A stretch of 64,000 nucleotides of DNA from Myxococcales bacterium (GTDB taxonomy: Bacteria > Myxococcota_A > Polyangia > Polyangiales > Houyiibacteriaceae): contig JAOTYL010000007.1 in the NCBI GenBank assembly GCA_029861865.1, positions 62,001-126,000 of the forward strand, read 5' to 3'. Made by a program: the position numbers and the translations under genes. Position 1 is the stretch's first letter; the number at the start of each line of letters is the position of its first letter. Of this stretch, positions 1 through 64,000 are shown piece after piece. The notes under the pieces were generated by a model, which saw nothing but the letters and a program-made list of their open reading frames with translations, was not told the DNA's origin and made no database searches.

Positions 1-1
1 G

Positions 2-592
2 ATCGCGCATTGCTTGATCGGCACGGCTCGAGTTCCGGTGACCGATGTCCGAAGAGTCTATTCTCACCCCGTCGCCCTCGCGCAGTGCCGTGCGTTTCTC
101 GAAACGCTCGAGGACTGTCACGTCGAGGCTTTCGTCGACACCGCGATGGCAGTCGAGAAGGTCAAGGCCGACGCGGATCCATCGCAGGCCGCGATCGCCA
201 GCGAGCAGGCGGCGGCCCTTCACGGTCTTCCAATCCTGCGTCGGGACATTGCCGACCACCCCGAAAACTACACGCGGATGGTGATCGTCGCGTCTGAGCC
301 CGCGCACTTCGGGCCAGACGTCTCTTGCAAGACCTCGCTGGTATTCTCGACCATCCACGAGCAGGGTGCGCTCGCCCGCTGCATCTCGATCTTCGCCGAC
401 AGGGGCTTGAACCTGACCAAGATCGAATCCCGCCCCAAACCCGACACTCCGTTCGAGTACATCTTCTACATGGACTTCGAGGGAAACGTCGACGCCAGCA
501 CGACACGAGAAGCGCTCGCGGAGCTTCGCACCGTGACTACCTTCCTCACGGTGCTTGGATCGTATCCGAGCCGAAAAGCTGGCATTAGCTAG
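2..592 (+). CDS. pheA: Prephenate dehydratase, C-terminal part (5' end outside window)
   Basis: Converts prephenate to phenylpyruvate in phenylalanine synthesis; cytosolic. The reading frame is open to the left edge of the window, so the start is missing. The visible part begins inside the catalytic dehydratase domain, with the conserved VYSHPVALAQC segment. It ends with an ACT regulatory domain (roughly the last 90 residues) containing the ESRP motif, which in this family takes part in phenylalanine feedback binding. An internal TTG at position 14 is very unlikely to be the start, because the residues before it also fit the family. The gene converges on the next one and overlaps its 3' end by 8 bases. 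A chorismate mutase domain may precede this part, but that cannot be judged here. Confidence 0.93.
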   Translation: MAHCLIGTARVPVTDVRRVYSHPVALAQCRAFLETLEDCHVEAFVDTAMAVEKVKADADPSQAAIASEQAAALHGLPILRRDIADHPENYTRMVIVASEPAHFGPDVSCKTSLVFSTIHEQGALARCISIFADRGLNLTKIESRPKPDTPFEYIFYMDFEGNVDASTTREALAELRTVTTFLTVLGSYPSRKAGIS

Positions 593-2909
593 CAACCGCT
601 TCGGCAACGTGAGCGAGCCGTTCGGCGTCGCCTTCGAGCCCCGCAGCAAGACAGCTCGTCGAGATCATCTTGAGCGAGGCAACCTCTCCGAGGCCATCTC
701 CGTGAGAGCGGGCTTCAGCCAGTGCTTCTAGGGCGTCGAGCATCGCGTCGCGCGCGCGGCCCTGTGCCAGGTGCAGGCACGCGGACGCAATCCCAAGGCG
801 GATGGTGGCCGTGGCGTTTTGGTCGGCGCTCTTTCTTGCGAGCTCGAGCGCATGGCGTGCCGCCGAAACATCCCCCCGGGTCACGAACGAAAATACTTGA
901 AGACAGTGGGTTGCGAACAGATCCGCGCCAGCTGCAATAGACGCGTCGACCAGGGCGTCGAAGGCTTCGTGATCTTGCTGTTTGAGGGCGCGAATCACCT
1001 CCTGGGCCGGGTTTTCGAGCTCGGCCTCGGGCACCGGCATCGTTGGGCGCTCGTCGTCCTCTTCCTCATGCGGTGGGCGAGATGGAAGTCGGACCGAGCG
1101 ACTGATCTCAGAGGCGGCCGATCGGGTCTCTTTGTCGGGCTGGTACTGAACGGCGGCGGCGGCCAGACGTACCGCGGTTCCTGTGTATCCCTGATCGGCG
1201 GCCAGCGAGCCTGCCTCCAGAATTGCATGCGCACCACGTTCGAGGTCGCCCCCCTCACACAGATACGCCCCTACCGTGGCGGCCATCGAAGGACCGACCA
1301 GAGGCTCCGATTCGTGCAGCGCCTGCGCGACGAACCGATACACCTCGGTCCGGCGGGCGGGTGGCATTCGCTGCACGACAGCCCTACGGAGAAGCTCCGA
1401 ACTGGGCTTGGCCCGCCCGTTCAGCAGGCCATCGTTGATGAGTGCATTGAGCGCACGGCCTCGCGTTCCCTTTGGCACGCCATCGAGCGCAACTGCAGCG
1501 TCGACCACCCGTTGCGACGATGCGGGAAGAGCAGCGCAGGCGATTTCGAGATACCGCATCGATGACGCGTCGAGAGTCGCGAAACGTTCTTCGAGTAGGG
1601 CTCGCGGGCCCAAGTACTGGCGCTGTTCCTGCGCGTCTTCACGCCATCGGAAACGGTTGGTGTCATACACGACGTCTCCGGTGGCCACCATGGTTCGGAC
1701 GGCTTCCGTCAAGCCGAGGACGGTGGTACCTCCCATGACGACGGCCTGTTTTGCGATCTCCGAATCTGTCTCGGGGCCGAGAATGGCTGCCGCAACCAGC
1801 AGTGCTTCATTCGGCTCGAGCTCGGAAAGCGAAATCTGCAACGCCGGCCGCACCATCTTGAAAGCGGCTGGGATCTTCGATTCGATCGTTCGGACGCAAA
1901 GCAGCGCAGCGACTGTCTCGTCTTCGAGCGCCGCACCGAGGACCGAAAGCGTGGCGGGATCCGTTGCCAATACCCGGTCGATGTAGATCCACGGAAGCCC
2001 TCGGTCGGTCTTGAGAGCCCGCAGGGTGACCTTCATCGCATGAACTGCGGCGTCGCGCGTCGGGGGAGTTGCACACGCGATCGCCTTCAGCGCATCCGCG
2101 ACCCCAGGCTCGCTCGCTTTCAGAGCGCGCCGAGTCGGCTCGAGCGCACGCCACGACTTCAAGAGCGCCAGCCGAAGCCCGCCAAGAGGCTCGAGACCCC
2201 CGGGCACTGAGCCGATCTCCAGGAAGGCGGGTGGCTGCAGCTCGTCGCGGAAGGCGAAGATCGCAGCTCGCGCCCCAACTCCGAGCGCGCCGTCCAGATA
2301 CAGAGCGCACGTTCGCGATCCGGCAGCAGCCTTCTTGAGCGGCTCGAACGCATGTCGGACGCTGGCAGGTACCGGTGCGGGGTTCAACAAAGAGACCGCT
2401 TGGCGACACTGCTCGACGAGTGGCCTAGTCCGGTCGATCGCCTCGCCACGAAGCGTGAACGAGGTCGTGCTCACGCTGCGACCGAACAAATAGGTCCTTG
2501 ACGCAGCCTCGCGCGACTCGATGTCGAGCACCACCTCGCCTGCGCGCGCTTGGTTCGCGAGCAGCTGTGCGCGATCGATTGCGCTTCCGGTGTTGGTGAG
2601 TTGGCCTGCGTCGTCTTGGGCACGCTGCACGTCGCCTGTCGCGATTCCAAACGCGATAGGAAGCCCACCCGCAGGAACCGGTTGCGCGTCAGCCTCAGCC
2701 AAAAGCCTGAGCGCGAGATTGATCGCGGTTCGTAGCTCGTGAAGGGTGAAGCTCGAAACGACGGTCCCCGCGAGTGAGGAGATCACCTCACCGCCCGCGT
2801 CTTGGACCTCGTTGGTGACGTAGCGGGCCCACTGTCCGGCGGCAGCTGTGGTCTCCTCCTCCTCGAACGCGGGGGGCAAAATCCTATGCCAAAGGACGAA
2901 GCTTTCCAT
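585..2909 (-). CDS. Degenerate nucleotidyl-cyclase/TPR signalling protein
   Basis: Large protein of about 774 residues. I chose the ATG at 2909 because the open frame further upstream runs into the divergent epimerase promoter and start; a GTG five codons earlier is also possible. The N-terminal 160 residues resemble the second half of a class III nucleotidyl cyclase domain: an FGIATGDV stretch, then a segment like the 'G..VN.A.RL...A..GEI' block. The metal-binding aspartates of active cyclases are not evident. The middle resembles the ATPase/helical region of STAND-type regulators, but I see no clear Walker A motif. The C-terminal 250 residues are alanine/leucine-rich TPR-like helices after an acidic EEEDDE linker. 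Function is unknown; a regulatory scaffold is the best guess. It is divergent from the epimerase gene. Confidence 0.7.
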   Translation of the reverse strand: MESFVLWHRILPPAFEEEETTAAAGQWARYVTNEVQDAGGEVISSLAGTVVSSFTLHELRTAINLALRLLAEADAQPVPAGGLPIAFGIATGDVQRAQDDAGQLTNTGSAIDRAQLLANQARAGEVVLDIESREAASRTYLFGRSVSTTSFTLRGEAIDRTRPLVEQCRQAVSLLNPAPVPASVRHAFEPLKKAAAGSRTCALYLDGALGVGARAAIFAFRDELQPPAFLEIGSVPGGLEPLGGLRLALLKSWRALEPTRRALKASEPGVADALKAIACATPPTRDAAVHAMKVTLRALKTDRGLPWIYIDRVLATDPATLSVLGAALEDETVAALLCVRTIESKIPAAFKMVRPALQISLSELEPNEALLVAAAILGPETDSEIAKQAVVMGGTTVLGLTEAVRTMVATGDVVYDTNRFRWREDAQEQRQYLGPRALLEERFATLDASSMRYLEIACAALPASSQRVVDAAVALDGVPKGTRGRALNALINDGLLNGRAKPSSELLRRAVVQRMPPARRTEVYRFVAQALHESEPLVGPSMAATVGAYLCEGGDLERGAHAILEAGSLAADQGYTGTAVRLAAAAVQYQPDKETRSAASEISRSVRLPSRPPHEEEDDERPTMPVPEAELENPAQEVIRALKQQDHEAFDALVDASIAAGADLFATHCLQVFSFVTRGDVSAARHALELARKSADQNATATIRLGIASACLHLAQGRARDAMLDALEALAEARSHGDGLGEVASLKMISTSCLAAGLEGDAERLAHVAEAVAS

Positions 2910-3015
2910 GATTACGTCAGACACTGTCAAGATCTCACGCGCTACGCTCCATGTAAAGCTAACAGGGCTTTCTCGACGCAGGGGCACCGGTTGTGCTAGC
3001 TGAGAGTCGGGGAAG

Positions 3016-3981
3016 ATGTTGCAAGGGGCACACGTTCTGATCACCGGGGGCGCCGGTTTCATAGGCACTGCGCTCGCGGCACGACTTGCCGAACACAACC
3101 ACATTCGCGTGTTGGACATCTTGCGTAGAAACGCGCTTTCGAAGGCGGGGCTCGACCATCATCCGAACGTCGAGCTGATCGTTGGCGATGTTCGCGACAT
3201 GACGGCCGTGCGCCGCGCGGTCACCGGGTGCGATTACGTCGTTCACATGGCATCGATAGCCGGAGTCGACACGGTATTGAAGAACCCGGTGATGACGATG
3301 GAGATCTCCCTCGAGGGAACGATGAACGTGCTCCGCGCCGCCAACGACTGCAGCGGAATAAAGCGTGTCATCGATTTTTCGACTAGTGAGGTGTTCGGGA
3401 CTTACGCGTTTCGGGTTCGCGAAGCCGATGTCACGAGCCTCGGCGCCGTAGGGGAGGCCCGGTGGACGTACGCGGTCAGTAAGCTCGCCACGGAGCACTT
3501 GGCACACAACTACTTCAAGCAGTTCTCGCTCCCGACCGTGTCGATTCGACCCTTCAACATCTACGGACCCGGACAGGTGGGGGAGGGCGCAGTCCATGCC
3601 TTTGTCGTCCGGGCACTGCAGGGTGAGAAAATTCAGATTCACAACGAGGGCGACCAGATTCGTTCGTGGTGCTACATCGACGACATCGTCGATGCGATCA
3701 TTCTGGCCCTCACGCGCGAACAGGCGGTTGGAGAGAGCTTCAACATCGGAAATCCGCGCAGCACGGTGACAATTTATCAGCTTGCCCAGCTCATACTGCG
3801 TCTCACCGAGAGCAAATCGACCATCGAATTCATCGATTGGGATTTTCCGGACGTGGAGTTGCGCATCCCCGACGTCAAGAAGGCCGAGGAGTTGCTCGGC
3901 TTCCGCGCACAGATCGAGCTAGAGCCGGGGCTGCTGGACACGATCGATTGGTACCGGCGCAAGCTCAACGGTGAGGTGTGA
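3016..3981 (+). CDS. NAD-dependent nucleotide-sugar epimerase/dehydratase
   Basis: Extended short-chain dehydrogenase, 321 residues, of the UDP-glucose 4-epimerase/dTDP-glucose dehydratase type. It opens with the Rossmann glycine motif TGGAGFIG near residue 10. A conserved GDVRD follows, and the catalytic YAVSK lies near residue 155, preceded by the STSEVFG serine segment. SIRPFNIYGPGQ is the usual substrate-binding stretch. The ATG at 3016 has a GGGGAAG ribosome-binding site just before it. The exact sugar substrate cannot be read from the sequence. Its stop overlaps the start of the following TPR gene by 11 bases, so the two are probably co-translated. A role in surface polysaccharide synthesis is an inference. 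Confidence 0.88.
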   Translation: MLQGAHVLITGGAGFIGTALAARLAEHNHIRVLDILRRNALSKAGLDHHPNVELIVGDVRDMTAVRRAVTGCDYVVHMASIAGVDTVLKNPVMTMEISLEGTMNVLRAANDCSGIKRVIDFSTSEVFGTYAFRVREADVTSLGAVGEARWTYAVSKLATEHLAHNYFKQFSLPTVSIRPFNIYGPGQVGEGAVHAFVVRALQGEKIQIHNEGDQIRSWCYIDDIVDAIILALTREQAVGESFNIGNPRSTVTIYQLAQLILRLTESKSTIEFIDWDFPDVELRIPDVKKAEELLGFRAQIELEPGLLDTIDWYRRKLNGEV

Positions 3982-5089
3982 GTTGAACGACGACGGTCGG
4001 CAGGTTTTTGATCTATCGGCTGCGCGGCCCGACGGTTGGCTTGATGAAGTCATGAAGCAGTCGAAGGACTTCGAGGCCGCCTCGGAGTTGATCGGTCGGC
4101 ACACTCTCGGGCTCGCGCTCGTTGCCGGCGTCAGAATCGTCAGCCTCACGCCCGATTCACAGGTGACCGATCTCACGACGGTGGAGTTCGCGATGGGTCC
4201 CGGAGAAGTGATTCGACAGGCTACGCTGTCCGAGTTTCGGCAGGTGGTGGGTGGTGCATTGCTATCGCCTCTGCAGGCTCGAGCGCTCCCCGAGTCGCCC
4301 GGCATCGAAGCGCTGCAAGCCTACATCGGTGGTCGGTACCTCCTCGAAGCGGCGCTTTTCGATGTCCAGCCGCTCGAGCTTCGCGTCGAGATGGATCTCG
4401 CCGAGATCGCGCTCAAGTTCAACGACCTTCAGCATGTGTTGGCCCTCGAAGATTTTCGGGACGTGATCGACGAACGCGTCCGCACCGAGCTCGGGATGGG
4501 AAGCCCGAGCGGCGAAATGGCCATCGACCTGGCGATCGTAGAACGGGCGCAGGAAGCCAACGCGGACGGCAATTTCGGGGCCACCATCGCCATGCTGAGC
4601 CCATGGTTGACGCCGATCTCGATGTTGCTTCGGACCGGCGAAGCGGGAGAGCTCGCCGAAGAGGTTCACGGCAAACTTTCGACGAGCCTCGATTTGCTAG
4701 GGTCGGCTTATGCGGGGCTCGGTGAATACGAGGCGGCGAACGAAGTCCTTCGCTTGGGAATTCAGTGGGCCGGAGACTCGACCAAGGCCGCGGACCTGTA
4801 CCTCGCGCTCGGCAGGGCGTCCGTGTCCGCTGCCAAGCACGGCGAAGCGATCGGGCTGCTGCGGCGGGCGATCACGCTCGGCGCGAATGAAGCAGAGGTG
4901 TTCCCACTTCTCGCCCAATCCCTGACTGCCCGCGATCAAAACCTAGCAGCGAAGGTATGTATCGACCGCGCGCGCACGGCGGGGGCCTCCGCGGCTGTCT
5001 TGAGGGCGGCAGATGACGAGCTACGTGCCCGCTTGGGGCAGGCCTGGTCTCGCTTCGAGGCATGGATGGACAGAGGCGCTTCCGACTAG
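3971..5089 (+). CDS. TPR-repeat protein of unknown function
   Basis: Predicted 372-residue soluble protein starting with GTG at 3971, inside the end of the epimerase gene; a TTG at 3983 is an alternative. The N-terminal half has no family I recognise. It includes a stretch that looks like a PilZ- or DUF4388-sized alpha/beta region, but I cannot assign it. The C-terminal half (about residues 190-370) is made of tetratricopeptide helices with the usual alanine/glycine/leucine spacing, such as LGSAYAGLGEYEAANEVL and YLALGRASVSAAKHGEAI. No signal peptide or membrane segment is visible. TPR arrays mediate protein-protein contacts; the partner is unknown. Confidence 0.75.
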   Translation: MRCELNDDGRQVFDLSAARPDGWLDEVMKQSKDFEAASELIGRHTLGLALVAGVRIVSLTPDSQVTDLTTVEFAMGPGEVIRQATLSEFRQVVGGALLSPLQARALPESPGIEALQAYIGGRYLLEAALFDVQPLELRVEMDLAEIALKFNDLQHVLALEDFRDVIDERVRTELGMGSPSGEMAIDLAIVERAQEANADGNFGATIAMLSPWLTPISMLLRTGEAGELAEEVHGKLSTSLDLLGSAYAGLGEYEAANEVLRLGIQWAGDSTKAADLYLALGRASVSAAKHGEAIGLLRRAITLGANEAEVFPLLAQSLTARDQNLAAKVCIDRARTAGASAAVLRAADDELRARLGQAWSRFEAWMDRGASD

Positions 5090-5104
5090 GTGAGCTGCAG
5101 AACA

Positions 5105-5129
5105 CACCGTTTTTCCGAGTAAACCGGTG
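5105..5129 (+). terminator. Possible weak terminator hairpin
   Basis: CACCGTTT and AAACCGGTG can pair with one bulged base across an 8-base loop, followed by a modestly T-rich stretch. It lies 15 bases after the TPR gene stop and before glpK. Weak: there is no clean U tract. Confidence 0.25.
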
Positions 5130-5169
5130 CTTTACTTTGGCGCTTTAGCTTCGTACCGTACCCGTTCGG

Positions 5170-6669
5170 ATGTCGGGCTTTCTTTTGTCGATCGATCAGG
5201 GAACCACGGGTTCCACCGCCTTGGTTTTGTCTCTCGAGGGGCGGATTCTCGCGAGGGCGACCCAAGAGTTTCCGCAGCATTTTCCGAGGCCGGGATGGGT
5301 CGAGCACGACCTAGACGAAATCTGGAAGAGCATCTGCGGTTCGATCGTTCAGGCGCTGCGGCAAGCCGGCGTCGAGTCGTCGGACTGCGCCGGCATCGGC
5401 ATCACCAACCAGCGAGAAACGACCGTGTTGTGGGACCGGGAGTCCGGCGAGGCCGTCCATCGCGCGATCGTTTGGCAGGACCGCCGAACCGCAGACCGCT
5501 GTCGCGAGCTTAAGAGTGCCGGCAAGGAAAAACTGTTCCGCGAACGGACAGGTCTGGTTTTGGACCCCTACCTCTCAGGCACCAAGCTGGAATGGTTGCT
5601 CCAGAACGTCGATGGTCTGCAGGGACGCGCCGAAGCCGGGAGACTGGCATTTGGCACGATCGATTCGTGGCTCGTCTATAGGCTGTCGGGCGGCAAGGTG
5701 CACGTCACCGATGCGAGCAACGCGTCACGGACCTTGCTCTACGACATTGGAAAAGAGCGCTGGGACGAGGAGCTCTGCGCCGAGCTGCACGTGCCGATGG
5801 CGCTTCTACCAGACGTGCGAAGCTGCTCGGAAGTCTACGCGCACACGTCGGGCGTGCCCGGGCTCGTCGACGGGATCCCAATCGCCGGGATGGCGGGCGA
5901 CCAGCAGGCCGCGCTCTTCGGACAGACTTGCTTCGACGTCGGTGATGCGAAATGCACCTATGGCACCGGCGCATTCCTCCTTATGAATACCGGGACGAAC
6001 TTCGTGCATTCCAAGCACGGGCTGCTCACCACCATTGCATGGCGCATCGGCGATCAAACCGTCTACGCCCTCGAGGGTAGCGCCTTCATCGCCGGCGCAG
6101 CGGTTCAATGGTTGCGCGACGGTTTGGGGCTGATTTCCTCTTCTGAAGAGGTCGAATCCCTCGCAAAGCAAGTGGATTCCACGGGTGATGTGGTCTTCGT
6201 CCCGGCGCTGGCCGGGCTGGGGGCCCCGCATTGGGATCCCCGTGCGCGGGGCCTCATTTACGGGCTGACACGGGATTCGACCGCCGCTCATCTCGCGCGC
6301 GCAACTCTCGAGGGCATGGCGTTCCAAGTTGTCGACCTGGTCGACGCAATGCATGCGGATGCGAATCGTCCTATAAAACGTTTGAGGGTCGATGGTGGTG
6401 CGGCCCTCAATGACTTACTGATGCAATTTCAAGCTGACATGCTCGGAGTGACGATCGATCGCCCTGAGTCTGTCGAGACCACTGCACTTGGAGCTGCTTA
6501 CTTAGCTGGGATGGCCGTCGGTGTGTTCGACGGCCTACAGTCTATCGTAGATGCTTACCGTATCGAACGTAGCTTTGAGCCCAAGATGACCTCGGACGAA
6601 CGAGTTGGGCATCTCGGGCGATGGCGCGACGCGGTACGGCGAGCGCGAAGTGATATGGGGATAACATGA
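5170..6669 (+). CDS. glpK: Glycerol kinase
   Basis: Phosphorylates glycerol with ATP to sn-glycerol 3-phosphate in the cytosol. The 499-residue length is typical of the FGGY carbohydrate kinase family. The N-terminal phosphate-binding loop [11 protein letters not shown] is at residues 5-15. The substrate segment [11 protein letters not shown] follows near residue 80, and the C-terminal ATP-binding part contains [16 protein letters not shown] and [12 protein letters not shown]. No glpF or glpD lies next to it; the downstream neighbour is a UPF0158 gene whose ATG overlaps this stop codon (ATGA), so the two are likely co-translated. Confidence 0.96.
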
Positions 6670-7418
6670 ACGAGAATGATCTGGATGTCGGGCAAGAGAA
6701 ACACGAGAAAGAACAACTAGAAGTACCGGTAGCTTGGGAGGCTTTAGAAGACGCATTTGAGAACAATGCACCGGAGGTGCACAGCTACCTGCATTTCGAT
6801 ACGGGCGAGGTGATTCGTATCGTCGATGGCGTCGCGGACCCAGCGATGCATGCGCGCATCTTGAACGACAGTCGCTATCTACGGATCGACCCCGTCTCGT
6901 CGCGAGAGCAATACCGGTGGATGGAGCGATTCATCGCGACTGTCGAAGACGAGGAGCTCAGGCGGCGTCTGAACGTCGCGATCGACGGAAAGGGCGCGTT
7001 TCGGCGCTTCAAAGACGCCTTGATGAGCCATCCGGTCGACCGGGAGCGTTGGTTCGTTTTTCGCTCCGAGCGACTTCGCTCTTGCATGGATTCTTGGCTG
7101 ACCGCCCATGGGATTCAATCAGTGGAACGGCCCAAGTGGCACGTCCCGACCGTCGAGGAGGTGGTTCATACAGAGGTTGAGGCTATGCCAGAACCACGCC
7201 CGCCACGGCGGAGCTCCGAGGTGACGACCACTCCCGACGCCAGTCGAAGGCGCGTCCACGACCTGGTCGACGCAGTTGCCCCGCGAGACCTCGAGACGGC
7301 CCGCACCTTCCTCGAGTTCCTCACGGAGCGACGTTCGAACCCAAGCGCCCGACCCAGCGCTCCCCCAGAACAAGCGCCAGAACCACCCCCTGAAGCTGCA
7401 GACACCGGGTCCAACTGA
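6666..7418 (+). CDS. UPF0158 family protein
   Basis: 250-residue protein. The first 160 residues match the UPF0158 family pattern: a [12 protein letters not shown] strand near residue 40, an [12 protein letters not shown] segment, then [13 protein letters not shown] followed by a tryptophan-rich stretch. The family has no established function. The C-terminal third is proline- and glutamate-rich and looks unstructured, apart from a short helix near residues 195-220. Translation is coupled to glpK by a 4-base ATGA overlap. No catalytic motif is apparent. Confidence 0.8.
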
Positions 7419-7445
7419 GCGGAGCCCTAGGCCGGCGCTTGTCCC

Positions 7446-7472
7446 GTGACCCCAATATATAGTGGGGGTCAC
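7446..7472. repeat. 8-bp inverted repeat upstream of smc
   Basis: GTGACCCC and GGGGTCAC form perfect 8-bp arms around an AT-rich 11-base centre (AATATATAGTG). It sits 28 bases after the UPF0158 stop and 89 bases before the smc start. No T run follows, so an operator is as plausible as a terminator. Confidence 0.5.
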
Positions 7473-7560
7473 GCACTGACAGGCGCTTCTGGTCGCGCAA
7501 ATCGTTGCATTGTCTTATGTTCAGTGATAGCCACGTGCAACTACTCCTTCCGGGGGCGAC

Positions 7561-10500
7561 GTGAAGATCAAGAAGCTCGAAATCGCCGGCTTCAAATCCT
7601 TCGTGGACCAGACGATGGTCCACTTCGACCATGATATCACCTGCGTGGTGGGGCCCAATGGGTGTGGGAAGTCCAATATCGTGGACGCCATCAAATGGGC
7701 GATGGGCGAGCAATCCCCCTCACGCCTGCGCGGTAAGCACATGGAGGACGTGATCTTCAGCGGTGCGGAGGGCCGAGGGCCGCACGGCTTCGCCGAGGTG
7801 ACGATCACGTTCGACAACACCGACGGACTCGCGCCGCCCGAATATCGGGACTACGCGGAAATTCAAGTCTCGCGGCGGCTGGATCGTCAAGGACACAGCG
7901 ACTACCTGATCAACAAGACCCCGGTTCGCCTTCTCGACATCACCAACCTCTTCCTCGGGACCGGGGTGGGCAAGCGGGCGTATTCGATCATCGAGCAGGG
8001 ACGCATCGGGTTCATCGTCACCTCCAAGCCCGAAGACCGCCGCACGATGATCGAAGAGGCGGCGGGCATCAGCAGGTTCAGGCTGAGCAAACGCGCCGCA
8101 GAGCGCAAGATGGATCAGACGCGCCAGAACCTCTTGCGCGTCACCGACATCATAGGCGAGCTCGAGCGCAGCTTGGCCTCCCTCAAGCGTCAAGCGCAGA
8201 AGGCCGAGCGCTACAAGCGATACAAAATAGAAATGCGCGATCTGGATCTCTGGGTTTCGTCGCATCGGTTCCTTGAGCTCCGCGGGCAGATCACCGCAGT
8301 GACGACAGCGTTGTCCAAGGCCAGCGAGGACGTGCAAGCGACTCGGCGTGCGCTAGTGGCTCAAGAGGCATCGGTCGAAGCAGAACGCGTGTCGCTGCAA
8401 CAAATGGGGTCCAACGTCGAGCGTGGGCAGGGCAGAGCCTACGAGCTCGACAACTTGGTCCGCCAACTGGAAGGCCTCATCCTGCAGCAGCAGGATCGAC
8501 AAGCTGCGCTGGTGGACCGGGAAGAGCTTGCAGTCCGGGAGCTCCGCAAAATCGAGGAACAAAGAGAACGCTTGCATCAAGAGAGTGCGACGATACGGCT
8601 TTCGCTCGGTGAGCTGGAGTCTTTGGAGTCCGAGGCCGAGGAGCTCCTTGCCGAGGTCCAAGCCGAGCTCGAATCGCGCAAAAACGCCGCAAAAGAGGCC
8701 GAATCAGCCCTCGAAAAAGCGAGGGCTCAGCTGGCCGAAGGTCGAGCGCGAGCGGCCCGCGCCGAGGCATTGCTGGGTGGTTTTGGCGCGCGCCGTGACG
8801 AGATCCGAGCGCGAAACGAACGGGTCCGAGATGAAGCACAAGCGTTAACCATGCGCGAGGTCGAGTTCGCGCAGCAGCGCGGTGAGCTCGATGCGCGGAT
8901 GGTGGGGTTACGTAGCGGCAAAGTCGAAACTGCAGAACGCCAAAGGGAAATCGAAGGCCATTTGTCGTCCAGCAAGGAAGCGCTCCATGCAGCCGACTCG
9001 GAAGTCGACAGTTTGCGCGAACAGCTCGCCGTCACGCGCTCTCGACTGCGTTCACTCGACGAGATTCACGAGCGCTTCGAGGGCGTTGGCGCGGGCGCAC
9101 AGGCGGTCATGGCGAATTACGCCGCGGCCGATTCTTCGCGTTCTGGCTTGATTGGCTTGGTCGCTGATCAATTGGAATGCGCGCCCGAGTACACGCGTGC
9201 TTTAGGAGCTGCGCTCGGTGGCGCGCTCGAGTGTTTGCTCGTTCGAGATACCGACGCGGCCTTGTGTGCCGCAGACTACCTCGCACGAGAAGAAAAGGGT
9301 CGCGCAACCTTCCTTCCGCGTGTTCCGAGCGGCCGCGCTCGCGTCGTGCCAGTGTTTCCGGCCGGCGCGGGCGTGGTGGGGCCGCTTTCGAGCTTGGTGC
9401 ACTTCGCCCGCGAAGACGAGGGATGGGTAAGGCACCTCCTGTTCGACACTCTCGTGGTCGAATCCCTCAGCATCGCCGCTCGCCTTCACAAGGAGGGCTT
9501 CGAAGGCAAGCTCGTCACACTCGACGGGCAGGCGCTTCTGGCCGACGGTGCGGTCGTGGGTGGCGCCAACGACGAATCCGCTTCGCACTTGCTTCGAATG
9601 AAGCGTGAGATCCGCGAGCTCAGAGAACTGGCGACGCAGCAGGAAGCGGAGCTCGAGCGAGCGACGTCTGAGCAAGGGCGTCTGCGCGCCATGATCGCCG
9701 AGCGCCGAGCGGGGATCGATGCGGCGCGCACCGAGGCGCACGATGCCGAGTTAGAGATTCTCGGCGCCGAGCGCGACCTCAAGGCAGTCGAGATGGAGCT
9801 CAAAAGGATTGCCGAGCGTCGCAGTCAGCTCGCCAAGACGGAGACCGAGTCCCAGGCCGCGTTGTCCCTGATCGGCACGAATGAAAGCAACGCCAAGCGC
9901 GAGCTGACCCAAGCACGGAGCAGCGGAGCTGACGCCGACGACGCGATCCGAGTCGCCGAGAGCGTGTTGGGCGAGCGGCGCAGAGTCGTCGAAGAGCAAG
10001 CCGAACGCTTCACCGAGGTTAAGGTCCGCGCGACCCAAGCCCACGAGCGGGCCGATCGAGAGCGATCGATCCTCGTTCAGATCGAGCGTTCGATTGCCGA
10101 GCTCGACGTGCGAGAGGACCGCCTGCGGGAAGACGTCGCGGCAGCCCTCCGGGATAAGAGCCAGGCCGCGGGCCGTATTCTCCTTCACCACGGGCGTCTC
10201 GCGGAGACCGCGCATCAGGCATCCGTGGCACGCGATGATCTCTCGAGCCTCCGAGCGCGCTTCGATGAGGCCCAAATGGAGCTCGGGCGCTCCGAAGCGT
10301 CGCTCAAAGAGCTTCGGGGCGCGATCGATGAGCAGTCGACCGAGCTCAACGCGCTCACGCTTCGAGAGCGCGAGCAGATTTTGGCGATGGAGCATTTGGA
10401 GGAGCAGGTTCGCGACAAGTATCGAGTCGAGCTTCACTCCGTGATCGGTGACTACCACGCGCGTCCCGTTCCAGACGCAGAGGTGAGGTCCCGCGCCGAT

Positions 10501-11160
10501 GAGCTTCAGCGGCTGATCGACAGGATGGGCGAAATCAACCTCACCGCCATAGAGGAGTACGAGGAGAACGCCGCGCGCTACGAGTATCTGACCTCCCAGA
10601 AGAACGACCTCGAGGAGGCGCTGACAAAGCTCGACCGGGCCATCCGCCAAATGAACCGTGAGAGCCGCGCGCTCTTCCGCGAAGCGTTCACGGGCATCAA
10701 CGAGCGCTTCAAGCGCATCTTCCCGATACTTTTCCGTGGTGGTAAGGCGGAGCTGAAGCTGAGCAGCCCGCAGGACTTGCTCGAAACCGGCGTGGAGATC
10801 GTTGCGCAGCCGCCTGGTAAGCGCCTCGGTTCGCTCGAGCTCATGAGCGGTGGTGAGAAGGCGCTCACGGCGGTCGCTTTGATCTTCGCCATTTTCCAGT
10901 ACAAGCCGAGCCCTTTTTGCCTGTTGGACGAGGTCGATGCTCCGCTCGACGAAGCCAACATCGGCCGTTTTGCCGAAACGATTCAACAGATGACCGATCG
11001 CTCGCAGTTCATCCTCATCACGCACTCGAAGAAAACGATGGAGTACGCGGACGTGCTGTACGGCGTTACCATGGAGCAGCCCGGCATCTCGAAGTTGGTG
11101 TCGGTCGAGCTTCGCGGCGAGAAAAGACCGGTTCCTGCGGCGGTTGAAGCCGCCGAGTAG
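7561..11160 (+). CDS. smc: Chromosome segregation protein SMC
   Basis: Structural-maintenance-of-chromosomes ATPase that, with ScpA and ScpB, compacts and helps partition the nucleoid. At 1199 residues it is full length. Walker A (GPNGCGKSN) is at residues 31-39. A first coiled coil is followed by the hinge domain near residues 500-640, then a second coiled coil. The C-terminal ABC signature MSGGEKAL and Walker B LLDEVDAP lie near residues 1093-1125. The start is GTG at 7561, preceded by a GGGGGCG stretch. scpA and scpB are not in the window. Long open frames on the opposite strand are shadows of the coiled coils. Confidence 0.97.
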   Translation: MKIKKLEIAGFKSFVDQTMVHFDHDITCVVGPNGCGKSNIVDAIKWAMGEQSPSRLRGKHMEDVIFSGAEGRGPHGFAEVTITFDNTDGLAPPEYRDYAEIQVSRRLDRQGHSDYLINKTPVRLLDITNLFLGTGVGKRAYSIIEQGRIGFIVTSKPEDRRTMIEEAAGISRFRLSKRAAERKMDQTRQNLLRVTDIIGELERSLASLKRQAQKAERYKRYKIEMRDLDLWVSSHRFLELRGQITAVTTALSKASEDVQATRRALVAQEASVEAERVSLQQMGSNVERGQGRAYELDNLVRQLEGLILQQQDRQAALVDREELAVRELRKIEEQRERLHQESATIRLSLGELESLESEAEELLAEVQAELESRKNAAKEAESALEKARAQLAEGRARAARAEALLGGFGARRDEIRARNERVRDEAQALTMREVEFAQQRGELDARMVGLRSGKVETAERQREIEGHLSSSKEALHAADSEVDSLREQLAVTRSRLRSLDEIHERFEGVGAGAQAVMANYAAADSSRSGLIGLVADQLECAPEYTRALGAALGGALECLLVRDTDAALCAADYLAREEKGRATFLPRVPSGRARVVPVFPAGAGVVGPLSSLVHFAREDEGWVRHLLFDTLVVESLSIAARLHKEGFEGKLVTLDGQALLADGAVVGGANDESASHLLRMKREIRELRELATQQEAELERATSEQGRLRAMIAERRAGIDAARTEAHDAELEILGAERDLKAVEMELKRIAERRSQLAKTETESQAALSLIGTNESNAKRELTQARSSGADADDAIRVAESVLGERRRVVEEQAERFTEVKVRATQAHERADRERSILVQIERSIAELDVREDRLREDVAAALRDKSQAAGRILLHHGRLAETAHQASVARDDLSSLRARFDEAQMELGRSEASLKELRGAIDEQSTELNALTLREREQILAMEHLEEQVRDKYRVELHSVIGDYHARPVPDAEVRSRADELQRLIDRMGEINLTAIEEYEENAARYEYLTSQKNDLEEALTKLDRAIRQMNRESRALFREAFTGINERFKRIFPILFRGGKAELKLSSPQDLLETGVEIVAQPPGKRLGSLELMSGGEKALTAVALIFAIFQYKPSPFCLLDEVDAPLDEANIGRFAETIQQMTDRSQFILITHSKKTMEYADVLYGVTMEQPGISKLVSVELRGEKRPVPAAVEAAE

Positions 11161-11203
11161 GTTCCGCAGTGCCGCTTGATCGACCATCGCGTACCCTCGT
11201 TGC

Positions 11204-12529
11204 GTGAAAGATGGACGATGGCTCGACCTCGGATCGGGAATTGGGCTCGTCGTCGCGAGCATGGTCGGCGCCGGCGTATTTCTGAGCGCAGGTTTCATGG
11301 CGCAAGAGCTCAGCGCAGGTCTGATTCTGGTGGCTTGGGCCGTCGGCGCCGTTCTCGCCATGGCCGGTGCGCGCACCTATGCAGAGGCGAGCGTGCTCAT
11401 CCCACGCTCAGGGGGTGAGTACCGGTATCTGTCCGAGCTGATTCATCCCGCGGTGGGCTATCTGGCAGGGTGGGCATCGCTTCTCGTCGGTTTTGCCGCA
11501 CCAACGGCGATTAGCGCCTACGGAGCATCGGCGTTTGCGCAAACGGTCGTGGGTGCGGGGAACGCGCGATGGGGAGCCACCGCGTTGATCTTGGCGCTGA
11601 CCTTTTTTCACGCCGGGGGGCTTCGGCTTTCGAAGTGGACCCAGAACAGCCTAATCATCGTCAACGGAATGCTGATCGTCGCATTCATCGCTGTTGGAAT
11701 GTCGCTTGGAAGTCATGATTGGCCGACGTGGGTGGCTCCCGACAGGACCGAGCACTTCTCGGCGCTTCCGTTTGCAAGGAGCCTCTTCTTCGTGGCGTAT
11801 GCGTTCTCCGGGTGGAATGCGGCAGTGTACGCTGCCGAGGAGTTCCACAATCCCGCGCGCGACGTGCCACGCGCGATGTTGATCGGCTGCGGTCTGGTGG
11901 GGATCCTCTACCTGTTTGTGAACTGGGTGCTGGTCGCCAACCTCACCCCCGAGCAGGCCAAGGTGGTCTTTCAGTACGAGGAGGCGCGGGTGACGTTGGG
12001 TCATATCGTGGCGCAAGAGCTCCTCGGCGAGGTCGGTTCAAGCATCATGTCTGTGGCGATCGCGATCGCCATGTTGTCGAGCACGAGCGCCATGCTCCTC
12101 GTTGGCCCCCGTGTGTATGCCGAAATGGCGCGCGATGGGTTTCTTCCGTCCGTCCTGCGTGGTCAGCACGGCGTCCCGCCCCGCACGTCGGTTCTCTTAC
12201 AGAGCACGCTGGCGATCATCCTGTTACATCTGCATTCGATCGGGGAGCTACTTAGCAATGTCGCTGGCGTGCTGGTCCTGTTTTCGGCGCTCGTAGCGAT
12301 CGGTCTGTTCTTCGTGAACCGCCGCCGACCGCACCTGGCTTCCCCGAGGCCGCAGGCTTTGTTTGCCGCGATCGTCTATGCGAGCTCGTCCGTGTGGATG
12401 CTCTACAGTGCTTTCAAGACTCGAACCGGCTTATTGCCGTGGCTAGCCGTGGTCGCGGTAGCCGGCCTCGGGGGCTACCTCCTCACGGAGTGGCGCCGTG
12501 CACGTACCCAAGACGACTCCCCACTCTAG
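11204..12529 (+). CDS. APC-family amino-acid permease
   Basis: 441-residue integral membrane transporter of the amino acid-polyamine-organocation superfamily. About 12 hydrophobic segments are visible. The first contains the [19 protein letters not shown] motif typical of the family's unwound first helix. Substrate is not predictable from sequence; amino-acid/cation symport or exchange is the family norm. The start is GTG at 11204. The gene converges with purL and their stop codons overlap by 4 bases. A short gap of 43 bases separates it from smc. Confidence 0.88.
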
Positions 12530-14814
12530 TCGCGGACGATGGCGTCGAGCGCACCGGCATGCGCATGGGCAAGCTCTTCCACGGCAACGTCGCACACACC
12601 CTCGATCGCCAGGGTGTCAGCCGCGACTTCACCAAGCGTCTCGAACGGCACCCCGAGGCGCTCGCACAGCAAGAGCGCCTCGTCGACGTTGCCCGACGGG
12701 AGGCTCACGACGATCCGCGAAGGCTCCTCGCTGAAGAGCAGGGCATGAGCGGGCGCGTCTCCGCCGGCAGGAAGTGAGATGCGCGCTCCGTGACCGTTCG
12801 CGATGCAGGCCTCAGCCACACACATCGCAATGCCGCCGTCACTGATATCATGGGCGCTCCTAACAAGTTGCCGTTGTGCGAGCTCGAGCATGGCCTGCTG
12901 CAATGCCGCCTCGGCATCGAGATCGATGCCAACCGGCGCGCCTGTAATCGACCCCATCGTCTGCACGAGCCACTCCGACCCTCCCAAGACGCCACGCGAA
13001 GGCCGTCCGAGGTGCGCGATGACATCGCCTTCGTTGAGGAATCCCAAGCCCAATCGGTGAGCTGGGTCCTCGAGCTGACCGACGACCGCTACAGTTGGTG
13101 TCGGAAGGATCGATTTCCCGTCAGTCTCGTTGTAGAAGCTCACGTTTCCCGATACGACGGGAGCCCCGAGTGCTGTGCAGGCCGTCGCCAATCCATCGAT
13201 CGCTCGCGCAAAGCGCCACATCTGCTCAGGCACTTCGGGATTTCCGAAGTTCAGGCAGTCGGTAAGGCCTAGTGGCTTAGCTCCTACGCACACGACATTG
13301 CGCGTGCACTCCGCGACCGCCATCGCCGCGCCGAGAAATGGATCGAGCTCCACGTGTCGAGCGTTGCAGTCGGCGGAGATCGCGAGAAACTTCTCCTGAG
13401 TGCCATCGGTGTCCTGGCAGAAGACGCGAATGACGGCTGCGTCCCCGTCTCCCGGGCGAACGACTGTGCCGTCTCCGACGATGTGGTCGTACTGCCTCCA
13501 AATCCATGACCTGCTTCCGATGTTGGGGGAGCCGATCAGACGCAGCATCTCGGCTCCGAGGTTACCCGGCGCATCGTCGGTCAGGGTGACCAGGGTTGCG
13601 GCATCGGGCCTCGCTTCCTGCGGGCGGTCGTACTTAGGCGCACAGTCGGTCAACAGGTCGACAGGTAGATCGACGACGACGACGGGGTCAGGCTCGGTCG
13701 GAGCGTCGTCGAATGGATCGTGACCAGGGGTCGCTTTGCAGACGAAGCGACCGGACGACGTAACGCGGCCGACGATCGAGACGTCGAGGTCCCACTTGGC
13801 GCAGATGTCGAAGACCTCGTGCTCGCGGCCGCGCTTTGCCACCATCAGCATGCGTTCCTGGGACTCGCTTAGGAGCATTTCGTAAGGACTGAGCGCGCGG
13901 GTCCGCCGCGGGATCGCGTCGAGGTCGAGCTCGATGCCGTTGCCTGCGCGTGCGGCCATCTCGACCGACGAAGAAGTCAGCCCGGCGGCGCCCATGTCTT
14001 GTACGCCGGACAAACAGCCGGTCGCGAAGATCTCGAGGCAGGCCTCGAGGAGAAGCTTCTCCATGAAGGGATCGCCGACTTGCACCGTAGGAAGTTTGCT
14101 GTCGGTTTCCTCGCCGAACTCGGCACTTGCCATCGTCGCGCCGTGAATGCCGTCGCGTCCGGTCTTCGCGCCAACATAGATGATCGGATTCCCGATACCT
14201 TCGGCCCTGCCAAAGAAGAGCTCGTCCGTCTTGGCAATCCCGACCGTGAAGGCGTTGACCAAAATGTTGCCGTCGTAGCTGGCATCGAACTGCACTTCGC
14301 CACCCACGGTGGGCACGCCGATGCAGTTGCCGTAGCCACCAATCCCAGCGACGACTCCTTTCAGCAAGTGCGGCGTCTTTGGATGGTCAGGCCGCCCAAA
14401 CCGGAGCGAGTTGAGTGACGCCACCGGGCGGGCGCCCATGGTGAAGACGTCCCGGAGGATTCCGCCGACACCAGTCGCAGCGCCTTGATAGGGCTCGATG
14501 TACGAGGGGTGGTTGTGCGACTCCATCTTGAACACCGCGCAGAATCCGTCGCCGATATCGACCGCACCGGCATTCTCGCCAGGTCCCTGCACGACCTGAG
14601 GACCTTCGGTGGGCAATCGGGAGAGGTGCACACGAGACGACTTGTAAGAACAGTGTTCGGACCACATTACGCTGATCACTCCGAGCTCGGCATAGCTCGG
14701 CTTGCGTGAAAGAGTGCTGAGAACCCGCTCCCACTCGTCGTCGGCGAGGCCGAACTTACGCGCGAGCTCCGCCGAAGCGTCCGGTTCGCCGGGGAAGTTC
14801 TCGGGCGTCGTCAT
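12526..14814 (-). CDS. purL: Phosphoribosylformylglycinamidine synthase, large subunit
   Basis: Fourth step of purine synthesis: converts FGAR to FGAM using ATP and ammonia delivered by PurQ. At 762 residues it is the small (three-component) PurL type. The SEHCSYKSS segment and [21 protein letters not shown] stretch (conserved ATP/metal site) lie in the first 120 residues. Later the duplicated AIRS-like domain shows [13 protein letters not shown]. The ATG at 14814 overlaps the purQ stop by 4 bases. This type normally needs PurS as well; purS is not adjacent. Confidence 0.96.
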
Positions 14815-15506
14815 TGTGCCCCTAAGTGGCGTCGCAGCGATTGAAAAAGACTCAGCCCATCGTCGTTCCCGAGAATGGCTTCACTGGCCCGTTCTGGGTG
14901 CGGCATCATTCCAAGCACGTTCTTGTCGCGGTTGTAGACGCCCGCAATGTCATCGACCGCCCCATTGGGATTGGCCGGGCTGCCTTCGGGCGCATCGCCA
15001 TGGCGGGTGCAGTAACGAAAGGCGACCTGGTTGTTGGCGTGGAGCTGCCGCAGTGTTTCCGGGCTGCATTGATACCGCCCATCGGCGTGGGCGACCGGAA
15101 GCTGCAGTACCTGTCCCTGCCCCATGTCGGTGAAAGGACCGTCGTTTTCGACGCGGACGAAGATGTCTCGGCACTCGAACCGTAGATGAGCGTTGCGGGT
15201 CAGGGCACCGGGCAGGAGGCCCATCTCGGTGAGCACTTGAAAGCCGTTGCAGATCCCGAGGATTGGGCCTCCGCGTTCGGCAAACCCTCGAACCGCGCTG
15301 ACGATCGGGCTAAAGCGTGCGATCGCGCCGGCTCGGAGGTAGTCGCCGTACGAGAAACCGCCAGGGATCACCACAGCGTCGGCACCCCCGAGAGAGATCT
15401 CTTTGTGGAAGGCATACCAGGCGTCGGCACCGAGAACATCCCTCACGGCGTGAAGGGCATCCCAGTCCGCATTGGAACCCGGAAATTGTACGACAGCGAC
15501 TCTCAT
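14811..15506 (-). CDS. purQ: Phosphoribosylformylglycinamidine synthase, glutaminase subunit
   Basis: Class I glutamine amidotransferase that supplies ammonia to PurL. The 231-residue length is usual for PurQ. It starts [14 protein letters not shown]. The glycine-rich [10 protein letters not shown] is followed by the nucleophile cysteine in [10 protein letters not shown], and MMPHPER holds the catalytic histidine and glutamate. It overlaps purL by 4 bases, so the two subunits are probably made together. Confidence 0.96.
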
Positions 15507-15578
15507 CGGGAGCGATTTCGGCGTCTAGGCGCGCGGAGCATACGGATGGACCGTCCCCGAGGCAATGCGGAAGGGTCA

Positions 15579-16205
15579 CTATTGAACGAGCTCGAAATAC
15601 CCGTGCGAGATCTCGGGCGCGAGCCCCTCGGCAGGGGTCAACCGAAACACGATCGTGCCCCGACAGCTGGCTGCGTCGACCTGCCCATACGCACGGCTGT
15701 CCTGGCCCATGTAGCCGCGATAGTCGCCCAAGAGGTAGACCTTGCCGGGATCGACGGTCGTTTTGCGGACTAGGTGCTGGCGACTCTGACCGAAGAAGAT
15801 GAGGTGTTTGTCGCTGCCGCTGCGCTCGTTGCCCCATATGACCGGGCGAGTCAGACCGTTGTCGTCGTTGTAGAACTCGGTGGTGCCGCGCTCCTCGAAT
15901 TGTAGCGACGAGCCGTCGAGGCGGAGGACGTCGCCAAAAGACTCGATGACGCTACCTTCGGTTGCTGCGACCCGGCCGACCACCCAGCCCTCCTCGGTCG
16001 GGTGCTTGCAGACGGCGATCGCGTCAAGCACTGGCTCGCCACGCTTATTGATCAGGACCCGCTCCCCTCGCACGAGAGTGGGGGCCATTCCGTTGTGTCC
16101 CATCGTAGCCATGTCGAACAGAAGCACCTTCAGCAGAAGCAACAGGACGATGACCGCCGCGCCGATCCACGATAAACATCCGAGTCCGCTTCGCATCCAC
16201 CCCAC
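15579..16205 (-). CDS. Signal peptidase I (S26) homologue lacking the Ser/Lys dyad
   Basis: 208-residue protein with one N-terminal membrane segment (residues 10-30) and then an S26-like periplasmic domain. The family's SGSMxPTL box reads HNGMAPTL here (residues 37-44), so the nucleophile serine is Gly39. The box that normally holds the general-base lysine before RVIGLPGD reads VVGRVAATEGS, putting Gly77 at that place. The final box is well kept: LLGDYRGYMGQDSRAYG. It is therefore probably not an active leader peptidase, although the fold seems intact. The start is GTG at 16205; an ATG three codons later is possible. It lies between thiE/tenI and purQ in one transcriptional direction. Confidence 0.8.
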   Translation of the reverse strand: MGWMRSGLGCLSWIGAAVIVLLLLLKVLLFDMATMGHNGMAPTLVRGERVLINKRGEPVLDAIAVCKHPTEEGWVVGRVAATEGSVIESFGDVLRLDGSSLQFEERGTTEFYNDDNGLTRPVIWGNERSGSDKHLIFFGQSRQHLVRKTTVDPGKVYLLGDYRGYMGQDSRAYGQVDAASCRGTIVFRLTPAEGLAPEISHGYFELVQ

Positions 16206-16213
16206 GAATTCGC

Positions 16214-16852
16214 CTATTCAACGTTTGGATGGTTTTTGTCAAGTCTCCGGAGGAATCGGTCGAGGACGATCCTCGGATCCTCCGCATCATAGACCGCGCG
16301 TCGAATGCCGATTCCATGCGCGCCGGCTTCGAGCAACCGCTCCATATCGTCCGGCCCGACGCCACCCAGCGCGAACACCGGGATCTCGAGGCCGGCGATC
16401 CCTTGCTGAAACCCTTCCACTCCGATCGCGGGGTTCTTGCCGGGGACTTCGAACACAGGGCTGAGGAACGCATAGGTGGCGCCAGCGTCTTGCGCCACGA
16501 CGAGACCAGCGCGATCGTGCCGCGATACACCGATGATCTCGAGGCGCGGCCACCGCTGTCGCACGCGCAAGATAGGCAACCCGGCCTCCGGGAGGTGAAT
16601 CCCATCGGCGCCGACGATCTGCGCCACGTCGGGCCGTTGGCTCACGAGTAAGAGGCTACCCGCCGACGCCGTGATCGCCCGAAGCTCGTGTCCCCAGTCG
16701 ATCAGCTTTCGGTCCGAGACGTGTTTGGCGCGGAGCTGAATACCGATCTGGTGACCATCATGGCCGTCGAGCGCTCGTCGAAGCGGAGCGATCGGCCCGG
16801 CCCCGTGCTCTGGGTTTGTGATGATCCAGATCCGCGGAAGCTCCCTCGGCAT
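16214..16852 (-). CDS. Thiamine-phosphate synthase ThiE / thiazole tautomerase TenI family
   Basis: TIM-barrel protein of 212 residues. Visible family features are IGIQLRAK, GADGIHL near residue 85, IIGVSRHD near 108, FLSPVFEVPGK near 130 and the phosphate-binding ALGGVGPDD near 162. ThiE joins HMP-PP with thiazole phosphate; TenI isomerises the thiazole product of ThiG. The ThiE-typical INDR is VSQR here, and HLGQ is HLPE, which leans towards TenI. The position directly after thiS-thiG fits either role. I leave the symbol blank for that reason. Confidence 0.75.
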   Translation of the reverse strand: MPRELPRIWIITNPEHGAGPIAPLRRALDGHDGHQIGIQLRAKHVSDRKLIDWGHELRAITASAGSLLLVSQRPDVAQIVGADGIHLPEAGLPILRVRQRWPRLEIIGVSRHDRAGLVVAQDAGATYAFLSPVFEVPGKNPAIGVEGFQQGIAGLEIPVFALGGVGPDDMERLLEAGAHGIGIRRAVYDAEDPRIVLDRFLRRLDKNHPNVE

Positions 16853-16865
16853 CGTTTCTTTGCGT

Positions 16866-17672
16866 TTACGATCGGCCGTCTTGGTCGGAGCCGATCACGC
16901 CCTCGATGGGGCTCGAGGCAGTAGCGTAGAGCTTTCGCTGAATTCGACCCGCGAGAAATGCGTCGCGGCCGGCCTGTACGGCGAGCTTCATCGCGCGCGC
17001 CATTCTAACCGGGTCCCTCGCGCCGGCGATCGCGGTATTCATCAGGACGCCGTCGATCCCGAGCTCCATGGCGACCGCTGCGTCGGACGCGGTGCCGACA
17101 CCGGCATCGACGATCACCGGCACGCCGGCGTGCTTGACTATGATCTCGATGTTGAATGGATTGCGAACGCCGAGGCCGCTTCCGATCGGTGCGGCGAGCG
17201 GCATGACTGCGGCGCACCCGATGTCTTCGAGACGCCGCGCCGCGACCGGATCGTCGTTGAAGTATGGCAGCACGGTGAATTGATCATCGACCAGGGCTTT
17301 GGCTGCCTCGATCGTCGCGGGCACATCCGGGAAGAGGGTCTTTTCGTCGCCAATGACCTCGAGCTTCACCAGCGGGGTATCGAGGAGCTCGCGCGCCAAG
17401 CGCGCCGTCCGAACCGCATCCTCGGCAGTGTAGCAGCCAGCGGTGTTGGGGAGCACGGTGTAGCCGCCCTCGCGAAGCACCGACATGATCGACTTGCTAC
17501 CGGTTGCCTTCAAGTCGACGCGGCGCACTGCCACTGTGACGACCTCACACCCTGAAGCCTCGAGAGCCAACTTTGCCGTATCGAGATCGGGATACTTGCC
17601 CGTGCCCGTGAACAGCCTCGACCGAAACTCGAACCGGCCGATCTTGAGGAGGTCTTGTGACGCTTGCGACAC
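16866..17672 (-). CDS. thiG: Thiazole synthase
   Basis: Builds the thiazole phosphate ring of thiamine from DXP, dehydroglycine/iminoglycine and ThiS-thiocarboxylate. The 268-residue length is usual for ThiG. Visible motifs: [11 protein letters not shown] near the start, a VTVAVRRVD segment, [15 protein letters not shown], and [18 protein letters not shown] towards the C-terminus. GTG at 17672 follows immediately after the thiS stop codon. Active-site lysine assignments follow the family and were not checked by alignment. Confidence 0.95.
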
Positions 17673-17873
17673 TCAACCGCCTCCCACGAAATGAACCACC
17701 TCGACGCGATCGCCGTCGGCGAGCCGGGTGTGTGCATGCTGCGCTCGCGGCACGACCTCTTCATTGCGCTCGACGGCAACCAAGGTGTCTGCAAGCCCCA
17801 ACGTGACCAGCAACTCCCCGATGGTTGTGTTGGTTTCCACCTGTCGTTCTTCACCGTTGACGACGAGACGCAT
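17673..17873 (-). CDS. thiS: Sulfur carrier protein ThiS
   Basis: 66-residue ubiquitin-like sulfur carrier that donates sulfur to ThiG. It starts [11 protein letters not shown] and ends HFVGGG; the terminal Gly-Gly is the adenylation/thiocarboxylate site and defines the family. Its stop abuts the thiG start with no spacer. Upstream it is divergent from an orphan methyltransferase across 85 bases. I looked for a TPP riboswitch there and found no THI-box signature. thiF is not in the window. Confidence 0.93.
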
Positions 17874-17958
17874 CTGCGGAGCGTAAAGCGGGCCCCGAGG
17901 CGCCGCAAGCAGGTCCGATCAATGGGCGCGGCGGACGCCGGATGATAGGCTCGCTGTC

Positions 17959-18810
17959 GTGAAGAAGATCTTCGAGGGCGACAATCTTTCCCTGCTGCAG
18001 AAGCTTCCGAGGGCGTTCGCTCGGCTTGTCTACATCGATCCCCCTTTCAACACGGGGCAGAGGCAGGCGCGGGAGCGCATGCGCGTGAAAGCCGCCGACC
18101 ACGGAAAGCGCGTAGGCTTCGGGGGCCGTCGATACGAGGTAGAGCATGTCGAGAGCCCCACGTTCGAGGACGATTTCGACGACTACATTGCGTTTCTCAT
18201 CGAGCGTATCGAGGCGTCACTGCCCTGCCTGACACCGGATGGCTCGCTCTTCGTGCACCTCGACTACCGCGAGGCACACTACGCCAAGGTCGCGCTCGAT
18301 CGACTCTTGGGCCGGGATCGCTTTCGAAACGAGATCATCTGGGCCTACGATTTCGGAGGACGCCCGAAACGATGGTGGCCAGCCAAGCACGACACCATCC
18401 TTTGGTACGTCCTCGACCCGAAGCGGTACGTGTTCCAATTCGACGAAATGGATCGCATTCCGTACATGGCGCCCGGCCTCGTCGGAAAAGAGAAAGCAGC
18501 TCGAGGCAAGACACCGACCGACGTCTGGTGGCACACGATCGTCCCCACCGGCGGCAAGGAGAAGACCGGCTACCCGACCCAGAAGCCCCTCGGCGTGCTC
18601 GAGCGAATCATCAAAGTGCACAGCGAGCGGGGCGACACCATCCTCGATTTCTTTGCGGGGAGCGGGACGGCAGGTGAAGCGGCCGCGCGTCACGACCGGG
18701 GGTTCGTGCTGATCGATGAGAACCCGGAAGCCATCGCAATCATGTCGAAGAGGCTCGCCCGTTGGGGTCCCGAGGTCGTCGCCTCTTCGAAGCAGGCTAG
18801 CGCGGAATGA
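17959..18810 (+). CDS. Orphan beta-class DNA methyltransferase (N4-C or N6-A)
   Basis: 283-residue S-adenosylmethionine-dependent DNA methylase. The catalytic DPPFNT (motif IV) is at residues 27-32, and the SAM-binding DFFAGSGTAGEAA (motif I) comes late, near residue 230. This order (IV before I) marks the beta class, as in type III and some type II modification enzymes. No restriction endonuclease is adjacent, so it is an orphan. Recognition sequence unknown. GTG start at 17959. Its 3' end overlaps the convergent glutaminyl cyclase gene by 14 bases. Confidence 0.9.
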   Translation: MKKIFEGDNLSLLQKLPRAFARLVYIDPPFNTGQRQARERMRVKAADHGKRVGFGGRRYEVEHVESPTFEDDFDDYIAFLIERIEASLPCLTPDGSLFVHLDYREAHYAKVALDRLLGRDRFRNEIIWAYDFGGRPKRWWPAKHDTILWYVLDPKRYVFQFDEMDRIPYMAPGLVGKEKAARGKTPTDVWWHTIVPTGGKEKTGYPTQKPLGVLERIIKVHSERGDTILDFFAGSGTAGEAAARHDRGFVLIDENPEAIAIMSKRLARWGPEVVASSKQASAE

Positions 18811-19696
18811 ATTCCACCTCGAACACCGCAGGCCAGAGCTTTCCGGTCAACAAGAAGGTCTGCGTATCCGGCTTGTAGGCGATTCCATTGAGCACGTCGG
18901 CCCGCGCTGCCTCGTCACGGGAGAGCAGACCCCTGGCGTCGATCGAGGCGGTCACGTCGCCGTTGGTCAGATCGATGCGCACGATCTCTTGTCGCCGCCA
19001 GATATTCGCGTAGACGTGTGGACCCACACATTCGAGCTCATTGAGCATACGGACTGGGATGCCGTTTTTGTGCACCATCACCCGACGAAGAACTTGCATC
19101 GTTTCGGGATCGCGGATCGCGAGAGTCGACGACCCGTCGCTCATGATCAACGAGGTGCCGTCGAAACAGAGTCCCCACCCTTCGCCGTCGTACCGAAAGG
19201 TCCCTCGTTTTTCGAGCGTATCGAGGTCGGAGACGATCGCCTGCCCGGAACGCCAGGTGAGCGCGATCAGTCTGTCGTCGACGCGCGCCAGCCCTTCACC
19301 GAAAAGCCTTTGGTCGAGCTTTCGCTCCGCCAGCACTTTCCCATCGCCGAGCCTTACTCTTCGAAGCGAGGACTTTCCGTATCCGCCGGTGCTTTCATAG
19401 AGGAACCCGTCGTGCCAAATCAGCCCTTGGGTGAAGGCGTTGCGGTCGTGGGGATAGCGTCTTAGCACCCGGGTGCGGAGCGCTTCGATTTCGATCGTCG
19501 CCGCGTCAGCCTGCGAATCCGAAGGCTCGATCTCGACTGGTGCCACCGTTTCTTCGGATGGTTCTCGGAACTTCGGCACGAGGAAAACCGCAACGGCGAC
19601 AGCCCCGCCAACGAGCATGCCGGCCCACATTACGCGAGCGGATCGCTGCTCGGCGCGCTTCACCGCTTCGGTATGCCGTCGTTGGGCCCGGGCCAT
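18797..19696 (-). CDS. Glutaminyl-peptide cyclotransferase (plant/bacterial type)
   Basis: 299 residues. A single N-terminal membrane anchor (about residues 22-40) and an acidic linker are followed by a beta-propeller-like domain of the glutamine cyclotransferase family. Supporting segments: YPHDRNAFTQGLIW, GEGWGLCFDG with MSDGS next to it, LNELECVG, and DVLNGIAYKP near the C-terminus. The enzyme would convert N-terminal glutamine to pyroglutamate on exported proteins. The anchor predicts periplasmic location. It is divergent from alr. Confidence 0.88.
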   Translation of the reverse strand: MARAQRRHTEAVKRAEQRSARVMWAGMLVGGAVAVAVFLVPKFREPSEETVAPVEIEPSDSQADAATIEIEALRTRVLRRYPHDRNAFTQGLIWHDGFLYESTGGYGKSSLRRVRLGDGKVLAERKLDQRLFGEGLARVDDRLIALTWRSGQAIVSDLDTLEKRGTFRYDGEGWGLCFDGTSLIMSDGSSTLAIRDPETMQVLRRVMVHKNGIPVRMLNELECVGPHVYANIWRRQEIVRIDLTNGDVTASIDARGLLSRDEAARADVLNGIAYKPDTQTFLLTGKLWPAVFEVEFIPR

Positions 19697-19772
19697 GCAG
19701 GGCCGAGCCTAGTCTTCTCGGGTAGCGACGCCAATGCTTGACGCCAGCGGCGGCACCCGTTAGCCAGAACCC

Positions 19773-20927
19773 GTGCATCCCGACTCCCCAACGCCGCTGC
19801 GTCCGCGACTCCAAAGCGCGGACGCCTCGCTTCGGCCTACCCGCGCGGAAATCATGCTGGATGCGATCGCCCACAACTTGCGTGTCGTCAAGGGCGTCGC
19901 CCAAGGCTGCAAGGTCCTTGCCGTCGTGAAAGCCGATGGCTACGGCCACGGGATCGTGCCGATTTCTCTAAAGCTCCAGACCGAGGGTGTCGACGGGTTT
20001 GGCGTCGCCCTGGCCGAGGAAGGGCTCGAGCTTCGAGGGGCTGGAATCGATCGCGCGATTCTCGTCCTCAACGGAATTCATGGGGGAGCACATCGCGATG
20101 TGATCGCTTCGGGCCTCACACCGGTGCTTTACGAGATATCCGAAGCCGCTGCGTTCCATGCGGTTGCCGGCGGCCGGCCGATCGACGTCCATCTGAAGGT
20201 CGACACGGGGATGGGGCGCCTCGGCGTCCCGGTCGCTAACCTAGCAGAGTTTCTGACCGACCTTCGGAGCTTTCCCTCGATCCGGATCGCGGGACTCATG
20301 ACGCACCTCTCCACCGCCGACGCGGACCCAGACTTCGTAGCCGTTCAACTGGCTAGCTTCGCCCATGCTGACGGCCTGGTTCGAAGGTACGGCCATGATC
20401 CCGTCGTCCGACATGCTGCGAATAGTGCGGCGCTTTTCCGTCATCCCGAAGCGCACTTCGACTGGGTACGTCCCGGGATCGCTCTCTATGGCTATCCAGG
20501 TGCCGATTCGATCGACGCACCACTTCGACCGGCCATGCGTTGGCGCACCGAGCTCATTCGAATCCGAATGCTCGAGCCCGGCGAATCCGCTGGGTACGGT
20601 CGAACGTTTCGGGCGACTCGACAGATGCGACTCGCGACGATTCCACTTGGCTACGGAGACGGACTTCTTCGCTCGGCGTCCAACCGCGCCGAGGTCTTGA
20701 TCGGTGGCCGCCGTTGTCCGGTCGTGGGCAACGTGTCGATGGATCTCACCACCGTTGACGTCTCGACCGTGCCTGATGTAGCACTCGGCGACGAAGTCCT
20801 ACTCCTCGGCGAACAAAACGGCGAATCGCTCGATGCGCGCGATCTGGCACGTGCCACGGGAACGATCCCTTACGAAATCCTCACGAACGTGTCCCGTCGT
20901 GTGCCTCGCGTCTACTTGAATGGGTGA
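19773..20927 (+). CDS. alr: Alanine racemase
   Basis: PLP-dependent interconversion of L- and D-alanine; supplies D-Ala for peptidoglycan. The 384-residue length is typical. The PLP lysine is Lys53 in AVVKADGYGHG. Other family segments: HLKVDTGMGRLG, VRPGIALYGY, and the C-terminal GYGDGLLRSASNRAEVLIGG. The GTG start at 19773 gives an N-terminus in which RPTRAEIMLDAIAHNLR aligns as usual. MurF, encoded in the dcw cluster below, uses D-Ala-D-Ala made from its product. Confidence 0.96.
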   Translation: MHPDSPTPLRPRLQSADASLRPTRAEIMLDAIAHNLRVVKGVAQGCKVLAVVKADGYGHGIVPISLKLQTEGVDGFGVALAEEGLELRGAGIDRAILVLNGIHGGAHRDVIASGLTPVLYEISEAAAFHAVAGGRPIDVHLKVDTGMGRLGVPVANLAEFLTDLRSFPSIRIAGLMTHLSTADADPDFVAVQLASFAHADGLVRRYGHDPVVRHAANSAALFRHPEAHFDWVRPGIALYGYPGADSIDAPLRPAMRWRTELIRIRMLEPGESAGYGRTFRATRQMRLATIPLGYGDGLLRSASNRAEVLIGGRRCPVVGNVSMDLTTVDVSTVPDVALGDEVLLLGEQNGESLDARDLARATGTIPYEILTNVSRRVPRVYLNG

Positions 20928-20959
20928 CTTGCCTGGTTGAAAACGTGGTATGAAACCCC

Positions 20960-21808
20960 GTGAGCGGCGCAGCCCCCACGGCGTCATCGGCCCCCGAAGA
21001 ACCCGGTAAAGTGCGCAGCGTCGCGCGTGATGTGGGCCAGTGGTTGGCCAAGTTGCTGTTGGCACCCTTCGTCGAGATCGGTGCCCTCAGCAGGCTTCTT
21101 GCAGAGTCGATTTTTTGGGGGATTCGGCCGCCGTACCGGGTGCGCCTGTTTGTCGAAGCGATGGAGTTCGTCGGCATCGGCTCGGTTTTCCTCGTGTCAT
21201 TGACCGCACTTTTCGTTGGCGCCGTCCTCGCTCTACAGCTGGTGGACGGCTTCCGCGATTTCGGCGCCGAGAACCAGACCGGCGCCGTCATCGGACTTGC
21301 GCTTGCGCGCGAGGTGGGCCCTGTGTTTGCAGCCCTCATGGTGACCAGCCGTGCTGGGAGCGCAATGACGACCGAGCTCGGCTCGATGCGGGTCACGAAC
21401 CAAATCGACGCTTTGGTCACGATGGCGGTCAACCCCGTGCAGTATCTCGTCGTGCCTCGGCTGGTGGCGGGCTTCGTGATGGTGCCCGTGTTGACGATGC
21501 TCTTCAGCGTCGTTGGCGTCTTCGGAGCTTTCTCCGTGGCGGTGTTTTTGTTAGGGCTCGATCCTGGGGTTTTCATGGACCGCTTGCAGTGGCTGGTCGA
21601 TTGGGACGACGTATCGCAGGGGCTCATCAAGGCGATGGTATTTGGTGTTGCCGTCACGTTGATCGCATGTCGACAAGGCTTTTTCGCGAAAGGTGGCGCG
21701 GCAGGAGTAGGGCGCGCCACCAATCGGGCCGTCGTGCACAGCGCGATCGCCATCCTGATGCTCGACTACCTGGTTACGAGCATGGTCCTCGGCGAGGGGT
21801 TTTTCTGA
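20960..21808 (+). CDS. mlaE: MlaE-type lipid ABC transporter permease
   Basis: 282-residue inner-membrane permease of the YrbE/MlaE family, which moves phospholipids between inner and outer membranes. Family signatures: ALAREVGPVFAALMVTSRAG, then TELGSMRVTNQIDAL, and a hydrophobic C-terminus. GTG start at 20960. The stop TGA shares bases with the ATG of the ATPase gene, so the subunits are translationally coupled. A substrate-binding MlaD (MCE) gene is not adjacent. Confidence 0.92.
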   Translation: MSGAAPTASSAPEEPGKVRSVARDVGQWLAKLLLAPFVEIGALSRLLAESIFWGIRPPYRVRLFVEAMEFVGIGSVFLVSLTALFVGAVLALQLVDGFRDFGAENQTGAVIGLALAREVGPVFAALMVTSRAGSAMTTELGSMRVTNQIDALVTMAVNPVQYLVVPRLVAGFVMVPVLTMLFSVVGVFGAFSVAVFLLGLDPGVFMDRLQWLVDWDDVSQGLIKAMVFGVAVTLIACRQGFFAKGGAAGVGRATNRAVVHSAIAILMLDYLVTSMVLGEGFF

Positions 21809-22620
21809 TGAAGGTCTTTCGACGCAACTTGATAGGCGTCACACATCCCCCATTGGCGGAGGAAATCAAGACCAACCCCATCCACGTGCAGATCCGGGAT
21901 GTTCACAAGTCGTACGGCGATCACCACGTGTTGCGGGGTGTGTCGCTCGACATCTATCGCGGCAAGACCAATCTGGTCATCGGTCCATCGGGTTCCGGCA
22001 AGAGCGTGCTCATGCGCCAATTGATCCGCCTCGAGAAACCCGACTCCGGGGAGATCTGGGTAAACGGTGTCGACTTCGCCCGTCTAGAAGGCCTGGATCT
22101 TGCCGCCAGGCGCCGCACCTTCGGCATGGTGTTTCAGATGTCTGCCTTGTTCGATTCGATGACCGTGTTCGACAACGTCGCCTTTCCCCTTCGTGAGCAT
22201 ACCAATTTCCCACGCAAAGAGATTCGGACCCGCGTCATGGAGCGACTGCAAGGGTTAGGCATTGCCGAGGCTTCACACAAAATGCCCGCTGAGCTTTCCG
22301 GCGGGATGCAAAAGCGGGTTGCAGTGGCGCGCGCGATGATCCTCGAAAGTGAGATCCTCATCTACGATGAGCCGACGACGGGCCTCGATCCGATCACAAC
22401 CGAGATGGTCGACGACCTCATCACTGAAGCCGAAGACATGTTTGGCGTCACGTCGGTGGTCATCAGTCACGACATGGCTTCCGTCGTTCGCATCGCCGAC
22501 TACCTGAACTTCCTCCACGACGGCCAGATCGCAGCCAGCGGAACGCCGCAGCAGCTCCTACAAACCGACCACCCCGCCACCGCCGAATTCATCCGAGCCT
22601 CCCGCATCACCCTCGAATAA
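21808..22620 (+). CDS. mlaF: MlaF-type lipid ABC transporter ATPase
   Basis: 270-residue ATPase partner of the preceding permease. Walker A is GPSGSGKSV, the signature is LSGGMQKRVAVARA, and Walker B is ILIYDEPTTGLDP, followed by the H-loop VISHD. The frame stays open far upstream inside mlaE, but the ATG at 21808 overlapping the mlaE stop is the sensible start. The first 28 residues are a short extension before the ABC domain. The stop codon TAA forms the edge of a GGGGACAGTCCCC palindrome. Confidence 0.94.
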   Translation: MKVFRRNLIGVTHPPLAEEIKTNPIHVQIRDVHKSYGDHHVLRGVSLDIYRGKTNLVIGPSGSGKSVLMRQLIRLEKPDSGEIWVNGVDFARLEGLDLAARRRTFGMVFQMSALFDSMTVFDNVAFPLREHTNFPRKEIRTRVMERLQGLGIAEASHKMPAELSGGMQKRVAVARAMILESEILIYDEPTTGLDPITTEMVDDLITEAEDMFGVTSVVISHDMASVVRIADYLNFLHDGQIAASGTPQQLLQTDHPATAEFIRASRITLE

Positions 22621-22638
22621 AGGGGACAGTCCCCTTTT
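22619..22638. repeat. GGGGACAGTCCCC palindromic repeat at the mlaF stop
   Basis: AAAGGGGAC-A-GTCCCCTTT is a perfect palindrome with one central base, starting on the mlaF TAA. The same element occurs twice inside thiL. With a 9-bp stem and trailing Ts it could also serve as a transcription terminator for mlaEF. Confidence 0.85.
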
Positions 22639-22688
22639 CCCCAGGGTTAATCGCTTGCGACCATCGCCAGAGGCGCCAGAGTGTTCCG

Positions 22689-22889
22689 GTGTCAGAGCTC
22701 GCCGAGTCGATCCTCCGCGCCCATCGAGAGGCCACCGCGCGTGGAGAGGATGGTTACATCGACCCCGAAACCGGCTTCTTCGTGATGACCGCGGAGTTTC
22801 TGCGCGCGCGGGCGGAATGCTGCGGTTCGGGGTGCCGCCATTGTCCTTACTCGGAAGAGGAGCAGCGGGCTGCGGGTCGCCCGATGTGA
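22689..22889 (+). CDS. DUF5522 small cysteine-rich protein
   Basis: 66 residues. The pattern GYIDPETGFFVMTAEFL followed by CCGSGCRHCPY matches the DUF5522 family, in which a cluster of four cysteines and a histidine suggests metal or iron-sulfur binding. Function unknown. GTG start at 22689. It lies just after mlaF and the palindromic repeat and converges on a methyltransferase gene. Confidence 0.8.
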   Translation: MSELAESILRAHREATARGEDGYIDPETGFFVMTAEFLRARAECCGSGCRHCPYSEEEQRAAGRPM

Positions 22890-22900
22890 CGTTACGTGGG

Positions 22901-23623
22901 TCAGGACTTGCGCAGCACCGCGATCAGGAAGCCACCGAGGTATCGAAGCGGGGAATGGCCTGCCAAGAGCTCGGCCCGGCTAAGGCCGCGTCCGACCCAG
23001 GGAATTCGATGGACGGCTGCGAAAGGCGTGAGCACGCGAACCCCACGATAGTCGACCAGCTCGAGCTCGGGCGGCAACAGTTTCGGAATTGCGAGAGGTG
23101 AATCCCACCGAGTGAAGATATCCGCCTCGGTTCGGTCGTCGCTGATCGGCTGAGGGCCAGCGACCCTCTTCGCGAGATAGCGAAGGCTCCACGGGTTGTA
23201 GAATTCCAGCAGTAGATGACCGCCCGGCCGCGTGACGCGCGCTGCCTCCCGAACTGCCCCTTCGATGTCGGGGATGTGGGCGAGTACTTTGAAACTGTAG
23301 GTGAGATCGAATTGGTCATCCTCGAAGGGGAGGTCGCAGACGCTTCCAATGCGCACGTCGAGGCCGCGGTCCCTGGCTCGCTGCGCCATTCCTTCCGACA
23401 GGTCGATCCCCACGGCCTTCTCCGCGATCTCCGCGATCCGCGCCAGAATCAAACCCGTGCCGCAGCCAAGCTCGAGCACACGCGCACCTCGGGCATAAGG
23501 CGCCGTGACCTGAACCTCGAGGTCGTCGATCATTTGGTGGTAGCCGTAGCCGCGCCCTCGTTCGTATGAGTCGCTGAAGTCGTCGTAGTATCGCCGCGCT
23601 TTGTGCTCGGATCCTTCACGCAT
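22901..23623 (-). CDS. Class I SAM-dependent methyltransferase
   Basis: 240-residue methyltransferase with the Rossmann motif VLELGCGTGLI near residue 47 and the downstream GSVCDLPFEDDQFDL and VTRPGGHLLLEFY segments, as in UbiE/type 11 enzymes. I chose the ATG at 23623, which overlaps the glycosyltransferase stop by 8 bases; an ATG four codons earlier is possible. Substrate unknown. The overlap suggests it modifies the same product as the glycosyltransferase, perhaps a glycan or lipid. Confidence 0.85.
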   Translation of the reverse strand: MREGSEHKARRYYDDFSDSYERGRGYGYHQMIDDLEVQVTAPYARGARVLELGCGTGLILARIAEIAEKAVGIDLSEGMAQRARDRGLDVRIGSVCDLPFEDDQFDLTYSFKVLAHIPDIEGAVREAARVTRPGGHLLLEFYNPWSLRYLAKRVAGPQPISDDRTEADIFTRWDSPLAIPKLLPPELELVDYRGVRVLTPFAAVHRIPWVGRGLSRAELLAGHSPLRYLGGFLIAVLRKS

Positions 23624-24728
23624 GGATTTCTTCATAGAGCAGTTCGTACGCTGCTGCGACTTCTTGCGGTGAGAACTTCGATGTCGCAAGTGCATGCGCC
23701 TTCTGCCCGATCTTCGCGCATAAGGCTTGGTCGGCGCTCAAGCTCTCGATCGCCGCGGCCAACGCTTCGGCATTCGTCTCCACGGCGACCGCCCCCCCAA
23801 TCTCGGCGAGCTCCTCGGACGGGGTCCCCTTTCCGACGAGCACCGGGCGAGCGAGGCACATCGATTCGAGCGCCACGAGCGGATAGTCCATCTTCGCGTA
23901 GGCTGTCCGGTTGACCATGACGACGAAGTCGCTGAGCCCGAGGAGCTCGTGGATGTGTCGGGTTTCTCCAACCCATCGCACTTGCGCCTCGATGCCCCAT
24001 CGCCTTGCTTGCCCACGAAGTCGGGACAGCGCTTCGTCTGCTTTGGGCGTCTTCCGGCGGCAGGCCATCAACAGGATTGCGTCCGAGCGGTTCCATGCCG
24101 CAAAGCCTTGCAAAGCCGTTTCAGCGCCGCCACCGAACTCGAGGTCACCCGGGTAGATCCAGATGGGCGCGGTATCGGGGAGCTGGTGCTTGTCGCGCAA
24201 GCTGATCCGCTCGAGCGCGGTAGGCGGCGCGAGGGGCGGCACGCACGGCGGAATCAGTCGCAGCTCGCTCTCGCTGACACCCTCTTGGCGAAAGCGCTCG
24301 TACGCGAACCGAGAGAGCGTGACGGTCGCGTCTGCGAACAACAGCCTCCTCGCGGCCACTCCTTCCCCGGGCACGCTGCATACGGTGTGGACACTCGGTA
24401 CTCTGCGAATCGCAGTCGCAATGCGACCGGCTGCTGAGCTCTTCGGGTTAGGTGCGAAGAAAAAGTGCCAAAGATCTGCAGAGCTTTCGAACAGCAGATG
24501 GCGCAAGACGCCGAGATTCGCTCGCACGCTGGGCGCAAAGCCTCCTGCGGACGCGGCACCGTACACTAGCTCGACGCGTCCCCGGTCGATCGGGCTCGCT
24601 TGGCCGGAGCGTCCCATCAACACCGGAGAGTGCCGCTGAAGATGCCCCGCGATATCGCGAACCAGATTCTTGCTGCTGTCGTTCCAAGGAGGGGCGACCG
24701 GCTTCGACACGAAGAGGACTTCCGCCAT
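23616..24728 (-). CDS. Glycosyltransferase, GT-B fold (GT4-like)
   Basis: About 370 residues. The N-terminal Rossmann half starts AEVLFVSKPVAPPW. The C-terminal half has IWIYPGDLEFGGG and the donor-site region with PLVALESMCLARPVLVG and EELAEIGGAVAV, the usual E-x7-E pattern of GT4 enzymes. I chose the ATG at 24728 over a TTG two codons earlier. The downstream methyltransferase overlaps it, and a GT2 gene is divergent 110 bases away. Donor and acceptor are not predictable. Confidence 0.82.
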   Translation of the reverse strand: MAEVLFVSKPVAPPWNDSSKNLVRDIAGHLQRHSPVLMGRSGQASPIDRGRVELVYGAASAGGFAPSVRANLGVLRHLLFESSADLWHFFFAPNPKSSAAGRIATAIRRVPSVHTVCSVPGEGVAARRLLFADATVTLSRFAYERFRQEGVSESELRLIPPCVPPLAPPTALERISLRDKHQLPDTAPIWIYPGDLEFGGGAETALQGFAAWNRSDAILLMACRRKTPKADEALSRLRGQARRWGIEAQVRWVGETRHIHELLGLSDFVVMVNRTAYAKMDYPLVALESMCLARPVLVGKGTPSEELAEIGGAVAVETNAEALAAAIESLSADQALCAKIGQKAHALATSKFSPQEVAAAYELLYEEIHA

Positions 24729-24838
24729 TGGCAACGGTTACGCTTCACTCGGGTGCATTTCAAGTGCTTGACCCACGACTCAGTAGGCGTTAGCCAGTCA
24801 TCCCATGCGCGACGTCCATTTGCTTCGAGCGAGGTCAG

Positions 24839-25582
24839 GTGCTCGCAGGTAGACGAATCGCCGTCGTGATGCCGGCCTACAACGAAGCGAAGCTGGTTCG
24901 ACGGGCGCTCGAAGCCATTCCGAGCTTGGTGGACCACATCATCGTGGTCGATGACGCGAGCACCGACGCTACGAGTGACACGGTGCGCGTGTTCGGTGGG
25001 CCCGTAGAGCTTATCCAGCACGAAACCAACCAGGGCGTCGGTGCTGCGATCGCGACCGGTTGTAGGCAGGCCCTCTTGCTCGGCGCGGATTTGACGGCGG
25101 TGATGGCGGCGGACGGACAGATGGACCCGGTGGACCTACCGGCCTTGCTGGCGCCCCTAATCTCGGGGGAGGCCGATTACGTCAAGGGCAATCGCCTGGA
25201 CTGGCCTGCGGCGAGCGAGGTGATGCCGTGGCACCGATGGCTCGGAAACCACGTGTTCTCCCTGCTGACGCGACAAGCGATTGGGCTAGACGTCCAGGAT
25301 TCGCAGTGCGGTTACGCGGCGATGAATCGGCGCACGCTACAGGCATTCGATTGGGAACGCCTGTGGAAGGGCTACGGTTACCCGAACGATCTGCTGAGTT
25401 GGGTAACAGTTTGTGGTTTGCGCGTGCGAGAGGTCCCTGTGCGCCCGGTCTACGGATCGGAGCAGAGCGGGATCCGACTCCGTCATGTCATGTTGATCAT
25501 TCCTTTCGTGATCGCGCGCGCATGGCTTCGAAGACACGCGCGGCGAGGAGAGCTCGCGCGGCAGCAGCCCCGTCAGACGTGA
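24839..25582 (+). CDS. Glycosyltransferase family 2 (polyprenyl-phosphate sugar type)
   Basis: 247 residues with a GT-A fold. It starts AVVMPAYNEAKLV, has the diphosphate/metal-binding VVDDASTD, then NQGVGAAIATG and the DxD-like AADGQMD. This is the pattern of dolichol/undecaprenyl-phosphate mannose or glucose synthases. A basic C-terminus with one hydrophobic stretch suggests membrane association. GTG start at 24839. Divergent from the GT4 gene; probably part of the same glycan pathway. Confidence 0.85.
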   Translation: MLAGRRIAVVMPAYNEAKLVRRALEAIPSLVDHIIVVDDASTDATSDTVRVFGGPVELIQHETNQGVGAAIATGCRQALLLGADLTAVMAADGQMDPVDLPALLAPLISGEADYVKGNRLDWPAASEVMPWHRWLGNHVFSLLTRQAIGLDVQDSQCGYAAMNRRTLQAFDWERLWKGYGYPNDLLSWVTVCGLRVREVPVRPVYGSEQSGIRLRHVMLIIPFVIARAWLRRHARRGELARQQPRQT

Positions 25583-25612
25583 CAGCGACCAATTCAGCAA
25601 CAGTGCCAGTGA

Positions 25613-26476
25613 TCAGTAGTTTCTTACGACTACTTCGCTGACTTTGCCTCGCTTTTTTGCGTTGCAGTTGATCGCGCGTGGGGCTGCGACGGTTTCGATG
25701 CGGAAGGCTCGATACAGCTTTCGGATGACGGGAACGTCGCTGTTTGACAGCATTAGCTTGCAGCCCCGACGGTCTAGGGCGCGATAGACATCGCGGAGGC
25801 GGACTTGATGTTCTCGCGAAAAGCCGTCTCGTGCGTAGGAGGTGAAGCTTGCTGTCTCCGAGACCGGTTCATAAGGCGGATCGAAGTAGACGAAGTCCCC
25901 GGGCTTCGCCTTTTCGAGTAGGCTCTCGAAGCCGGTGCACTCGATCTTGGCGGCTTGCAAAGCATCGCTCGCCGCGTGAAGGCCGCTTTCGTTTAGGATC
26001 CGCGGGCTCTTGTATGAGCCGACGGGGACATTGAATTCGCCCTTGCGATTGACGCGATGAAGGCCGTTGAAGCAGGTCTTGTTCAGGTAGATGAACATCG
26101 CCGCACGTTTGGAGGTGGAGAGGCGGCGGCCTTCGTTGTAGTGCTCACGCACCACGTAGTAGCTCTCCCTCGAGTGACGGCTTGCAAGCCCTCGCAAGTC
26201 GTCGATCACGCTCTGCACGTCGTCGCGAATCGCCGTGTAGGTCGCCACCAAGGCGGGGTTGATGTCGGTCAGGAGAGCACGCTCGGGCAAACGCGCGAAG
26301 AAGAGAGCGCCGCCGCCGACGAAGGGCTCGACATGGCGCATCCGGGCGATTCCGGGGGGAAGCAGCGGTCGCAACTGACTCAGCAACCGGCCCTTGCCCC
26401 CGGCCCACTTCACGAAGGGGGCTGCCTCCCTCGGCTGTTGCTGAGTCCTCGCCGCGACCGCTGCGGATGTCGTCAT
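25613..26476 (-). CDS. dam: Dam-type adenine DNA methyltransferase (D12 class)
   Basis: 287-residue N6-adenine methylase of the alpha class. The SAM motif FVKWAGGKGRLL is near residue 21, HVEPFVGGGALFF follows near 48, and the catalytic FVYFDPPYEP lies near residue 197. The helix with YLNKTCFNGLHRVN is typical of Dam/DpnM. GATC specificity is inferred from the family. No endonuclease gene is adjacent, so it is a solitary methylase, possibly used in mismatch repair or replication timing. Confidence 0.9.
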   Translation of the reverse strand: MTTSAAVAARTQQQPREAAPFVKWAGGKGRLLSQLRPLLPPGIARMRHVEPFVGGGALFFARLPERALLTDINPALVATYTAIRDDVQSVIDDLRGLASRHSRESYYVVREHYNEGRRLSTSKRAAMFIYLNKTCFNGLHRVNRKGEFNVPVGSYKSPRILNESGLHAASDALQAAKIECTGFESLLEKAKPGDFVYFDPPYEPVSETASFTSYARDGFSREHQVRLRDVYRALDRRGCKLMLSNSDVPVIRKLYRAFRIETVAAPRAINCNAKKRGKVSEVVVRNY

Positions 26477-26554
26477 GTGTAGTATGGTTGCCTACATCAG
26501 CGACAAACCGAAAAAACCGGCGCGGTCCCCACCAGTTTCGATCGAATTTCGCGG

Positions 26555-27832
26555 CTACTTGGCCCTGGCCACCATATCGCGCAGGCGTTCGATCGCTTCT
26601 TCGAGCACGGGCATGGGAGGGCCGAAGGAGAACCGCATGTGGTTCAAGAACCGGGAAGGTCGGCCGCTGCGGCGCTTGCCCGGGTTTACATCGAAGAAGT
26701 GGCCGGGCACGCAGATCACTTGCTGCTCGAGCGCTGCCCTGAAGAAGTCGTCGCTACTTCGGATCGACGCCGGGAGCCCGCTCAAATCACCCCATGCGTA
26801 GAAGGTTCCCTCCGGCTCGAGGTCAAAACGCACCCCGATGTCCTTCAGGCCCGTCACGAGAAAGTCGCGCTTGTCGCGAAACTCGGTTTGAATCGCTTTC
26901 GTCTCGGCCAAGGTGGGGGCTTCCTGGACGAGGTCGATCGCAGCCCGCTGCATGGGGGCAACACCACCGCCGTCCAAGAACGAACCGGCGCTCGCTGCTG
27001 ATTCGATGACGCGCTTCGGCCCGACGATCCAACTCACCCGAAAGCCTGGGTACCGCCAGTTCTTGGTGAGCCCATCGAAGACGACGATCGGATCTTCGTC
27101 GACGTCCTCTACGTACTGTGCCGCGCTCACGATCGATTGGTCACCCGTCCATACGTAGTGCGAATAGAATTCATCGAGCAAAAGGGCGCAACCTAGGCTT
27201 CGCGACTTCTCTACCCAGCCCGCAAGGACATTGCCCCCGATGACTTTGCCGGTCGGGTTGCATGGGTTGCTCAGTAAGATGGCGCTGAGGCCGAGACCGA
27301 GAATCTCCTCTTCGAGCTCTCTCGCGCTGAATTCATATCCGGACTTGGGGTCGAGGAGAATCGGGATCGGCAGGAAACGCCGAAACACGTCGAGGAGCTC
27401 TTCGTACGCCGTATAGTCGGGCAGGAAGTGCCCCAGATGAATAGGCGCGATCGCCGCGCATGCTCGCATGACCGCGACACGTCCACCGCCCGCGATTGCG
27501 ACGTTGTCCGCGGAGTATTGGGACTTCATGCCTCGGCGAAACAGCTTGTTGTAGAGACCGGCCACCGCTTCGCGCAGCTCCCAAACACCAGGCACGGGTG
27601 CGTAATCGAGATCGTGACTGTGCACATCGATTCGGTTGACTCGTGCCGGGGCACCAGCGAGTGGTCCGGTATCGGGCTGACCTTGGCCGAGATTGCACCA
27701 CCCTGGCGCGTCTGTCTTAAACCCATGCTTTTGCGCCTCGACCGTCACGTAGATCACACCGGTGCGCGGAACAGCACGAAACGCGGCAAGCTCGGCCACG
27801 TCGTTCATGGGATTGGAGCTCTCGTCGTCCAT
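26555..27832 (-). CDS. PLP-dependent aminotransferase, class I/II
   Basis: 425 residues. It contains ILLSNPCNPTGKV, the PLP-contacting DEFYSHYVW, and the Schiff-base lysine in DGLTKNWRYPGFRVSW. Fold type I aminotransferase. The substrate cannot be fixed: aspartate, aromatic or other amino-acid specificity is possible. ATG at 27832; the divergent folB-cupin gene starts 48 bases away. The dam gene follows downstream in the same direction after 78 bases. Confidence 0.87.
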   Translation of the reverse strand: MDDESSNPMNDVAELAAFRAVPRTGVIYVTVEAQKHGFKTDAPGWCNLGQGQPDTGPLAGAPARVNRIDVHSHDLDYAPVPGVWELREAVAGLYNKLFRRGMKSQYSADNVAIAGGGRVAVMRACAAIAPIHLGHFLPDYTAYEELLDVFRRFLPIPILLDPKSGYEFSARELEEEILGLGLSAILLSNPCNPTGKVIGGNVLAGWVEKSRSLGCALLLDEFYSHYVWTGDQSIVSAAQYVEDVDEDPIVVFDGLTKNWRYPGFRVSWIVGPKRVIESAASAGSFLDGGGVAPMQRAAIDLVQEAPTLAETKAIQTEFRDKRDFLVTGLKDIGVRFDLEPEGTFYAWGDLSGLPASIRSSDDFFRAALEQQVICVPGHFFDVNPGKRRSGRPSRFLNHMRFSFGPPMPVLEEAIERLRDMVARAK

Positions 27833-27880
27833 GCGCTGGCGAACTCTAGCAGAAGTCCGGAAATGCGATAGCCTTGGTCA

Positions 27881-28627
27881 ATGGACGTGCTGCGAATCGA
27901 GGGGCTCCTGGTCGACTGCGTGGTCGGGGTGTACCCGCACGAGCGCAACGCCTCTCAACCGCTCCGCGTCGACGTCGAAATGCGCCTCGACACCGAGACC
28001 TCCGGGGTCAAGGAGAGCTTCTCGTCGACCGTCGATTACGCAGCCACGGCATCGCAGCTCGTCTTTCTGCTCCGCAGCTGTCGCTTTCGCCTGCTCGAGA
28101 CTGCCGCCCACGTCTTGGCCCGATACCTCTTGGCTCCTCCAGCACGCGGAGAGCGCCGAGCCCAAGTCAACTCGGTCGTCGTCCGGCTGACGAAGCCCGG
28201 TGCCCTGCGTGGGTTCGCAGTGCCGTCGCTAGAGATCGAGCGTCCGGCTTCGTGGTGCACGATCGACGTCGAAACGAAGCCCTTCGGCATCGTCGACGTG
28301 ATTCACGAGACCGCAGGCGCAGGCATCTATCGGCTCAATGTCGCTCCTGGCAAAGGGATTCCACTGCACGTGCATCGCCAAATGCGCGAATCGGAGATGG
28401 TGCTGAGCGATGGATTGCTCTGTCAGGGGCAGCCGTGCGCTTCCGGCACCGTGCATCGCTGGCCCCGGGACGCCGCGCACATGTATCACAACCCCACCGA
28501 CCGCTATCAGACGATCCTCTGCGTCGATTCGCCGCGTTTCATAGAAGAAGACGAAATCGAGGTGGAGGGCGAGCCGGCCGACGTCCCGGCCGAAGCGCCG
28601 TGGGGTCCAATCGCGGGGCTCGGGTGA
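27881..28627 (+). CDS. Dihydroneopterin aldolase (FolB)-cupin fusion
   Basis: 248 residues in two parts. Residues 1-118 match FolB, which cleaves dihydroneopterin in folate synthesis: the conserved glutamate in HERN (Glu21), VDY (Tyr53), LLET (Glu73) and TKPG (Lys105) are all present. Residues about 130-220 form a cupin with the metal-binding pattern GIPLHVHRQ (His163, His165), a glutamate near 172 and a later AAHMYHN histidine pair. There is no stop or frameshift between the parts. FolB is normally about 120 residues, so the cupin is an addition. The SDR gene follows after one base. Confidence 0.85.
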   Translation: MDVLRIEGLLVDCVVGVYPHERNASQPLRVDVEMRLDTETSGVKESFSSTVDYAATASQLVFLLRSCRFRLLETAAHVLARYLLAPPARGERRAQVNSVVVRLTKPGALRGFAVPSLEIERPASWCTIDVETKPFGIVDVIHETAGAGIYRLNVAPGKGIPLHVHRQMRESEMVLSDGLLCQGQPCASGTVHRWPRDAAHMYHNPTDRYQTILCVDSPRFIEEDEIEVEGEPADVPAEAPWGPIAGLG

Positions 28628-28628
28628 C

Positions 28629-29402
28629 GTGAGCGTTTCCGAGGGCAGGGTGGTCGTCACCGGCGCGACCAGGGGAATCGGTCGTGCCACGGCGCACGCG
28701 ATTCTCGAACGGGGTGGCCAGGTGATCGCGATCGGTCGTGACGCCGGCCTCCTCGATGAGTTGCGCCGTGAAGACGAGGAGCGCGTCCGGATCGTGGCGG
28801 CAGACCTCACAGATCTGGAAAACCTGCCGTCCGTCGCCGAAGAGGCCTTCGCTGCGTTCGAAGGCGTGGATGGCCTGGTCAACAATGCAGGGATGGCGCG
28901 GCACGAGCGCGTCGGGACGATCCAGCTCGAGTCACTCGAAGCGCAACTTCGGCTCAACCTCATGGCGCCCCTCTTGTTGTCGCAGCTCGTCGCTGAGCAC
29001 TTCGGCAGCCGGGGTGGGGCGATCGTCAACGTGTCGAGCACACTTTCCGAGCGAGTCGCGTCCGGGACCGCAGCCTATGCCGCAAGCAAGGCCGCGCTCA
29101 ACGCGATCACCAAGGCGCTTGCGCTCGAGCTCGCACCCGGCGTTCGCGTCAACGCCGTTCTTCCCGGGGTCGTCGACACCGATATGATTCGCGCGCCACG
29201 GCTCCGCGCAGGAGAAACGCCCCCGCTTGGTAAGGAGCTCGAAGCACGTATTGCGGCTCAGCTCGAGGCCCTGCGGTCGCGGCACCCGATCGGCCGGCTG
29301 GGACGGCCTGAAGACGTGGCGACGGTGATCGTGGGATTGCTCGATCATCCGTGGCAAACAGGAAGCCTCGTCACGATCGACGGGGGTCTTTCGATTGCGT
29401 AG
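28629..29402 (+). CDS. Short-chain dehydrogenase/reductase
   Basis: 257 residues, classical SDR: NAD(P)-binding TGATRGIG near residue 11, LVNNAGMA near 90, catalytic serine in VNVSSTLS and YAASK near residue 155, and the C-terminal GSLVTIDGG typical of FabG-like reductases. The start is GTG at 28629, one base after the FolB-cupin stop, implying co-transcription. A pteridine reductase (FolM-like) role next to folB is possible but unproven; a 3-oxoacyl-ACP reductase role is equally compatible. Confidence 0.88.
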   Translation: MSVSEGRVVVTGATRGIGRATAHAILERGGQVIAIGRDAGLLDELRREDEERVRIVAADLTDLENLPSVAEEAFAAFEGVDGLVNNAGMARHERVGTIQLESLEAQLRLNLMAPLLLSQLVAEHFGSRGGAIVNVSSTLSERVASGTAAYAASKAALNAITKALALELAPGVRVNAVLPGVVDTDMIRAPRLRAGETPPLGKELEARIAAQLEALRSRHPIGRLGRPEDVATVIVGLLDHPWQTGSLVTIDGGLSIA

Positions 29403-29443
29403 GGTTGAAGACCCTCGCTTTTTCTCACAGACTCCGGGCGGCC

Positions 29444-29983
29444 GTGGCTCAAACCCAGAAAGTCGTCCTCGACGCGGACGCTATTCGACGTAGCGTGCGA
29501 CGTGTAGCAGTGGCGATTCTGGAGGCGACCTCGGGTATCGAGGATCTCACGCTCGTGGGCATCCGACGCGGTGGAGTCGCCATTGCGGCACGAATCGCCG
29601 AGGAGATCGCAGAAGCGGAGGGGAAAGCACCGCCGATTGGCACCGTAGACATCTCCCTCTATCGAGACGACGCCGCGACCGCGCTCCCGAATCCCAAGAT
29701 CGGTCCGACCGACATACCGTTCGACGTGAGCGGAAGGCACGTCGTGCTGGTCGATGATGTTCTTCAGTCCGGCAGGACGGTTCGCGCTGCGATCGAATGC
29801 CTTCAAGACTACGGGCGCCCGGCACGCGTGTGGCTTGCAGTGCTCTGTGATCGGGGCGGCCGTGAGCTTCCGATCGCGCCGGATTTCGTCGGCAGGACCA
29901 TCGAGGTGGATGAACGCGGCCGCGTCGACGTCTGGATAGATGCCGCAGGCCCTGACCGTGTCGTTCTCACCGAGGGCGGGTGA
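29444..29983 (+). CDS. pyrR: PyrR bifunctional regulator / uracil phosphoribosyltransferase
   Basis: 179 residues with the PRPP-binding motif VVLVDDVLQSGRTVRAA and the N-terminal VLDADAIRRSVRRVAVAI helix of PyrR. In other bacteria PyrR controls pyr genes by binding mRNA, and has weak UPRTase activity. I chose the GTG at 29444 because it gives the usual PyrR length; the frame is open further upstream into the SDR gene. No obvious anti-antiterminator is visible in the short 41-base gap before it. Its stop overlaps the pyrB ATG. Confidence 0.92.
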   Translation: MAQTQKVVLDADAIRRSVRRVAVAILEATSGIEDLTLVGIRRGGVAIAARIAEEIAEAEGKAPPIGTVDISLYRDDAATALPNPKIGPTDIPFDVSGRHVVLVDDVLQSGRTVRAAIECLQDYGRPARVWLAVLCDRGGRELPIAPDFVGRTIEVDERGRVDVWIDAAGPDRVVLTEGG

Positions 29984-30936
29984 TGGAGACATTCGCTCAT
30001 CGTCACCTCCTCGACATAGAGGGCCTCACGCGTTCCGAGGTCGAACGCATCCTAGACACGGCTAAAGCCTTTTTCGAGGTGTCCCGCAGGCCGGTTCGCA
30101 AGGTCCCAACCCTGCGCGGGAAGACGGTCATCAACTTGTTTTACGAGTCGTCGACCCGCACCCGGACCTCATTCGAGCTCGCCGGCAAGCGGTTGAGCGC
30201 TGATGTCATCAACATGAATATCTCCGCGTCGAGCGTGAGCAAAGGCGAAACGCTCCAAGATACGTGCCGAACGCTCGCAGCCATGCACCCGGATGTCGTC
30301 GTCATTCGTCACTGGGCCGCCGGCGCACCGAACTACGTGGCCTCCAGAATCGATTGCAGCGTCATTAATGCGGGCGACGGAATGCACGCGCATCCGACCC
30401 AGGCGTTGCTCGACGCATTCACGATTCGCAGACACCGGGGAACCCTCGAGAATCTAGTCGTCACCATCTGCGGCGATGTCGCGCATTCTCGGGTGGCGCG
30501 CTCCAACGCCAACCTGTTGAAGCTCTTTGGATGCGAGGTGCGCGTAGTTGGGCCCCGGACGCTACTTCCAGCGGCGGTCGATTCGCTCGGGGTGCGGGTC
30601 TACGACCGACTCGATGAGGCGCTCGAGGGTGCGGACGTGGTCATGGTTCTCCGTATTCAGAGCGAACGCCTCGAAGGGGCTCTTCTGCCTAGCCTTCGGG
30701 AGTACGCCAGGACGTTTGGTATCGGAGCAAAGGCGATGGCTCTCGCCAAGCCGGACGCGATCGTGATGCATCCCGGCCCGATGAATCGCGGCGTCGAAAT
30801 CGAAAGCGAAGTCGCGGACAGCGACCGCAGCGTCGTGTTGTCTCAGGTCGAGTCCGGCGTTGCCGTCCGGATGGCTTTGCTCTACCTCCTGGCGGGCGAG
30901 GCTACGGAGTCGCCCGCAATCGGTGAAGTGGGTTGA
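29983..30936 (+). CDS. pyrB: Aspartate carbamoyltransferase, catalytic subunit
   Basis: 317 residues. Second step of pyrimidine synthesis: carbamoyl phosphate plus aspartate gives carbamoylaspartate. The carbamoyl-phosphate loop is YESSTRTRTSFELAGKRL near residue 45, followed by SSVSKGETLQDT and the aspartate-binding region with HPGPMNRGVEI. The ATG at 29983 shares a base with the pyrR stop; a GTG one codon earlier is possible. A dihydroorotase gene, often next, is replaced by a NamZ-like gene. Confidence 0.96.
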   Translation: METFAHRHLLDIEGLTRSEVERILDTAKAFFEVSRRPVRKVPTLRGKTVINLFYESSTRTRTSFELAGKRLSADVINMNISASSVSKGETLQDTCRTLAAMHPDVVVIRHWAAGAPNYVASRIDCSVINAGDGMHAHPTQALLDAFTIRRHRGTLENLVVTICGDVAHSRVARSNANLLKLFGCEVRVVGPRTLLPAAVDSLGVRVYDRLDEALEGADVVMVLRIQSERLEGALLPSLREYARTFGIGAKAMALAKPDAIVMHPGPMNRGVEIESEVADSDRSVVLSQVESGVAVRMALLYLLAGEATESPAIGEVG

Positions 30937-32105
30937 CGGCGGTTCAGACAGGGCTCGACCGTATTGCGAGCGATGATTCGGACGCGGTTCGTTTGATCCG
31001 CGGGCGTAAGGTGGGGCTTCTCGGGCACGCTGCGAGTGTCGATTGCAAGCTTCGGGCCGCGAGCGTTGTCTTGGCTGATGTCGGTGCGAAGGTCTCGGCG
31101 CTTTTCGGCCCCGAGCACGGCTTCGCCGGCGCCGCGCAAGACATGGTTGGTGTCGGGAGCTCCATCTCCCAGATTCCGATGTACTCGCTCTACGGAGGCG
31201 GCCCAGAGGATCTCAGCCCGCGGCCCGAGTGGCTCGACGGCCTCGATGTCGTCGTCATCGATCTTCAAGACGTTGGCTCTCGCTACTACACTTATGTGTG
31301 GACCGCCGCGTTGATGCTCAAAGCGGCGGCGTCCGTCGGAATTGAGGTGGTGGTACTCGACCGGCCAAACCCACTTGGGGGGGTCCGCGTGGAGGGCGCG
31401 CCTCAGAGGGATGGCTATCTTTCCTTTGTAGGCCTCTATCCCGTGCCTGTCCGTCATGGCCTGACGATCGCCGAGCTCTTATCAAGGGTTGCAAACCGCG
31501 AGAACATCCCGCGTGACGCCCTACGCGTCATCCCGATGCGCGGCTGGCAGCGTTCGATGACTTGGAGTCAAACCGGTCTTCCGTGGGTGATGCCATCTCC
31601 CAACATGCCGACCTGGGATACCGCCCTCGTTTACCCGGGCGGCTGCCTCGTCGAGGGCACGAAGCTGTCCGAAGGTCGGGGCACCACTCGCCCCTTCGAG
31701 ATCTGGGGCGGGCCGGACTTGGACGTGGCTAACCTGCTGGCTCTGGATCTCCACGGCGCGACCCTTCGCCCGGTCGAGTTTACCCCGACTTTTCACAAGC
31801 ACGCCGGACAGTCCTGCAAGGGGGTGCAGGTGCACGTGAACGACCCTTGGGTGTTTCGCCCGTACGAAGCGTATCAGCGAATGTTGGCGGCAGTGCTCCA
31901 GTCGGTGCCGACTAAGGCGAGATGGCGGACGGAGACCTACGAATTCGTTTCCGATCGGCCTGCGATCGATCTTCTCACAGGCGGTCCGGAATTCCGAACT
32001 GCGATCGATCAGGGTGCGTCGCTCGATGATGGGCTCGCCCTCGAAGCGCGGGGCGCCGCGCAATTCGATGATGATCGACGCGCATCGTGGCTTTATGAGA
32101 AGTGA
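30933..32105 (+). CDS. NamZ-type exo-beta-N-acetylmuramidase (DUF1343)
   Basis: 390 residues matching the DUF1343/NamZ family (GH171), which removes terminal MurNAc from peptidoglycan fragments. Supporting segments: ALFGPEHGFAGAAQ near residue 70, IDLQDVGSRYYTYVWT near 110, VLDRPNPLGG near 145 and WVMPSPNMPTWDTALVYPGG near 210. No clear signal peptide is seen with the TTG start at 30933, which overlaps the pyrB stop; export, if any, would need another start. A role in cell-wall turnover or recycling is inferred from the family. Confidence 0.85.
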   Translation: MTAVQTGLDRIASDDSDAVRLIRGRKVGLLGHAASVDCKLRAASVVLADVGAKVSALFGPEHGFAGAAQDMVGVGSSISQIPMYSLYGGGPEDLSPRPEWLDGLDVVVIDLQDVGSRYYTYVWTAALMLKAAASVGIEVVVLDRPNPLGGVRVEGAPQRDGYLSFVGLYPVPVRHGLTIAELLSRVANRENIPRDALRVIPMRGWQRSMTWSQTGLPWVMPSPNMPTWDTALVYPGGCLVEGTKLSEGRGTTRPFEIWGGPDLDVANLLALDLHGATLRPVEFTPTFHKHAGQSCKGVQVHVNDPWVFRPYEAYQRMLAAVLQSVPTKARWRTETYEFVSDRPAIDLLTGGPEFRTAIDQGASLDDGLALEARGAAQFDDDRRASWLYEK

Positions 32106-33085
32106 CGGTAGCCAGGCCGGTCGAATTCGACGGGCCGACCCTCGTGATCGAGGATTCGAACTTCGCGCACTCCGACGATTTCGCCGATCGAAGTGGCTGG
32201 TATCCCGGCGGTGTCAGGGGGTGCCGTGAACAAGAGCTCATAATCCTCGCCACCGGTGAGCGCGAGCTCGATTGGATCGAGGTCGAGGGCGGTGCAGAGC
32301 TCTCCGTAACCTGGCGCCGTCGGAACATCGCTTGCGTGGATCATCGCGCCCACGCCCGAAGCTGCACAGAGGTGTTGTAAGTCCTGGAGACAACCATCCG
32401 AGATATCGATCATGGCCGTCGCGTAGCGGGTCAGCTCCTGCACGATGGCGCCATGCACTGGCGGGCGACGCCATCGCGCGACGAAGCTCTCTGCGTTCTC
32501 GAGGTCGGACGCCCCTGCTTTCAGAATCTCCAGACCGAGGGCCGCCGCTCCGAGCTCGCCAGTGACGTAAACCTGATCGCCGGGGCGCGCGCCGCTTCGG
32601 GTCAACGGTTTCGCTTCTGGCAGGCCAAAGACGGTGGTTGTGATGGAGAGCGAACGGCCGTGACTGAGGTTCCCCCCGATGATCCGCGCACCCGTAAGCT
32701 CTGACGCCTCCGCAATGCCCTCGATGAGCTCGCGAAAATCCACATCGGTAAAAGCGTCCGGCAGGGTCAGAGCGATCACTGCTGCGGTCGGGTTTGATGC
32801 CATCGCCCAGACATCGCTCGCCGCAGTGATCACGGCGCGCAGTCCCAACTCGCGACAGGAGATCAGGTCACGACGAAAGTGGACGTCTTCGACTTGTACA
32901 TCGACGGTCACGATGGTCGGCCGATCTCCAAAATCGACGACGGCCGCATCGTCGCCAATCCCCACGATCACCTCAGAAAAGGGGACTGTCCCCTTTTTCT
33001 CGCCGGTTAACCCCTCAGAAAAGGGGACTGTCCCCTTTTCGAAGCGCCTTTTTATCCAGTCGATTTTGGCGAATTCGTCATGCAT
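32093..33085 (-). CDS. thiL: Thiamine-monophosphate kinase with repeat insertion
   Basis: Phosphorylates thiamine monophosphate to the active cofactor TPP. Of 330 residues, the ThiL core is clear: VGIGDDAAVVDF, TVDVQVEDVHFRRD, IIGGNLSHG, IDISDGCLQDL and ALTGGEDYELLF. The N-terminus MHDEFAKIDWIKRRF is normal, but residues 16-38 are a direct repeat of KGTVPFS encoded by two palindromic elements 42 bases apart. These keep the frame. The ATG at 33085 overlaps the histidine kinase stop by 8 bases. The 3' end overlaps the convergent namZ-like gene by 13 bases. Confidence 0.93.
   Translation of the reverse strand: MHDEFAKIDWIKRRFEKGTVPFSEGLTGEKKGTVPFSEVIVGIGDDAAVVDFGDRPTIVTVDVQVEDVHFRRDLISCRELGLRAVITAASDVWAMASNPTAAVIALTLPDAFTDVDFRELIEGIAEASELTGARIIGGNLSHGRSLSITTTVFGLPEAKPLTRSGARPGDQVYVTGELGAAALGLEILKAGASDLENAESFVARWRRPPVHGAIVQELTRYATAMIDISDGCLQDLQHLCAASGVGAMIHASDVPTAPGYGELCTALDLDPIELALTGGEDYELLFTAPPDTAGIPATSIGEIVGVREVRILDHEGRPVEFDRPGYRHFS
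32977..33039. repeat. Two GGGGACTGTCCCC palindromes in tandem inside thiL
   Basis: AAAAGGGGAC-T-GTCCCCTTTT occurs at 32977-32997 and again at 33019-33039 with a period of exactly 42 bases (14 codons). Flanking CCTCAG is also repeated, so it is a direct repeat of a larger unit. Read on the coding strand each copy encodes KGTVPFS. The same element (other strand) sits at the mlaF stop. Confidence 0.9.
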
Positions 33086-34484
33086 CGTCGTCAGCAGCTG
33101 GAAGCTTGATGACGAACACTGTGCCTGCGTCCACCTCGCTGGTCACTTCGATTTTTCCGTCGTGCCCGTCGACCAGTTGCTTGACGATGGAGAGTCCGAG
33201 GCCGGCCCCCCCGTGCTCGCGCGTCGTGCCTCCATCGATCTGATAGAAAGCGTCGAAAATTCGAGCAAGTTTGTCTTCCGGGATGCCGCGCCCGGTGTCG
33301 CGCACCGTCAGCACGACGGCGGGCCGAGTGCTCCGGAACAATGCGGCCCCAAGTCCCTCGGTAACGCCTGAATCGAGTGATCCGGGCTCGGCCGAAAGCT
33401 CTACCTCGCCTCCCTCCGGTGTGAACTTCACCGCGTTTTCCGCGAGGTTCACGATGATTTGCCGAAGGCGCACCGGGTCTCCGTAAACCTTGGGTGTGTC
33501 TTCATCGACGTCGATTTGCAGACTGACGTTGCCGCGATTCGCTGCAGGTACGACGGTCGATCCCACATCTGACAGGAGGGCCTTCGCGTCGACCGCTTTC
33601 TTTTTCAGCCTCAGCGAGTCGGCCTCGAGTTGCCCGAGGTCGAGCAAGCTGCTGATCAACCCCAACAACTGGTCGGCCTTGCCGCGGATCGTTCGAAGAA
33701 ACTCGGACTGGCCGTCGCTGAGCGCGCCCGCTGCACCGCTTTCGAGCATCTCGGCATAGCCGATGATCGATGTCAGGGGAGTGCGAAGCTCGTGACTGAC
33801 GGTCGCCAGAAAGCTCGACTTGAGCTTGTCGAGCTCTTTGAGCTCCTCGAAGGAAGCTTTGAGACGCTCGTTCTTTTCGGCGAGCTCTCTATAGTTTTCT
33901 CGCACGTTGGCGACCTGCATCGTCGAGGCCAGCTGAGCACGATGCCCGGAAAACACCAAAAGCTCGAGCACGGCCTGCAGATGCGCTGAAAGCTTTTCCG
34001 CAACATCATCGCGAACCCGGGGCATCGCGGTAAAATGCGCGAGCGCTATCTTTGCGTCGATCGCCGAATCCACCGACAACAGCGACGCTGGAGCAGCTTT
34101 CGTGCCGGCCGGCACGTAGGGCCCCAAGATGAATCGTCCGATCAAGCGACCCTGATAGAAGAGGGGAGCCACGCGGTAGACGGCACCGGTGAAACACGGG
34201 TGAACTATCGCCCGATCGGTCGGCTCCACGTCGCGGACCGCGCTGACGGTGTTGGCGCATGCCTTCTCCCCGCCAGCAAGTGTATTGAGGTAGCGACAAA
34301 GCGGTCGATCCTGATGTGCGTCGGCAAGCAAGTCGCCCTCATGCGAAACCACGCGCACTGGAAGCCCAAACAAGGCAAAAAAGGATTTGCACACCGTGGT
34401 GACGGCGTCCCTGCCCAGCACGTCCTCGAGACGGATGACGTCTCCCATCAAGAGGTCTGCAGCATTGGTGTCGTCGTGCATCAT
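33078..34484 (-). CDS. PocR-domain sensor histidine kinase
   Basis: 468 residues. Residues about 18-125 match the PocR sensory domain, with three spaced cysteines (63, 76, 97) and LIGRFILGPYVP. A coiled linker near 195-225 leads to the HisKA domain with phospho-acceptor His231 in SHELRTPLTS. The ATPase domain shows NLAENAVKFT, DTGRGIPED and GGAGLGLSIV. No membrane segment is visible, so it should be cytosolic. No response regulator is adjacent. It overlaps the GTPase stop by 4 bases and thiL by 8, suggesting one operon. Confidence 0.92.
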   Translation of the reverse strand: MMHDDTNAADLLMGDVIRLEDVLGRDAVTTVCKSFFALFGLPVRVVSHEGDLLADAHQDRPLCRYLNTLAGGEKACANTVSAVRDVEPTDRAIVHPCFTGAVYRVAPLFYQGRLIGRFILGPYVPAGTKAAPASLLSVDSAIDAKIALAHFTAMPRVRDDVAEKLSAHLQAVLELLVFSGHRAQLASTMQVANVRENYRELAEKNERLKASFEELKELDKLKSSFLATVSHELRTPLTSIIGYAEMLESGAAGALSDGQSEFLRTIRGKADQLLGLISSLLDLGQLEADSLRLKKKAVDAKALLSDVGSTVVPAANRGNVSLQIDVDEDTPKVYGDPVRLRQIIVNLAENAVKFTPEGGEVELSAEPGSLDSGVTEGLGAALFRSTRPAVVLTVRDTGRGIPEDKLARIFDAFYQIDGGTTREHGGAGLGLSIVKQLVDGHDGKIEVTSEVDAGTVFVIKLPAADDDA

Positions 34485-35155
34485 CGCCCGCGTTGCCTCG
34501 GGTCGTGTTTGAGCGTGGACTCGACCTCTGTGATGAGGCGAGTCGGGTTGATTCCGAATTTCTCTTCGAGCTCGTGTTCCTTCTCGAGGTTGTTCCAGGT
34601 TTCTCGAACCAGGCCCAACAACGTTTGAACGACCCCGTAGCCTCGAGTGGCGATTGCTTTGTAGATCGTGGCCCGGCTTTGGGCGGATATCGCCTCCAGC
34701 TCTTCGTCTGTTCGAATCCCTTCGAGGTCCCGTTTGTTGAACTGAATGACGATCGGAATTTGTTCGGGATCGATCCCGATCTCGGCGAGGTTCTCTTTGA
34801 GGTTGGCGAACGATTCCCGGTTTGCATCGTCCTCGCTGCGCTGCGAGTCGGCTACGAACGCGACCCCATCAGCTGCTTGAAGAACGAGCCGGCGCGTCGT
34901 GTTGTGCATCACCTGTCCTGGAACGGTGAAGAGCTTCAAGCGCACCTTGAGCCCACTCTCCGAGCTCACGGTGATGGGGAGCATGTCAAAGAACAGGGTT
35001 CGATCATTTTGGGTTTCGAGAGTCATCAGCTCTCCACGCGTATTCGACGCAGCGAGCCAATGGATTGCCCGCAGATTCGTCGTTTTGCCACTCAGCGCCG
35101 GCCCGTAATACACGAGCTTCACAGTCAGCTCTTTCGCCCCGAAATCTACTTGCAT
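34481..35155 (-). CDS. MglA-like small Ras-type GTPase
   Basis: 224 residues. The N-terminal segment VKLVYYGPALSGKTTNL carries the P-loop (about residues 18-26). DRTLFFDMLP and FTVPGQVMHNTTRR correspond to switch regions, with the TVPGQ typical of MglA rather than eukaryotic Ras. VIQFNKRDL is the guanine-specificity motif. MglA proteins set cell polarity and motility in myxobacteria; this may be a paralogue, since no mglB roadblock gene is next to it. A C-terminal extension of about 30 charged residues follows the G domain. Confidence 0.9.
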   Translation of the reverse strand: MQVDFGAKELTVKLVYYGPALSGKTTNLRAIHWLAASNTRGELMTLETQNDRTLFFDMLPITVSSESGLKVRLKLFTVPGQVMHNTTRRLVLQAADGVAFVADSQRSEDDANRESFANLKENLAEIGIDPEQIPIVIQFNKRDLEGIRTDEELEAISAQSRATIYKAIATRGYGVVQTLLGLVRETWNNLEKEHELEEKFGINPTRLITEVESTLKHDPRQRGR

Positions 35156-35186
35156 GCCGTGTTGAACATGCGCTCTGACCGCGAGC

Positions 35187-35513
35187 CTATCCCCGCATCA
35201 TGAGCCACGCGCCCACCCCCATTAGGCCCAACATCATAGCGAACGCGACCCACTGAAGCGTTCTTTTGTGCTCTACCGTCGCGGGCGTGACTCGGGTGTC
35301 CTCTAGTTGCTGGGTGGCCAGCGCGATCAACCTGTCGATCTGCTTGGAGGCTTCCTCACGGCGTGAGGGGTCGTATTCGCGAACCTGCCGGTAGCGTTTG
35401 CCCGCTTCGGACAGTCGATCGAGGGAGACGCAAACCGCGACGAATCGCCGGTGCGCTTCTGCGTTCCCCCACTCGGCCTCGACCCGCGCCCACGCTTCGT
35501 CGATCGGATCCAC
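35187..35513 (-). CDS. Small C-terminally anchored helical protein
   Basis: 108 residues. The first 70 are helical and charged with TPR-like spacing (LDRLSEAGKRYRQVREYDP). The C-terminal end (WVAFAMMLGLMGVGAWLMM) is one membrane segment with almost no tail after it, so the soluble part is probably cytosolic. GTG start at 35513. It is the first gene of the run GTPase-kinase-thiL. Function unknown; it could tether the GTPase or kinase to the membrane. Confidence 0.65.
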   Translation of the reverse strand: MDPIDEAWARVEAEWGNAEAHRRFVAVCVSLDRLSEAGKRYRQVREYDPSRREEASKQIDRLIALATQQLEDTRVTPATVEHKRTLQWVAFAMMLGLMGVGAWLMMRG

Positions 35514-35736
35514 CGACTACCGAGGATAGCACGAGCCGCTGCGGACAAAACTGGCTCAAAATTGCCAATAGAAATGCCAATTCTGCTGAAGCTGCTCGGC
35601 TGTGGAAGCGGCGCGCACCGCGCAAGCGTTGATCGAAATGACAGATCGGTTTCCCACCGTGGATTCCGCGACCGATACCCCCCTACATCATTGGAAAAAA
35701 CGTATTGGATTCGATAACTTGCACAACAGAAAGAAG

Positions 35737-35766
35737 TTGACATGGGTGGCGCTCGCCCCTTAGCTT
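35737..35766 (+). promoter_or_regulatory. Candidate sigma-70 promoter for mraZ
   Basis: Perfect -35 hexamer TTGACA at 35737-35742, but the -10 position is weak (TAGCTT at 35761-35766, 18-base spacing). It lies just before the MraZ-type repeats. Confidence 0.35.
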
Positions 35767-35776
35767 CCGACCTTAG

Positions 35777-35801
35777 TGGGAACCAGTGGGATCAAGTGCC
35801 A
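35777..35801 (+). promoter_or_regulatory. Putative MraZ operator (TGGGN direct repeats)
   Basis: TGGGA at 35777 and 35787 and a degenerate TGCCA at 35797 are spaced exactly 10 bases apart (5-base spacers). MraZ in E. coli binds TGGGN repeats with 5-base spacers upstream of its own gene. The site is 43-67 bases before the mraZ start, so autoregulation of the whole cluster is likely. Confidence 0.7.
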
Positions 35802-35843
35802 ATCCATCCTCAACTGGCCCCCAACTAGGGACGCGAGGATAAG

Positions 35844-36296
35844 TTGTTCCGAGGACGCTACGAGCACAGCATCGATGCCAAAGGCCGCACGTCGGTACCC
35901 TCGCGCTTCCGCGAGGTGATGACTGCTCAAGGCGACTCGAAGCTGGTGCTGACCACCGGCTTGGACGCTTGCCTGGTCGCCTATCCCATGGCCGAGTGGA
36001 TTGCCTTCGAGGACCGCTTGTCGCTGCTTCCTCAGTTCGACGCCGACGTAGTGACCTTGAAGCGCATCTACGTGTCCGGGGCGGTCGAGTGCGATGTCGA
36101 TAAAGTAGGCCGCTTGCTGATCCCAGCCGCGCTGCGAAAGCACGCTCGGCTCAAGCGGGATGCGCTTTGGGCAGGCATGGGCGCTTTTATCGAGCTCTGG
36201 TCGAAAGAAACATTCGAAGGCCTTCGCAAGGACGCCCTGTCTGACGATGGCCGTCGTCTGGCCATCTCCAAGCGGTTGGCGGAGCTCGGGCTGTGA
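35844..36296 (+). CDS. mraZ: Transcriptional regulator MraZ
   Basis: 150-residue DNA-binding protein made of two SpoVT/AbrB-like halves. It starts MFRGRYEHSIDAKGRTSVPSRF and has the matching second-half VDKVGRLLIPAALRKHA near residue 85. It represses the dcw promoter in model bacteria. TTG start at 35844 with GAGG five bases upstream. Its stop shares a base with the rsmH ATG. Confidence 0.95.
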   Translation: MFRGRYEHSIDAKGRTSVPSRFREVMTAQGDSKLVLTTGLDACLVAYPMAEWIAFEDRLSLLPQFDADVVTLKRIYVSGAVECDVDKVGRLLIPAALRKHARLKRDALWAGMGAFIELWSKETFEGLRKDALSDDGRRLAISKRLAELGL

Positions 36297-37183
36297 TGAG
36301 CTTCGACCACACGCCCGTGTTGCTCGAAGAAGTGCTCGAGTGTCTACGCCCGATCTCGGGTGGCGTGTATGCCGACGTTACCGTCGGTGGCGGAGGCCAC
36401 GCTCGGGCTATCCTCGACCGAAGCGCCCCCGACGGTCGGCTGGTGGGCACCGATCGGGACCCACAGGCAATCGACGCCGCACACGCAGCCCTTCATGAGT
36501 ATCGCGATCGAGTTACTTTGCGTAAGGCTCGCATGCGTGATCTTTCCGATGTGTTGCGCTCGGTAGGGATCGCGCAGGTCGACGGAATCGTCGCCGATCT
36601 TGGTGTCAGCTCGGCGCAGCTCGACCAACAGGATCGAGGTTTTTCGCTTCTGAAGGACGGTCCGATCGACATGCGCATGGACCCGACGGAAGGAGAAACG
36701 GCCCTCGAGCTGATCGCGAGAACCGACGCTGAAGAGCTCGCGAACGTGATCTATCAATACGGAGAAGAGGGGCGCTCACGTCGCATCGCGCGCTCATTGC
36801 GGCACGCGTACGAAGAAGGCGGGCTCGAAACCACGGCTGACCTGCGTCGGGCTGTCCATCGCGCGACTGGCCCGCGCCGCGGCCGCATCGATCCCGCGAC
36901 GAAAACGTTTCAGGCACTTCGTATCGCGGTCAACGAGGAGCTTTCTGAGCTCGAGTCGCTGCTCGAGCAGTTGCCGCGTGTACTTCGCGAAGGTGGGGTC
37001 GCAGCGATCATCAGCTTTCATTCCCTCGAGGACCGAATGGTGAAGCATTCGTTTCGCGACAGCTCTCACCTGACGCCGCTCACCAAGCGTCCCGTAATTG
37101 CATCGGGCGAGGAACGACAGAACAACCCAAGGTCCCGAAGCGCCAAGCTCCGGGCGGCGCGCAGGTTGGAGGTGGCGGCGTGA
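36296..37183 (+). CDS. rsmH: 16S rRNA (cytosine-1402-N4) methyltransferase
   Basis: 295 residues. SAM-dependent methylation of C1402 in the 16S rRNA decoding site. N-terminal HTPVLLEEVLECL, then the SAM motif DVTVGGGGHARAIL near residue 30, ADLGVSSAQLDQQDRGFS, and C-terminal FHSLEDRMVKHSFR. The ATG at 36296 overlaps the mraZ stop; a GTG one codon earlier is possible. Confidence 0.95.
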   Translation: MSFDHTPVLLEEVLECLRPISGGVYADVTVGGGGHARAILDRSAPDGRLVGTDRDPQAIDAAHAALHEYRDRVTLRKARMRDLSDVLRSVGIAQVDGIVADLGVSSAQLDQQDRGFSLLKDGPIDMRMDPTEGETALELIARTDAEELANVIYQYGEEGRSRRIARSLRHAYEEGGLETTADLRRAVHRATGPRRGRIDPATKTFQALRIAVNEELSELESLLEQLPRVLREGGVAAIISFHSLEDRMVKHSFRDSSHLTPLTKRPVIASGEERQNNPRSRSAKLRAARRLEVAA

Positions 37184-37485
37184 AGCAGCGCTTCTTGCCA
37201 TTGTGGTGCGTTGCGGTCTTGGCAACCGCGGCAGCGTTCGTGGTGCATCTTGCGATCCGATTCGAGACCGTGCGGCTTGGCTACGAGGTGAGTGACGAGC
37301 GTTCCCGGCAGCGCGAGCTCCTCCAGGACCGCCGCCTCCTCTCGATCGAGGCCGCCACGCTTCGACAGAGCGGCCGGATCGAGACGATTGCGCGTGGGAC
37401 GCTCGGCATGGAGGTCCCAAAGCCGACACGCATCGTGACGATGAGCCAGAAGCGCCAGCCCGTCGCTTCGGGGAGAGTTCGGTGA
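37180..37485 (+). CDS. ftsL: Cell division protein FtsL
   Basis: 101 residues: short cytoplasmic start, one membrane helix (CVAVLATAAAFVVHLAI, residues 10-26), then a periplasmic coiled coil with spaced arginines and glutamates. FtsL links FtsQ/FtsB to FtsWI at the septum. GTG start overlaps the rsmH stop; its own stop overlaps ftsI. Sequence conservation in this family is low, so assignment rests on topology and position. Confidence 0.85.
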   Translation: MKQRFLPLWCVAVLATAAAFVVHLAIRFETVRLGYEVSDERSRQRELLQDRRLLSIEAATLRQSGRIETIARGTLGMEVPKPTRIVTMSQKRQPVASGRVR

Positions 37486-39542
37486 AAGGGCGCTCCAATC
37501 GACGTCATCGATGGTTTCGCGCGCGGATCGCGATCCTAGGCGTCGGGCTCCTGTGTGTTGCCGCCCTGGTCTTGGTGCGCGCGTTTCAACTCCAGGTCGT
37601 GGGTGGGGATCGACTGCGTGAGATGGCCGAAGGACAGCACCTCCGATTGCTCCGCGTATCTCCGCGGCGTGGCGCGATCTACGACCGACACGGTGCCGAG
37701 TTGGCGGTTAGCGTCGATGTCGACAGTGTCTATGCCAATCCGCGCCGCTTGCGAGCGATGGACCAAGACCCCGCAAGGACGGCCCGACGGCTGGCGGCGG
37801 TGCTCGACGTGGACGCGAAACAGCTCGCGAGCCGACTTGCGACCGATCGTTATTTCGTATGGATTGCTCGGCGTGTCACACCGCATGAGGCGACCCGCAT
37901 CGCGGAGCTCGACATTCCCGGCATTGGGCTGACGACCGAGGCGCGCCGGTACTATCCGAACCGCCATCTGGCGGCGCACCTCTTGGGTTTCGCCGACATC
38001 GACGGCCGCGGCATCGAGGGTATCGAGCTGGCTTTCGAGAACGAGCTGCGTGGCTCTGACCGGAGGGTGGAAGCGATTCGTGATCGACGCGGTCAGGTCG
38101 TCTTCGCGGACGAGACGATCGACGATCTATCGAAGGAGGGACAGAACGTCGTACTCACGATCGACAAAGCGATCCAACACATCGCAGAGCGCGAGCTTGC
38201 TCTCGGTGTGCGGACTTTCGAGGCACGCGGTGGAAGCGTGGTCGTGATGGACCCGTCGACAGGAGAGATCCTGGCGCTCGCCAACTATCCACCGTTCAAT
38301 CCCAACGAACCTTCCAAACATCCCACTGCGCACAGAAGGAACCGCGCCGTCGTCGACCGGTTCGAGCCCGGGTCGACGGTCAAGCCGTTCACGATGGCCG
38401 CGGCTCTCACGGCCGGTGCAGTGCGACCCGACCAGTCGATCAACTGTGAAAACGGGGTCACACGAATCGGAGGTCGCCGGCTTCACGATGCCCACCCCTA
38501 CGAGTGGCTCACACCGACCCAGATCCTCGCGTACTCGAGCAATATCGGCACGGCGAAGATCGCGCTCGAGTTGGGCAAGCGCGATCTCTACCGCTCTTTT
38601 CGAAGATTCGGATTTGGGGATTCGACTCGACTTGGTGTTCCTGGGGAGGCGGCCGGCATCCTTCGTCACTATCGCAGCTGGTACGAGATCGACGTGGCTG
38701 CAGTGTCCTTTGGCCAAGGGATGAGCGTCACCAATGTACAGCTCGCAACCGCGATGAGCGCCATCGCCAACGGCGGCCGGCTGATGCGACCGACCCTGGT
38801 GCGCCGTATCACCGATGCCCGGGGGGCGACTCTAGAAGAAACCAAGCCGCAGGTCAGGCGTCAGGTCGTTCCGCGCCGTGTGGCGAAGCTGGTTGGAGAG
38901 ATGCTCACGGCAGTCACCGAGCCGGGGGGCACAGCAATGGAAGCTGCCGTGGATGGCTATCTGGTGGCGGGTAAGACCGGCACGGCGCAGAAGGCAGACT
39001 ACATTCACGGCGGGTATGCCAAAGACAAGTGGCTTGCGTCGTTCATCGGTTTTGCACCTGCCGACAAGCCGTCGGTGGCGATCTCGGTGGTGATCGACGA
39101 GCCGATCATCGCACACTACGGGGGCACCGTCGCTGGCCCGGTCTTCCGGCGCATCGCCGAGGTCACGCTCCGCCACATGGGTGTGGCGCCGGACCGCGGC
39201 CGTGCCGTTCTGGCGGAGATGAAAGAGAAGCCAGAGGCCGAACCGGCTGCCAAAGCCGCTCCAACCGGGGCGATCGAGGATGGTCAAAGCTCCGTTCCTG
39301 ATGTTCGCCGCCTTCCGCTTCGACGCGCCGTGCTCACGCTCCACGCCGAGTCTCTGGTTCCCGAAGTCAGTGGCTCGGGTCTCGTCGTTCGCCAGGATCC
39401 GCTGCCCGGCAGCGTCGTGTCTCATGGCGCTACCGTGCGGCTCCAGCTCGATCGCCGTAGCCTCGACCAGAAAGCCACCGTCTCCCCCAAAGGCAGCCCT
39501 TCTTTGGCTGCCGCGGTGCCCCGGAGGCCGCATGAGCCATGA
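37482..39542 (+). CDS. ftsI: Septal transpeptidase FtsI/PBP with C-terminal PASTA domain
   Basis: 686 residues. A basic N-terminus and one membrane anchor (residues 15-35) precede the PBP dimerisation domain (RRGAIYDRHG). The transpeptidase domain has the active serine in FEPGSTVKPF, the second motif YSSNIG and the third VAGKTGTAQ. After residue 600 a PASTA-like module (VPDVRRLPLRRAVLTL ... VVRQDPLPGSVV) ends the protein. PASTA tails are common in Gram-positive SpoVD/PBP2x and less so in Gram-negatives. GTG start at 37482 overlaps ftsL by 4 bases. Confidence 0.95.
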   Translation: MKGRSNRRHRWFRARIAILGVGLLCVAALVLVRAFQLQVVGGDRLREMAEGQHLRLLRVSPRRGAIYDRHGAELAVSVDVDSVYANPRRLRAMDQDPARTARRLAAVLDVDAKQLASRLATDRYFVWIARRVTPHEATRIAELDIPGIGLTTEARRYYPNRHLAAHLLGFADIDGRGIEGIELAFENELRGSDRRVEAIRDRRGQVVFADETIDDLSKEGQNVVLTIDKAIQHIAERELALGVRTFEARGGSVVVMDPSTGEILALANYPPFNPNEPSKHPTAHRRNRAVVDRFEPGSTVKPFTMAAALTAGAVRPDQSINCENGVTRIGGRRLHDAHPYEWLTPTQILAYSSNIGTAKIALELGKRDLYRSFRRFGFGDSTRLGVPGEAAGILRHYRSWYEIDVAAVSFGQGMSVTNVQLATAMSAIANGGRLMRPTLVRRITDARGATLEETKPQVRRQVVPRRVAKLVGEMLTAVTEPGGTAMEAAVDGYLVAGKTGTAQKADYIHGGYAKDKWLASFIGFAPADKPSVAISVVIDEPIIAHYGGTVAGPVFRRIAEVTLRHMGVAPDRGRAVLAEMKEKPEAEPAAKAAPTGAIEDGQSSVPDVRRLPLRRAVLTLHAESLVPEVSGSGLVVRQDPLPGSVVSHGATVRLQLDRRSLDQKATVSPKGSPSLAAAVPRRPHEP

Positions 39543-39555
39543 ACCGGAGGCAACG

Positions 39556-41058
39556 ATGACGCTCGCGGAGCTCCAAAAAAGCGGAGTCGGGGGGCGGTTG
39601 GTGGGCTCAGCCGAGCAATTGGTGCGTGGCGTACAGCACGATTCCCGTAGCGTAGTCGACGGGGATCTGTTCGTGGCGGTCTCAGGGCAGAGCCACGACG
39701 GGGCGCGTTTTGTGGACGATGCGTTGGCTCACGGCGCCGTCGCGGTAATGGCGGAGCGAGCGATCGAGCGCGATGTCCCGCAGCTGATCGTAAACGATGC
39801 ACGTCTAGGTCTTGGCCTCGCCGCGGAGTTGGTTTACGGCAGTCCGACCAGTCGTCTGCACACGATCGGGATCACCGGGACCAACGGGAAGACCACGACC
39901 GCGTATCTTCTCAAGCAGGCCATCGAGAGAACCTCAGGTATGGCTGCTCTGATCGGAACGACGGGTCTCTTCGTGGGCAGAACCGAGGTCGCCGCCGCGC
40001 ATACGACCCCGGAGGGCGACGACATCTCGCGATTCGCGCGACACGCTCTCAGAGCGGGCGCTACCCATCTCGTTCTCGAGGTGTCGAGTCATGGCTTGGC
40101 GATGCGCCGGGTAGACGCCGTCGATCTAGAGGTCGCTGCATTTACCAACCTCTCCCGAGATCACCTGGATTTTCACGACACTCTCGAAGAGTATGGCGAC
40201 GCGAAGGCTCGCCTCTTCACCGAGCTTCTCCCGAAGCAGGCGGTCGTGAACGTCGACGATCCGTTCGGCGAAGTGATCGCGAGCCGCGCTACGATGCCCG
40301 TCGTCCGGTGTTCCCGTCGTCCTAAGAGCGGCGCCGAAATCGCCGCGACCGACTGGTCGGTCACACGTGCGGGGATCGACGCAACCGTCCGAACGCCGAA
40401 GGGATCGGTGCGACTTCGAAGCCCGATGCTCGGGGAGCACAACCTCGAGAACCTTCTGATCGCGCTGGGGTGCGCTCATGCGCTCGGTTTGGACATCGAC
40501 CGGGCGGTCGAGGCGTGGCGCAACGCATCAGGAAGCCCTGGTCGACTCGAGCGGATCGCACATCCTCGCGACGTTGCCGTGTTGGTCGACTACGCGCACA
40601 CCCCAGACGCGCTTCAACGTGTTCTCGAAGCCATGAGGTCGATCACGCCGGGCAGATTGATCGTCGTTTTCGGGGCCGGGGGTGACCGTGACCGCGGTAA
40701 GCGTCCGCAGATGGGACAGGTGGCTGCGGAAACAGCAGACCTGTGCGTGATCACCAGCGACAATCCGCGCAGCGAAAGCCCGCAAGACATCCTCGACGAG
40801 ATCGAAGCCGGAGCCCGGAGCGCCGGCATACCGCGCTGCGAGCCCGAAGAGCTGGCTACCACCGTTCGAGGGTATTGCTGTGTGCTCGACCGGCGCGAAG
40901 CGATCAAGGCCGCGATTCGATCGGCGCGCCAGGGCGATACCGTGCTTCTCGCCGGCAAGGGCCATGAGACCTATCAGATAGTCGGGACCGAACGCATCCG
41001 CTTCGACGACCGTGAGGAAGCTCAGGCAGCCATTGCCGATCTTCGAGGTGGGGCGTGA
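39556..41058 (+). CDS. murE: UDP-MurNAc-tripeptide synthetase MurE
   Basis: 500 residues. Adds the third amino acid to UDP-MurNAc-L-Ala-D-Glu. ATP loop ITGTNGKTTTAYLL, plus ENLLIALGCAHALG and GAGGDRDRGKRPQMG. The SDNPRSESP motif is the one found in meso-diaminopimelate-adding enzymes, so the wall should contain DAP. I chose the ATG at 39556, with GGAGG five bases before it; the ATG at 39532 inside the end of ftsI also has GGAGG and is a real alternative. Upstream open frame is not part of the protein. Confidence 0.94.
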   Translation: MTLAELQKSGVGGRLVGSAEQLVRGVQHDSRSVVDGDLFVAVSGQSHDGARFVDDALAHGAVAVMAERAIERDVPQLIVNDARLGLGLAAELVYGSPTSRLHTIGITGTNGKTTTAYLLKQAIERTSGMAALIGTTGLFVGRTEVAAAHTTPEGDDISRFARHALRAGATHLVLEVSSHGLAMRRVDAVDLEVAAFTNLSRDHLDFHDTLEEYGDAKARLFTELLPKQAVVNVDDPFGEVIASRATMPVVRCSRRPKSGAEIAATDWSVTRAGIDATVRTPKGSVRLRSPMLGEHNLENLLIALGCAHALGLDIDRAVEAWRNASGSPGRLERIAHPRDVAVLVDYAHTPDALQRVLEAMRSITPGRLIVVFGAGGDRDRGKRPQMGQVAAETADLCVITSDNPRSESPQDILDEIEAGARSAGIPRCEPEELATTVRGYCCVLDRREAIKAAIRSARQGDTVLLAGKGHETYQIVGTERIRFDDREEAQAAIADLRGGA

Positions 41059-42467
41059 TGGCAACCACGATTCCCACCAACCAGGCCAGGTTCCAAAGCG
41101 CAGAGATCGAGGCGGTGACGGGCGGCAACCTGAGTGGACCGTCTTGGGAGAGCGTGACCGGCATCGTGACCGACTCGCGTGCAGTCGCGAGTGGAAATCT
41201 GTTCGTCGCGCTACGTGGCGAGCACTTCGATGCCCACGACTTCGTGGAGAGAGCGGCAGGCGCCGGGGCAACCGTCGTGATGGTCGAGCGAGGAATGCAA
41301 CTGCCCGATCACATCAGTGCCATCCACGTCGATGATACCCTTCGAGCGCTCGGAGATCTTGCACACGCCCACCGGAGCGCTTGGAGCGGGACTGTGATCG
41401 GCATCACGGGCTCGGTCGGCAAGACGACGACAAAAGACCTGGCGGCATCTGCCCTCGATGCGACTGGACGCAAGGTGCTTAAGACCGCAGGCAACCTCAA
41501 CAATCGCATCGGTGTCCCGATGACGATCCTTCAACTCGACCCGAGCTTCGACACCGCCGTCATCGAGATGGGATCGAGCGAGCCCGGCGAAATTGCGCGG
41601 CTCACTGAAATTGTGGCACCCGATGTCGGCGTGGTGACGAGAGCCACGCTCGCCCACACCGAAGGCCTCGGCTCCGTGGAAGCGGTCGCCGACGAAAAGA
41701 TGGCGCTCATTCGGGCGCTTGGGCCAGACGGGATCGCCGTCACCTACGGGGACGATGGGGCGCTCAAGAAACGGGCGGCGGTGGTCGCGGCCCGTCGTAA
41801 GCTCTTTTACGGGCGCGCTGCCGAAAACGACGTTCGTGTTCTCGATTGGAAAATGGATCGAAACCGGACGCAGGCAAGCTTGCAGGTGCGCGGCGAAGAA
41901 ACCGAGGTCACCCTTCAGTTGTTGGGGGAGGGCGCCGTCCTCAACGCCGCCGCGGCGCTGGCTATCGTGTTTGGTCTCGAGCTCTCCCTCGAAGATGCAG
42001 TTCGTGGAATGGCTACCCTCGAGCCGTCACCGGGGCGCCTGTATCCGCGGCAGGGACCTGGCACGCGATTGATCATCGACGACACCTACAACGCAAATCC
42101 GGCTTCGGTCGAAGTTGCGGTTGCGACAGCGCGAGCGATAGCAGACCAGCGCAGCGCTCCCTTGGTCGTCGTCCTCGGGGACATGAAAGAGCTCGGCGCG
42201 CAGAGCACAACGGCCCATCGGAAGGTCGGAGAGCTGGTGGCAGACGCTGACGTGTTCCTCTTCATCGGGTGTGGCGATGCGATGCACGAAGGCGTCGACG
42301 TCGCGAATGCCCGCGGGACCGACACGCTCTGGTTCGAGAATGCAGCCGATTGTTGGCAGTTCTCGGAGCGTTTACCGCTCAACGCGGTCGTCTTGGTGAA
42401 GGGCTCACGCTCCATGGAAATGGAGCGCACAATCGCTTCGATGCTCGAGGAGGAGGGCGGGCGATGA
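41058..42467 (+). CDS. murF: UDP-MurNAc-pentapeptide synthetase MurF
   Basis: 469 residues. Adds D-Ala-D-Ala to the tripeptide precursor. ATP loop ITGSVGKTTTKDL near residue 117, NLNNRIGVP, EMGSSEPGEI and DDTYNANPASV are the expected segments. The ATG at 41058 overlaps the murE stop (a GTG one codon earlier is possible). Product goes to MraY. Confidence 0.95.
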   Translation: MATTIPTNQARFQSAEIEAVTGGNLSGPSWESVTGIVTDSRAVASGNLFVALRGEHFDAHDFVERAAGAGATVVMVERGMQLPDHISAIHVDDTLRALGDLAHAHRSAWSGTVIGITGSVGKTTTKDLAASALDATGRKVLKTAGNLNNRIGVPMTILQLDPSFDTAVIEMGSSEPGEIARLTEIVAPDVGVVTRATLAHTEGLGSVEAVADEKMALIRALGPDGIAVTYGDDGALKKRAAVVAARRKLFYGRAAENDVRVLDWKMDRNRTQASLQVRGEETEVTLQLLGEGAVLNAAAALAIVFGLELSLEDAVRGMATLEPSPGRLYPRQGPGTRLIIDDTYNANPASVEVAVATARAIADQRSAPLVVVLGDMKELGAQSTTAHRKVGELVADADVFLFIGCGDAMHEGVDVANARGTDTLWFENAADCWQFSERLPLNAVVLVKGSRSMEMERTIASMLEEEGGR

Positions 42468-43591
42468 TCTACTACCTCCTCTATCCACTGCATACCCATG
42501 ATGCGCTTTCGTTCCTGAACGTGCTCCGCTATCTGCCGGTTCGCTTCCTTGCCGCAACGATGACGGCCCTATTGCTCACGTTTGGCCTCTATCCGTGGTT
42601 CATCCGCCGTCTGCAGCGAAGACAGATCGGCCAAGTAGTTCGCACGGACGGCCCTGAAACCCACTTGTCCAAGGCGGGAACGCCAACGATGGGCGGCGCG
42701 CTCATGTTGCTTGCGTTGGTCTTGTCCACCGTGTTGTGGGCGGATCCAGCCAACTCGATGGTGTGGGTCGTCACTTTGGTCACGGTGGGGTACGGAGTCG
42801 TCGGCTATATCGACGACGCTTCGAAGATCCGGACTCGTTCTACCGGAGGGCTGGCCGGCCGACACAAGTTGTTTCTGCAGTTCGCGACTGCCATCGTGAT
42901 ATGTGGGTGGCTCTTCTACGGTGAGGCGGGCCTTCCAAACGACTGGCTCGAGATCCGATACCGCCTCGCCGCGCCGTTCTTTGCATTCTCCAAGTACCCG
43001 TTCGAGCTACCGCCCTGGCTCTACGTCGTATTCGCCTCCATCGTGATCGTTGGAACCTCGAACGCGGTCAACCTGACCGATGGTCTCGACGGGCTGGCAA
43101 TCGGGCCAGTGATGATCTCGGCGGGCACCTATGCGATCCTCGCGTATCTGGCGGGCCTTACACTGTTCGGCAATGTCGTCGCGGATTACCTCGACATCCC
43201 GCACATCGAGAGTGCCGGTGAGCTCAGTATCTTCGCCGCTTCCGTGGTGGGCGTGGGCTTCGGCTTCCTCTGGTACAACACCTATCCTGCTCAGGTCTTC
43301 ATGGGGGACGTCGGTTCGCTGGCCCTCGGAGGAGGGCTCGGCGCGCTGGCTGTTCTGACCAAGAACGAGCTCCTGTCGTTGATCCTTTGCGGGATCTTCG
43401 TGGTCGAGGCGGTCAGCGTCATCGTGCAAGTCGCGTTCTTCCGCCTGACCGGCCGGCGCATCTTTCTGATGGCGCCGATTCATCACCACTTCGAGAAGAT
43501 GGGCTGGCCCGAGCCGCGGGTCATCGTTCGCTTCTGGATTATCGCCATCATGCTCGCTGTCGCGAGCCTCGCCACATTGAAGTTGAGATGA
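42464..43591 (+). CDS. mraY: Phospho-MurNAc-pentapeptide transferase MraY
   Basis: 375-residue integral membrane enzyme with about ten hydrophobic segments. It transfers phospho-MurNAc-pentapeptide to undecaprenyl phosphate, giving lipid I. Conserved segments: KAGTPTMGGALM, YIDDASKI, NLTDGLDGLAIG and MAPIHHHFEKMGWPE. ATG at 42464 overlaps the murF stop (ATGA). The frame is open upstream in murF but that part is not MraY. Confidence 0.96.
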   Translation: MIYYLLYPLHTHDALSFLNVLRYLPVRFLAATMTALLLTFGLYPWFIRRLQRRQIGQVVRTDGPETHLSKAGTPTMGGALMLLALVLSTVLWADPANSMVWVVTLVTVGYGVVGYIDDASKIRTRSTGGLAGRHKLFLQFATAIVICGWLFYGEAGLPNDWLEIRYRLAAPFFAFSKYPFELPPWLYVVFASIVIVGTSNAVNLTDGLDGLAIGPVMISAGTYAILAYLAGLTLFGNVVADYLDIPHIESAGELSIFAASVVGVGFGFLWYNTYPAQVFMGDVGSLALGGGLGALAVLTKNELLSLILCGIFVVEAVSVIVQVAFFRLTGRRIFLMAPIHHHFEKMGWPEPRVIVRFWIIAIMLAVASLATLKLR

Positions 43592-44946
43592 ACGTGGAGC
43601 TCTCTAGGAAGAACACCATGGTCGTCGGTCTCGGAGAGACCGGGCTTGCGGTCGTTCGCTTCCTTCGAGCCCGCGGTGCCAACGTTCGCGTCAACGACCA
43701 GCGCGACGCCCGAGCTTTGGGCCAGGCAGCCCGCGAAGCCGAAGCCTTGGGCGCAGAGCTCGTGCTCGGTGGCCATCCCGACGACGCCTTCGAGGGCCTC
43801 GATCTCATCGTCGTATCACCGGGTGTGCCGCGCCTCGAGCCGCTCGAGCAGGCCGAAGCGCGCGGTGCTTTGGTCATCAGCGAGATCGAGCTTGCGGCCA
43901 GATACATCGAGGCCCCGATCGTCGCGGTTACTGGAACGAACGGGAAGAGTACCGTCACGACCTTGATCGGCGAGATGTGCCAGCGACTCGATCGTCCGAT
44001 CTTCGTCGGTGGAAACCTAGGTCGTCCGATGATCGAGGCGATCGACTCGGATGCGACGTCGCCGAGAGGCATGGTCATCGTCGAGCTCTCGAGCTTTCAA
44101 TTGGAGCGGGTATCGCGCCTCAAGGTGCACGTTGCGGTGCTCCTCAACGTCACGGCGGACCACCTGGATCGGTATCCCTCTTTCGAGGCCTATGCAGCGG
44201 CAAAGGCCCGAATTTTCGAACGACAAGAGGTCGATGACTACGCGGTTGTTCCAGCCGACGCTCCGGCGCTTCGCGACCTCGTTCGGGGCGACGGGACGGT
44301 CGTTCTGTTCGGAGGCCGCGCGGGGGACGTTCGCGTCGAAGAGGGCGTGCTGCGCGACGTGCAGACTTCGCTCCGCGTTCCGGTGGGCGATCTGCGCATA
44401 CGGGGCTCCCACAACCTGTCGAATGCTTGTGCGGCGAGCCTGGCGGCGCGGCTTCTCGGGGTTGCCGATGATGACATTGCCTCGGTACTCCGCGATTTCG
44501 AGGGCCTTCCCCATCGCATGCAGTACGTCCGCGTGATCGACGGGGTTGAATACATCGACGACTCGAAGGCGACGAACGTCGGCGCAGCGGTAGCTTCGAT
44601 TGATGGTCTCGGCAGTACGGGAGGCAAAGTGGTCCTGATCGCGGGTGGTGTGGATAAGGGCGGCAGTTACCAGCCCCTGCGGCAAAGGATGGAGCATTTG
44701 GGAAGAGCCGTCGTCGTTCTCGGTGATGCTTCACAGTTGATCGAAGAAGCGTTTGCCGGCTCCGAGGTTGGGTTCCGCCGCGCGAGCACCATGGGCGATG
44801 CCGTGGCCCAAGCGGCTTTGCTGGCTGAGCCCGGAGACACCGTCCTTCTTGCGCCGGCGTGCTCGAGCTTCGACATGTTTCGCTCGTACGCCGAACGAGG
44901 CGACGTTTTCCAGCAAGCCGTCGCAAGCCTTGGAGGAACACGATGA
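43588..44946 (+). CDS. murD: UDP-MurNAc-L-alanine:D-glutamate ligase MurD
   Basis: 452 residues. Adds D-glutamate to UDP-MurNAc-L-Ala. N-terminal MVVGLGETGLAVVRFL, ATP loop AVTGTNGKSTVTTL, GGNLGRP and ELSSFQLE, and the C-terminal DDSKATNVGA near residue 330. ATG at 43588 overlaps the mraY stop by 4 bases, and ftsW overlaps its own stop. Confidence 0.96.
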   Translation: MNVELSRKNTMVVGLGETGLAVVRFLRARGANVRVNDQRDARALGQAAREAEALGAELVLGGHPDDAFEGLDLIVVSPGVPRLEPLEQAEARGALVISEIELAARYIEAPIVAVTGTNGKSTVTTLIGEMCQRLDRPIFVGGNLGRPMIEAIDSDATSPRGMVIVELSSFQLERVSRLKVHVAVLLNVTADHLDRYPSFEAYAAAKARIFERQEVDDYAVVPADAPALRDLVRGDGTVVLFGGRAGDVRVEEGVLRDVQTSLRVPVGDLRIRGSHNLSNACAASLAARLLGVADDDIASVLRDFEGLPHRMQYVRVIDGVEYIDDSKATNVGAAVASIDGLGSTGGKVVLIAGGVDKGGSYQPLRQRMEHLGRAVVVLGDASQLIEEAFAGSEVGFRRASTMGDAVAQAALLAEPGDTVLLAPACSSFDMFRSYAERGDVFQQAVASLGGTR

Positions 44947-46139
44947 GTCCGTCTTCAAAGCCACCGCCCATGAGACCCGGGTCGATCGACGTGTCTCTCG
45001 CCGCCACGTTCGTGGGTTTGATCGCGTTTGGCGTCGTGATGGTCTACAGCGCGAGCGCGGTCTACGCGAATCGCATGTATGGCGACGGAATGCACTTTTT
45101 GGTACGGCAGACGATTTTCGCTTCGGTCGCGCTCTTGGTGCTAGCCGTCTCGAGCCGCATCGACCTTTCTCTTCTGCGGCGACTCACGTATCCGATCCTG
45201 CTCATCGCGGTAGTGCTCATGGTGGCGGTGGCCTTGGGTCTAGGCCGAAGCGCTGGAGGAGCCACGAGGTGGATTCGCATCGGGTCCCTCAATGTTCAGC
45301 CTGCGGAGCTCGCCAAGCTCGCGATGGTCCTCTGGTTGGTGCACTCGCTCACCAAGAAGGCCCATCGCGTTCGAACCTTCTCTATCGGTTTTCTGCCACA
45401 CGTGCTCGTCATGGCCCTCCTGATGTTGTTGTGCCTAGCGCAGCCCGACTTCGGGAGCGCCGTCATGATCGCTCTTCTGACCTTCGTCGTGCTGTTCGCT
45501 GCGGGGGCGAAAGCGGGATACCTGCTGGGCGGCGTGCTCGTGGCGCTTCCGATCGGTTATGCAGCGATCGCGTCGTCTCCCTATCGAATGCGGCGCATTC
45601 AGGCGTTTCTCGAGCCATTCAAGCACCGGCAAGGGGCCGGCTACCAAATCACCGAGTCGTTGATGAGCTTCGGTTCGGGCGGTTGGGCCGGGGTGGGGCT
45701 CGGCGACGGTCGTCAGAAGCTCCTTTTCCTCCCAGAGGCGCACACCGACTTCGTGAGCGCGATCGTCGGTGAGGAGCTTGGTTTTCTCGGGGTGACCGCG
45801 CTCTGTCTGGCGTTCGCGTGGCTGGTGTTCCGCGGGCTTCGCGCCGCCTGGCGCAGCCCTGACGAGTACGCGAGCTACCTCGCGGCTGGCATGACCCTGT
45901 TCATCGGGCTTCAGGCCTTCACGAATCTCGCTGTGGCGATGGGGCTCTTGCCCACCAAGGGTTTGGCGCTTCCCTTCGTCAGCTATGGGGGTTCATCCCT
46001 GCTCGTCAACGCAGCAGCCGCTGGCCTCATTCTGAACGTCTCGCGCTTTGCCGTCGAACCGGCAGAAGTGGCGGTGAAGAGCGTCAAGCGAAAGAGAGTG
46101 AAGCCGCGGATGCGAACGGCCGAGGGAGGTGCACGATGA
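44943..46139 (+). CDS. ftsW: Lipid II polymerase/septal SEDS protein FtsW
   Basis: 398 residues with about ten membrane helices. FtsW is the SEDS glycosyltransferase that works with FtsI at the septum. Segments: GVVMVYSASAV, LGRSAGGATRWI, LNVQPAELAKLAMV, GAGYQITESLMSFGSGGWAGVGLG and LPFVSYGGSSLL. The last 30 residues are a basic cytosolic tail. ATG at 44943 overlaps murD. Confidence 0.96.
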   Translation: MSPSSKPPPMRPGSIDVSLAATFVGLIAFGVVMVYSASAVYANRMYGDGMHFLVRQTIFASVALLVLAVSSRIDLSLLRRLTYPILLIAVVLMVAVALGLGRSAGGATRWIRIGSLNVQPAELAKLAMVLWLVHSLTKKAHRVRTFSIGFLPHVLVMALLMLLCLAQPDFGSAVMIALLTFVVLFAAGAKAGYLLGGVLVALPIGYAAIASSPYRMRRIQAFLEPFKHRQGAGYQITESLMSFGSGGWAGVGLGDGRQKLLFLPEAHTDFVSAIVGEELGFLGVTALCLAFAWLVFRGLRAAWRSPDEYASYLAAGMTLFIGLQAFTNLAVAMGLLPTKGLALPFVSYGGSSLLVNAAAAGLILNVSRFAVEPAEVAVKSVKRKRVKPRMRTAEGGAR

Positions 46140-47410
46140 TCGAACGCATCATGGTTGCGGGCGGCGGCACGGGGGGACACCTCTTCCCGGGCCTAGCCGT
46201 CATTGAGGAGCTACGAAGAAGGATTCCGAGCCTCGAAGTCAGGTTCGTAGGCACGGCGCGCGGGATCGAAGCCCGGATATTGCCCGGGCGCGGTGAGTCG
46301 CTCGATCTTCTCGAGGTCACCCCTTTGAAAGGACAAGGCCTCGGGGCGCGATTCACCAGCCTCGCCCGAATCCCCGGCGCCATGATGCAGGCCTCGTCCT
46401 TGGTTCGAAGCTTCCAACCTGACCTCGTCCTGGGTGTCGGCGGGTACGCGTCGGGCCCGGTGTTGCTTGCGGCTTCATTGAGCGGCCTTTCTACCGCGGT
46501 GCTCGAGCAAAATGCCCACGTCGGCATGACCAATCGTCTCCTTTCCCGGTTCGTCGATCGCGCCTACATCACTTTCGACCACACCGCGGAGGTGTTCGGA
46601 CGAACGAAGTCCCGGTTGACCGGGAACCCGGTGCGGCGTGAATTCGTCGAGCACGCACGTCGCGCACTTGCCGACCCTGAAGGCTTCGAGTCGCGGGCGC
46701 GCTCGATTCTGGTTCTCGGCGGCTCGCAGGGCGCACGCAAGCTCAACGAGGACGTTCCAAGAGCGCTCGCCAAGGCGGACCTCGCCGACCGCGGCCTCCG
46801 TGTCGTGCACCAGACTGGCGAATCGATGCGCGACGAGGTCGAAGAAACCTATGAGACCTTGGGAATCGATGCTCAAGTAGTCACGTTCATTGATGAAATG
46901 GCGAAAGCCTATTCCGGTGCGGCGTTGGTGGTGGCGCGCGCGGGCGCGACGACACTGGCGGAGCTTTGCGCGATCGGGCGTCCGTCGATTCTCGTGCCTT
47001 TCCCATTTGCGGCCGACGATCATCAGGCGAAAAACGCTAGCGCCCTTGAGGACCAAGGAGCCTCGATATGCATTCGCGAATCCGAGCTGGAGGCGAACGC
47101 TCTCGGCACCTTGGTCGCTGCGCTCCTCGACGACCCGGCGAGGCGTCAAGCCATGTCGCTCGCCGCTCGGAAGCATGGGCGACCTGACGCTGCGGCCATG
47201 ATCGTCGACGACCTGATCGGATGGCTCGGTGGTGCGCAGCCACGAGGGGAGGGTCCGATCCCATCCCCGGGCCAGCCCCCCGTTGGAACGGACCGAGGCG
47301 GGCTTGCGCCGGCGCCGATGCTCCGTCTCGAACATGGCCGTGCTGCGCTACCACGAGCTATTCCTCGGTCGCGGCGCCCAGTTGTCGTCGACGGGGCCGT
47401 GTGGGAGTAA
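46136..47410 (+). CDS. murG: UDP-GlcNAc transferase MurG with C-terminal extension
   Basis: 424 residues. Transfers GlcNAc to lipid I, making lipid II, on the inner membrane face. N-terminal AGGGTGGHLFPGLAV and GVGGYASGPVLLAA, then LVLGGSQGARKLNEDV, and ARAGATTLAELCAIGRPSIL in the donor domain. The usual MurG ends near residue 370; here about 52 proline/arginine-rich residues follow. ATG overlaps ftsW. Confidence 0.94.
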   Translation: MIERIMVAGGGTGGHLFPGLAVIEELRRRIPSLEVRFVGTARGIEARILPGRGESLDLLEVTPLKGQGLGARFTSLARIPGAMMQASSLVRSFQPDLVLGVGGYASGPVLLAASLSGLSTAVLEQNAHVGMTNRLLSRFVDRAYITFDHTAEVFGRTKSRLTGNPVRREFVEHARRALADPEGFESRARSILVLGGSQGARKLNEDVPRALAKADLADRGLRVVHQTGESMRDEVEETYETLGIDAQVVTFIDEMAKAYSGAALVVARAGATTLAELCAIGRPSILVPFPFAADDHQAKNASALEDQGASICIRESELEANALGTLVAALLDDPARRQAMSLAARKHGRPDAAAMIVDDLIGWLGGAQPRGEGPIPSPGQPPVGTDRGGLAPAPMLRLEHGRAALPRAIPRSRRPVVVDGAVWE

Positions 47411-47416
47411 GCGGGG

Positions 47417-48790
47417 ATGTTTCGCGGTCGAATTCGGTCTATCCATTTCGTCGGCGTCGGCGGCGTTGGGATGAGTGGAATCGCAGAAGTTCTGCTCGAC
47501 TCGGGGTTCGACGTGACCGGCTCGGATCTTCTCGAGAATGATTACACTCGACGCCTCACCGACAAGGGCGCGAAGATCTTCGTCGGCCACGGCGCCGAGC
47601 AGGTCGCTGAGGCTGATGTCGTCGTGTTTTCATCGGCCGTGCCTGCAACGAATCCCGAGCTGGTGGCGGCGCGACGCCGAGGCGTTCCGGTGATCCCCCG
47701 TGCCGAGATGCTCGGTGAGCTGATGCGGCTAAAAGACGGCATCGCGATCGCTGGCTCCCACGGAAAGACAACGACTACATCTTTGGTGGCGACAGTACTA
47801 CGGGGTGCAGGTCTCGATCCCACGGTCGTCATCGGTGGCAAGCTCAACGCCCTAGGCTCGGGCGCGGCGATGGGTGCGGGCGACTTGCTCGTTGCCGAGG
47901 CCGACGAGTCGGACGGTTCGTTTCTCCACCTCATTCCAGCCGTCGCCGTGATCACCAACATCGACCCCGAGCACCTCGATCACTACGGAAGCCTCGATGG
48001 AGTCAAAGACGCCTTTGTCGGTTTTGCTAACCGAGTTCCTTTCTACGGTGTCGTGATCGCCTGCCTCGATCACCCGAACGTTCAAGACATTCTTCCGCGG
48101 ATCGACAAGCGCATCGTCACATACGGCTTTTCGGCGCAAGCCGACTACCGCGCACGCAATCCGGTGTTCTCCGGGTTATCGGTGGGCTTCGATGTCGAGC
48201 ACCGCGGCCAGAGTCTCGGGCAATTCGAAGTCCGCATGCCCGGCGCGCACAACGTCTTGAATGCGCTCGCGACCATCGTAGTTGCCGACGAGCTTCGCGT
48301 CGATCGTGACCAAGTGCGGACGGCGCTTCGAACATTCGAGGGAGTGCAGCGGCGCTTTTCGATCGTGGGCGAGGTTGCCGGCGTCACCGTGGTCGACGAT
48401 TACGGGCATCACCCCGCGGAAGTCGAAGTCACCCTCGAGGCCGCGCAACGCGCCTACGGCCAGAGGTTGGTCGTCGCCTTCCAGCCCCACCGATACACCC
48501 GCACGCGCGACCTCTTCGATGAGCTCACCCGAGCCTTCAACCGAGCCGATGTCCTATTCTTGACCGACGTCTACGCGGCGGGCGAAGACCCGATCGAAGG
48601 GGCCGATGCGCGCCGGCTTGTCGAAGCGATTCGTGCGCACGGCCATCGAGACGTGACCTTAATAGAGAACCGGACCGAATTGGCGGAGGCGATACGGACC
48701 CGGGTGCAGTCCGGAGACATCGTGATCACCCTCGGGGCCGGCGACATCACCCGGACCGGCCCCGAGCTGCTCGAGGTGCTCAGCTCATGA
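47417..48790 (+). CDS. murC: UDP-MurNAc:L-alanine ligase MurC
   Basis: 457 residues. First ligase of the stem peptide. [17 protein letters not shown] at the start, ATP loop [13 protein letters not shown] near residue 113, [10 protein letters not shown], and [11 protein letters not shown] near 325. ATG at 47417, six bases after the murG stop, with an AAGCGGGG stretch upstream. Its stop overlaps the ftsQ ATG. In many relatives murB follows; it does not here. Confidence 0.96.
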
Positions 48791-49821
48791 ATCGGCGCCG
48801 CACTTCAGGGACGGGGCGAAAGCGTCTCGCGCCGAAAAAGAAGAAGGCACCTCCCAAGAAGCGTCCCACCGCGAAGCGGTCCGCCTCAAAGCGCCCCGCC
48901 AACAAGAGCCCGGCCAAGAAGGCTCCCCGTAAGGCGGCATCCCCCAAACCGCGTGCCCAGAACCGCCGCCGCCTTGCTCCTAAGAAGGCCAAGCCCGCCA
49001 AAGCCGAGCGGAGCTGGGGTGAGCGGATGGCGGGTGCTCGCGAGCAAGTGGGAGCCTGGATCAACCGCCGTCGGGGGTTGCTCGAGCGCGCTGGCCAGGC
49101 CGCCCTTCTCGGCCTTGCGGTGGCCGCCGTGGTCTGGGTCGCCGATCAGACGGTTGGCTACGCGCGCACCGCAGATGCTTTCGCGATCCGGGAAGTGGTG
49201 ATCGAAGGCAACCATCGCGTCGAAGCGATCGACGTCCGACGGGCGGCCGGCCTGCAAGCAGGTTCAAACATTTTCGAAGTTTCAATGGAAGATGCCCGAG
49301 ATCGCTTGCTTCAACATCCATGGGTGAAGGAAGCGACCGTGTTTCGCAAGCTCCCGAACCGCGTTCGCGTCGAGCTGGTCGAGCGAACACCGGTGGCCCT
49401 CGTCGCCCTCGATCAGCTCTATTTGGTCAGCGAGGAGGGGGTCGTTTTCAAACGCCTCGGGGTCGATGATCCGGCCGATCTACCCGTGGTCACGGGCATC
49501 GCCTCGGAGCGGTTTTACGACGACTTCGACTACCGCAAAGCGGTCCTTTTGCGCTCCATGGCTTTGCTCCAGGACTATGAAGGTGCAGGCCTGGCGGAGC
49601 TCGAGCCGGTTTCGGAAATTCACTTCGAGGGCTCGACAGGCATCGAGCTGTTCGTCGGTGACGACGGCATGCACGTGCGGGTGGGGAACGGACAGCACAG
49701 GAACAAGCTGCGCCGCCTGCGACAGGTCCTGGAGCGTCTCACGCGGGAAAAAGCGAGGCCTGCGTACGTATACCTCGACAACGTTCGAAGTCCTGAGCGG
49801 GTGACCGTAAGGCTGCACTGA
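48787..49821 (+). CDS. ftsQ: Cell division protein FtsQ with histone-like N-terminal tail
   Basis: 344 residues. Residues 1-73 are extremely basic and contain no acidic residue; 30 of the first 70 are Lys or Arg, in KKAP/PAKK-type repeats that resemble histone H1 tails. One membrane helix (about 100-122, [14 protein letters not shown]) follows, then a periplasmic POTRA domain starting [23 protein letters not shown], and the FtsQ beta domain. FtsQ recruits FtsB/FtsL to the septum. The tail is predicted cytosolic. ATG overlaps murC. Confidence 0.9.
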
Positions 49822-49941
49822 TCCGACCGCACACTATCCCTCGATTTCGGCGATTCGAAAACCGCGTTCTACCCCTTTTTTTTCTGCACGAAACTTGTCC
49901 TGGCAAATCACCCTTGTGTATGGCTCAGACAGAGGCGAGGG

Positions 49942-51171
49942 ATGGCGGAAAACGAGATCATTGCAGGGTTGGATCTGGGATCGACGAAGGTCTGCGCCAT
50001 CGTCGCCGAGCAAACGGAAGAAGGCCTAGACATCATCGGGATAGGCTCCGTTCCTTCAAAGGGTTTGAAGAAGGGCGTGGTCGTCAACATCGAGTCGACG
50101 GTGCAGGCGATCCGCGCAGCGGTCGAACAAGCCGAGACAATGGCTGGCGTCGAGATCAACACCGTGTACGCGGGCATTGCTGGCAGCCACGTGCGCGGCA
50201 TGAACCAAGACGGCGTTGCTGCCATCGCCAACCGCGAGGTCGCTGCCGAAGACGTGTCCCGCGTTCTCGAACAGGCGAAGGCCGTTCCCCTTCCGGGGGA
50301 TCGTCAAGTGCTTCACGTGCTCCCGCAAGAGTACATCGTCGACGAGCAAGACGGGATCAAAGAGCCGGTGGGCATGGCTGGTGTTCGACTCGAAGCGCGA
50401 GTGCACATGGTGACTGCCGCGTCGACGAGTGTCGCCAACGTCACGAAGTGTGCAGAGCGTTGCGGGCTATTCGTCGAGGAAGTCGTCCTGCAGCCGCTTG
50501 CGAGTGCGCATGCGGTGCTCAGTGGCGACGAGCGAGAGATCGGCGGAGTCTTGATCGACATCGGCGGCGGTACCTCGGACATCATCATCTACGTCGACGG
50601 AGCCGTGGTTCACACGAGCTCGATTCCAATTGGGGGCATCAACCTCACGAGCGACGTTGCGACGGGTCTTCGCACGCCGATGGCCGAAGCGGAGCGCATC
50701 AAGATCAAGTACGGGTGTGCGGCCTCGCGAATGGTTGATGACGAGGAGACCATCGAAGTGCCCTCAGTCGGTGGGCGTGCGCCCCGGTCCCTTCCGCGTC
50801 GCGTTCTTTGCGACATCATCGAACCGCGTGTGGAAGAGATCTTCGCGGCGTGCCGTCACGTGATCGCCGAGACCGGCTACACGGACATGTTGGCTTCTGG
50901 AGCGATCGTCACCGGCGGCACCACGCTCCTTGATGGCTTACCTGAGCTTGCCGAGGAAGTGCTCGGCCTACCAGTACGTCGTGGCGCACCCACGGGTATC
51001 GGCGGATTGATCGACGTCGTGAAGAGCCCCTCCTACGCCACCGGCGTGGGGTTGGTGAAGCACGGTGCGGAGCAGGTAACGGGGACGACTTCGTCCGAGC
51101 GAACGGTAGAGGTGGCTGCAAGTCGCGGTCTCGGCCGGAAGCTCGGTGCGTGGTTCAGAGAGGTTTTCTGA
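49942..51171 (+). CDS. ftsA: Cell division protein FtsA
   Basis: 409-residue actin-like ATPase that tethers FtsZ to the membrane. ATP motifs: GLDLGSTKVCAIVAE near residue 9, LIDIGGGTSDIIIY near 205, and GAIVTGGTTLLDGL near 325. The C-terminal RGLGRKLGAWFREVF is the amphipathic membrane-targeting helix. Start ATG at 49942 with GAGGCGAGGG directly before it. The 120-base gap after ftsQ may hold an internal promoter. Confidence 0.96.
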   Translation: MAENEIIAGLDLGSTKVCAIVAEQTEEGLDIIGIGSVPSKGLKKGVVVNIESTVQAIRAAVEQAETMAGVEINTVYAGIAGSHVRGMNQDGVAAIANREVAAEDVSRVLEQAKAVPLPGDRQVLHVLPQEYIVDEQDGIKEPVGMAGVRLEARVHMVTAASTSVANVTKCAERCGLFVEEVVLQPLASAHAVLSGDEREIGGVLIDIGGGTSDIIIYVDGAVVHTSSIPIGGINLTSDVATGLRTPMAEAERIKIKYGCAASRMVDDEETIEVPSVGGRAPRSLPRRVLCDIIEPRVEEIFAACRHVIAETGYTDMLASGAIVTGGTTLLDGLPELAEEVLGLPVRRGAPTGIGGLIDVVKSPSYATGVGLVKHGAEQVTGTTSSERTVEVAASRGLGRKLGAWFREVF

Positions 51172-51181
51172 GGAGGAATCG

Positions 51182-52396
51182 ATGGCTATCTCGATCGAGT
51201 TCGCGGACGACGCAGAGCTTCAGGCGCGAATCAAAGTCGTTGGCGTCGGCGGAAGCGGCGGCAATGCACTCAACACAATGATTCGCAGAGGGCTCGAAGG
51301 AGTCGAGTTCATAGCGGCCAATACAGATGCACAAGCGCTCGACCGCAGCCTCGCGCCAGTCAAGATCCAGCTCGGTCCGCAGCTCACGCGCGGCCTGGGC
51401 GCGGGTGGCAACCCGGATGTCGGCCGCAAGGCGGCCCTCGAAGACGTACAGCGTCTGTCGGAAGTGCTGGAAGGAGCCGACATGGTTTTCGTCACCGCGG
51501 GAATGGGTGGCGGCACCGGCACAGGCGCAGGTCCGATCATCTCGCAGGTGGCGCAGGACCAAGGGGCACTCACCGTCGGCGTCGTCACCAAGCCCTTCGG
51601 GTTCGAGGGGCGCAAGCGCTCCAAGAACGCGGACCGCGGGATCTCTGAATTGATCGACTCGATCGACAGTATCATCACGATTCCGAACCAGAAGCTACTG
51701 TCACTCGGTGACGACGAGATCACGATGCTGGACGCGTTCGCTCGTGCCGACGACGTGTTGCTGCAGGCCGTGCAGGGCATCAGCGATCTCATCATCAATG
51801 CTGGCATGATCAACGTCGACTTCGCCGACGTGAAAACCATCATGAGCAGCAATGGGCGCGCGCTAATGGGCACGGGGCTTGCCAAGGGCGACCGTCGCGC
51901 ACTCGAAGCTGCCGAGATGGCGGTCAATTCACCGTTGCTCGACGAGGTTTCGGTCCAGGGTGCCACCGGCATTCTCATCAACTTCACGGCTGGGCCAGAC
52001 ATCAAGCTTCGCGAAATCAACGAAGCAGCCGGGCTCATTCAGCAGGCCGCACACGAAGAGGCCGAGATCATCTTCGGTGTCGTCACCGACGCCGAGCTCG
52101 CCGATACCGTCAAAGTTACCGTAATCGCGACGGGCTTCGAGAGCATGGTCCATGCGCCGATTCCTCTCGGGATGCACCAGGCCGCTCACGGTTATCAATC
52201 TCACAATACCTCATCCTCTCGGGTTATTCGCGGCTCAGCCCAGAAAGCCGAGGATCTGACGTCGACACTCGAGGGCGTGCCCGCCGCGGTGCCTCAGACC
52301 GCCGGAACCCGGGCGTTTGGGGCGTCGGCGCTGCATGACGAGGCGGTCCTGGACATCCCGGCGTATCTTCGACGAGGCAGCCGTGGTCCTGAGTGA
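51182..52396 (+). CDS. ftsZ: Tubulin-like cell division GTPase FtsZ
   Basis: 404 residues. Polymerises into the Z ring. VVGVGGSGGNALNTM near residue 18, GTPase motif GGGTGTGAGP near 109, and NADRGISELID later. The C-terminal LDIPAYLRRGS is the conserved peptide that binds FtsA. ATG at 51182 is preceded by a perfect AGGAGG at 51171-51176; the frame opens further upstream within ftsA but that is not used. Confidence 0.97.
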   Translation: MAISIEFADDAELQARIKVVGVGGSGGNALNTMIRRGLEGVEFIAANTDAQALDRSLAPVKIQLGPQLTRGLGAGGNPDVGRKAALEDVQRLSEVLEGADMVFVTAGMGGGTGTGAGPIISQVAQDQGALTVGVVTKPFGFEGRKRSKNADRGISELIDSIDSIITIPNQKLLSLGDDEITMLDAFARADDVLLQAVQGISDLIINAGMINVDFADVKTIMSSNGRALMGTGLAKGDRRALEAAEMAVNSPLLDEVSVQGATGILINFTAGPDIKLREINEAAGLIQQAAHEEAEIIFGVVTDAELADTVKVTVIATGFESMVHAPIPLGMHQAAHGYQSHNTSSSRVIRGSAQKAEDLTSTLEGVPAAVPQTAGTRAFGASALHDEAVLDIPAYLRRGSRGPE

Positions 52397-52425
52397 GAAC
52401 GCAACCATTTCAGATACTTAGCTTC

Positions 52426-52454
52426 AAGCCCGGCGCTGGTCGGGCTTTTCTTTT
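52426..52454 (+). terminator. Intrinsic terminator after ftsZ
   Basis: AAGCCCG and CGGGCTT form a 7-bp stem around an 8-base loop, followed by TTCTTTT. It ends the dcw cluster. Confidence 0.85.
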
Positions 52455-52618
52455 CCATCGGGGCTGCCCGCCGGAAAACCCAGAGGACCGGCCCTTGGTA
52501 AACGTTCTGTAACCGTGCGAGCAAATCGCTTCCCAGGACGGACCAAACCCGCTAGCCTCAGCCAAGCCTGTTGTGCAGGGGGTGGCCTAAGTTCACCCCT
52601 CTGGCTTAAGCTCGCTGA

Positions 52619-53026
52619 ATGATGCATACTGAACAAGTGAAGACGAGGAAGAGGTTGCAGCTGGGGTCGAAGCCATGCCCGTGCATCGGGATCTTGTGCT
52701 TCCTCGTGGCATTCGTTGTGAGCGTCGTCACCGCCAGCGAGGCGTCTGCCGATTCTCCCCCGACCGCGATCAAGGGGACACCATTGGTAGTTCCGGCGGC
52801 GGTGCTCGGCGTTACGAACCCGTACCTCGTCCGTGCAGCGCTGCCCACACCCAAGGCGCAGCGGTTCTTGCTCTCAAAGGACATCCGCAGCCTGGCAAAG
52901 CGGGTAGATAACCTCGCCCGCTATGGGTTGGACCTCAACCAGCGCACGCCTCAAACGCAGAAGCTCCAACTTCGCTTCCAATCCCATGACTTCGGCGGGC
53001 TTCTCCAGATCTGTTACCGTCACTGA
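52619..53026 (+). CDS. Small secreted protein, no family recognised
   Basis: 135 residues. A hydrophobic segment near residues 23-40 followed by SEASADS looks like a signal peptide. The mature part is 90 residues with no motif I know. There is no strong ribosome-binding site before the ATG at 52619, and no neighbour in the same operon. It could be a real exported orphan or a chance frame; codon third positions are GC-rich as in neighbours. Confidence 0.45.
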   Translation: MMHTEQVKTRKRLQLGSKPCPCIGILCFLVAFVVSVVTASEASADSPPTAIKGTPLVVPAAVLGVTNPYLVRAALPTPKAQRFLLSKDIRSLAKRVDNLARYGLDLNQRTPQTQKLQLRFQSHDFGGLLQICYRH

Positions 53027-53039
53027 ACGGCACTCTTGT

Positions 53040-54002
53040 TCACGCGTAGAACTGCTTCGCCCAGCCGCGGTACGACGCGATCGGTCCGTCCCCGTCGCAG
53101 AGTAGTGGCTTGTCGAGGTGGACTTTGTGTTCCCAGATTGGGATGTCCTGCTCGACCTGACGTTTGACCTCATTCACGAACGCCTTGCCGACTCCGCGCG
53201 TAATGTCCGCGCCGCCCAGCTTCTTGACGCTGAAGTTGAAACGAAGATGGCAATGTTCCTGGTCGATTGGGGTCGTGCAGCCGATGTTGAGGGTCTCGGC
53301 GAGCCCTTTGAAGCGCACGATTCCCATTCCGAATCCATAGCCGAGACTCTCGACCGATCCATCGACGGGCCCGCGCGGGGTTTCCATCCCCGTGGCAGAA
53401 AACACGCGAAGTACTGGGCCATCGAACGTCGCTTCGGACAGAGGAAGATTTCGGGTGCCGTGCAGATACCTGAAATGCGCCGAGTCGACGGCGTTCTCTC
53501 CCATTTCCTCGTTGCACGAGCGTACGATCCAATCGGCCGTCTCCCAATCGGTCCATTCTTCGTTTCGGGTGCCGTCTTTGGCACCCCACTCGGGGATCTC
53601 GTCAGGTATGTCCCATTGTGGTGGTTCGCCGCCGGAGTGGTGCCAGCACATGACGAGGTTGGCGACCTCTTTGGTATGCCATCGGTCTAGCTTTGCCTTT
53701 CGAGGTTGGCGCTTTGCGTAGGGAACTCCCTTGCACAGGCCGTCGGGCCCGAATCGCCAGGCATGAAACGGGCATTCGATCTCGCTTCCCTTGACGGTGC
53801 CGCCGTGACCGAGATGTGCCCCGAGGTGCGGGCAGAACGCGTCGAGCACGGAGAGCTCGCCGTCCTCGGTACGAAAGATGACGAGGTCTTTACCGAAATA
53901 CTTGAGCGGCTTCACATCGCCCGGTGCGATTTCGTCCGAGTAGGCGATCTGGAACCACCCGGATGGAAGACGCGCGGGGAAGTTGCGGGAGGCTTCGTGC
54001 AT
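53040..54002 (-). CDS. Rieske non-heme iron oxygenase (KshA-like)
   Basis: 320 residues. The Rieske [2Fe-2S] centre is Cys57-x-His59 and Cys77-x2-His80 (CPHLGAHLGHGG and CPFHAWRF). The mononuclear iron site fits Asn170, Asp173, His176 and His181 (ENAVDSAHFRYLH). The pattern resembles 3-ketosteroid 9-alpha-hydroxylase oxygenases and cholesterol 7-desaturases, so a sterol/steroid substrate is possible. A reductase partner is not adjacent. ATG at 54002, downstream of a long inverted repeat. Confidence 0.88.
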   Translation of the reverse strand: MHEASRNFPARLPSGWFQIAYSDEIAPGDVKPLKYFGKDLVIFRTEDGELSVLDAFCPHLGAHLGHGGTVKGSEIECPFHAWRFGPDGLCKGVPYAKRQPRKAKLDRWHTKEVANLVMCWHHSGGEPPQWDIPDEIPEWGAKDGTRNEEWTDWETADWIVRSCNEEMGENAVDSAHFRYLHGTRNLPLSEATFDGPVLRVFSATGMETPRGPVDGSVESLGYGFGMGIVRFKGLAETLNIGCTTPIDQEHCHLRFNFSVKKLGGADITRGVGKAFVNEVKRQVEQDIPIWEHKVHLDKPLLCDGDGPIASYRGWAKQFYA

Positions 54003-54078
54003 CGGAACCTGTATACCAGGTGCTCGCGGTCGCTGACACTCGCGCCGGCACTGACGCTGGCACTGTTCTCGAGGAGCA

Positions 54079-54212
54079 GGTGACTCGGGCCGCGGCGCGG
54101 GATGGGCAGCACAGCGGTGGGGAGGAGCCCGCGTAAGGATCCGTACTTATCGCCAAGGGCGACCGGGGCCCCATTGCGAGCACGCCCATCCCGCGCCGCG
54201 GCCCGAGTCACC
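54079..54212. repeat. 29-bp perfect inverted repeat flanking 76 bases
   Basis: Arms at 54079-54107 and 54184-54212 are exact reverse complements (left arm starts GGTGACTCGGGCC, ends GATGGGC). It fills the gap between the DUF1552 stop and the Rieske start. It could be a miniature mobile element, a REP-type unit, or a transcription-ending stem. Confidence 0.9.
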
Positions 54213-54223
54213 GGTTGACGCAG

Positions 54224-55549
54224 CTACCCCAGCTGGCCCAGGGAGCCCGTGCTGTTGCCGAAGCTGCCCTGGTTCACGCCCATGGCGGCCATCATGCTCA
54301 GAAACAGATTTGCGATCGGTGGGCCGTTGGTGCTCTTGTTGGGCTCGTAGTCGATGTGACGACCGGTGTTGTACGCACCGTGACATGAGCCGGCGAGGAT
54401 CACCGGGAGGTTTCGATGCCTGTGGGCGTCACCGTCCTCGATTTCGCTTGAAAAGAACACCTGGGAATGCTGGAGCAACGTACCGGTACCTTCGGGAACT
54501 TCGTTCATTCGTTGGAGCAGGTATGAAAGCTGCTCGACCTCCCAGGTGTCGATGGCCTGCAGCGCTGCATGATTCGCTGGGTTGCCCTGGTGGTGGGAGT
54601 AGTTGTGGTGCCCGTCGTTCGCGCCGAGGAAAGCGTAGCTCCGATTGCTGCCGGCGTTTCCGAGCATGAACGTGATTACCCGGGTCGCATCGCATTGGAG
54701 AGCGAGCACCATCAGGTCGTTCATGATTCGGACCTTCTCGACGATGTCGCCGGTATCAGAGGGCTCTTCGCTTGCGCCGCATACCAATCCCGCCTTCTCG
54801 AGTCGTTGCTCGAGCTCGAAGACACCGGTCGTGTATTCGTCGAGCTTGACACGGTCATAGTATCCGAGCTTTTGCTCGAGGGCCTGGGTTTGCTCCTGCA
54901 CGTAATCGAGAACGCTCGTCTTGTAGAGCTTACGGCGCTCTTGCTCCTCAATGCTCGCGGTCGGGTCGGTGCCGTCGAAAATCTGATTGAACACCACGCC
55001 AGGGTTGGTGGTCTTCGAGAGGGGTTGGGTATCCGATGCCCACGAGATATTTCTCGTGTAGGCGCAGCTGTAGCCGGAGTCGCATCCACCGCTGTTACCG
55101 CCGCCATCGGTCCCGATCTGCATCGAGCGAATTCGAGTGGCGTCGCCGATCTGGTTCGCGATGACCTGGTCCATCGAGATTCCGAGCTGGATTTGGGTTT
55201 CGCTCTTGTTCGCATGGGCCGACGTCAGAAATCCAGATGTCCCGCCGGCGTGATCTCCGGGGCCGTCGGGTTGAGCCGGCGTGTTCGAAAGGCCACCGAG
55301 CACCAGGATCTGATCTTGCACCGGGGCAAGCGGCTGCAAAATCGGCGAGAGTTGATAGTTGCTACCGGTTTGCGAAGGCGTCCATGCCGCCATGTGCATC
55401 CCGTTTGGGACGTAGTAGCAAATCAGCCGCGCCGGAAAGGAATCGTCGGCGTATGCAGCATCGCCAATGAGCGACTCGAACAAGGGCAGGCCGACCACGG
55501 CTCCGGCACCGCCCAACAGCAAGCGTCTTGAAAACTTCGGGCCTTTCAC
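54224..55549 (-). CDS. DUF1552 secreted protein with twin-arginine signal
   Basis: 441 residues. The N-terminus SRRLLLGGAGAVVG is a twin-arginine signal, predicting folded export. The body matches DUF1552 (CYYVPNGMHMAAW near 45, VLGGLSN, GDHAGGTSGFLT, SMQIGTDGG). The family accompanies DUF1592 proteins in planctomycetes and myxobacteria; function unknown. GTG start overlaps the DUF1592 stop by 4 bases, so they are co-translated. Confidence 0.9.
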   Translation of the reverse strand: MKGPKFSRRLLLGGAGAVVGLPLFESLIGDAAYADDSFPARLICYYVPNGMHMAAWTPSQTGSNYQLSPILQPLAPVQDQILVLGGLSNTPAQPDGPGDHAGGTSGFLTSAHANKSETQIQLGISMDQVIANQIGDATRIRSMQIGTDGGGNSGGCDSGYSCAYTRNISWASDTQPLSKTTNPGVVFNQIFDGTDPTASIEEQERRKLYKTSVLDYVQEQTQALEQKLGYYDRVKLDEYTTGVFELEQRLEKAGLVCGASEEPSDTGDIVEKVRIMNDLMVLALQCDATRVITFMLGNAGSNRSYAFLGANDGHHNYSHHQGNPANHAALQAIDTWEVEQLSYLLQRMNEVPEGTGTLLQHSQVFFSSEIEDGDAHRHRNLPVILAGSCHGAYNTGRHIDYEPNKSTNGPPIANLFLSMMAAMGVNQGSFGNSTGSLGQLG

Positions 55550-57177
55550 TGTGATTCCTCCAGAGTTCCGCGGCGCGTCCGGAATGGCTCGCTCGTTGCG
55601 ATCAACTTGATGAGCTCTGGGAGCTCGGCGCCGCTTTGCGCAAAGCTTTGTGCGATCCCTTCGAGAAAGGGATGTTCGGACGAGCCAGCGGGCCGACCCA
55701 GCGCGTAGAGGAAGAGCTTTTCGACGACGCAGAGGTCGAACCGTGCGTCTTCCTGGATCAGGGCCGCCATCTCGCGACCATCGGCGAACGTTTGCCCGCC
55801 TACCAGCTCCCCACTGGCATCGACCGGGAAGCCTTGATCTTGCGTGCGGTAGGCGCCGATCGCGTCGTAGTGCTCGAGCCCGAGACCGAGCGGGTCCATC
55901 AGATTATGGCAGGACGCACAGGTCGGGTCCGCACGGTGCTGCTCGAGTTGATCGCGGAGCGTTCCGCTCGACGTGCCGTCTTGCGGGAGGCCCTCGACGC
56001 CCGGTGGCGGCGGGGGCGGTTCGCTACAAAGAAGCTGCTCCAGGATCCACACACCTCGCTTCACTGGCGAGGTGCGCGTGGGCGTGGAGGTGACCGTGAG
56101 CAGCGAGCCGAGGGTGAGCAGCCCGAACCTGGGATCCGTCGGTTCGAGACTGACGCGTTGGAGCTCGGGCCCGAGGTCGAAGGGTAGCCCGTAGTGGGCT
56201 GCAAGGCGGTCGTTGAGATACGTGAAGTCTGTCAGCAAGAGCTCGGTCATCGGGACATCGCCCCGGAGGAAGTCTCCGAAGAACAGCTTCGTCTCCTGGC
56301 TCATCGAGCTCCGAAGTGATTCGTCCCATTGTGGGAAGGTCGCATAGTCCGGAACGTGATCGTCCAGCGATCGGATCCGTAGCCACTGTCCCGCGAAATT
56401 GTCCACCAAGGACTGTGCCTTCGGGTCATTCAGCATGCGGTCGACCTCGGCTCGAAGCCCCGCGTCGTCTCGGAGACGTCCGTTCGCTGCGGCGTCGAAG
56501 AGCGCATCGTCCGGCATGCTGCTCCACAGGAAGTACGAGAGCCGTGACGCGAGCTCGTAGTCGTTCAGCAAGTGGGGCTCCGTAGACAAAGGGTCGTCGT
56601 CGAGCTCCGGCCTATAAATGAAATGCGGCGAGAGCAGGATTCCGCGAATCGCGAGCTCGAGCCCTCGCTCCACGTCTTCGCCCTCGTTCAGCGCCACATC
56701 GACGAGCTGCTGCAGGCGGGCGATTTCGGCATCCGTAGTAGGACGCCGCCAGGCGCGGCTTGCCAGCTCCCGAAAGATGTCGTCGCGGCACGAGGCGACA
56801 TTCGGATCACAGAAGACGATGGTGTCGCGGATGCCGGTCGTCAGCGCTTCGAGCGTCAGATCCTCCGCAGCCTGCTCGTAGAGCTCGAACTGAAGCGGGG
56901 AGAGGGTGAGCACTTGGGCAATGTTGTCGAAGCCGAGGCTGACATCGTCCGCAGGAAAGCTCGCGGCAGGGTCCAGTTGGGTTCCGAGCAGGTCGCGTAC
57001 GGTGTTCCGATACTCCGTACGGTTGAGCCGATGCATGACCTGAGCGCCGATGGCACCTACGTCGCCTCCCGGTCCGGAAAACGGGTCGTCCCCGCCTGGG
57101 CCGCCCGAGCCGATCACGCCGTCGCAACCCAACAGCGCTGCTATCCCGAGCAGCACCAACCACGTACATCGGGCCAT
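55546..57177 (-). CDS. DUF1587/1595/1592/1588/1585 lipoprotein with CxxCH
   Basis: 543 residues from the ATG at 57177; a TTG further upstream is less likely. The N-terminus ends in the lipobox ALLGC, so it should be a lipoprotein. Domains in order: DUF1587 (HRLNRTEYRNTVRDLLG), DUF1595 (RELASRAWRRPTTDAEI), DUF1592 (YELASRLSYFLWSSMPDDAL), DUF1588 with the heme-type CASCH, and DUF1585 (VVEKLFLYALGRP). A c-type heme is likely. Partner of the DUF1552 protein; role unknown, perhaps polymer oxidation at the cell surface. Confidence 0.9.
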   Translation of the reverse strand: MARCTWLVLLGIAALLGCDGVIGSGGPGGDDPFSGPGGDVGAIGAQVMHRLNRTEYRNTVRDLLGTQLDPAASFPADDVSLGFDNIAQVLTLSPLQFELYEQAAEDLTLEALTTGIRDTIVFCDPNVASCRDDIFRELASRAWRRPTTDAEIARLQQLVDVALNEGEDVERGLELAIRGILLSPHFIYRPELDDDPLSTEPHLLNDYELASRLSYFLWSSMPDDALFDAAANGRLRDDAGLRAEVDRMLNDPKAQSLVDNFAGQWLRIRSLDDHVPDYATFPQWDESLRSSMSQETKLFFGDFLRGDVPMTELLLTDFTYLNDRLAAHYGLPFDLGPELQRVSLEPTDPRFGLLTLGSLLTVTSTPTRTSPVKRGVWILEQLLCSEPPPPPPGVEGLPQDGTSSGTLRDQLEQHRADPTCASCHNLMDPLGLGLEHYDAIGAYRTQDQGFPVDASGELVGGQTFADGREMAALIQEDARFDLCVVEKLFLYALGRPAGSSEHPFLEGIAQSFAQSGAELPELIKLIATSEPFRTRRGTLEESQ

Positions 57178-57183
57178 AAGGGT

Positions 57184-57213
57184 TAAAATGAATGCCCTAA
57201 ACGCGGATGTCAA
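57184..57213 (-). promoter_or_regulatory. Candidate promoter for the DUF1592/DUF1552 operon
   Basis: Perfect TTGACA on the minus strand (57213-57208) with CATTTT 17 bases downstream. It would start transcription within a few bases of the ATG at 57177, implying a very short or absent leader. Confidence 0.3.
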
Positions 57214-57301
57214 ACCTCTTTCAATTCTCCTCAGGGACGAAAAGAGCGCACCTGTGCGCTACCTCACGTTGAGATCGGTGGCAGGGCCAGTGGTGCCGGC
57301 G

Positions 57302-58234
57302 TCAGTCGTCGAGGCCGTAGTCCGCTTTGTTCGCGGCGAGGTGCTCGAGATAGTAGTCCGCTGACTGTTGCGCTTCGAGCTCGCCCGCTTCGACCGCTGC
57401 ACTGAGCCGTCGCATGAGATCACCGAGGCGTTTCGACGGCGGAACACCGAAGGCATTCATGATGTCGGTCCCGAGGCCCTTGGGCAGAGGAGCGACTTTC
57501 TTGTCCTGCTCTTGGAGGTCGGCGATTCGCTTCGCGAGCAGGCTGATCTGACGGACGCCCCGCCGGCGCTTTTCGGGACGCTTGGTGGTGATGTCCGCAC
57601 GGCTCAAGTCCAGGAGGTCGCGTAGGCCGTCGCCCATCTGTTTGTAGAACCGCCGCACCGCTGCATCGGTCCAAGTTTCCTCGTACTGACTAGCCCTCAA
57701 GTGATGGAGGATGAGGAAGTGGATGCGCTCTCTGAGCGGGCCCTCAAAGCCGAGGCGATCGCCCACGCGTTTGCGGAACATCGCAGCGCCCATCTCGCTG
57801 TGGCCGTGGAACGTGACAGTGCCTCGATCATCGATGCGGCGAGTCTTTGGTTTGCCGATGTCATGGAGCAACGCTCCCCAACGCACCTCGAGCCGGGGCA
57901 CCGATTGCTTCACGACCTGCTTCGTGTGCTTCCAGACATCCTTGTGTCGCCACTCGTTGTCGCCGAAGCCGACCATAGCCGCGACTTCGGGCAACCAAGG
58001 ATCGAGGCACCCCACGGCCTGGAGGGCGTCGAGCCCGGGCTCTGGGTACTTCGATACCAGGAGGCGATCCATGTGACGGCGAAGCTCGGACACCGAAACA
58101 GCGCGCCACTCGGCGGGGCTCGGCCGCTCCGGCACTTGCTCGAGCAGCGAAGGTTCCTTGGCGACATCGGCCGCCCAACTCAACGCCTCGACCGCCCTTG
58201 TTGGGCTCACGTCTCGTGTTCTTACTACGGACAT
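57302..58234 (-). CDS. HD-domain protein related to CCA-adding enzyme C-termini
   Basis: 310 residues from the ATG at 58234; the frame is open further upstream but that part lies inside hisC. The HD metal motif is LLHDIGKPKTRR near residue 130, preceded by DVWKHTKQVV and followed by HSEMGAAMFRKR. This resembles the HD half of bacterial tRNA nucleotidyltransferases, but no nucleotidyltransferase domain precedes it. A phosphohydrolase role is likely; substrate unknown. Overlaps the hisC stop by 10 bases. Confidence 0.8.
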   Translation of the reverse strand: MSVVRTRDVSPTRAVEALSWAADVAKEPSLLEQVPERPSPAEWRAVSVSELRRHMDRLLVSKYPEPGLDALQAVGCLDPWLPEVAAMVGFGDNEWRHKDVWKHTKQVVKQSVPRLEVRWGALLHDIGKPKTRRIDDRGTVTFHGHSEMGAAMFRKRVGDRLGFEGPLRERIHFLILHHLRASQYEETWTDAAVRRFYKQMGDGLRDLLDLSRADITTKRPEKRRRGVRQISLLAKRIADLQEQDKKVAPLPKGLGTDIMNAFGVPPSKRLGDLMRRLSAAVEAGELEAQQSADYYLEHLAANKADYGLDD

Positions 58235-59322
58235 AGAATCTCGTCGAGCGCCGTGACCAGGCGCCGGTTCTCTTCGGGAGTGCCTACCGTGATTCGAATG
58301 CAGTTCTGCAACCGAGCATCTCCCTTCGAGAACCGTCGAATCGCAATCTGTCGCGACAAGAGGTCCTCGCACAATTTCGTGACGTCGCCCTCGTAGCGCA
58401 ACAGGAGGAAATTGGCGTCGCTCGGGAAGCAGTGCAACGACGAGTGGCGCGCAAGCTTTTCGATCAGCAGCTCGCGCTCGGTCACGACTGCCGCAACGTG
58501 CGTCCGAAAAGTGGGAGCCAGGTCGGTGAGAGCAAGCGTAGCGATCTCTTGAGACAGCGCGTTGAGATTGAATGGCTGTCTGACTTTCTCGACCTCGTGT
58601 GCGAGCGCTCGGTCGAGACGCACCCAGCCGACCCGAATTGCGGCGAGCCCGACCTTCGAGAGTGTGCCGAGGACTGCACATTGGGGATGTTCCGCGCAAC
58701 GGTTCGCAAAGCGTTCGCGCGCAAAGCCGCCATAGGCTTCGTCGATGACGTGCAGCGTGTCAGGAAACCCCAAAATCAGCCTCTCGAGCCTTTCCGGTGA
58801 AAAGCAGTTGCCGGTGGGGTTGTTCGGGCTTGCGTAGTACGCGACATTCGGCTGCTTGCGTTCGAATGCGTCGGCCATCGCATCGACATCGAGGTCCCAC
58901 CGGTCGTCGAGCGGTACGGCGACGGCTCGCCATCCGTGCGCGCGACTCGTAATCCCATACATCACGAACGTCGGCTCAGGGAACAACACGGCGGGGCACT
59001 CTTTGCCCGGGCGCGGCTTCGACATGGCAGTGGCGAGCAGGGCGATCACTTCATCAGATCCTGAACCGAGCACGTATTCGTCCGGAGCACCACCGAGCTG
59101 CTTCGCCAGGGCTTCTCGGAGTCGAGTCGCTCGTCCGTCTGGATACCGGTGGAGCGCAGTTCGGCGAACTGCCGAGAGAATCGACTCCCACGCCTCGCCC
59201 GGGAGCGACCAGGGGCTCTCGTTGGCGTCGAGCTTCACCTCGGGCGCAGCGGAGGGAACGCGGTATGCGGAAATCTCGCCGAGCTCGGGGCGGAATAGGG
59301 CTTTGAGGGACTTTACGGACAT
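58225..59322 (-). CDS. hisC: Histidinol-phosphate aminotransferase
   Basis: 365 residues, fold type I PLP enzyme. Transaminates imidazole-acetol phosphate in histidine synthesis. LDANESPWSLP near residue 32, HRYPDGRATRLREAL, GSGSDEVIALL, SPNNPTGN, DEAYGGFA, and the PLP lysine in LGTLSKVGLAAIRVGW. No other his genes are near. ATG at 59322. Confidence 0.93.
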   Translation of the reverse strand: MSVKSLKALFRPELGEISAYRVPSAAPEVKLDANESPWSLPGEAWESILSAVRRTALHRYPDGRATRLREALAKQLGGAPDEYVLGSGSDEVIALLATAMSKPRPGKECPAVLFPEPTFVMYGITSRAHGWRAVAVPLDDRWDLDVDAMADAFERKQPNVAYYASPNNPTGNCFSPERLERLILGFPDTLHVIDEAYGGFARERFANRCAEHPQCAVLGTLSKVGLAAIRVGWVRLDRALAHEVEKVRQPFNLNALSQEIATLALTDLAPTFRTHVAAVVTERELLIEKLARHSSLHCFPSDANFLLLRYEGDVTKLCEDLLSRQIAIRRFSKGDARLQNCIRITVGTPEENRRLVTALDEILCP

Positions 59323-59381
59323 GGGATTGGCGGATCGGGGCGCAGTCTTGGCACGCCACGCGCTGCTGTCGAGGCCCAGGG

Positions 59382-60200
59382 TCAGTGAAGGACTAGATTG
59401 GCCTCGTCGCGGGCTTCTTCGAGGGCGAGGCTGATGACCCGGGCATCCTTGGCGTTTGGTCGCGCCTCGAGATAGGCCGCGAGGTCTTCCGAAGCAGCCC
59501 CATAGGTCCGTAGAGCGTGCGCCAGAAGGCCTCGATCCCGGCGATGCTCCGGTGCCTGGGTGAGCTCGACCAGGTGATCGCAGGCGAGCATGGCGCGCGC
59601 GTAGTCGCCCTGGCGCCGATGGGCGTTCTTGAGATTCGCCAGCATGCGGATCGTGATGGTCAGGCAGTCGACCGGTTCGAGGTAGCTCGGGTGAATCGCC
59701 ATCTCGGCGCCGAGGGACCTAGCCGCTAATCTTCTGAGCCCGGCACCGTCGAGAAGCTCGCCCCGATTGAAGGGATCTTGATAGACGCCTTCCGGTCCTC
59801 CGACGCGCACCAGGAAGTGACCTGGAAAGCCAACACCCTCGACATCCATGCCTGCGCGTTCACCGACGGCCATGGTCAGCACCGACAACGAGATCGGGAT
59901 GCCCTTCCGACGAATCATGACTTTGTCGAGATAACTGTTCTGTGGGTTGTAGTACTCGTCCCGCTCCCCTTCGAAACCGAGCTCGACGAACAACAGGTCG
60001 GCTAGGATCCGACCGTCGCGTTCGGGAGTCGACCGAAGACCGCGCCGGATCAGTGCTTCGGCGCCGAGACCGTCGAGGGCACGCAGCAATGCGTGTTCGT
60101 CCAACATGGGATTCGCCTCGCGTGCAATCAGGATGGCCACGTCCTCCACTTTCACGTGGGGGCGTTGCAGCACCGACACCAAGGGATCTCCACTCGCCAC
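59382..60200 (-). CDS. SirB1/YchA family transglutaminase-like protein
   Basis: 272 residues. NSYLDKVMIRRKGIPISLSVL and GVGFPGHFLVRVG mark the transglutaminase-like core of the SirB1 family; a TPR-like helical tail (LKNAHRRQGDYARAMLACD) follows. Some members lack full catalytic triads, and I did not confirm one here. Function uncertain. GTG start at 60200. Confidence 0.85.
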   Translation of the reverse strand: MASGDPLVSVLQRPHVKVEDVAILIAREANPMLDEHALLRALDGLGAEALIRRGLRSTPERDGRILADLLFVELGFEGERDEYYNPQNSYLDKVMIRRKGIPISLSVLTMAVGERAGMDVEGVGFPGHFLVRVGGPEGVYQDPFNRGELLDGAGLRRLAARSLGAEMAIHPSYLEPVDCLTITIRMLANLKNAHRRQGDYARAMLACDHLVELTQAPEHRRDRGLLAHALRTYGAASEDLAAYLEARPNAKDARVISLALEEARDEANLVLH

Positions 60201-60253
60201 GATACTAACCTTGCGTTGCCCTAGATTGACTCATCGTGTGCTGATGTCGAGCC

Positions 60254-60275
60254 GAGCGGTGTGCTACACCGACTC
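60254..60275. repeat. Short hairpin between divergent genes
   Basis: GAGCGGTGT and ACACCGACTC can pair (one bulge) around a GCT loop, in the gap between the SirB1-like and DedA genes. Possibly an operator. Confidence 0.35.
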
Positions 60276-60301
60276 GATGACAAGCTTAGGGTGTCGTTCC
60301 C

Positions 60302-60913
60302 GTGCTTGACGAATTTCTGCACACGTTGGAACACGGGCCTCGGCACTGGGCTTACGCGCTCATCGCAGCGGCGTCGGCGGTCGAATACGTTTTCCCGCCG
60401 CTTCCCGGGGATACCGTCGTGTTATTCGCAGTCGTGTTGGCGGCTCGCGCTCAACTCAACTGGGCTTTGGTTTACGCGCTGATGACGCTTGGCGCAACGG
60501 GAGGCGGATTGATGGCGTGGGCCTTCGGCTCGTGGCTCGCCAATCACGAGGATCAGTGGCCCCGGTTTCTCAAGCGCCCAGGGGCCACGCGAGCTCTCGA
60601 CGCAGTGCGTCGTGGTTATGCGCGTCACGGTCCCATGTATCTGGCAGTCAACCGATTCCTGCCAGCGCTTCGCGCGTTTTTCTTCATCGGCGCAGGCTTG
60701 TCTCGCATGGGTGCATGGCCGGTGATTCTTTTCGGCGGACTCTCGGCAGCGCTGTGGAACGCCTTGCTTCTCGGGGCAGGATACGCCGTAGGTCACAACT
60801 GGGACGCGCTGCGCGACCTGATGGAACGATATACCATGGCTACGCTTGTCGTCATCATCGTTGGGGTCGTCGCGATAGTCGCACGCTTCGTGTGGGAGGG
60901 CCGGCGAGCCTAG
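60302..60913 (+). CDS. DedA/SNARE-associated membrane protein
   Basis: 203 residues, four to five hydrophobic segments. The family signature VEYVFPPLPGDTVVLFAVVLAA near residue 25 (acidic residue and PGD) and NRFLPALRAFFFIGAG near 117 (conserved arginine) identify DedA. Recent work links the family to lipid flipping. GTG start at 60302. Converges on sdhB with a 10-base gap. Confidence 0.87.
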   Translation: MLDEFLHTLEHGPRHWAYALIAAASAVEYVFPPLPGDTVVLFAVVLAARAQLNWALVYALMTLGATGGGLMAWAFGSWLANHEDQWPRFLKRPGATRALDAVRRGYARHGPMYLAVNRFLPALRAFFFIGAGLSRMGAWPVILFGGLSAALWNALLLGAGYAVGHNWDALRDLMERYTMATLVVIIVGVVAIVARFVWEGRRA

Positions 60914-60923
60914 CGCTGGCTCT

Positions 60924-61694
60924 TCACGCTGGCGTCTTGGACTTGACCATCGCGCGAACGAGCTCGCGATTCATGCGCGCGATCCACTCCAGGCTCACGC
61001 CCTTCGGACAAACGGCTTCGCATTCGCCGTGATTCGTGCAAGCGCCGAATCCTTCCGCATCCATCTGCGCTACCATCTTACGTGCGCGATCCGCGCGTTC
61101 AACTTGCCCCTGCGGCATGAGCGACAGGTGTGAAATCTTGGCAGCGGTGAAGAGGCTCGCCGACGCGTTCGGGCAGGCCGCCACGCACGCACCGCACCCG
61201 ATGCATGCAGCCGCGTCCATTGCGCGGTCTGCGACGTCTTTGGCGATCGGCATTTCATTGGCCTCAGATGCACTGCCGGTTCGGATCGAAATGTAACCGC
61301 CCGCTTGAATGATGCGGTCGAACCCGCTGCGGTCGACGACCAGGTCCTTCACGATTGGAAATCCCTGCGCACGCCAGGGCTCGAGCCAGATCTCCTGGCC
61401 ATCCTCGAACTGTCGCATGTGGAGCTGGCACACGGTCGTCAGTTTCTGCGGGCCATGCGCAACGCCATTGACGACCATTCCACACGTCCCACAAATGCCT
61501 TCGCGACAGTCATAATCGAACGCGATCGGTTCCTCGCCTTTCTCGATCAGGTCTTCGTTGACGACATCGAGCATCTCGAGGAACGACATGTGCGTCGTAA
61601 TGTCCTTGGCGTGGTGCGTCTCAAAGCTACCCGGCCCGTTCGGGCCTCGTTGGCGCCATACGTGGAGCGTTAGATTGATCAACTCGTCGGTCAT
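60924..61694 (-). CDS. sdhB: Succinate dehydrogenase/fumarate reductase iron-sulfur subunit
   Basis: 256 residues. The [2Fe-2S] site is [14 protein letters not shown]; the later [13 protein letters not shown] and [14 protein letters not shown] hold the [4Fe-4S] and [3Fe-4S] clusters. Carries electrons from SdhA to the membrane. I chose the ATG at 61694, eight bases after the sdhA stop; the open frame upstream is not needed. Confidence 0.95.
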
Positions 61695-61702
61695 GGCGTC
61701 CT

Positions 61703-63634
61703 TTACTTGTAGCTTCGCTTGGTGGGCTTCACGTATTCGAACGTGAGCGGTTCTTTGTGGAGTCGCGGCTCTGCCGGGTTTCCAGTCCACTCCCAGGCTG
61801 CGACATAGCTGAAGTTCGTGTCGTCCCGAAGCGCTTCGCCCTTCTCTTGGTACTCCTCGCGAAAGTGACCTCCGCAGCTCTCCTTTCGGTTAAGCGCATC
61901 GATGCACATGAGCTCACCGAGCTCGAAAAAGTCTGCGACTCGCCCGGCTCGTTCGAGCGTTTGGTTGAGGTCCTTCCCGCTTCCGGTGATCTTCACCTCG
62001 CGCCAGAACTGCTCTCGAAGCTCGGGAATCTTCTCGAGAGCCTCCTCGAGCGCCTCGGCATTTCGCGACATGCCACACTTCTCCCAAATTACCTTGCCAA
62101 GCTGGCGGTGGAAGTGCTCGGGAGCATGCTTGGGGTCAGGCGCGTTCATGAGCTTGCGAACACGGTCGTCGACGGCTTGGATCGCGGCCTGCACATCCGG
62201 GTGATCCTCTGAGAGCGGAGGCAGCGTCCGTATGTGCCCGAGATAATTGCCCACCGTGAAAGGCAGGACGAAGTACCCGTCCGCGAGCCCCTGCATGAGC
62301 GCTGAGGCGCCGAGTCGGTTGGAACCATGGTCTGAGAAATTGGCTTCTCCGCCCACGAACAGACCTGGGATCGTCGCCTCGAGATTGTAGTCTACCCAAA
62401 GGCCGCCCATCGTATAGTGCGTCGCCGGGTAGATCCGCATCGGCGTCTCGTAGGGGTTGTCGCCGGTGATCCGTTCGTACATCTCGAACAGGTTGCCGTA
62501 GCGCTCGCGGATCGTCTGTTCGCCGAGGCGGCCGATCGCATCGGCGAAGTCAAGGTAGACGCCGCGTCGCTCGCCGTTCACCGCTGGCCCAACGCCTAAG
62601 CCATCGTTCGTCACGTACAAGGCGTTTCGTGACGCGACGTCGCGGGGAACCAGGTTGCCGAACGCGGGGTACCGCTCCTCGAGGTAGTAGAATCGGTCTG
62701 CTTCTGGAATGTCCCGAGGTTGCTTGGTGACGTCTTCTTTCTTGCGCGGAACCCATACACGCCCGTCGTTACGGAGCGATTCGCTCATCAGGGTCAGCTT
62801 CGACTGATAGCTGCCCGCTTGCGGGATACAGGTGGGGTGGATTTGCGTGTAGCAGGGGTTTGCGAATGCCGCGCCCTTGCGATGTGCACGCCAAGTGGCC
62901 GTGCAGTTGCAGCCTTTGGCGTTCGTCGACAGATAAAAAACGTTGCTGTAGCCACCGGTGCACAGGACGACCATATCCGCGATGTGCGGGGTCACCTTGC
63001 CGGTATTGAGGCATCGCGTGACGATCCCCCGGGCGCGGCCGTCGTGCACGATCAGCTCGAGCATCTCGTGGCGTGCGAACATTTCTACTGTGCCGGCGTC
63101 TATCTGCCTGCTGAGCGCCTGATACGCTCCGAGCAAGAGCTGCTGGCCGGTCTGTCCCCGAGCGTAGAAGGTCCTCGACACCTGAGCGCCGCCGAAGGAG
63201 CGATTGGCCAACAGCCCCCCGTACTCACGTGCGAAGGGCACACCCTGGGCGACCGCTTGATCGATGATGTGCAGGCTGAGCTCCGCCAAGCGATAGACGT
63301 TCGACTCACGGGAGCGGAAGTCACCCCCCTTCACCGTGTCGTAGAACAGTCGGTACACGCTGTCCCCGTCGTTTTGGTAGTTCTTCGCCGCGTTGATGCC
63401 GCCTTGCGCGGCGATGCTGTGCGCGCGTCGCGGGCTGTCTTGGTAGCAAAAGCACTTGACGTTGTATCCCATCTCGCCGAGCGATGCCGAGGCAGCTCCC
63501 CCCGCCAGGCCGCTGCCGACCACGATGATGTTGTGCTTGCGACGGTTGGCAGGCGCGACGAGCTTGCTCGCCTCCTTGTGTTTTGCCCATCGTTCTTCGA
63601 TGGGACCAGTCGGCTCGTGTGATCGAAGCTCCAT
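61703..63634 (-). CDS. sdhA: Succinate dehydrogenase/fumarate reductase flavoprotein
   Basis: 643 residues, B-type (Bacteroidetes/Bacillus-like, 60-70 residues longer than E. coli SdhA). FAD site [14 protein letters not shown] near residue 36, [16 protein letters not shown] with the flavin-linking histidine, and [12 protein letters not shown] in the substrate region. Oxidises succinate in the TCA cycle. ATG at 63634, eight bases after the sdhC stop. Confidence 0.96.
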
Positions 63635-63642
63635 GATGGTCC

Positions 63643-63999
63643 TTACAAGGTGACGATGCCGGTGAGAACCGAGATCGGAAACGAAAGGTTGCCAAGCGTG
63701 ACCACCGCAGAAATCGCGATCGCCAGATCGCGACGATACGAGTTGTAGCGAGGATGGTTTGCGCCGATGGATTGAAAAGCGCTGAAGATGCCGTGGAAGA
63801 TGTGCAAACCAAGCGCGAGGTTACCCGCGATGTAGAACGTCGAGATCCAAGGGTTTTGGAAGGCCTCGACGACGTTGCGATACACGTCACCGGGATGCGT
63901 CGGAAGGATGGTGAATTCGAGCAAGTGGTAAATCAAGTACAGCAACAGGATCGGCCCCGTCCAGTACATCGTCCGCGCCGCATAGTCGGTAGCCTGGTC
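63643..63999 (-). CDS. sdhC: Succinate dehydrogenase cytochrome b subunit, C-terminal part
   Basis: The frame is open to the right edge, so the start is outside the window; 118 residues are visible. Upstream codons read [10 protein letters not shown], as in the b558 family, then [29 protein letters not shown] and a last membrane helix. The histidines are candidate heme ligands. Anchors SdhAB in the membrane and passes electrons to quinone. Confidence 0.9.
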
Positions 64000-64000
64000 T

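What the first reader, a model, noticed from the sequence alone, without database searches (positions are those of the whole stretch)
15579..16205. Signal-peptidase homologue with both catalytic residues replaced
The serine of SGSMxPTL is glycine (HNGMAPTL) and the lysine before RVIGLPGD is glycine (VVGRV). The third box GDYRGYMGQDSRAYG and the membrane anchor are intact. Such a protein could bind preproteins or partners without cutting. It sits inside a thiamine/purine gene run, which is unexpected.
Basis: partly seen in the sequence, partly recalled or inferred. Interest (0 to 1): 0.6.

Follow-up and report, generated by a model that had tools for sequence, protein, structure and literature searches.

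The report
Dead signal peptidase kept by myxobacteria
A membrane protein shaped like the enzyme that trims exported proteins has lost its cutting residues, yet it is kept under selection across one order of myxobacteria with two added, never-changing cysteines, so it most likely holds or guides exported proteins instead of cutting them.

Summary
The 208-aa ORF at 15579-16205 (-) is a type I signal peptidase homologue (PF10502; TIGR02227 above cut-off) with Gly at the Ser90 position and Gly at the Lys145 position (E. coli numbering). The Lys-supporting Ser278 position is also Gly. It is not a sequencing error: 17 same-genus orthologues agree (Gly; Gly/Ala). The genome has a separate intact LepB.

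It belongs to a so far undescribed, order-wide family (80 sequences; Polyangiales plus one related order). The lysine is Gly/Ala in 80/80. The serine is kept in Polyangiaceae but mostly Gly/Ala elsewhere, so the lysine went first. Two cysteines (C66, C181) are invariant in 80/80 and absent from 12 other S26 proteins; a disulfide is likely but unmeasured. dN/dS is about 0.16 against the nearest relatives. The model (pLDDT 92) matches E. coli SPase (Z 20) and the inactive streptococcal SipA (Z 15.6, 1.8 A).

Best reading: a membrane-anchored periplasmic pseudo-signal-peptidase that binds exported chains or an envelope partner without cutting. The thi/pur setting is probably incidental, since neighbours change across the order. 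The kind is known (SipA, SpsA); this lineage, its cysteine pair and its Gram-negative spread are new.

The parts
15579..16205 (-). Signal-peptidase-I-like protein without catalytic residues (called SPL here), 208 aa, GTG start
16119..16202 (-). N-terminal helix (residues 2-29), predicted membrane anchor
   Evidence: secondary structure of the model; hydrophobic sequence
16089..16091 (-). Codon of Gly39, position of the catalytic Ser (E. coli Ser90)
   Evidence: sequence; alignments
16008..16010 (-). Codon of Cys66, invariant in 80/80 family members, absent in 12 other S26 proteins
15975..15977 (-). Codon of Gly77, position of the catalytic Lys (E. coli Lys145)
   Evidence: sequence; alignments
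15693..15701 (-). Codons of Asp169-Ser170-Arg171 (box E DSR), retained
15663..15665 (-). Codon of Cys181, invariant in 80/80 family members
16214..16852 (-). thiE (TMP synthase), 8 bp upstream
   Evidence: Pfam PF02581
16866..17672 (-). thiG
   Evidence: Pfam PF05690
17673..17873 (-). thiS-like 66-aa ORF ending in GG, start of the gene run
   Evidence: identification from sequence and position
14811..15506 (-). purQ, downstream
   Evidence: Pfam PF13507
12526..14814 (-). purL, downstream
   Evidence: Pfam PF00586/PF02769

Best explanation
SPL is a catalytically dead type I signal peptidase homologue, anchored in the inner membrane by one N-terminal helix with its beta-domain in the periplasm. 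The nucleophile, the general base and the residue that positions the base are all replaced (shown), so it should not cleave (inferred). It keeps the SPase fold and hydrophobic cleft positions (shown by model and alignment). It most likely uses that cleft to hold extended segments of exported or membrane proteins, or an envelope partner, at the membrane surface as a chaperone or assembly factor (inferred). A disulfide between C66 and C181, made in the periplasm, probably braces the domain (inferred). At the base of the family the lysine was lost and the cysteines appeared; the serine was lost later, at least twice (inferred from the distribution on the tree). Processing of preproteins is left to the separate intact LepB.
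For: Lys145 position Gly/Ala in 80/80; Ser90 position Gly/Ala in 49/80; Ser278 position Ser in only 3 of the 79 Polyangiales members plus the outgroup L153. No Lys or His column reaches 85% conservation, so no obvious relocated base. Invariant C66/C181, P42, P69, D169, S170; near-invariant R78, D161, R171. dN/dS 0.16 against the two nearest relatives, lower than thiE next door at 0.23-0.27. Model pLDDT 92, pTM 0.86; Z 20.4 to E. coli SPase 1t7d and Z 15.6, rmsd 1.8 A over 128 residues, to inactive SipA 4n31. Cleft positions I86, L95, I101, I144 stay hydrophobic. Family clade support 99/92. Intact LepB in the same genome.
Against: No binding or activity data. The Cys-Cys distance could not be measured (coordinates are not returned). 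Polyangiaceae keep Ser in 27/28, which suggests that position still matters there. In SipA the tested cleft mutation did not affect function (PMC4049620), so a retained cleft is not proof of peptide binding. No constant gene partner was found.
Confidence: 0.62

Rival explanations
1. SPL is a regulator of LepB: it competes for, or shields, a subset of preproteins, or pairs with LepB, and so slows or directs signal-peptide removal.
For: Same fold and anchor, intact LepB elsewhere in the genome, cleft hydrophobicity retained. This is a special case of the binding model.
Against: lepB is on another contig and is not linked; no sequence sign of a LepB interface was tested.
Confidence: 0.18
2. SPL is still an enzyme with a changed mechanism, for example a Cys nucleophile, or a Ser with a relocated base (His at the Ser278 position in 12 of 28 Polyangiaceae).
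For: C66 invariant; Ser kept in 27/28 Polyangiaceae; His two residues before DSR in 12 of 28 of them.
Against: In the window's protein and most of its clade both Ser and any His there are gone (Gly39, Gly167); in Polyangiaceae the other members have Pro, Tyr or Thr there; C66 aligns with a hydrophobic position of LepB-type proteins and always occurs with C181, which fits a disulfide better.
Confidence: 0.08
3. SPL serves thiamine or purine metabolism, for example as a membrane dock for ThiE/ThiG or a thiamine uptake part.
For: 8 bp behind thiE in the window, thiE-SPL order in all 18 genus genomes that have the gene and in four GTDB families.
Against: The domain is predicted periplasmic while ThiE/ThiG are cytosolic. 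In Polyangiaceae and f7 the gene is kept without thi genes nearby, and in several f1/f3/f8/f9 genomes it is not next to thiE. No TPP riboswitch in the window.
Confidence: 0.07
4. A decaying pseudogene of a lepB duplicate.
For: Loss of all three catalytic-site residues.
Against: Intact frames in relatives, dN/dS 0.16-0.32, 80/80 conserved Cys pair and box E.
Confidence: 0.01

Closest known systems
Streptococcus pyogenes SipA (PDB 4n31, 4k8w; PMC4049620)
   Same: SPase-I fold with anchor; catalytic Ser and Lys replaced (Asp and Gly there, Gly and Gly here); cleft retained; non-enzymatic role proposed. Z 15.6, rmsd 1.8 A over 128 residues.
   Different: SipA sits in a sortase/pilin cluster of Gram-positives; SPL sits with thi/pur, HK or FHA genes in Gram-negative Myxococcota and carries an invariant Cys pair. 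By profile SPL is nearer to active SpsB and E. faecalis SPase (E 1e-16) than to SipA (6e-14), consistent with separate loss of the dyad but not proof of it.
Staphylococcus aureus SpsA (inactive paralogue of SpsB; PMC12445088)
   Same: Inactive SPase paralogue lacking the two catalytic residues, in a genome that also has an active one.
   Different: SPL spans an order and has the Cys pair. The SpsA sequence was not compared here.
E. coli LepB / SPase I (PDB 1t7d, 1b12)
   Same: Fold (Z 20), arrangement of the conserved boxes, DSR motif, membrane anchor.
   Different: No Ser90, Lys145 or Ser278; small cap domain; Cys pair at what should be the Phe133 and Leu292 positions (E. coli numbering from memory).

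Membership tests
Type I signal peptidase (MEROPS S26A, PF10502, TIGR02227) | Sequence profile above curated cut-off | tested here: met
   PF10502 53.7 bits, cut-off 22.9; TIGR02227 59.3 bits, cut-off 47
Type I signal peptidase (MEROPS S26A, PF10502, TIGR02227) | SPase fold with N-terminal membrane anchor | tested here: met
   Model pLDDT 92, helix 2-29; Z 20.4 to 1t7d
Type I signal peptidase (MEROPS S26A, PF10502, TIGR02227) | Catalytic Ser (E. coli Ser90) | tested here: not met
   Gly39 in the window and all 17 same-genus relatives
Type I signal peptidase (MEROPS S26A, PF10502, TIGR02227) | Catalytic Lys (E. coli Lys145; His in ER/archaeal types) | tested here: not met
   Gly77; Gly or Ala in 80/80
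Type I signal peptidase (MEROPS S26A, PF10502, TIGR02227) | Ser two residues before box E DSR (E. coli Ser278) | tested here: not met
   Gly167 in the window; Ser in 9 of 12 comparison S26 proteins
Type I signal peptidase (MEROPS S26A, PF10502, TIGR02227) | Signal-peptide cleavage | not testable with these tools
   needs a biochemical assay
SipA-type inactive SPase of pilus loci | SPase-I fold with both dyad residues replaced | tested here: met
   PMC4049620
SipA-type inactive SPase of pilus loci | Encoded in a sortase/pilin cluster | tested here: not met
   Neighbours thiS-thiG-thiE and purQ-purL; no sortase or pilin among the conserved neighbours examined
SipA-type inactive SPase of pilus loci | Needed for pilus polymerisation | not testable with these tools
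   needs a knock-out
SpsA-type inactive paralogue | Inactive S26 paralogue together with an active-looking one in the same genome | tested here: met
   Intact LepB at G000:C12:50627-51220

The most novel reading that the evidence does not exclude
An order-wide pseudo-signal-peptidase family, braced by its own disulfide, forms a previously unknown periplasmic holdase or sorting factor of Polyangiales. In many lineages it works with the secreted YbjN/CesT-like protein encoded directly behind it (F38), giving a two-part export-chaperone system; the window's genus lacks F38.
Probability: 0.15. Interest if true: 0.7.

Novelty: new variant of a known kind. Interest (0 to 1): 0.42.

Why it matters
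Inactive signal peptidases are documented in a few Gram-positives (SipA, SpsA) and how they act is unresolved. Here is a Gram-negative family, old enough to span an order, that shows the likely order of loss (lysine first, serine later) and a fixed structural novelty (two cysteines). It offers many natural variants for asking what an SPase fold does once it cannot cut. It also matters for annotation: these proteins can pass the TIGR02227 'signal peptidase I' cut-off and be mis-named as active enzymes.

Tried and rejected
The idea that F38 is the obligate partner was rejected for this organism: none of the 19 same-genus genomes has it, and two family-f5 genomes (G036, G050) have F38 without SPL. 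Thiamine function was rejected as the family-wide role because the neighbourhood changes. No TPP riboswitch or other Rfam match in the window, and no sigma-70-like promoter match in the gene run, so nothing about regulation was learned. A relocated Lys/His base was looked for and not found. The one same-genus genome without SPL (G004) also gave no purQ match and only a distant thiE, so the missing gene there cannot be told from a missing contig. Literature searches found no report of this family. An earlier alignment mis-read strands and was replaced.

Full report
What is there. The finding's coordinates hold one open frame on the minus strand, 15579-16205, 208 aa with a GTG start that aligns with the first Met of the same-genus relatives. 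It is a type I signal peptidase homologue by Pfam PF10502 (E 3.2e-14) and passes the NCBIfam 'signal peptidase I' cut-off (TIGR02227, 59.3 vs 47 bits). Residue 39, in the place of the catalytic serine, is Gly (GGA) and residue 77, in the place of the catalytic lysine, is Gly (GGC), read directly from the sequence. Profile alignments against solved SPases put these residues in the Ser and Lys columns without any shift. The residue two before the box E DSR motif (E. coli Ser278, which supports the lysine; from general knowledge of the E. coli structure) is also Gly.

Not an error and not decay. Of 19 genomes in the genus 18 have the gene, with 60-100% identity, all with HNGMAPT and with Gly or Ala at the lysine position. 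The exception, G004, also gave no purQ match. dN/dS is 0.16 against the two nearest relatives and 0.22-0.32 against further ones, below or similar to the neighbouring thiE. A second S26 gene in the genome, at C12:50627-51220, has GPSMEPT and IVKRVIG and is an intact LepB.

A family. A profile of 30 members (A1) finds relatives across the order (125 of 144 genomes match at 1e-12, LepB matches included). In a phylum sample the strong matches lie in this order and in one genome of another order of the class. Named records place them in Myxococcota: Sandaracinaceae, Polyangiaceae and SG8_38-type MAGs. Across 80 aligned members the lysine position is Gly (66) or Ala (14), never Lys or His. The serine position is Gly 36, Ser 31, Ala 13, with Ser concentrated in f12 (taken to be Polyangiaceae; 27 of 28), the outgroup L153 and three others (L032, L035, L114). 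Box E Asp-Ser and the Pro of box B are invariant. Two cysteines, C66 and C181, are invariant in all 80 and absent in the 12 other S26 proteins compared. A maximum-likelihood tree puts the 68 sampled members in one clade (99/92) with two large subclades, f12 plus f7 and the rest. The reading is that lysine loss and the cysteine pair lie at the base, shared with L153, and that serine loss came later, at least once in f7 and once in the other subclade. L153 is drawn outside the 68-row clade, beside LepB-type rows in the midpoint-rooted drawing, so its exact place is open.

Structure. AlphaFold2 gives pLDDT 92 and pTM 0.86 with a single N-terminal helix (2-29) and a beta-domain. It matches E. coli SPase at Z 20.4 and the inactive S. 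pyogenes SipA at Z 15.6, rmsd 1.8 A over 128 residues. Positions that line the E. coli cleft (I86, L95, I101, I144 equivalents) remain hydrophobic. The oxyanion-side Ser88 position is His in 41 of 80. Coordinates are not returned by the tool, so the distance between C66 and C181 was not measured; the disulfide is an inference from invariance, periplasmic location and co-occurrence.

Setting. In the window the order is thiS-thiG-thiE-SPL-purQ-purL, with 8 bp between thiE and SPL. SPL follows thiE in families f1, f3, f9 and f10, but not in every genome of these, and purQ/purL follow directly in the genus and in one other genome (L043), with purQ a little further on in another (L039/L060). In f12 and f7 no thi gene was found nearby; instead there is an upstream histidine kinase or trypsin-like protein and a downstream FHA protein (f12) or an unknown secreted-looking protein F15 (f7). 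In most f1 (outside the genus), f3, f8 and some f9 genomes the next gene downstream is F38, a secreted-looking protein with a YbjN/CesT-like domain and two invariant cysteines of its own. F38 is absent from the window's genus, so it is not an obligate partner. The thiamine link is therefore most likely co-transcription, not shared function.

How it most likely works. Shown: fold (by prediction), loss of the catalytic residues, conservation, purifying selection, a separate intact LepB. Inferred: non-catalytic binding of exported chains or an envelope partner at the membrane surface, with a disulfide brace. SipA is the experimental precedent for an SPase-like protein that acts without cleavage (PMC4049620); there, changing the dyad-position Asp or occluding the cleft had no effect on pilus assembly, which is a warning that the cleft may not be the working surface here either. 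SpsA of S. aureus is a second inactive paralogue (PMC12445088).

Verdict. As a kind it is known (inactive signal peptidases); as a lineage it is a new variant with an invariant cysteine pair, and no description of it was found in the held library. Interest is moderate.

Noticed in passing
L157 (G172) and L158 (G294); L150 (G137): Further S26 homologues in Myxococcota without the dyad (GMFPSL / FGRV; GMFPGL / VGRA; AGMCPTL / IRRV) and without the Cys pair, suggesting inactive signal peptidases arose more than once in the phylum.
   Followed up: partly
L053:6612-7172, L067:6572-7111, L111:3925-4503(-) and others: F38: secreted-looking YbjN/CesT-like protein with two invariant cysteines encoded directly downstream of SPL in many Polyangiales, absent from the window's genus.
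   Followed up: partly
window 17959-18810 (+): Solitary DNA methyltransferase-like gene, divergent from thiS and kept at about 78-87% identity in most same-genus loci; a candidate orphan, epigenetic methylase.
   Followed up: no
window 18797-19696 (-): Glutamine cyclotransferase (PF05096) with an N-terminal hydrophobic stretch, next to the methyltransferase, conserved in the genus.
   Followed up: no
L058:1820-2179, also L043 and L062: A small lipoprotein-like gene (LAPFQC) sits between thiG and thiE in other genera, so envelope genes are repeatedly mixed into this thiamine run.
   Followed up: no
L118-L148 (f12, Polyangiaceae): In f12 the SPL homologue keeps Ser but has His (12 of 28) or Pro (12 of 28) at the Ser278 position; a Ser with a relocated His in that subset is worth an assay.
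   Followed up: partly
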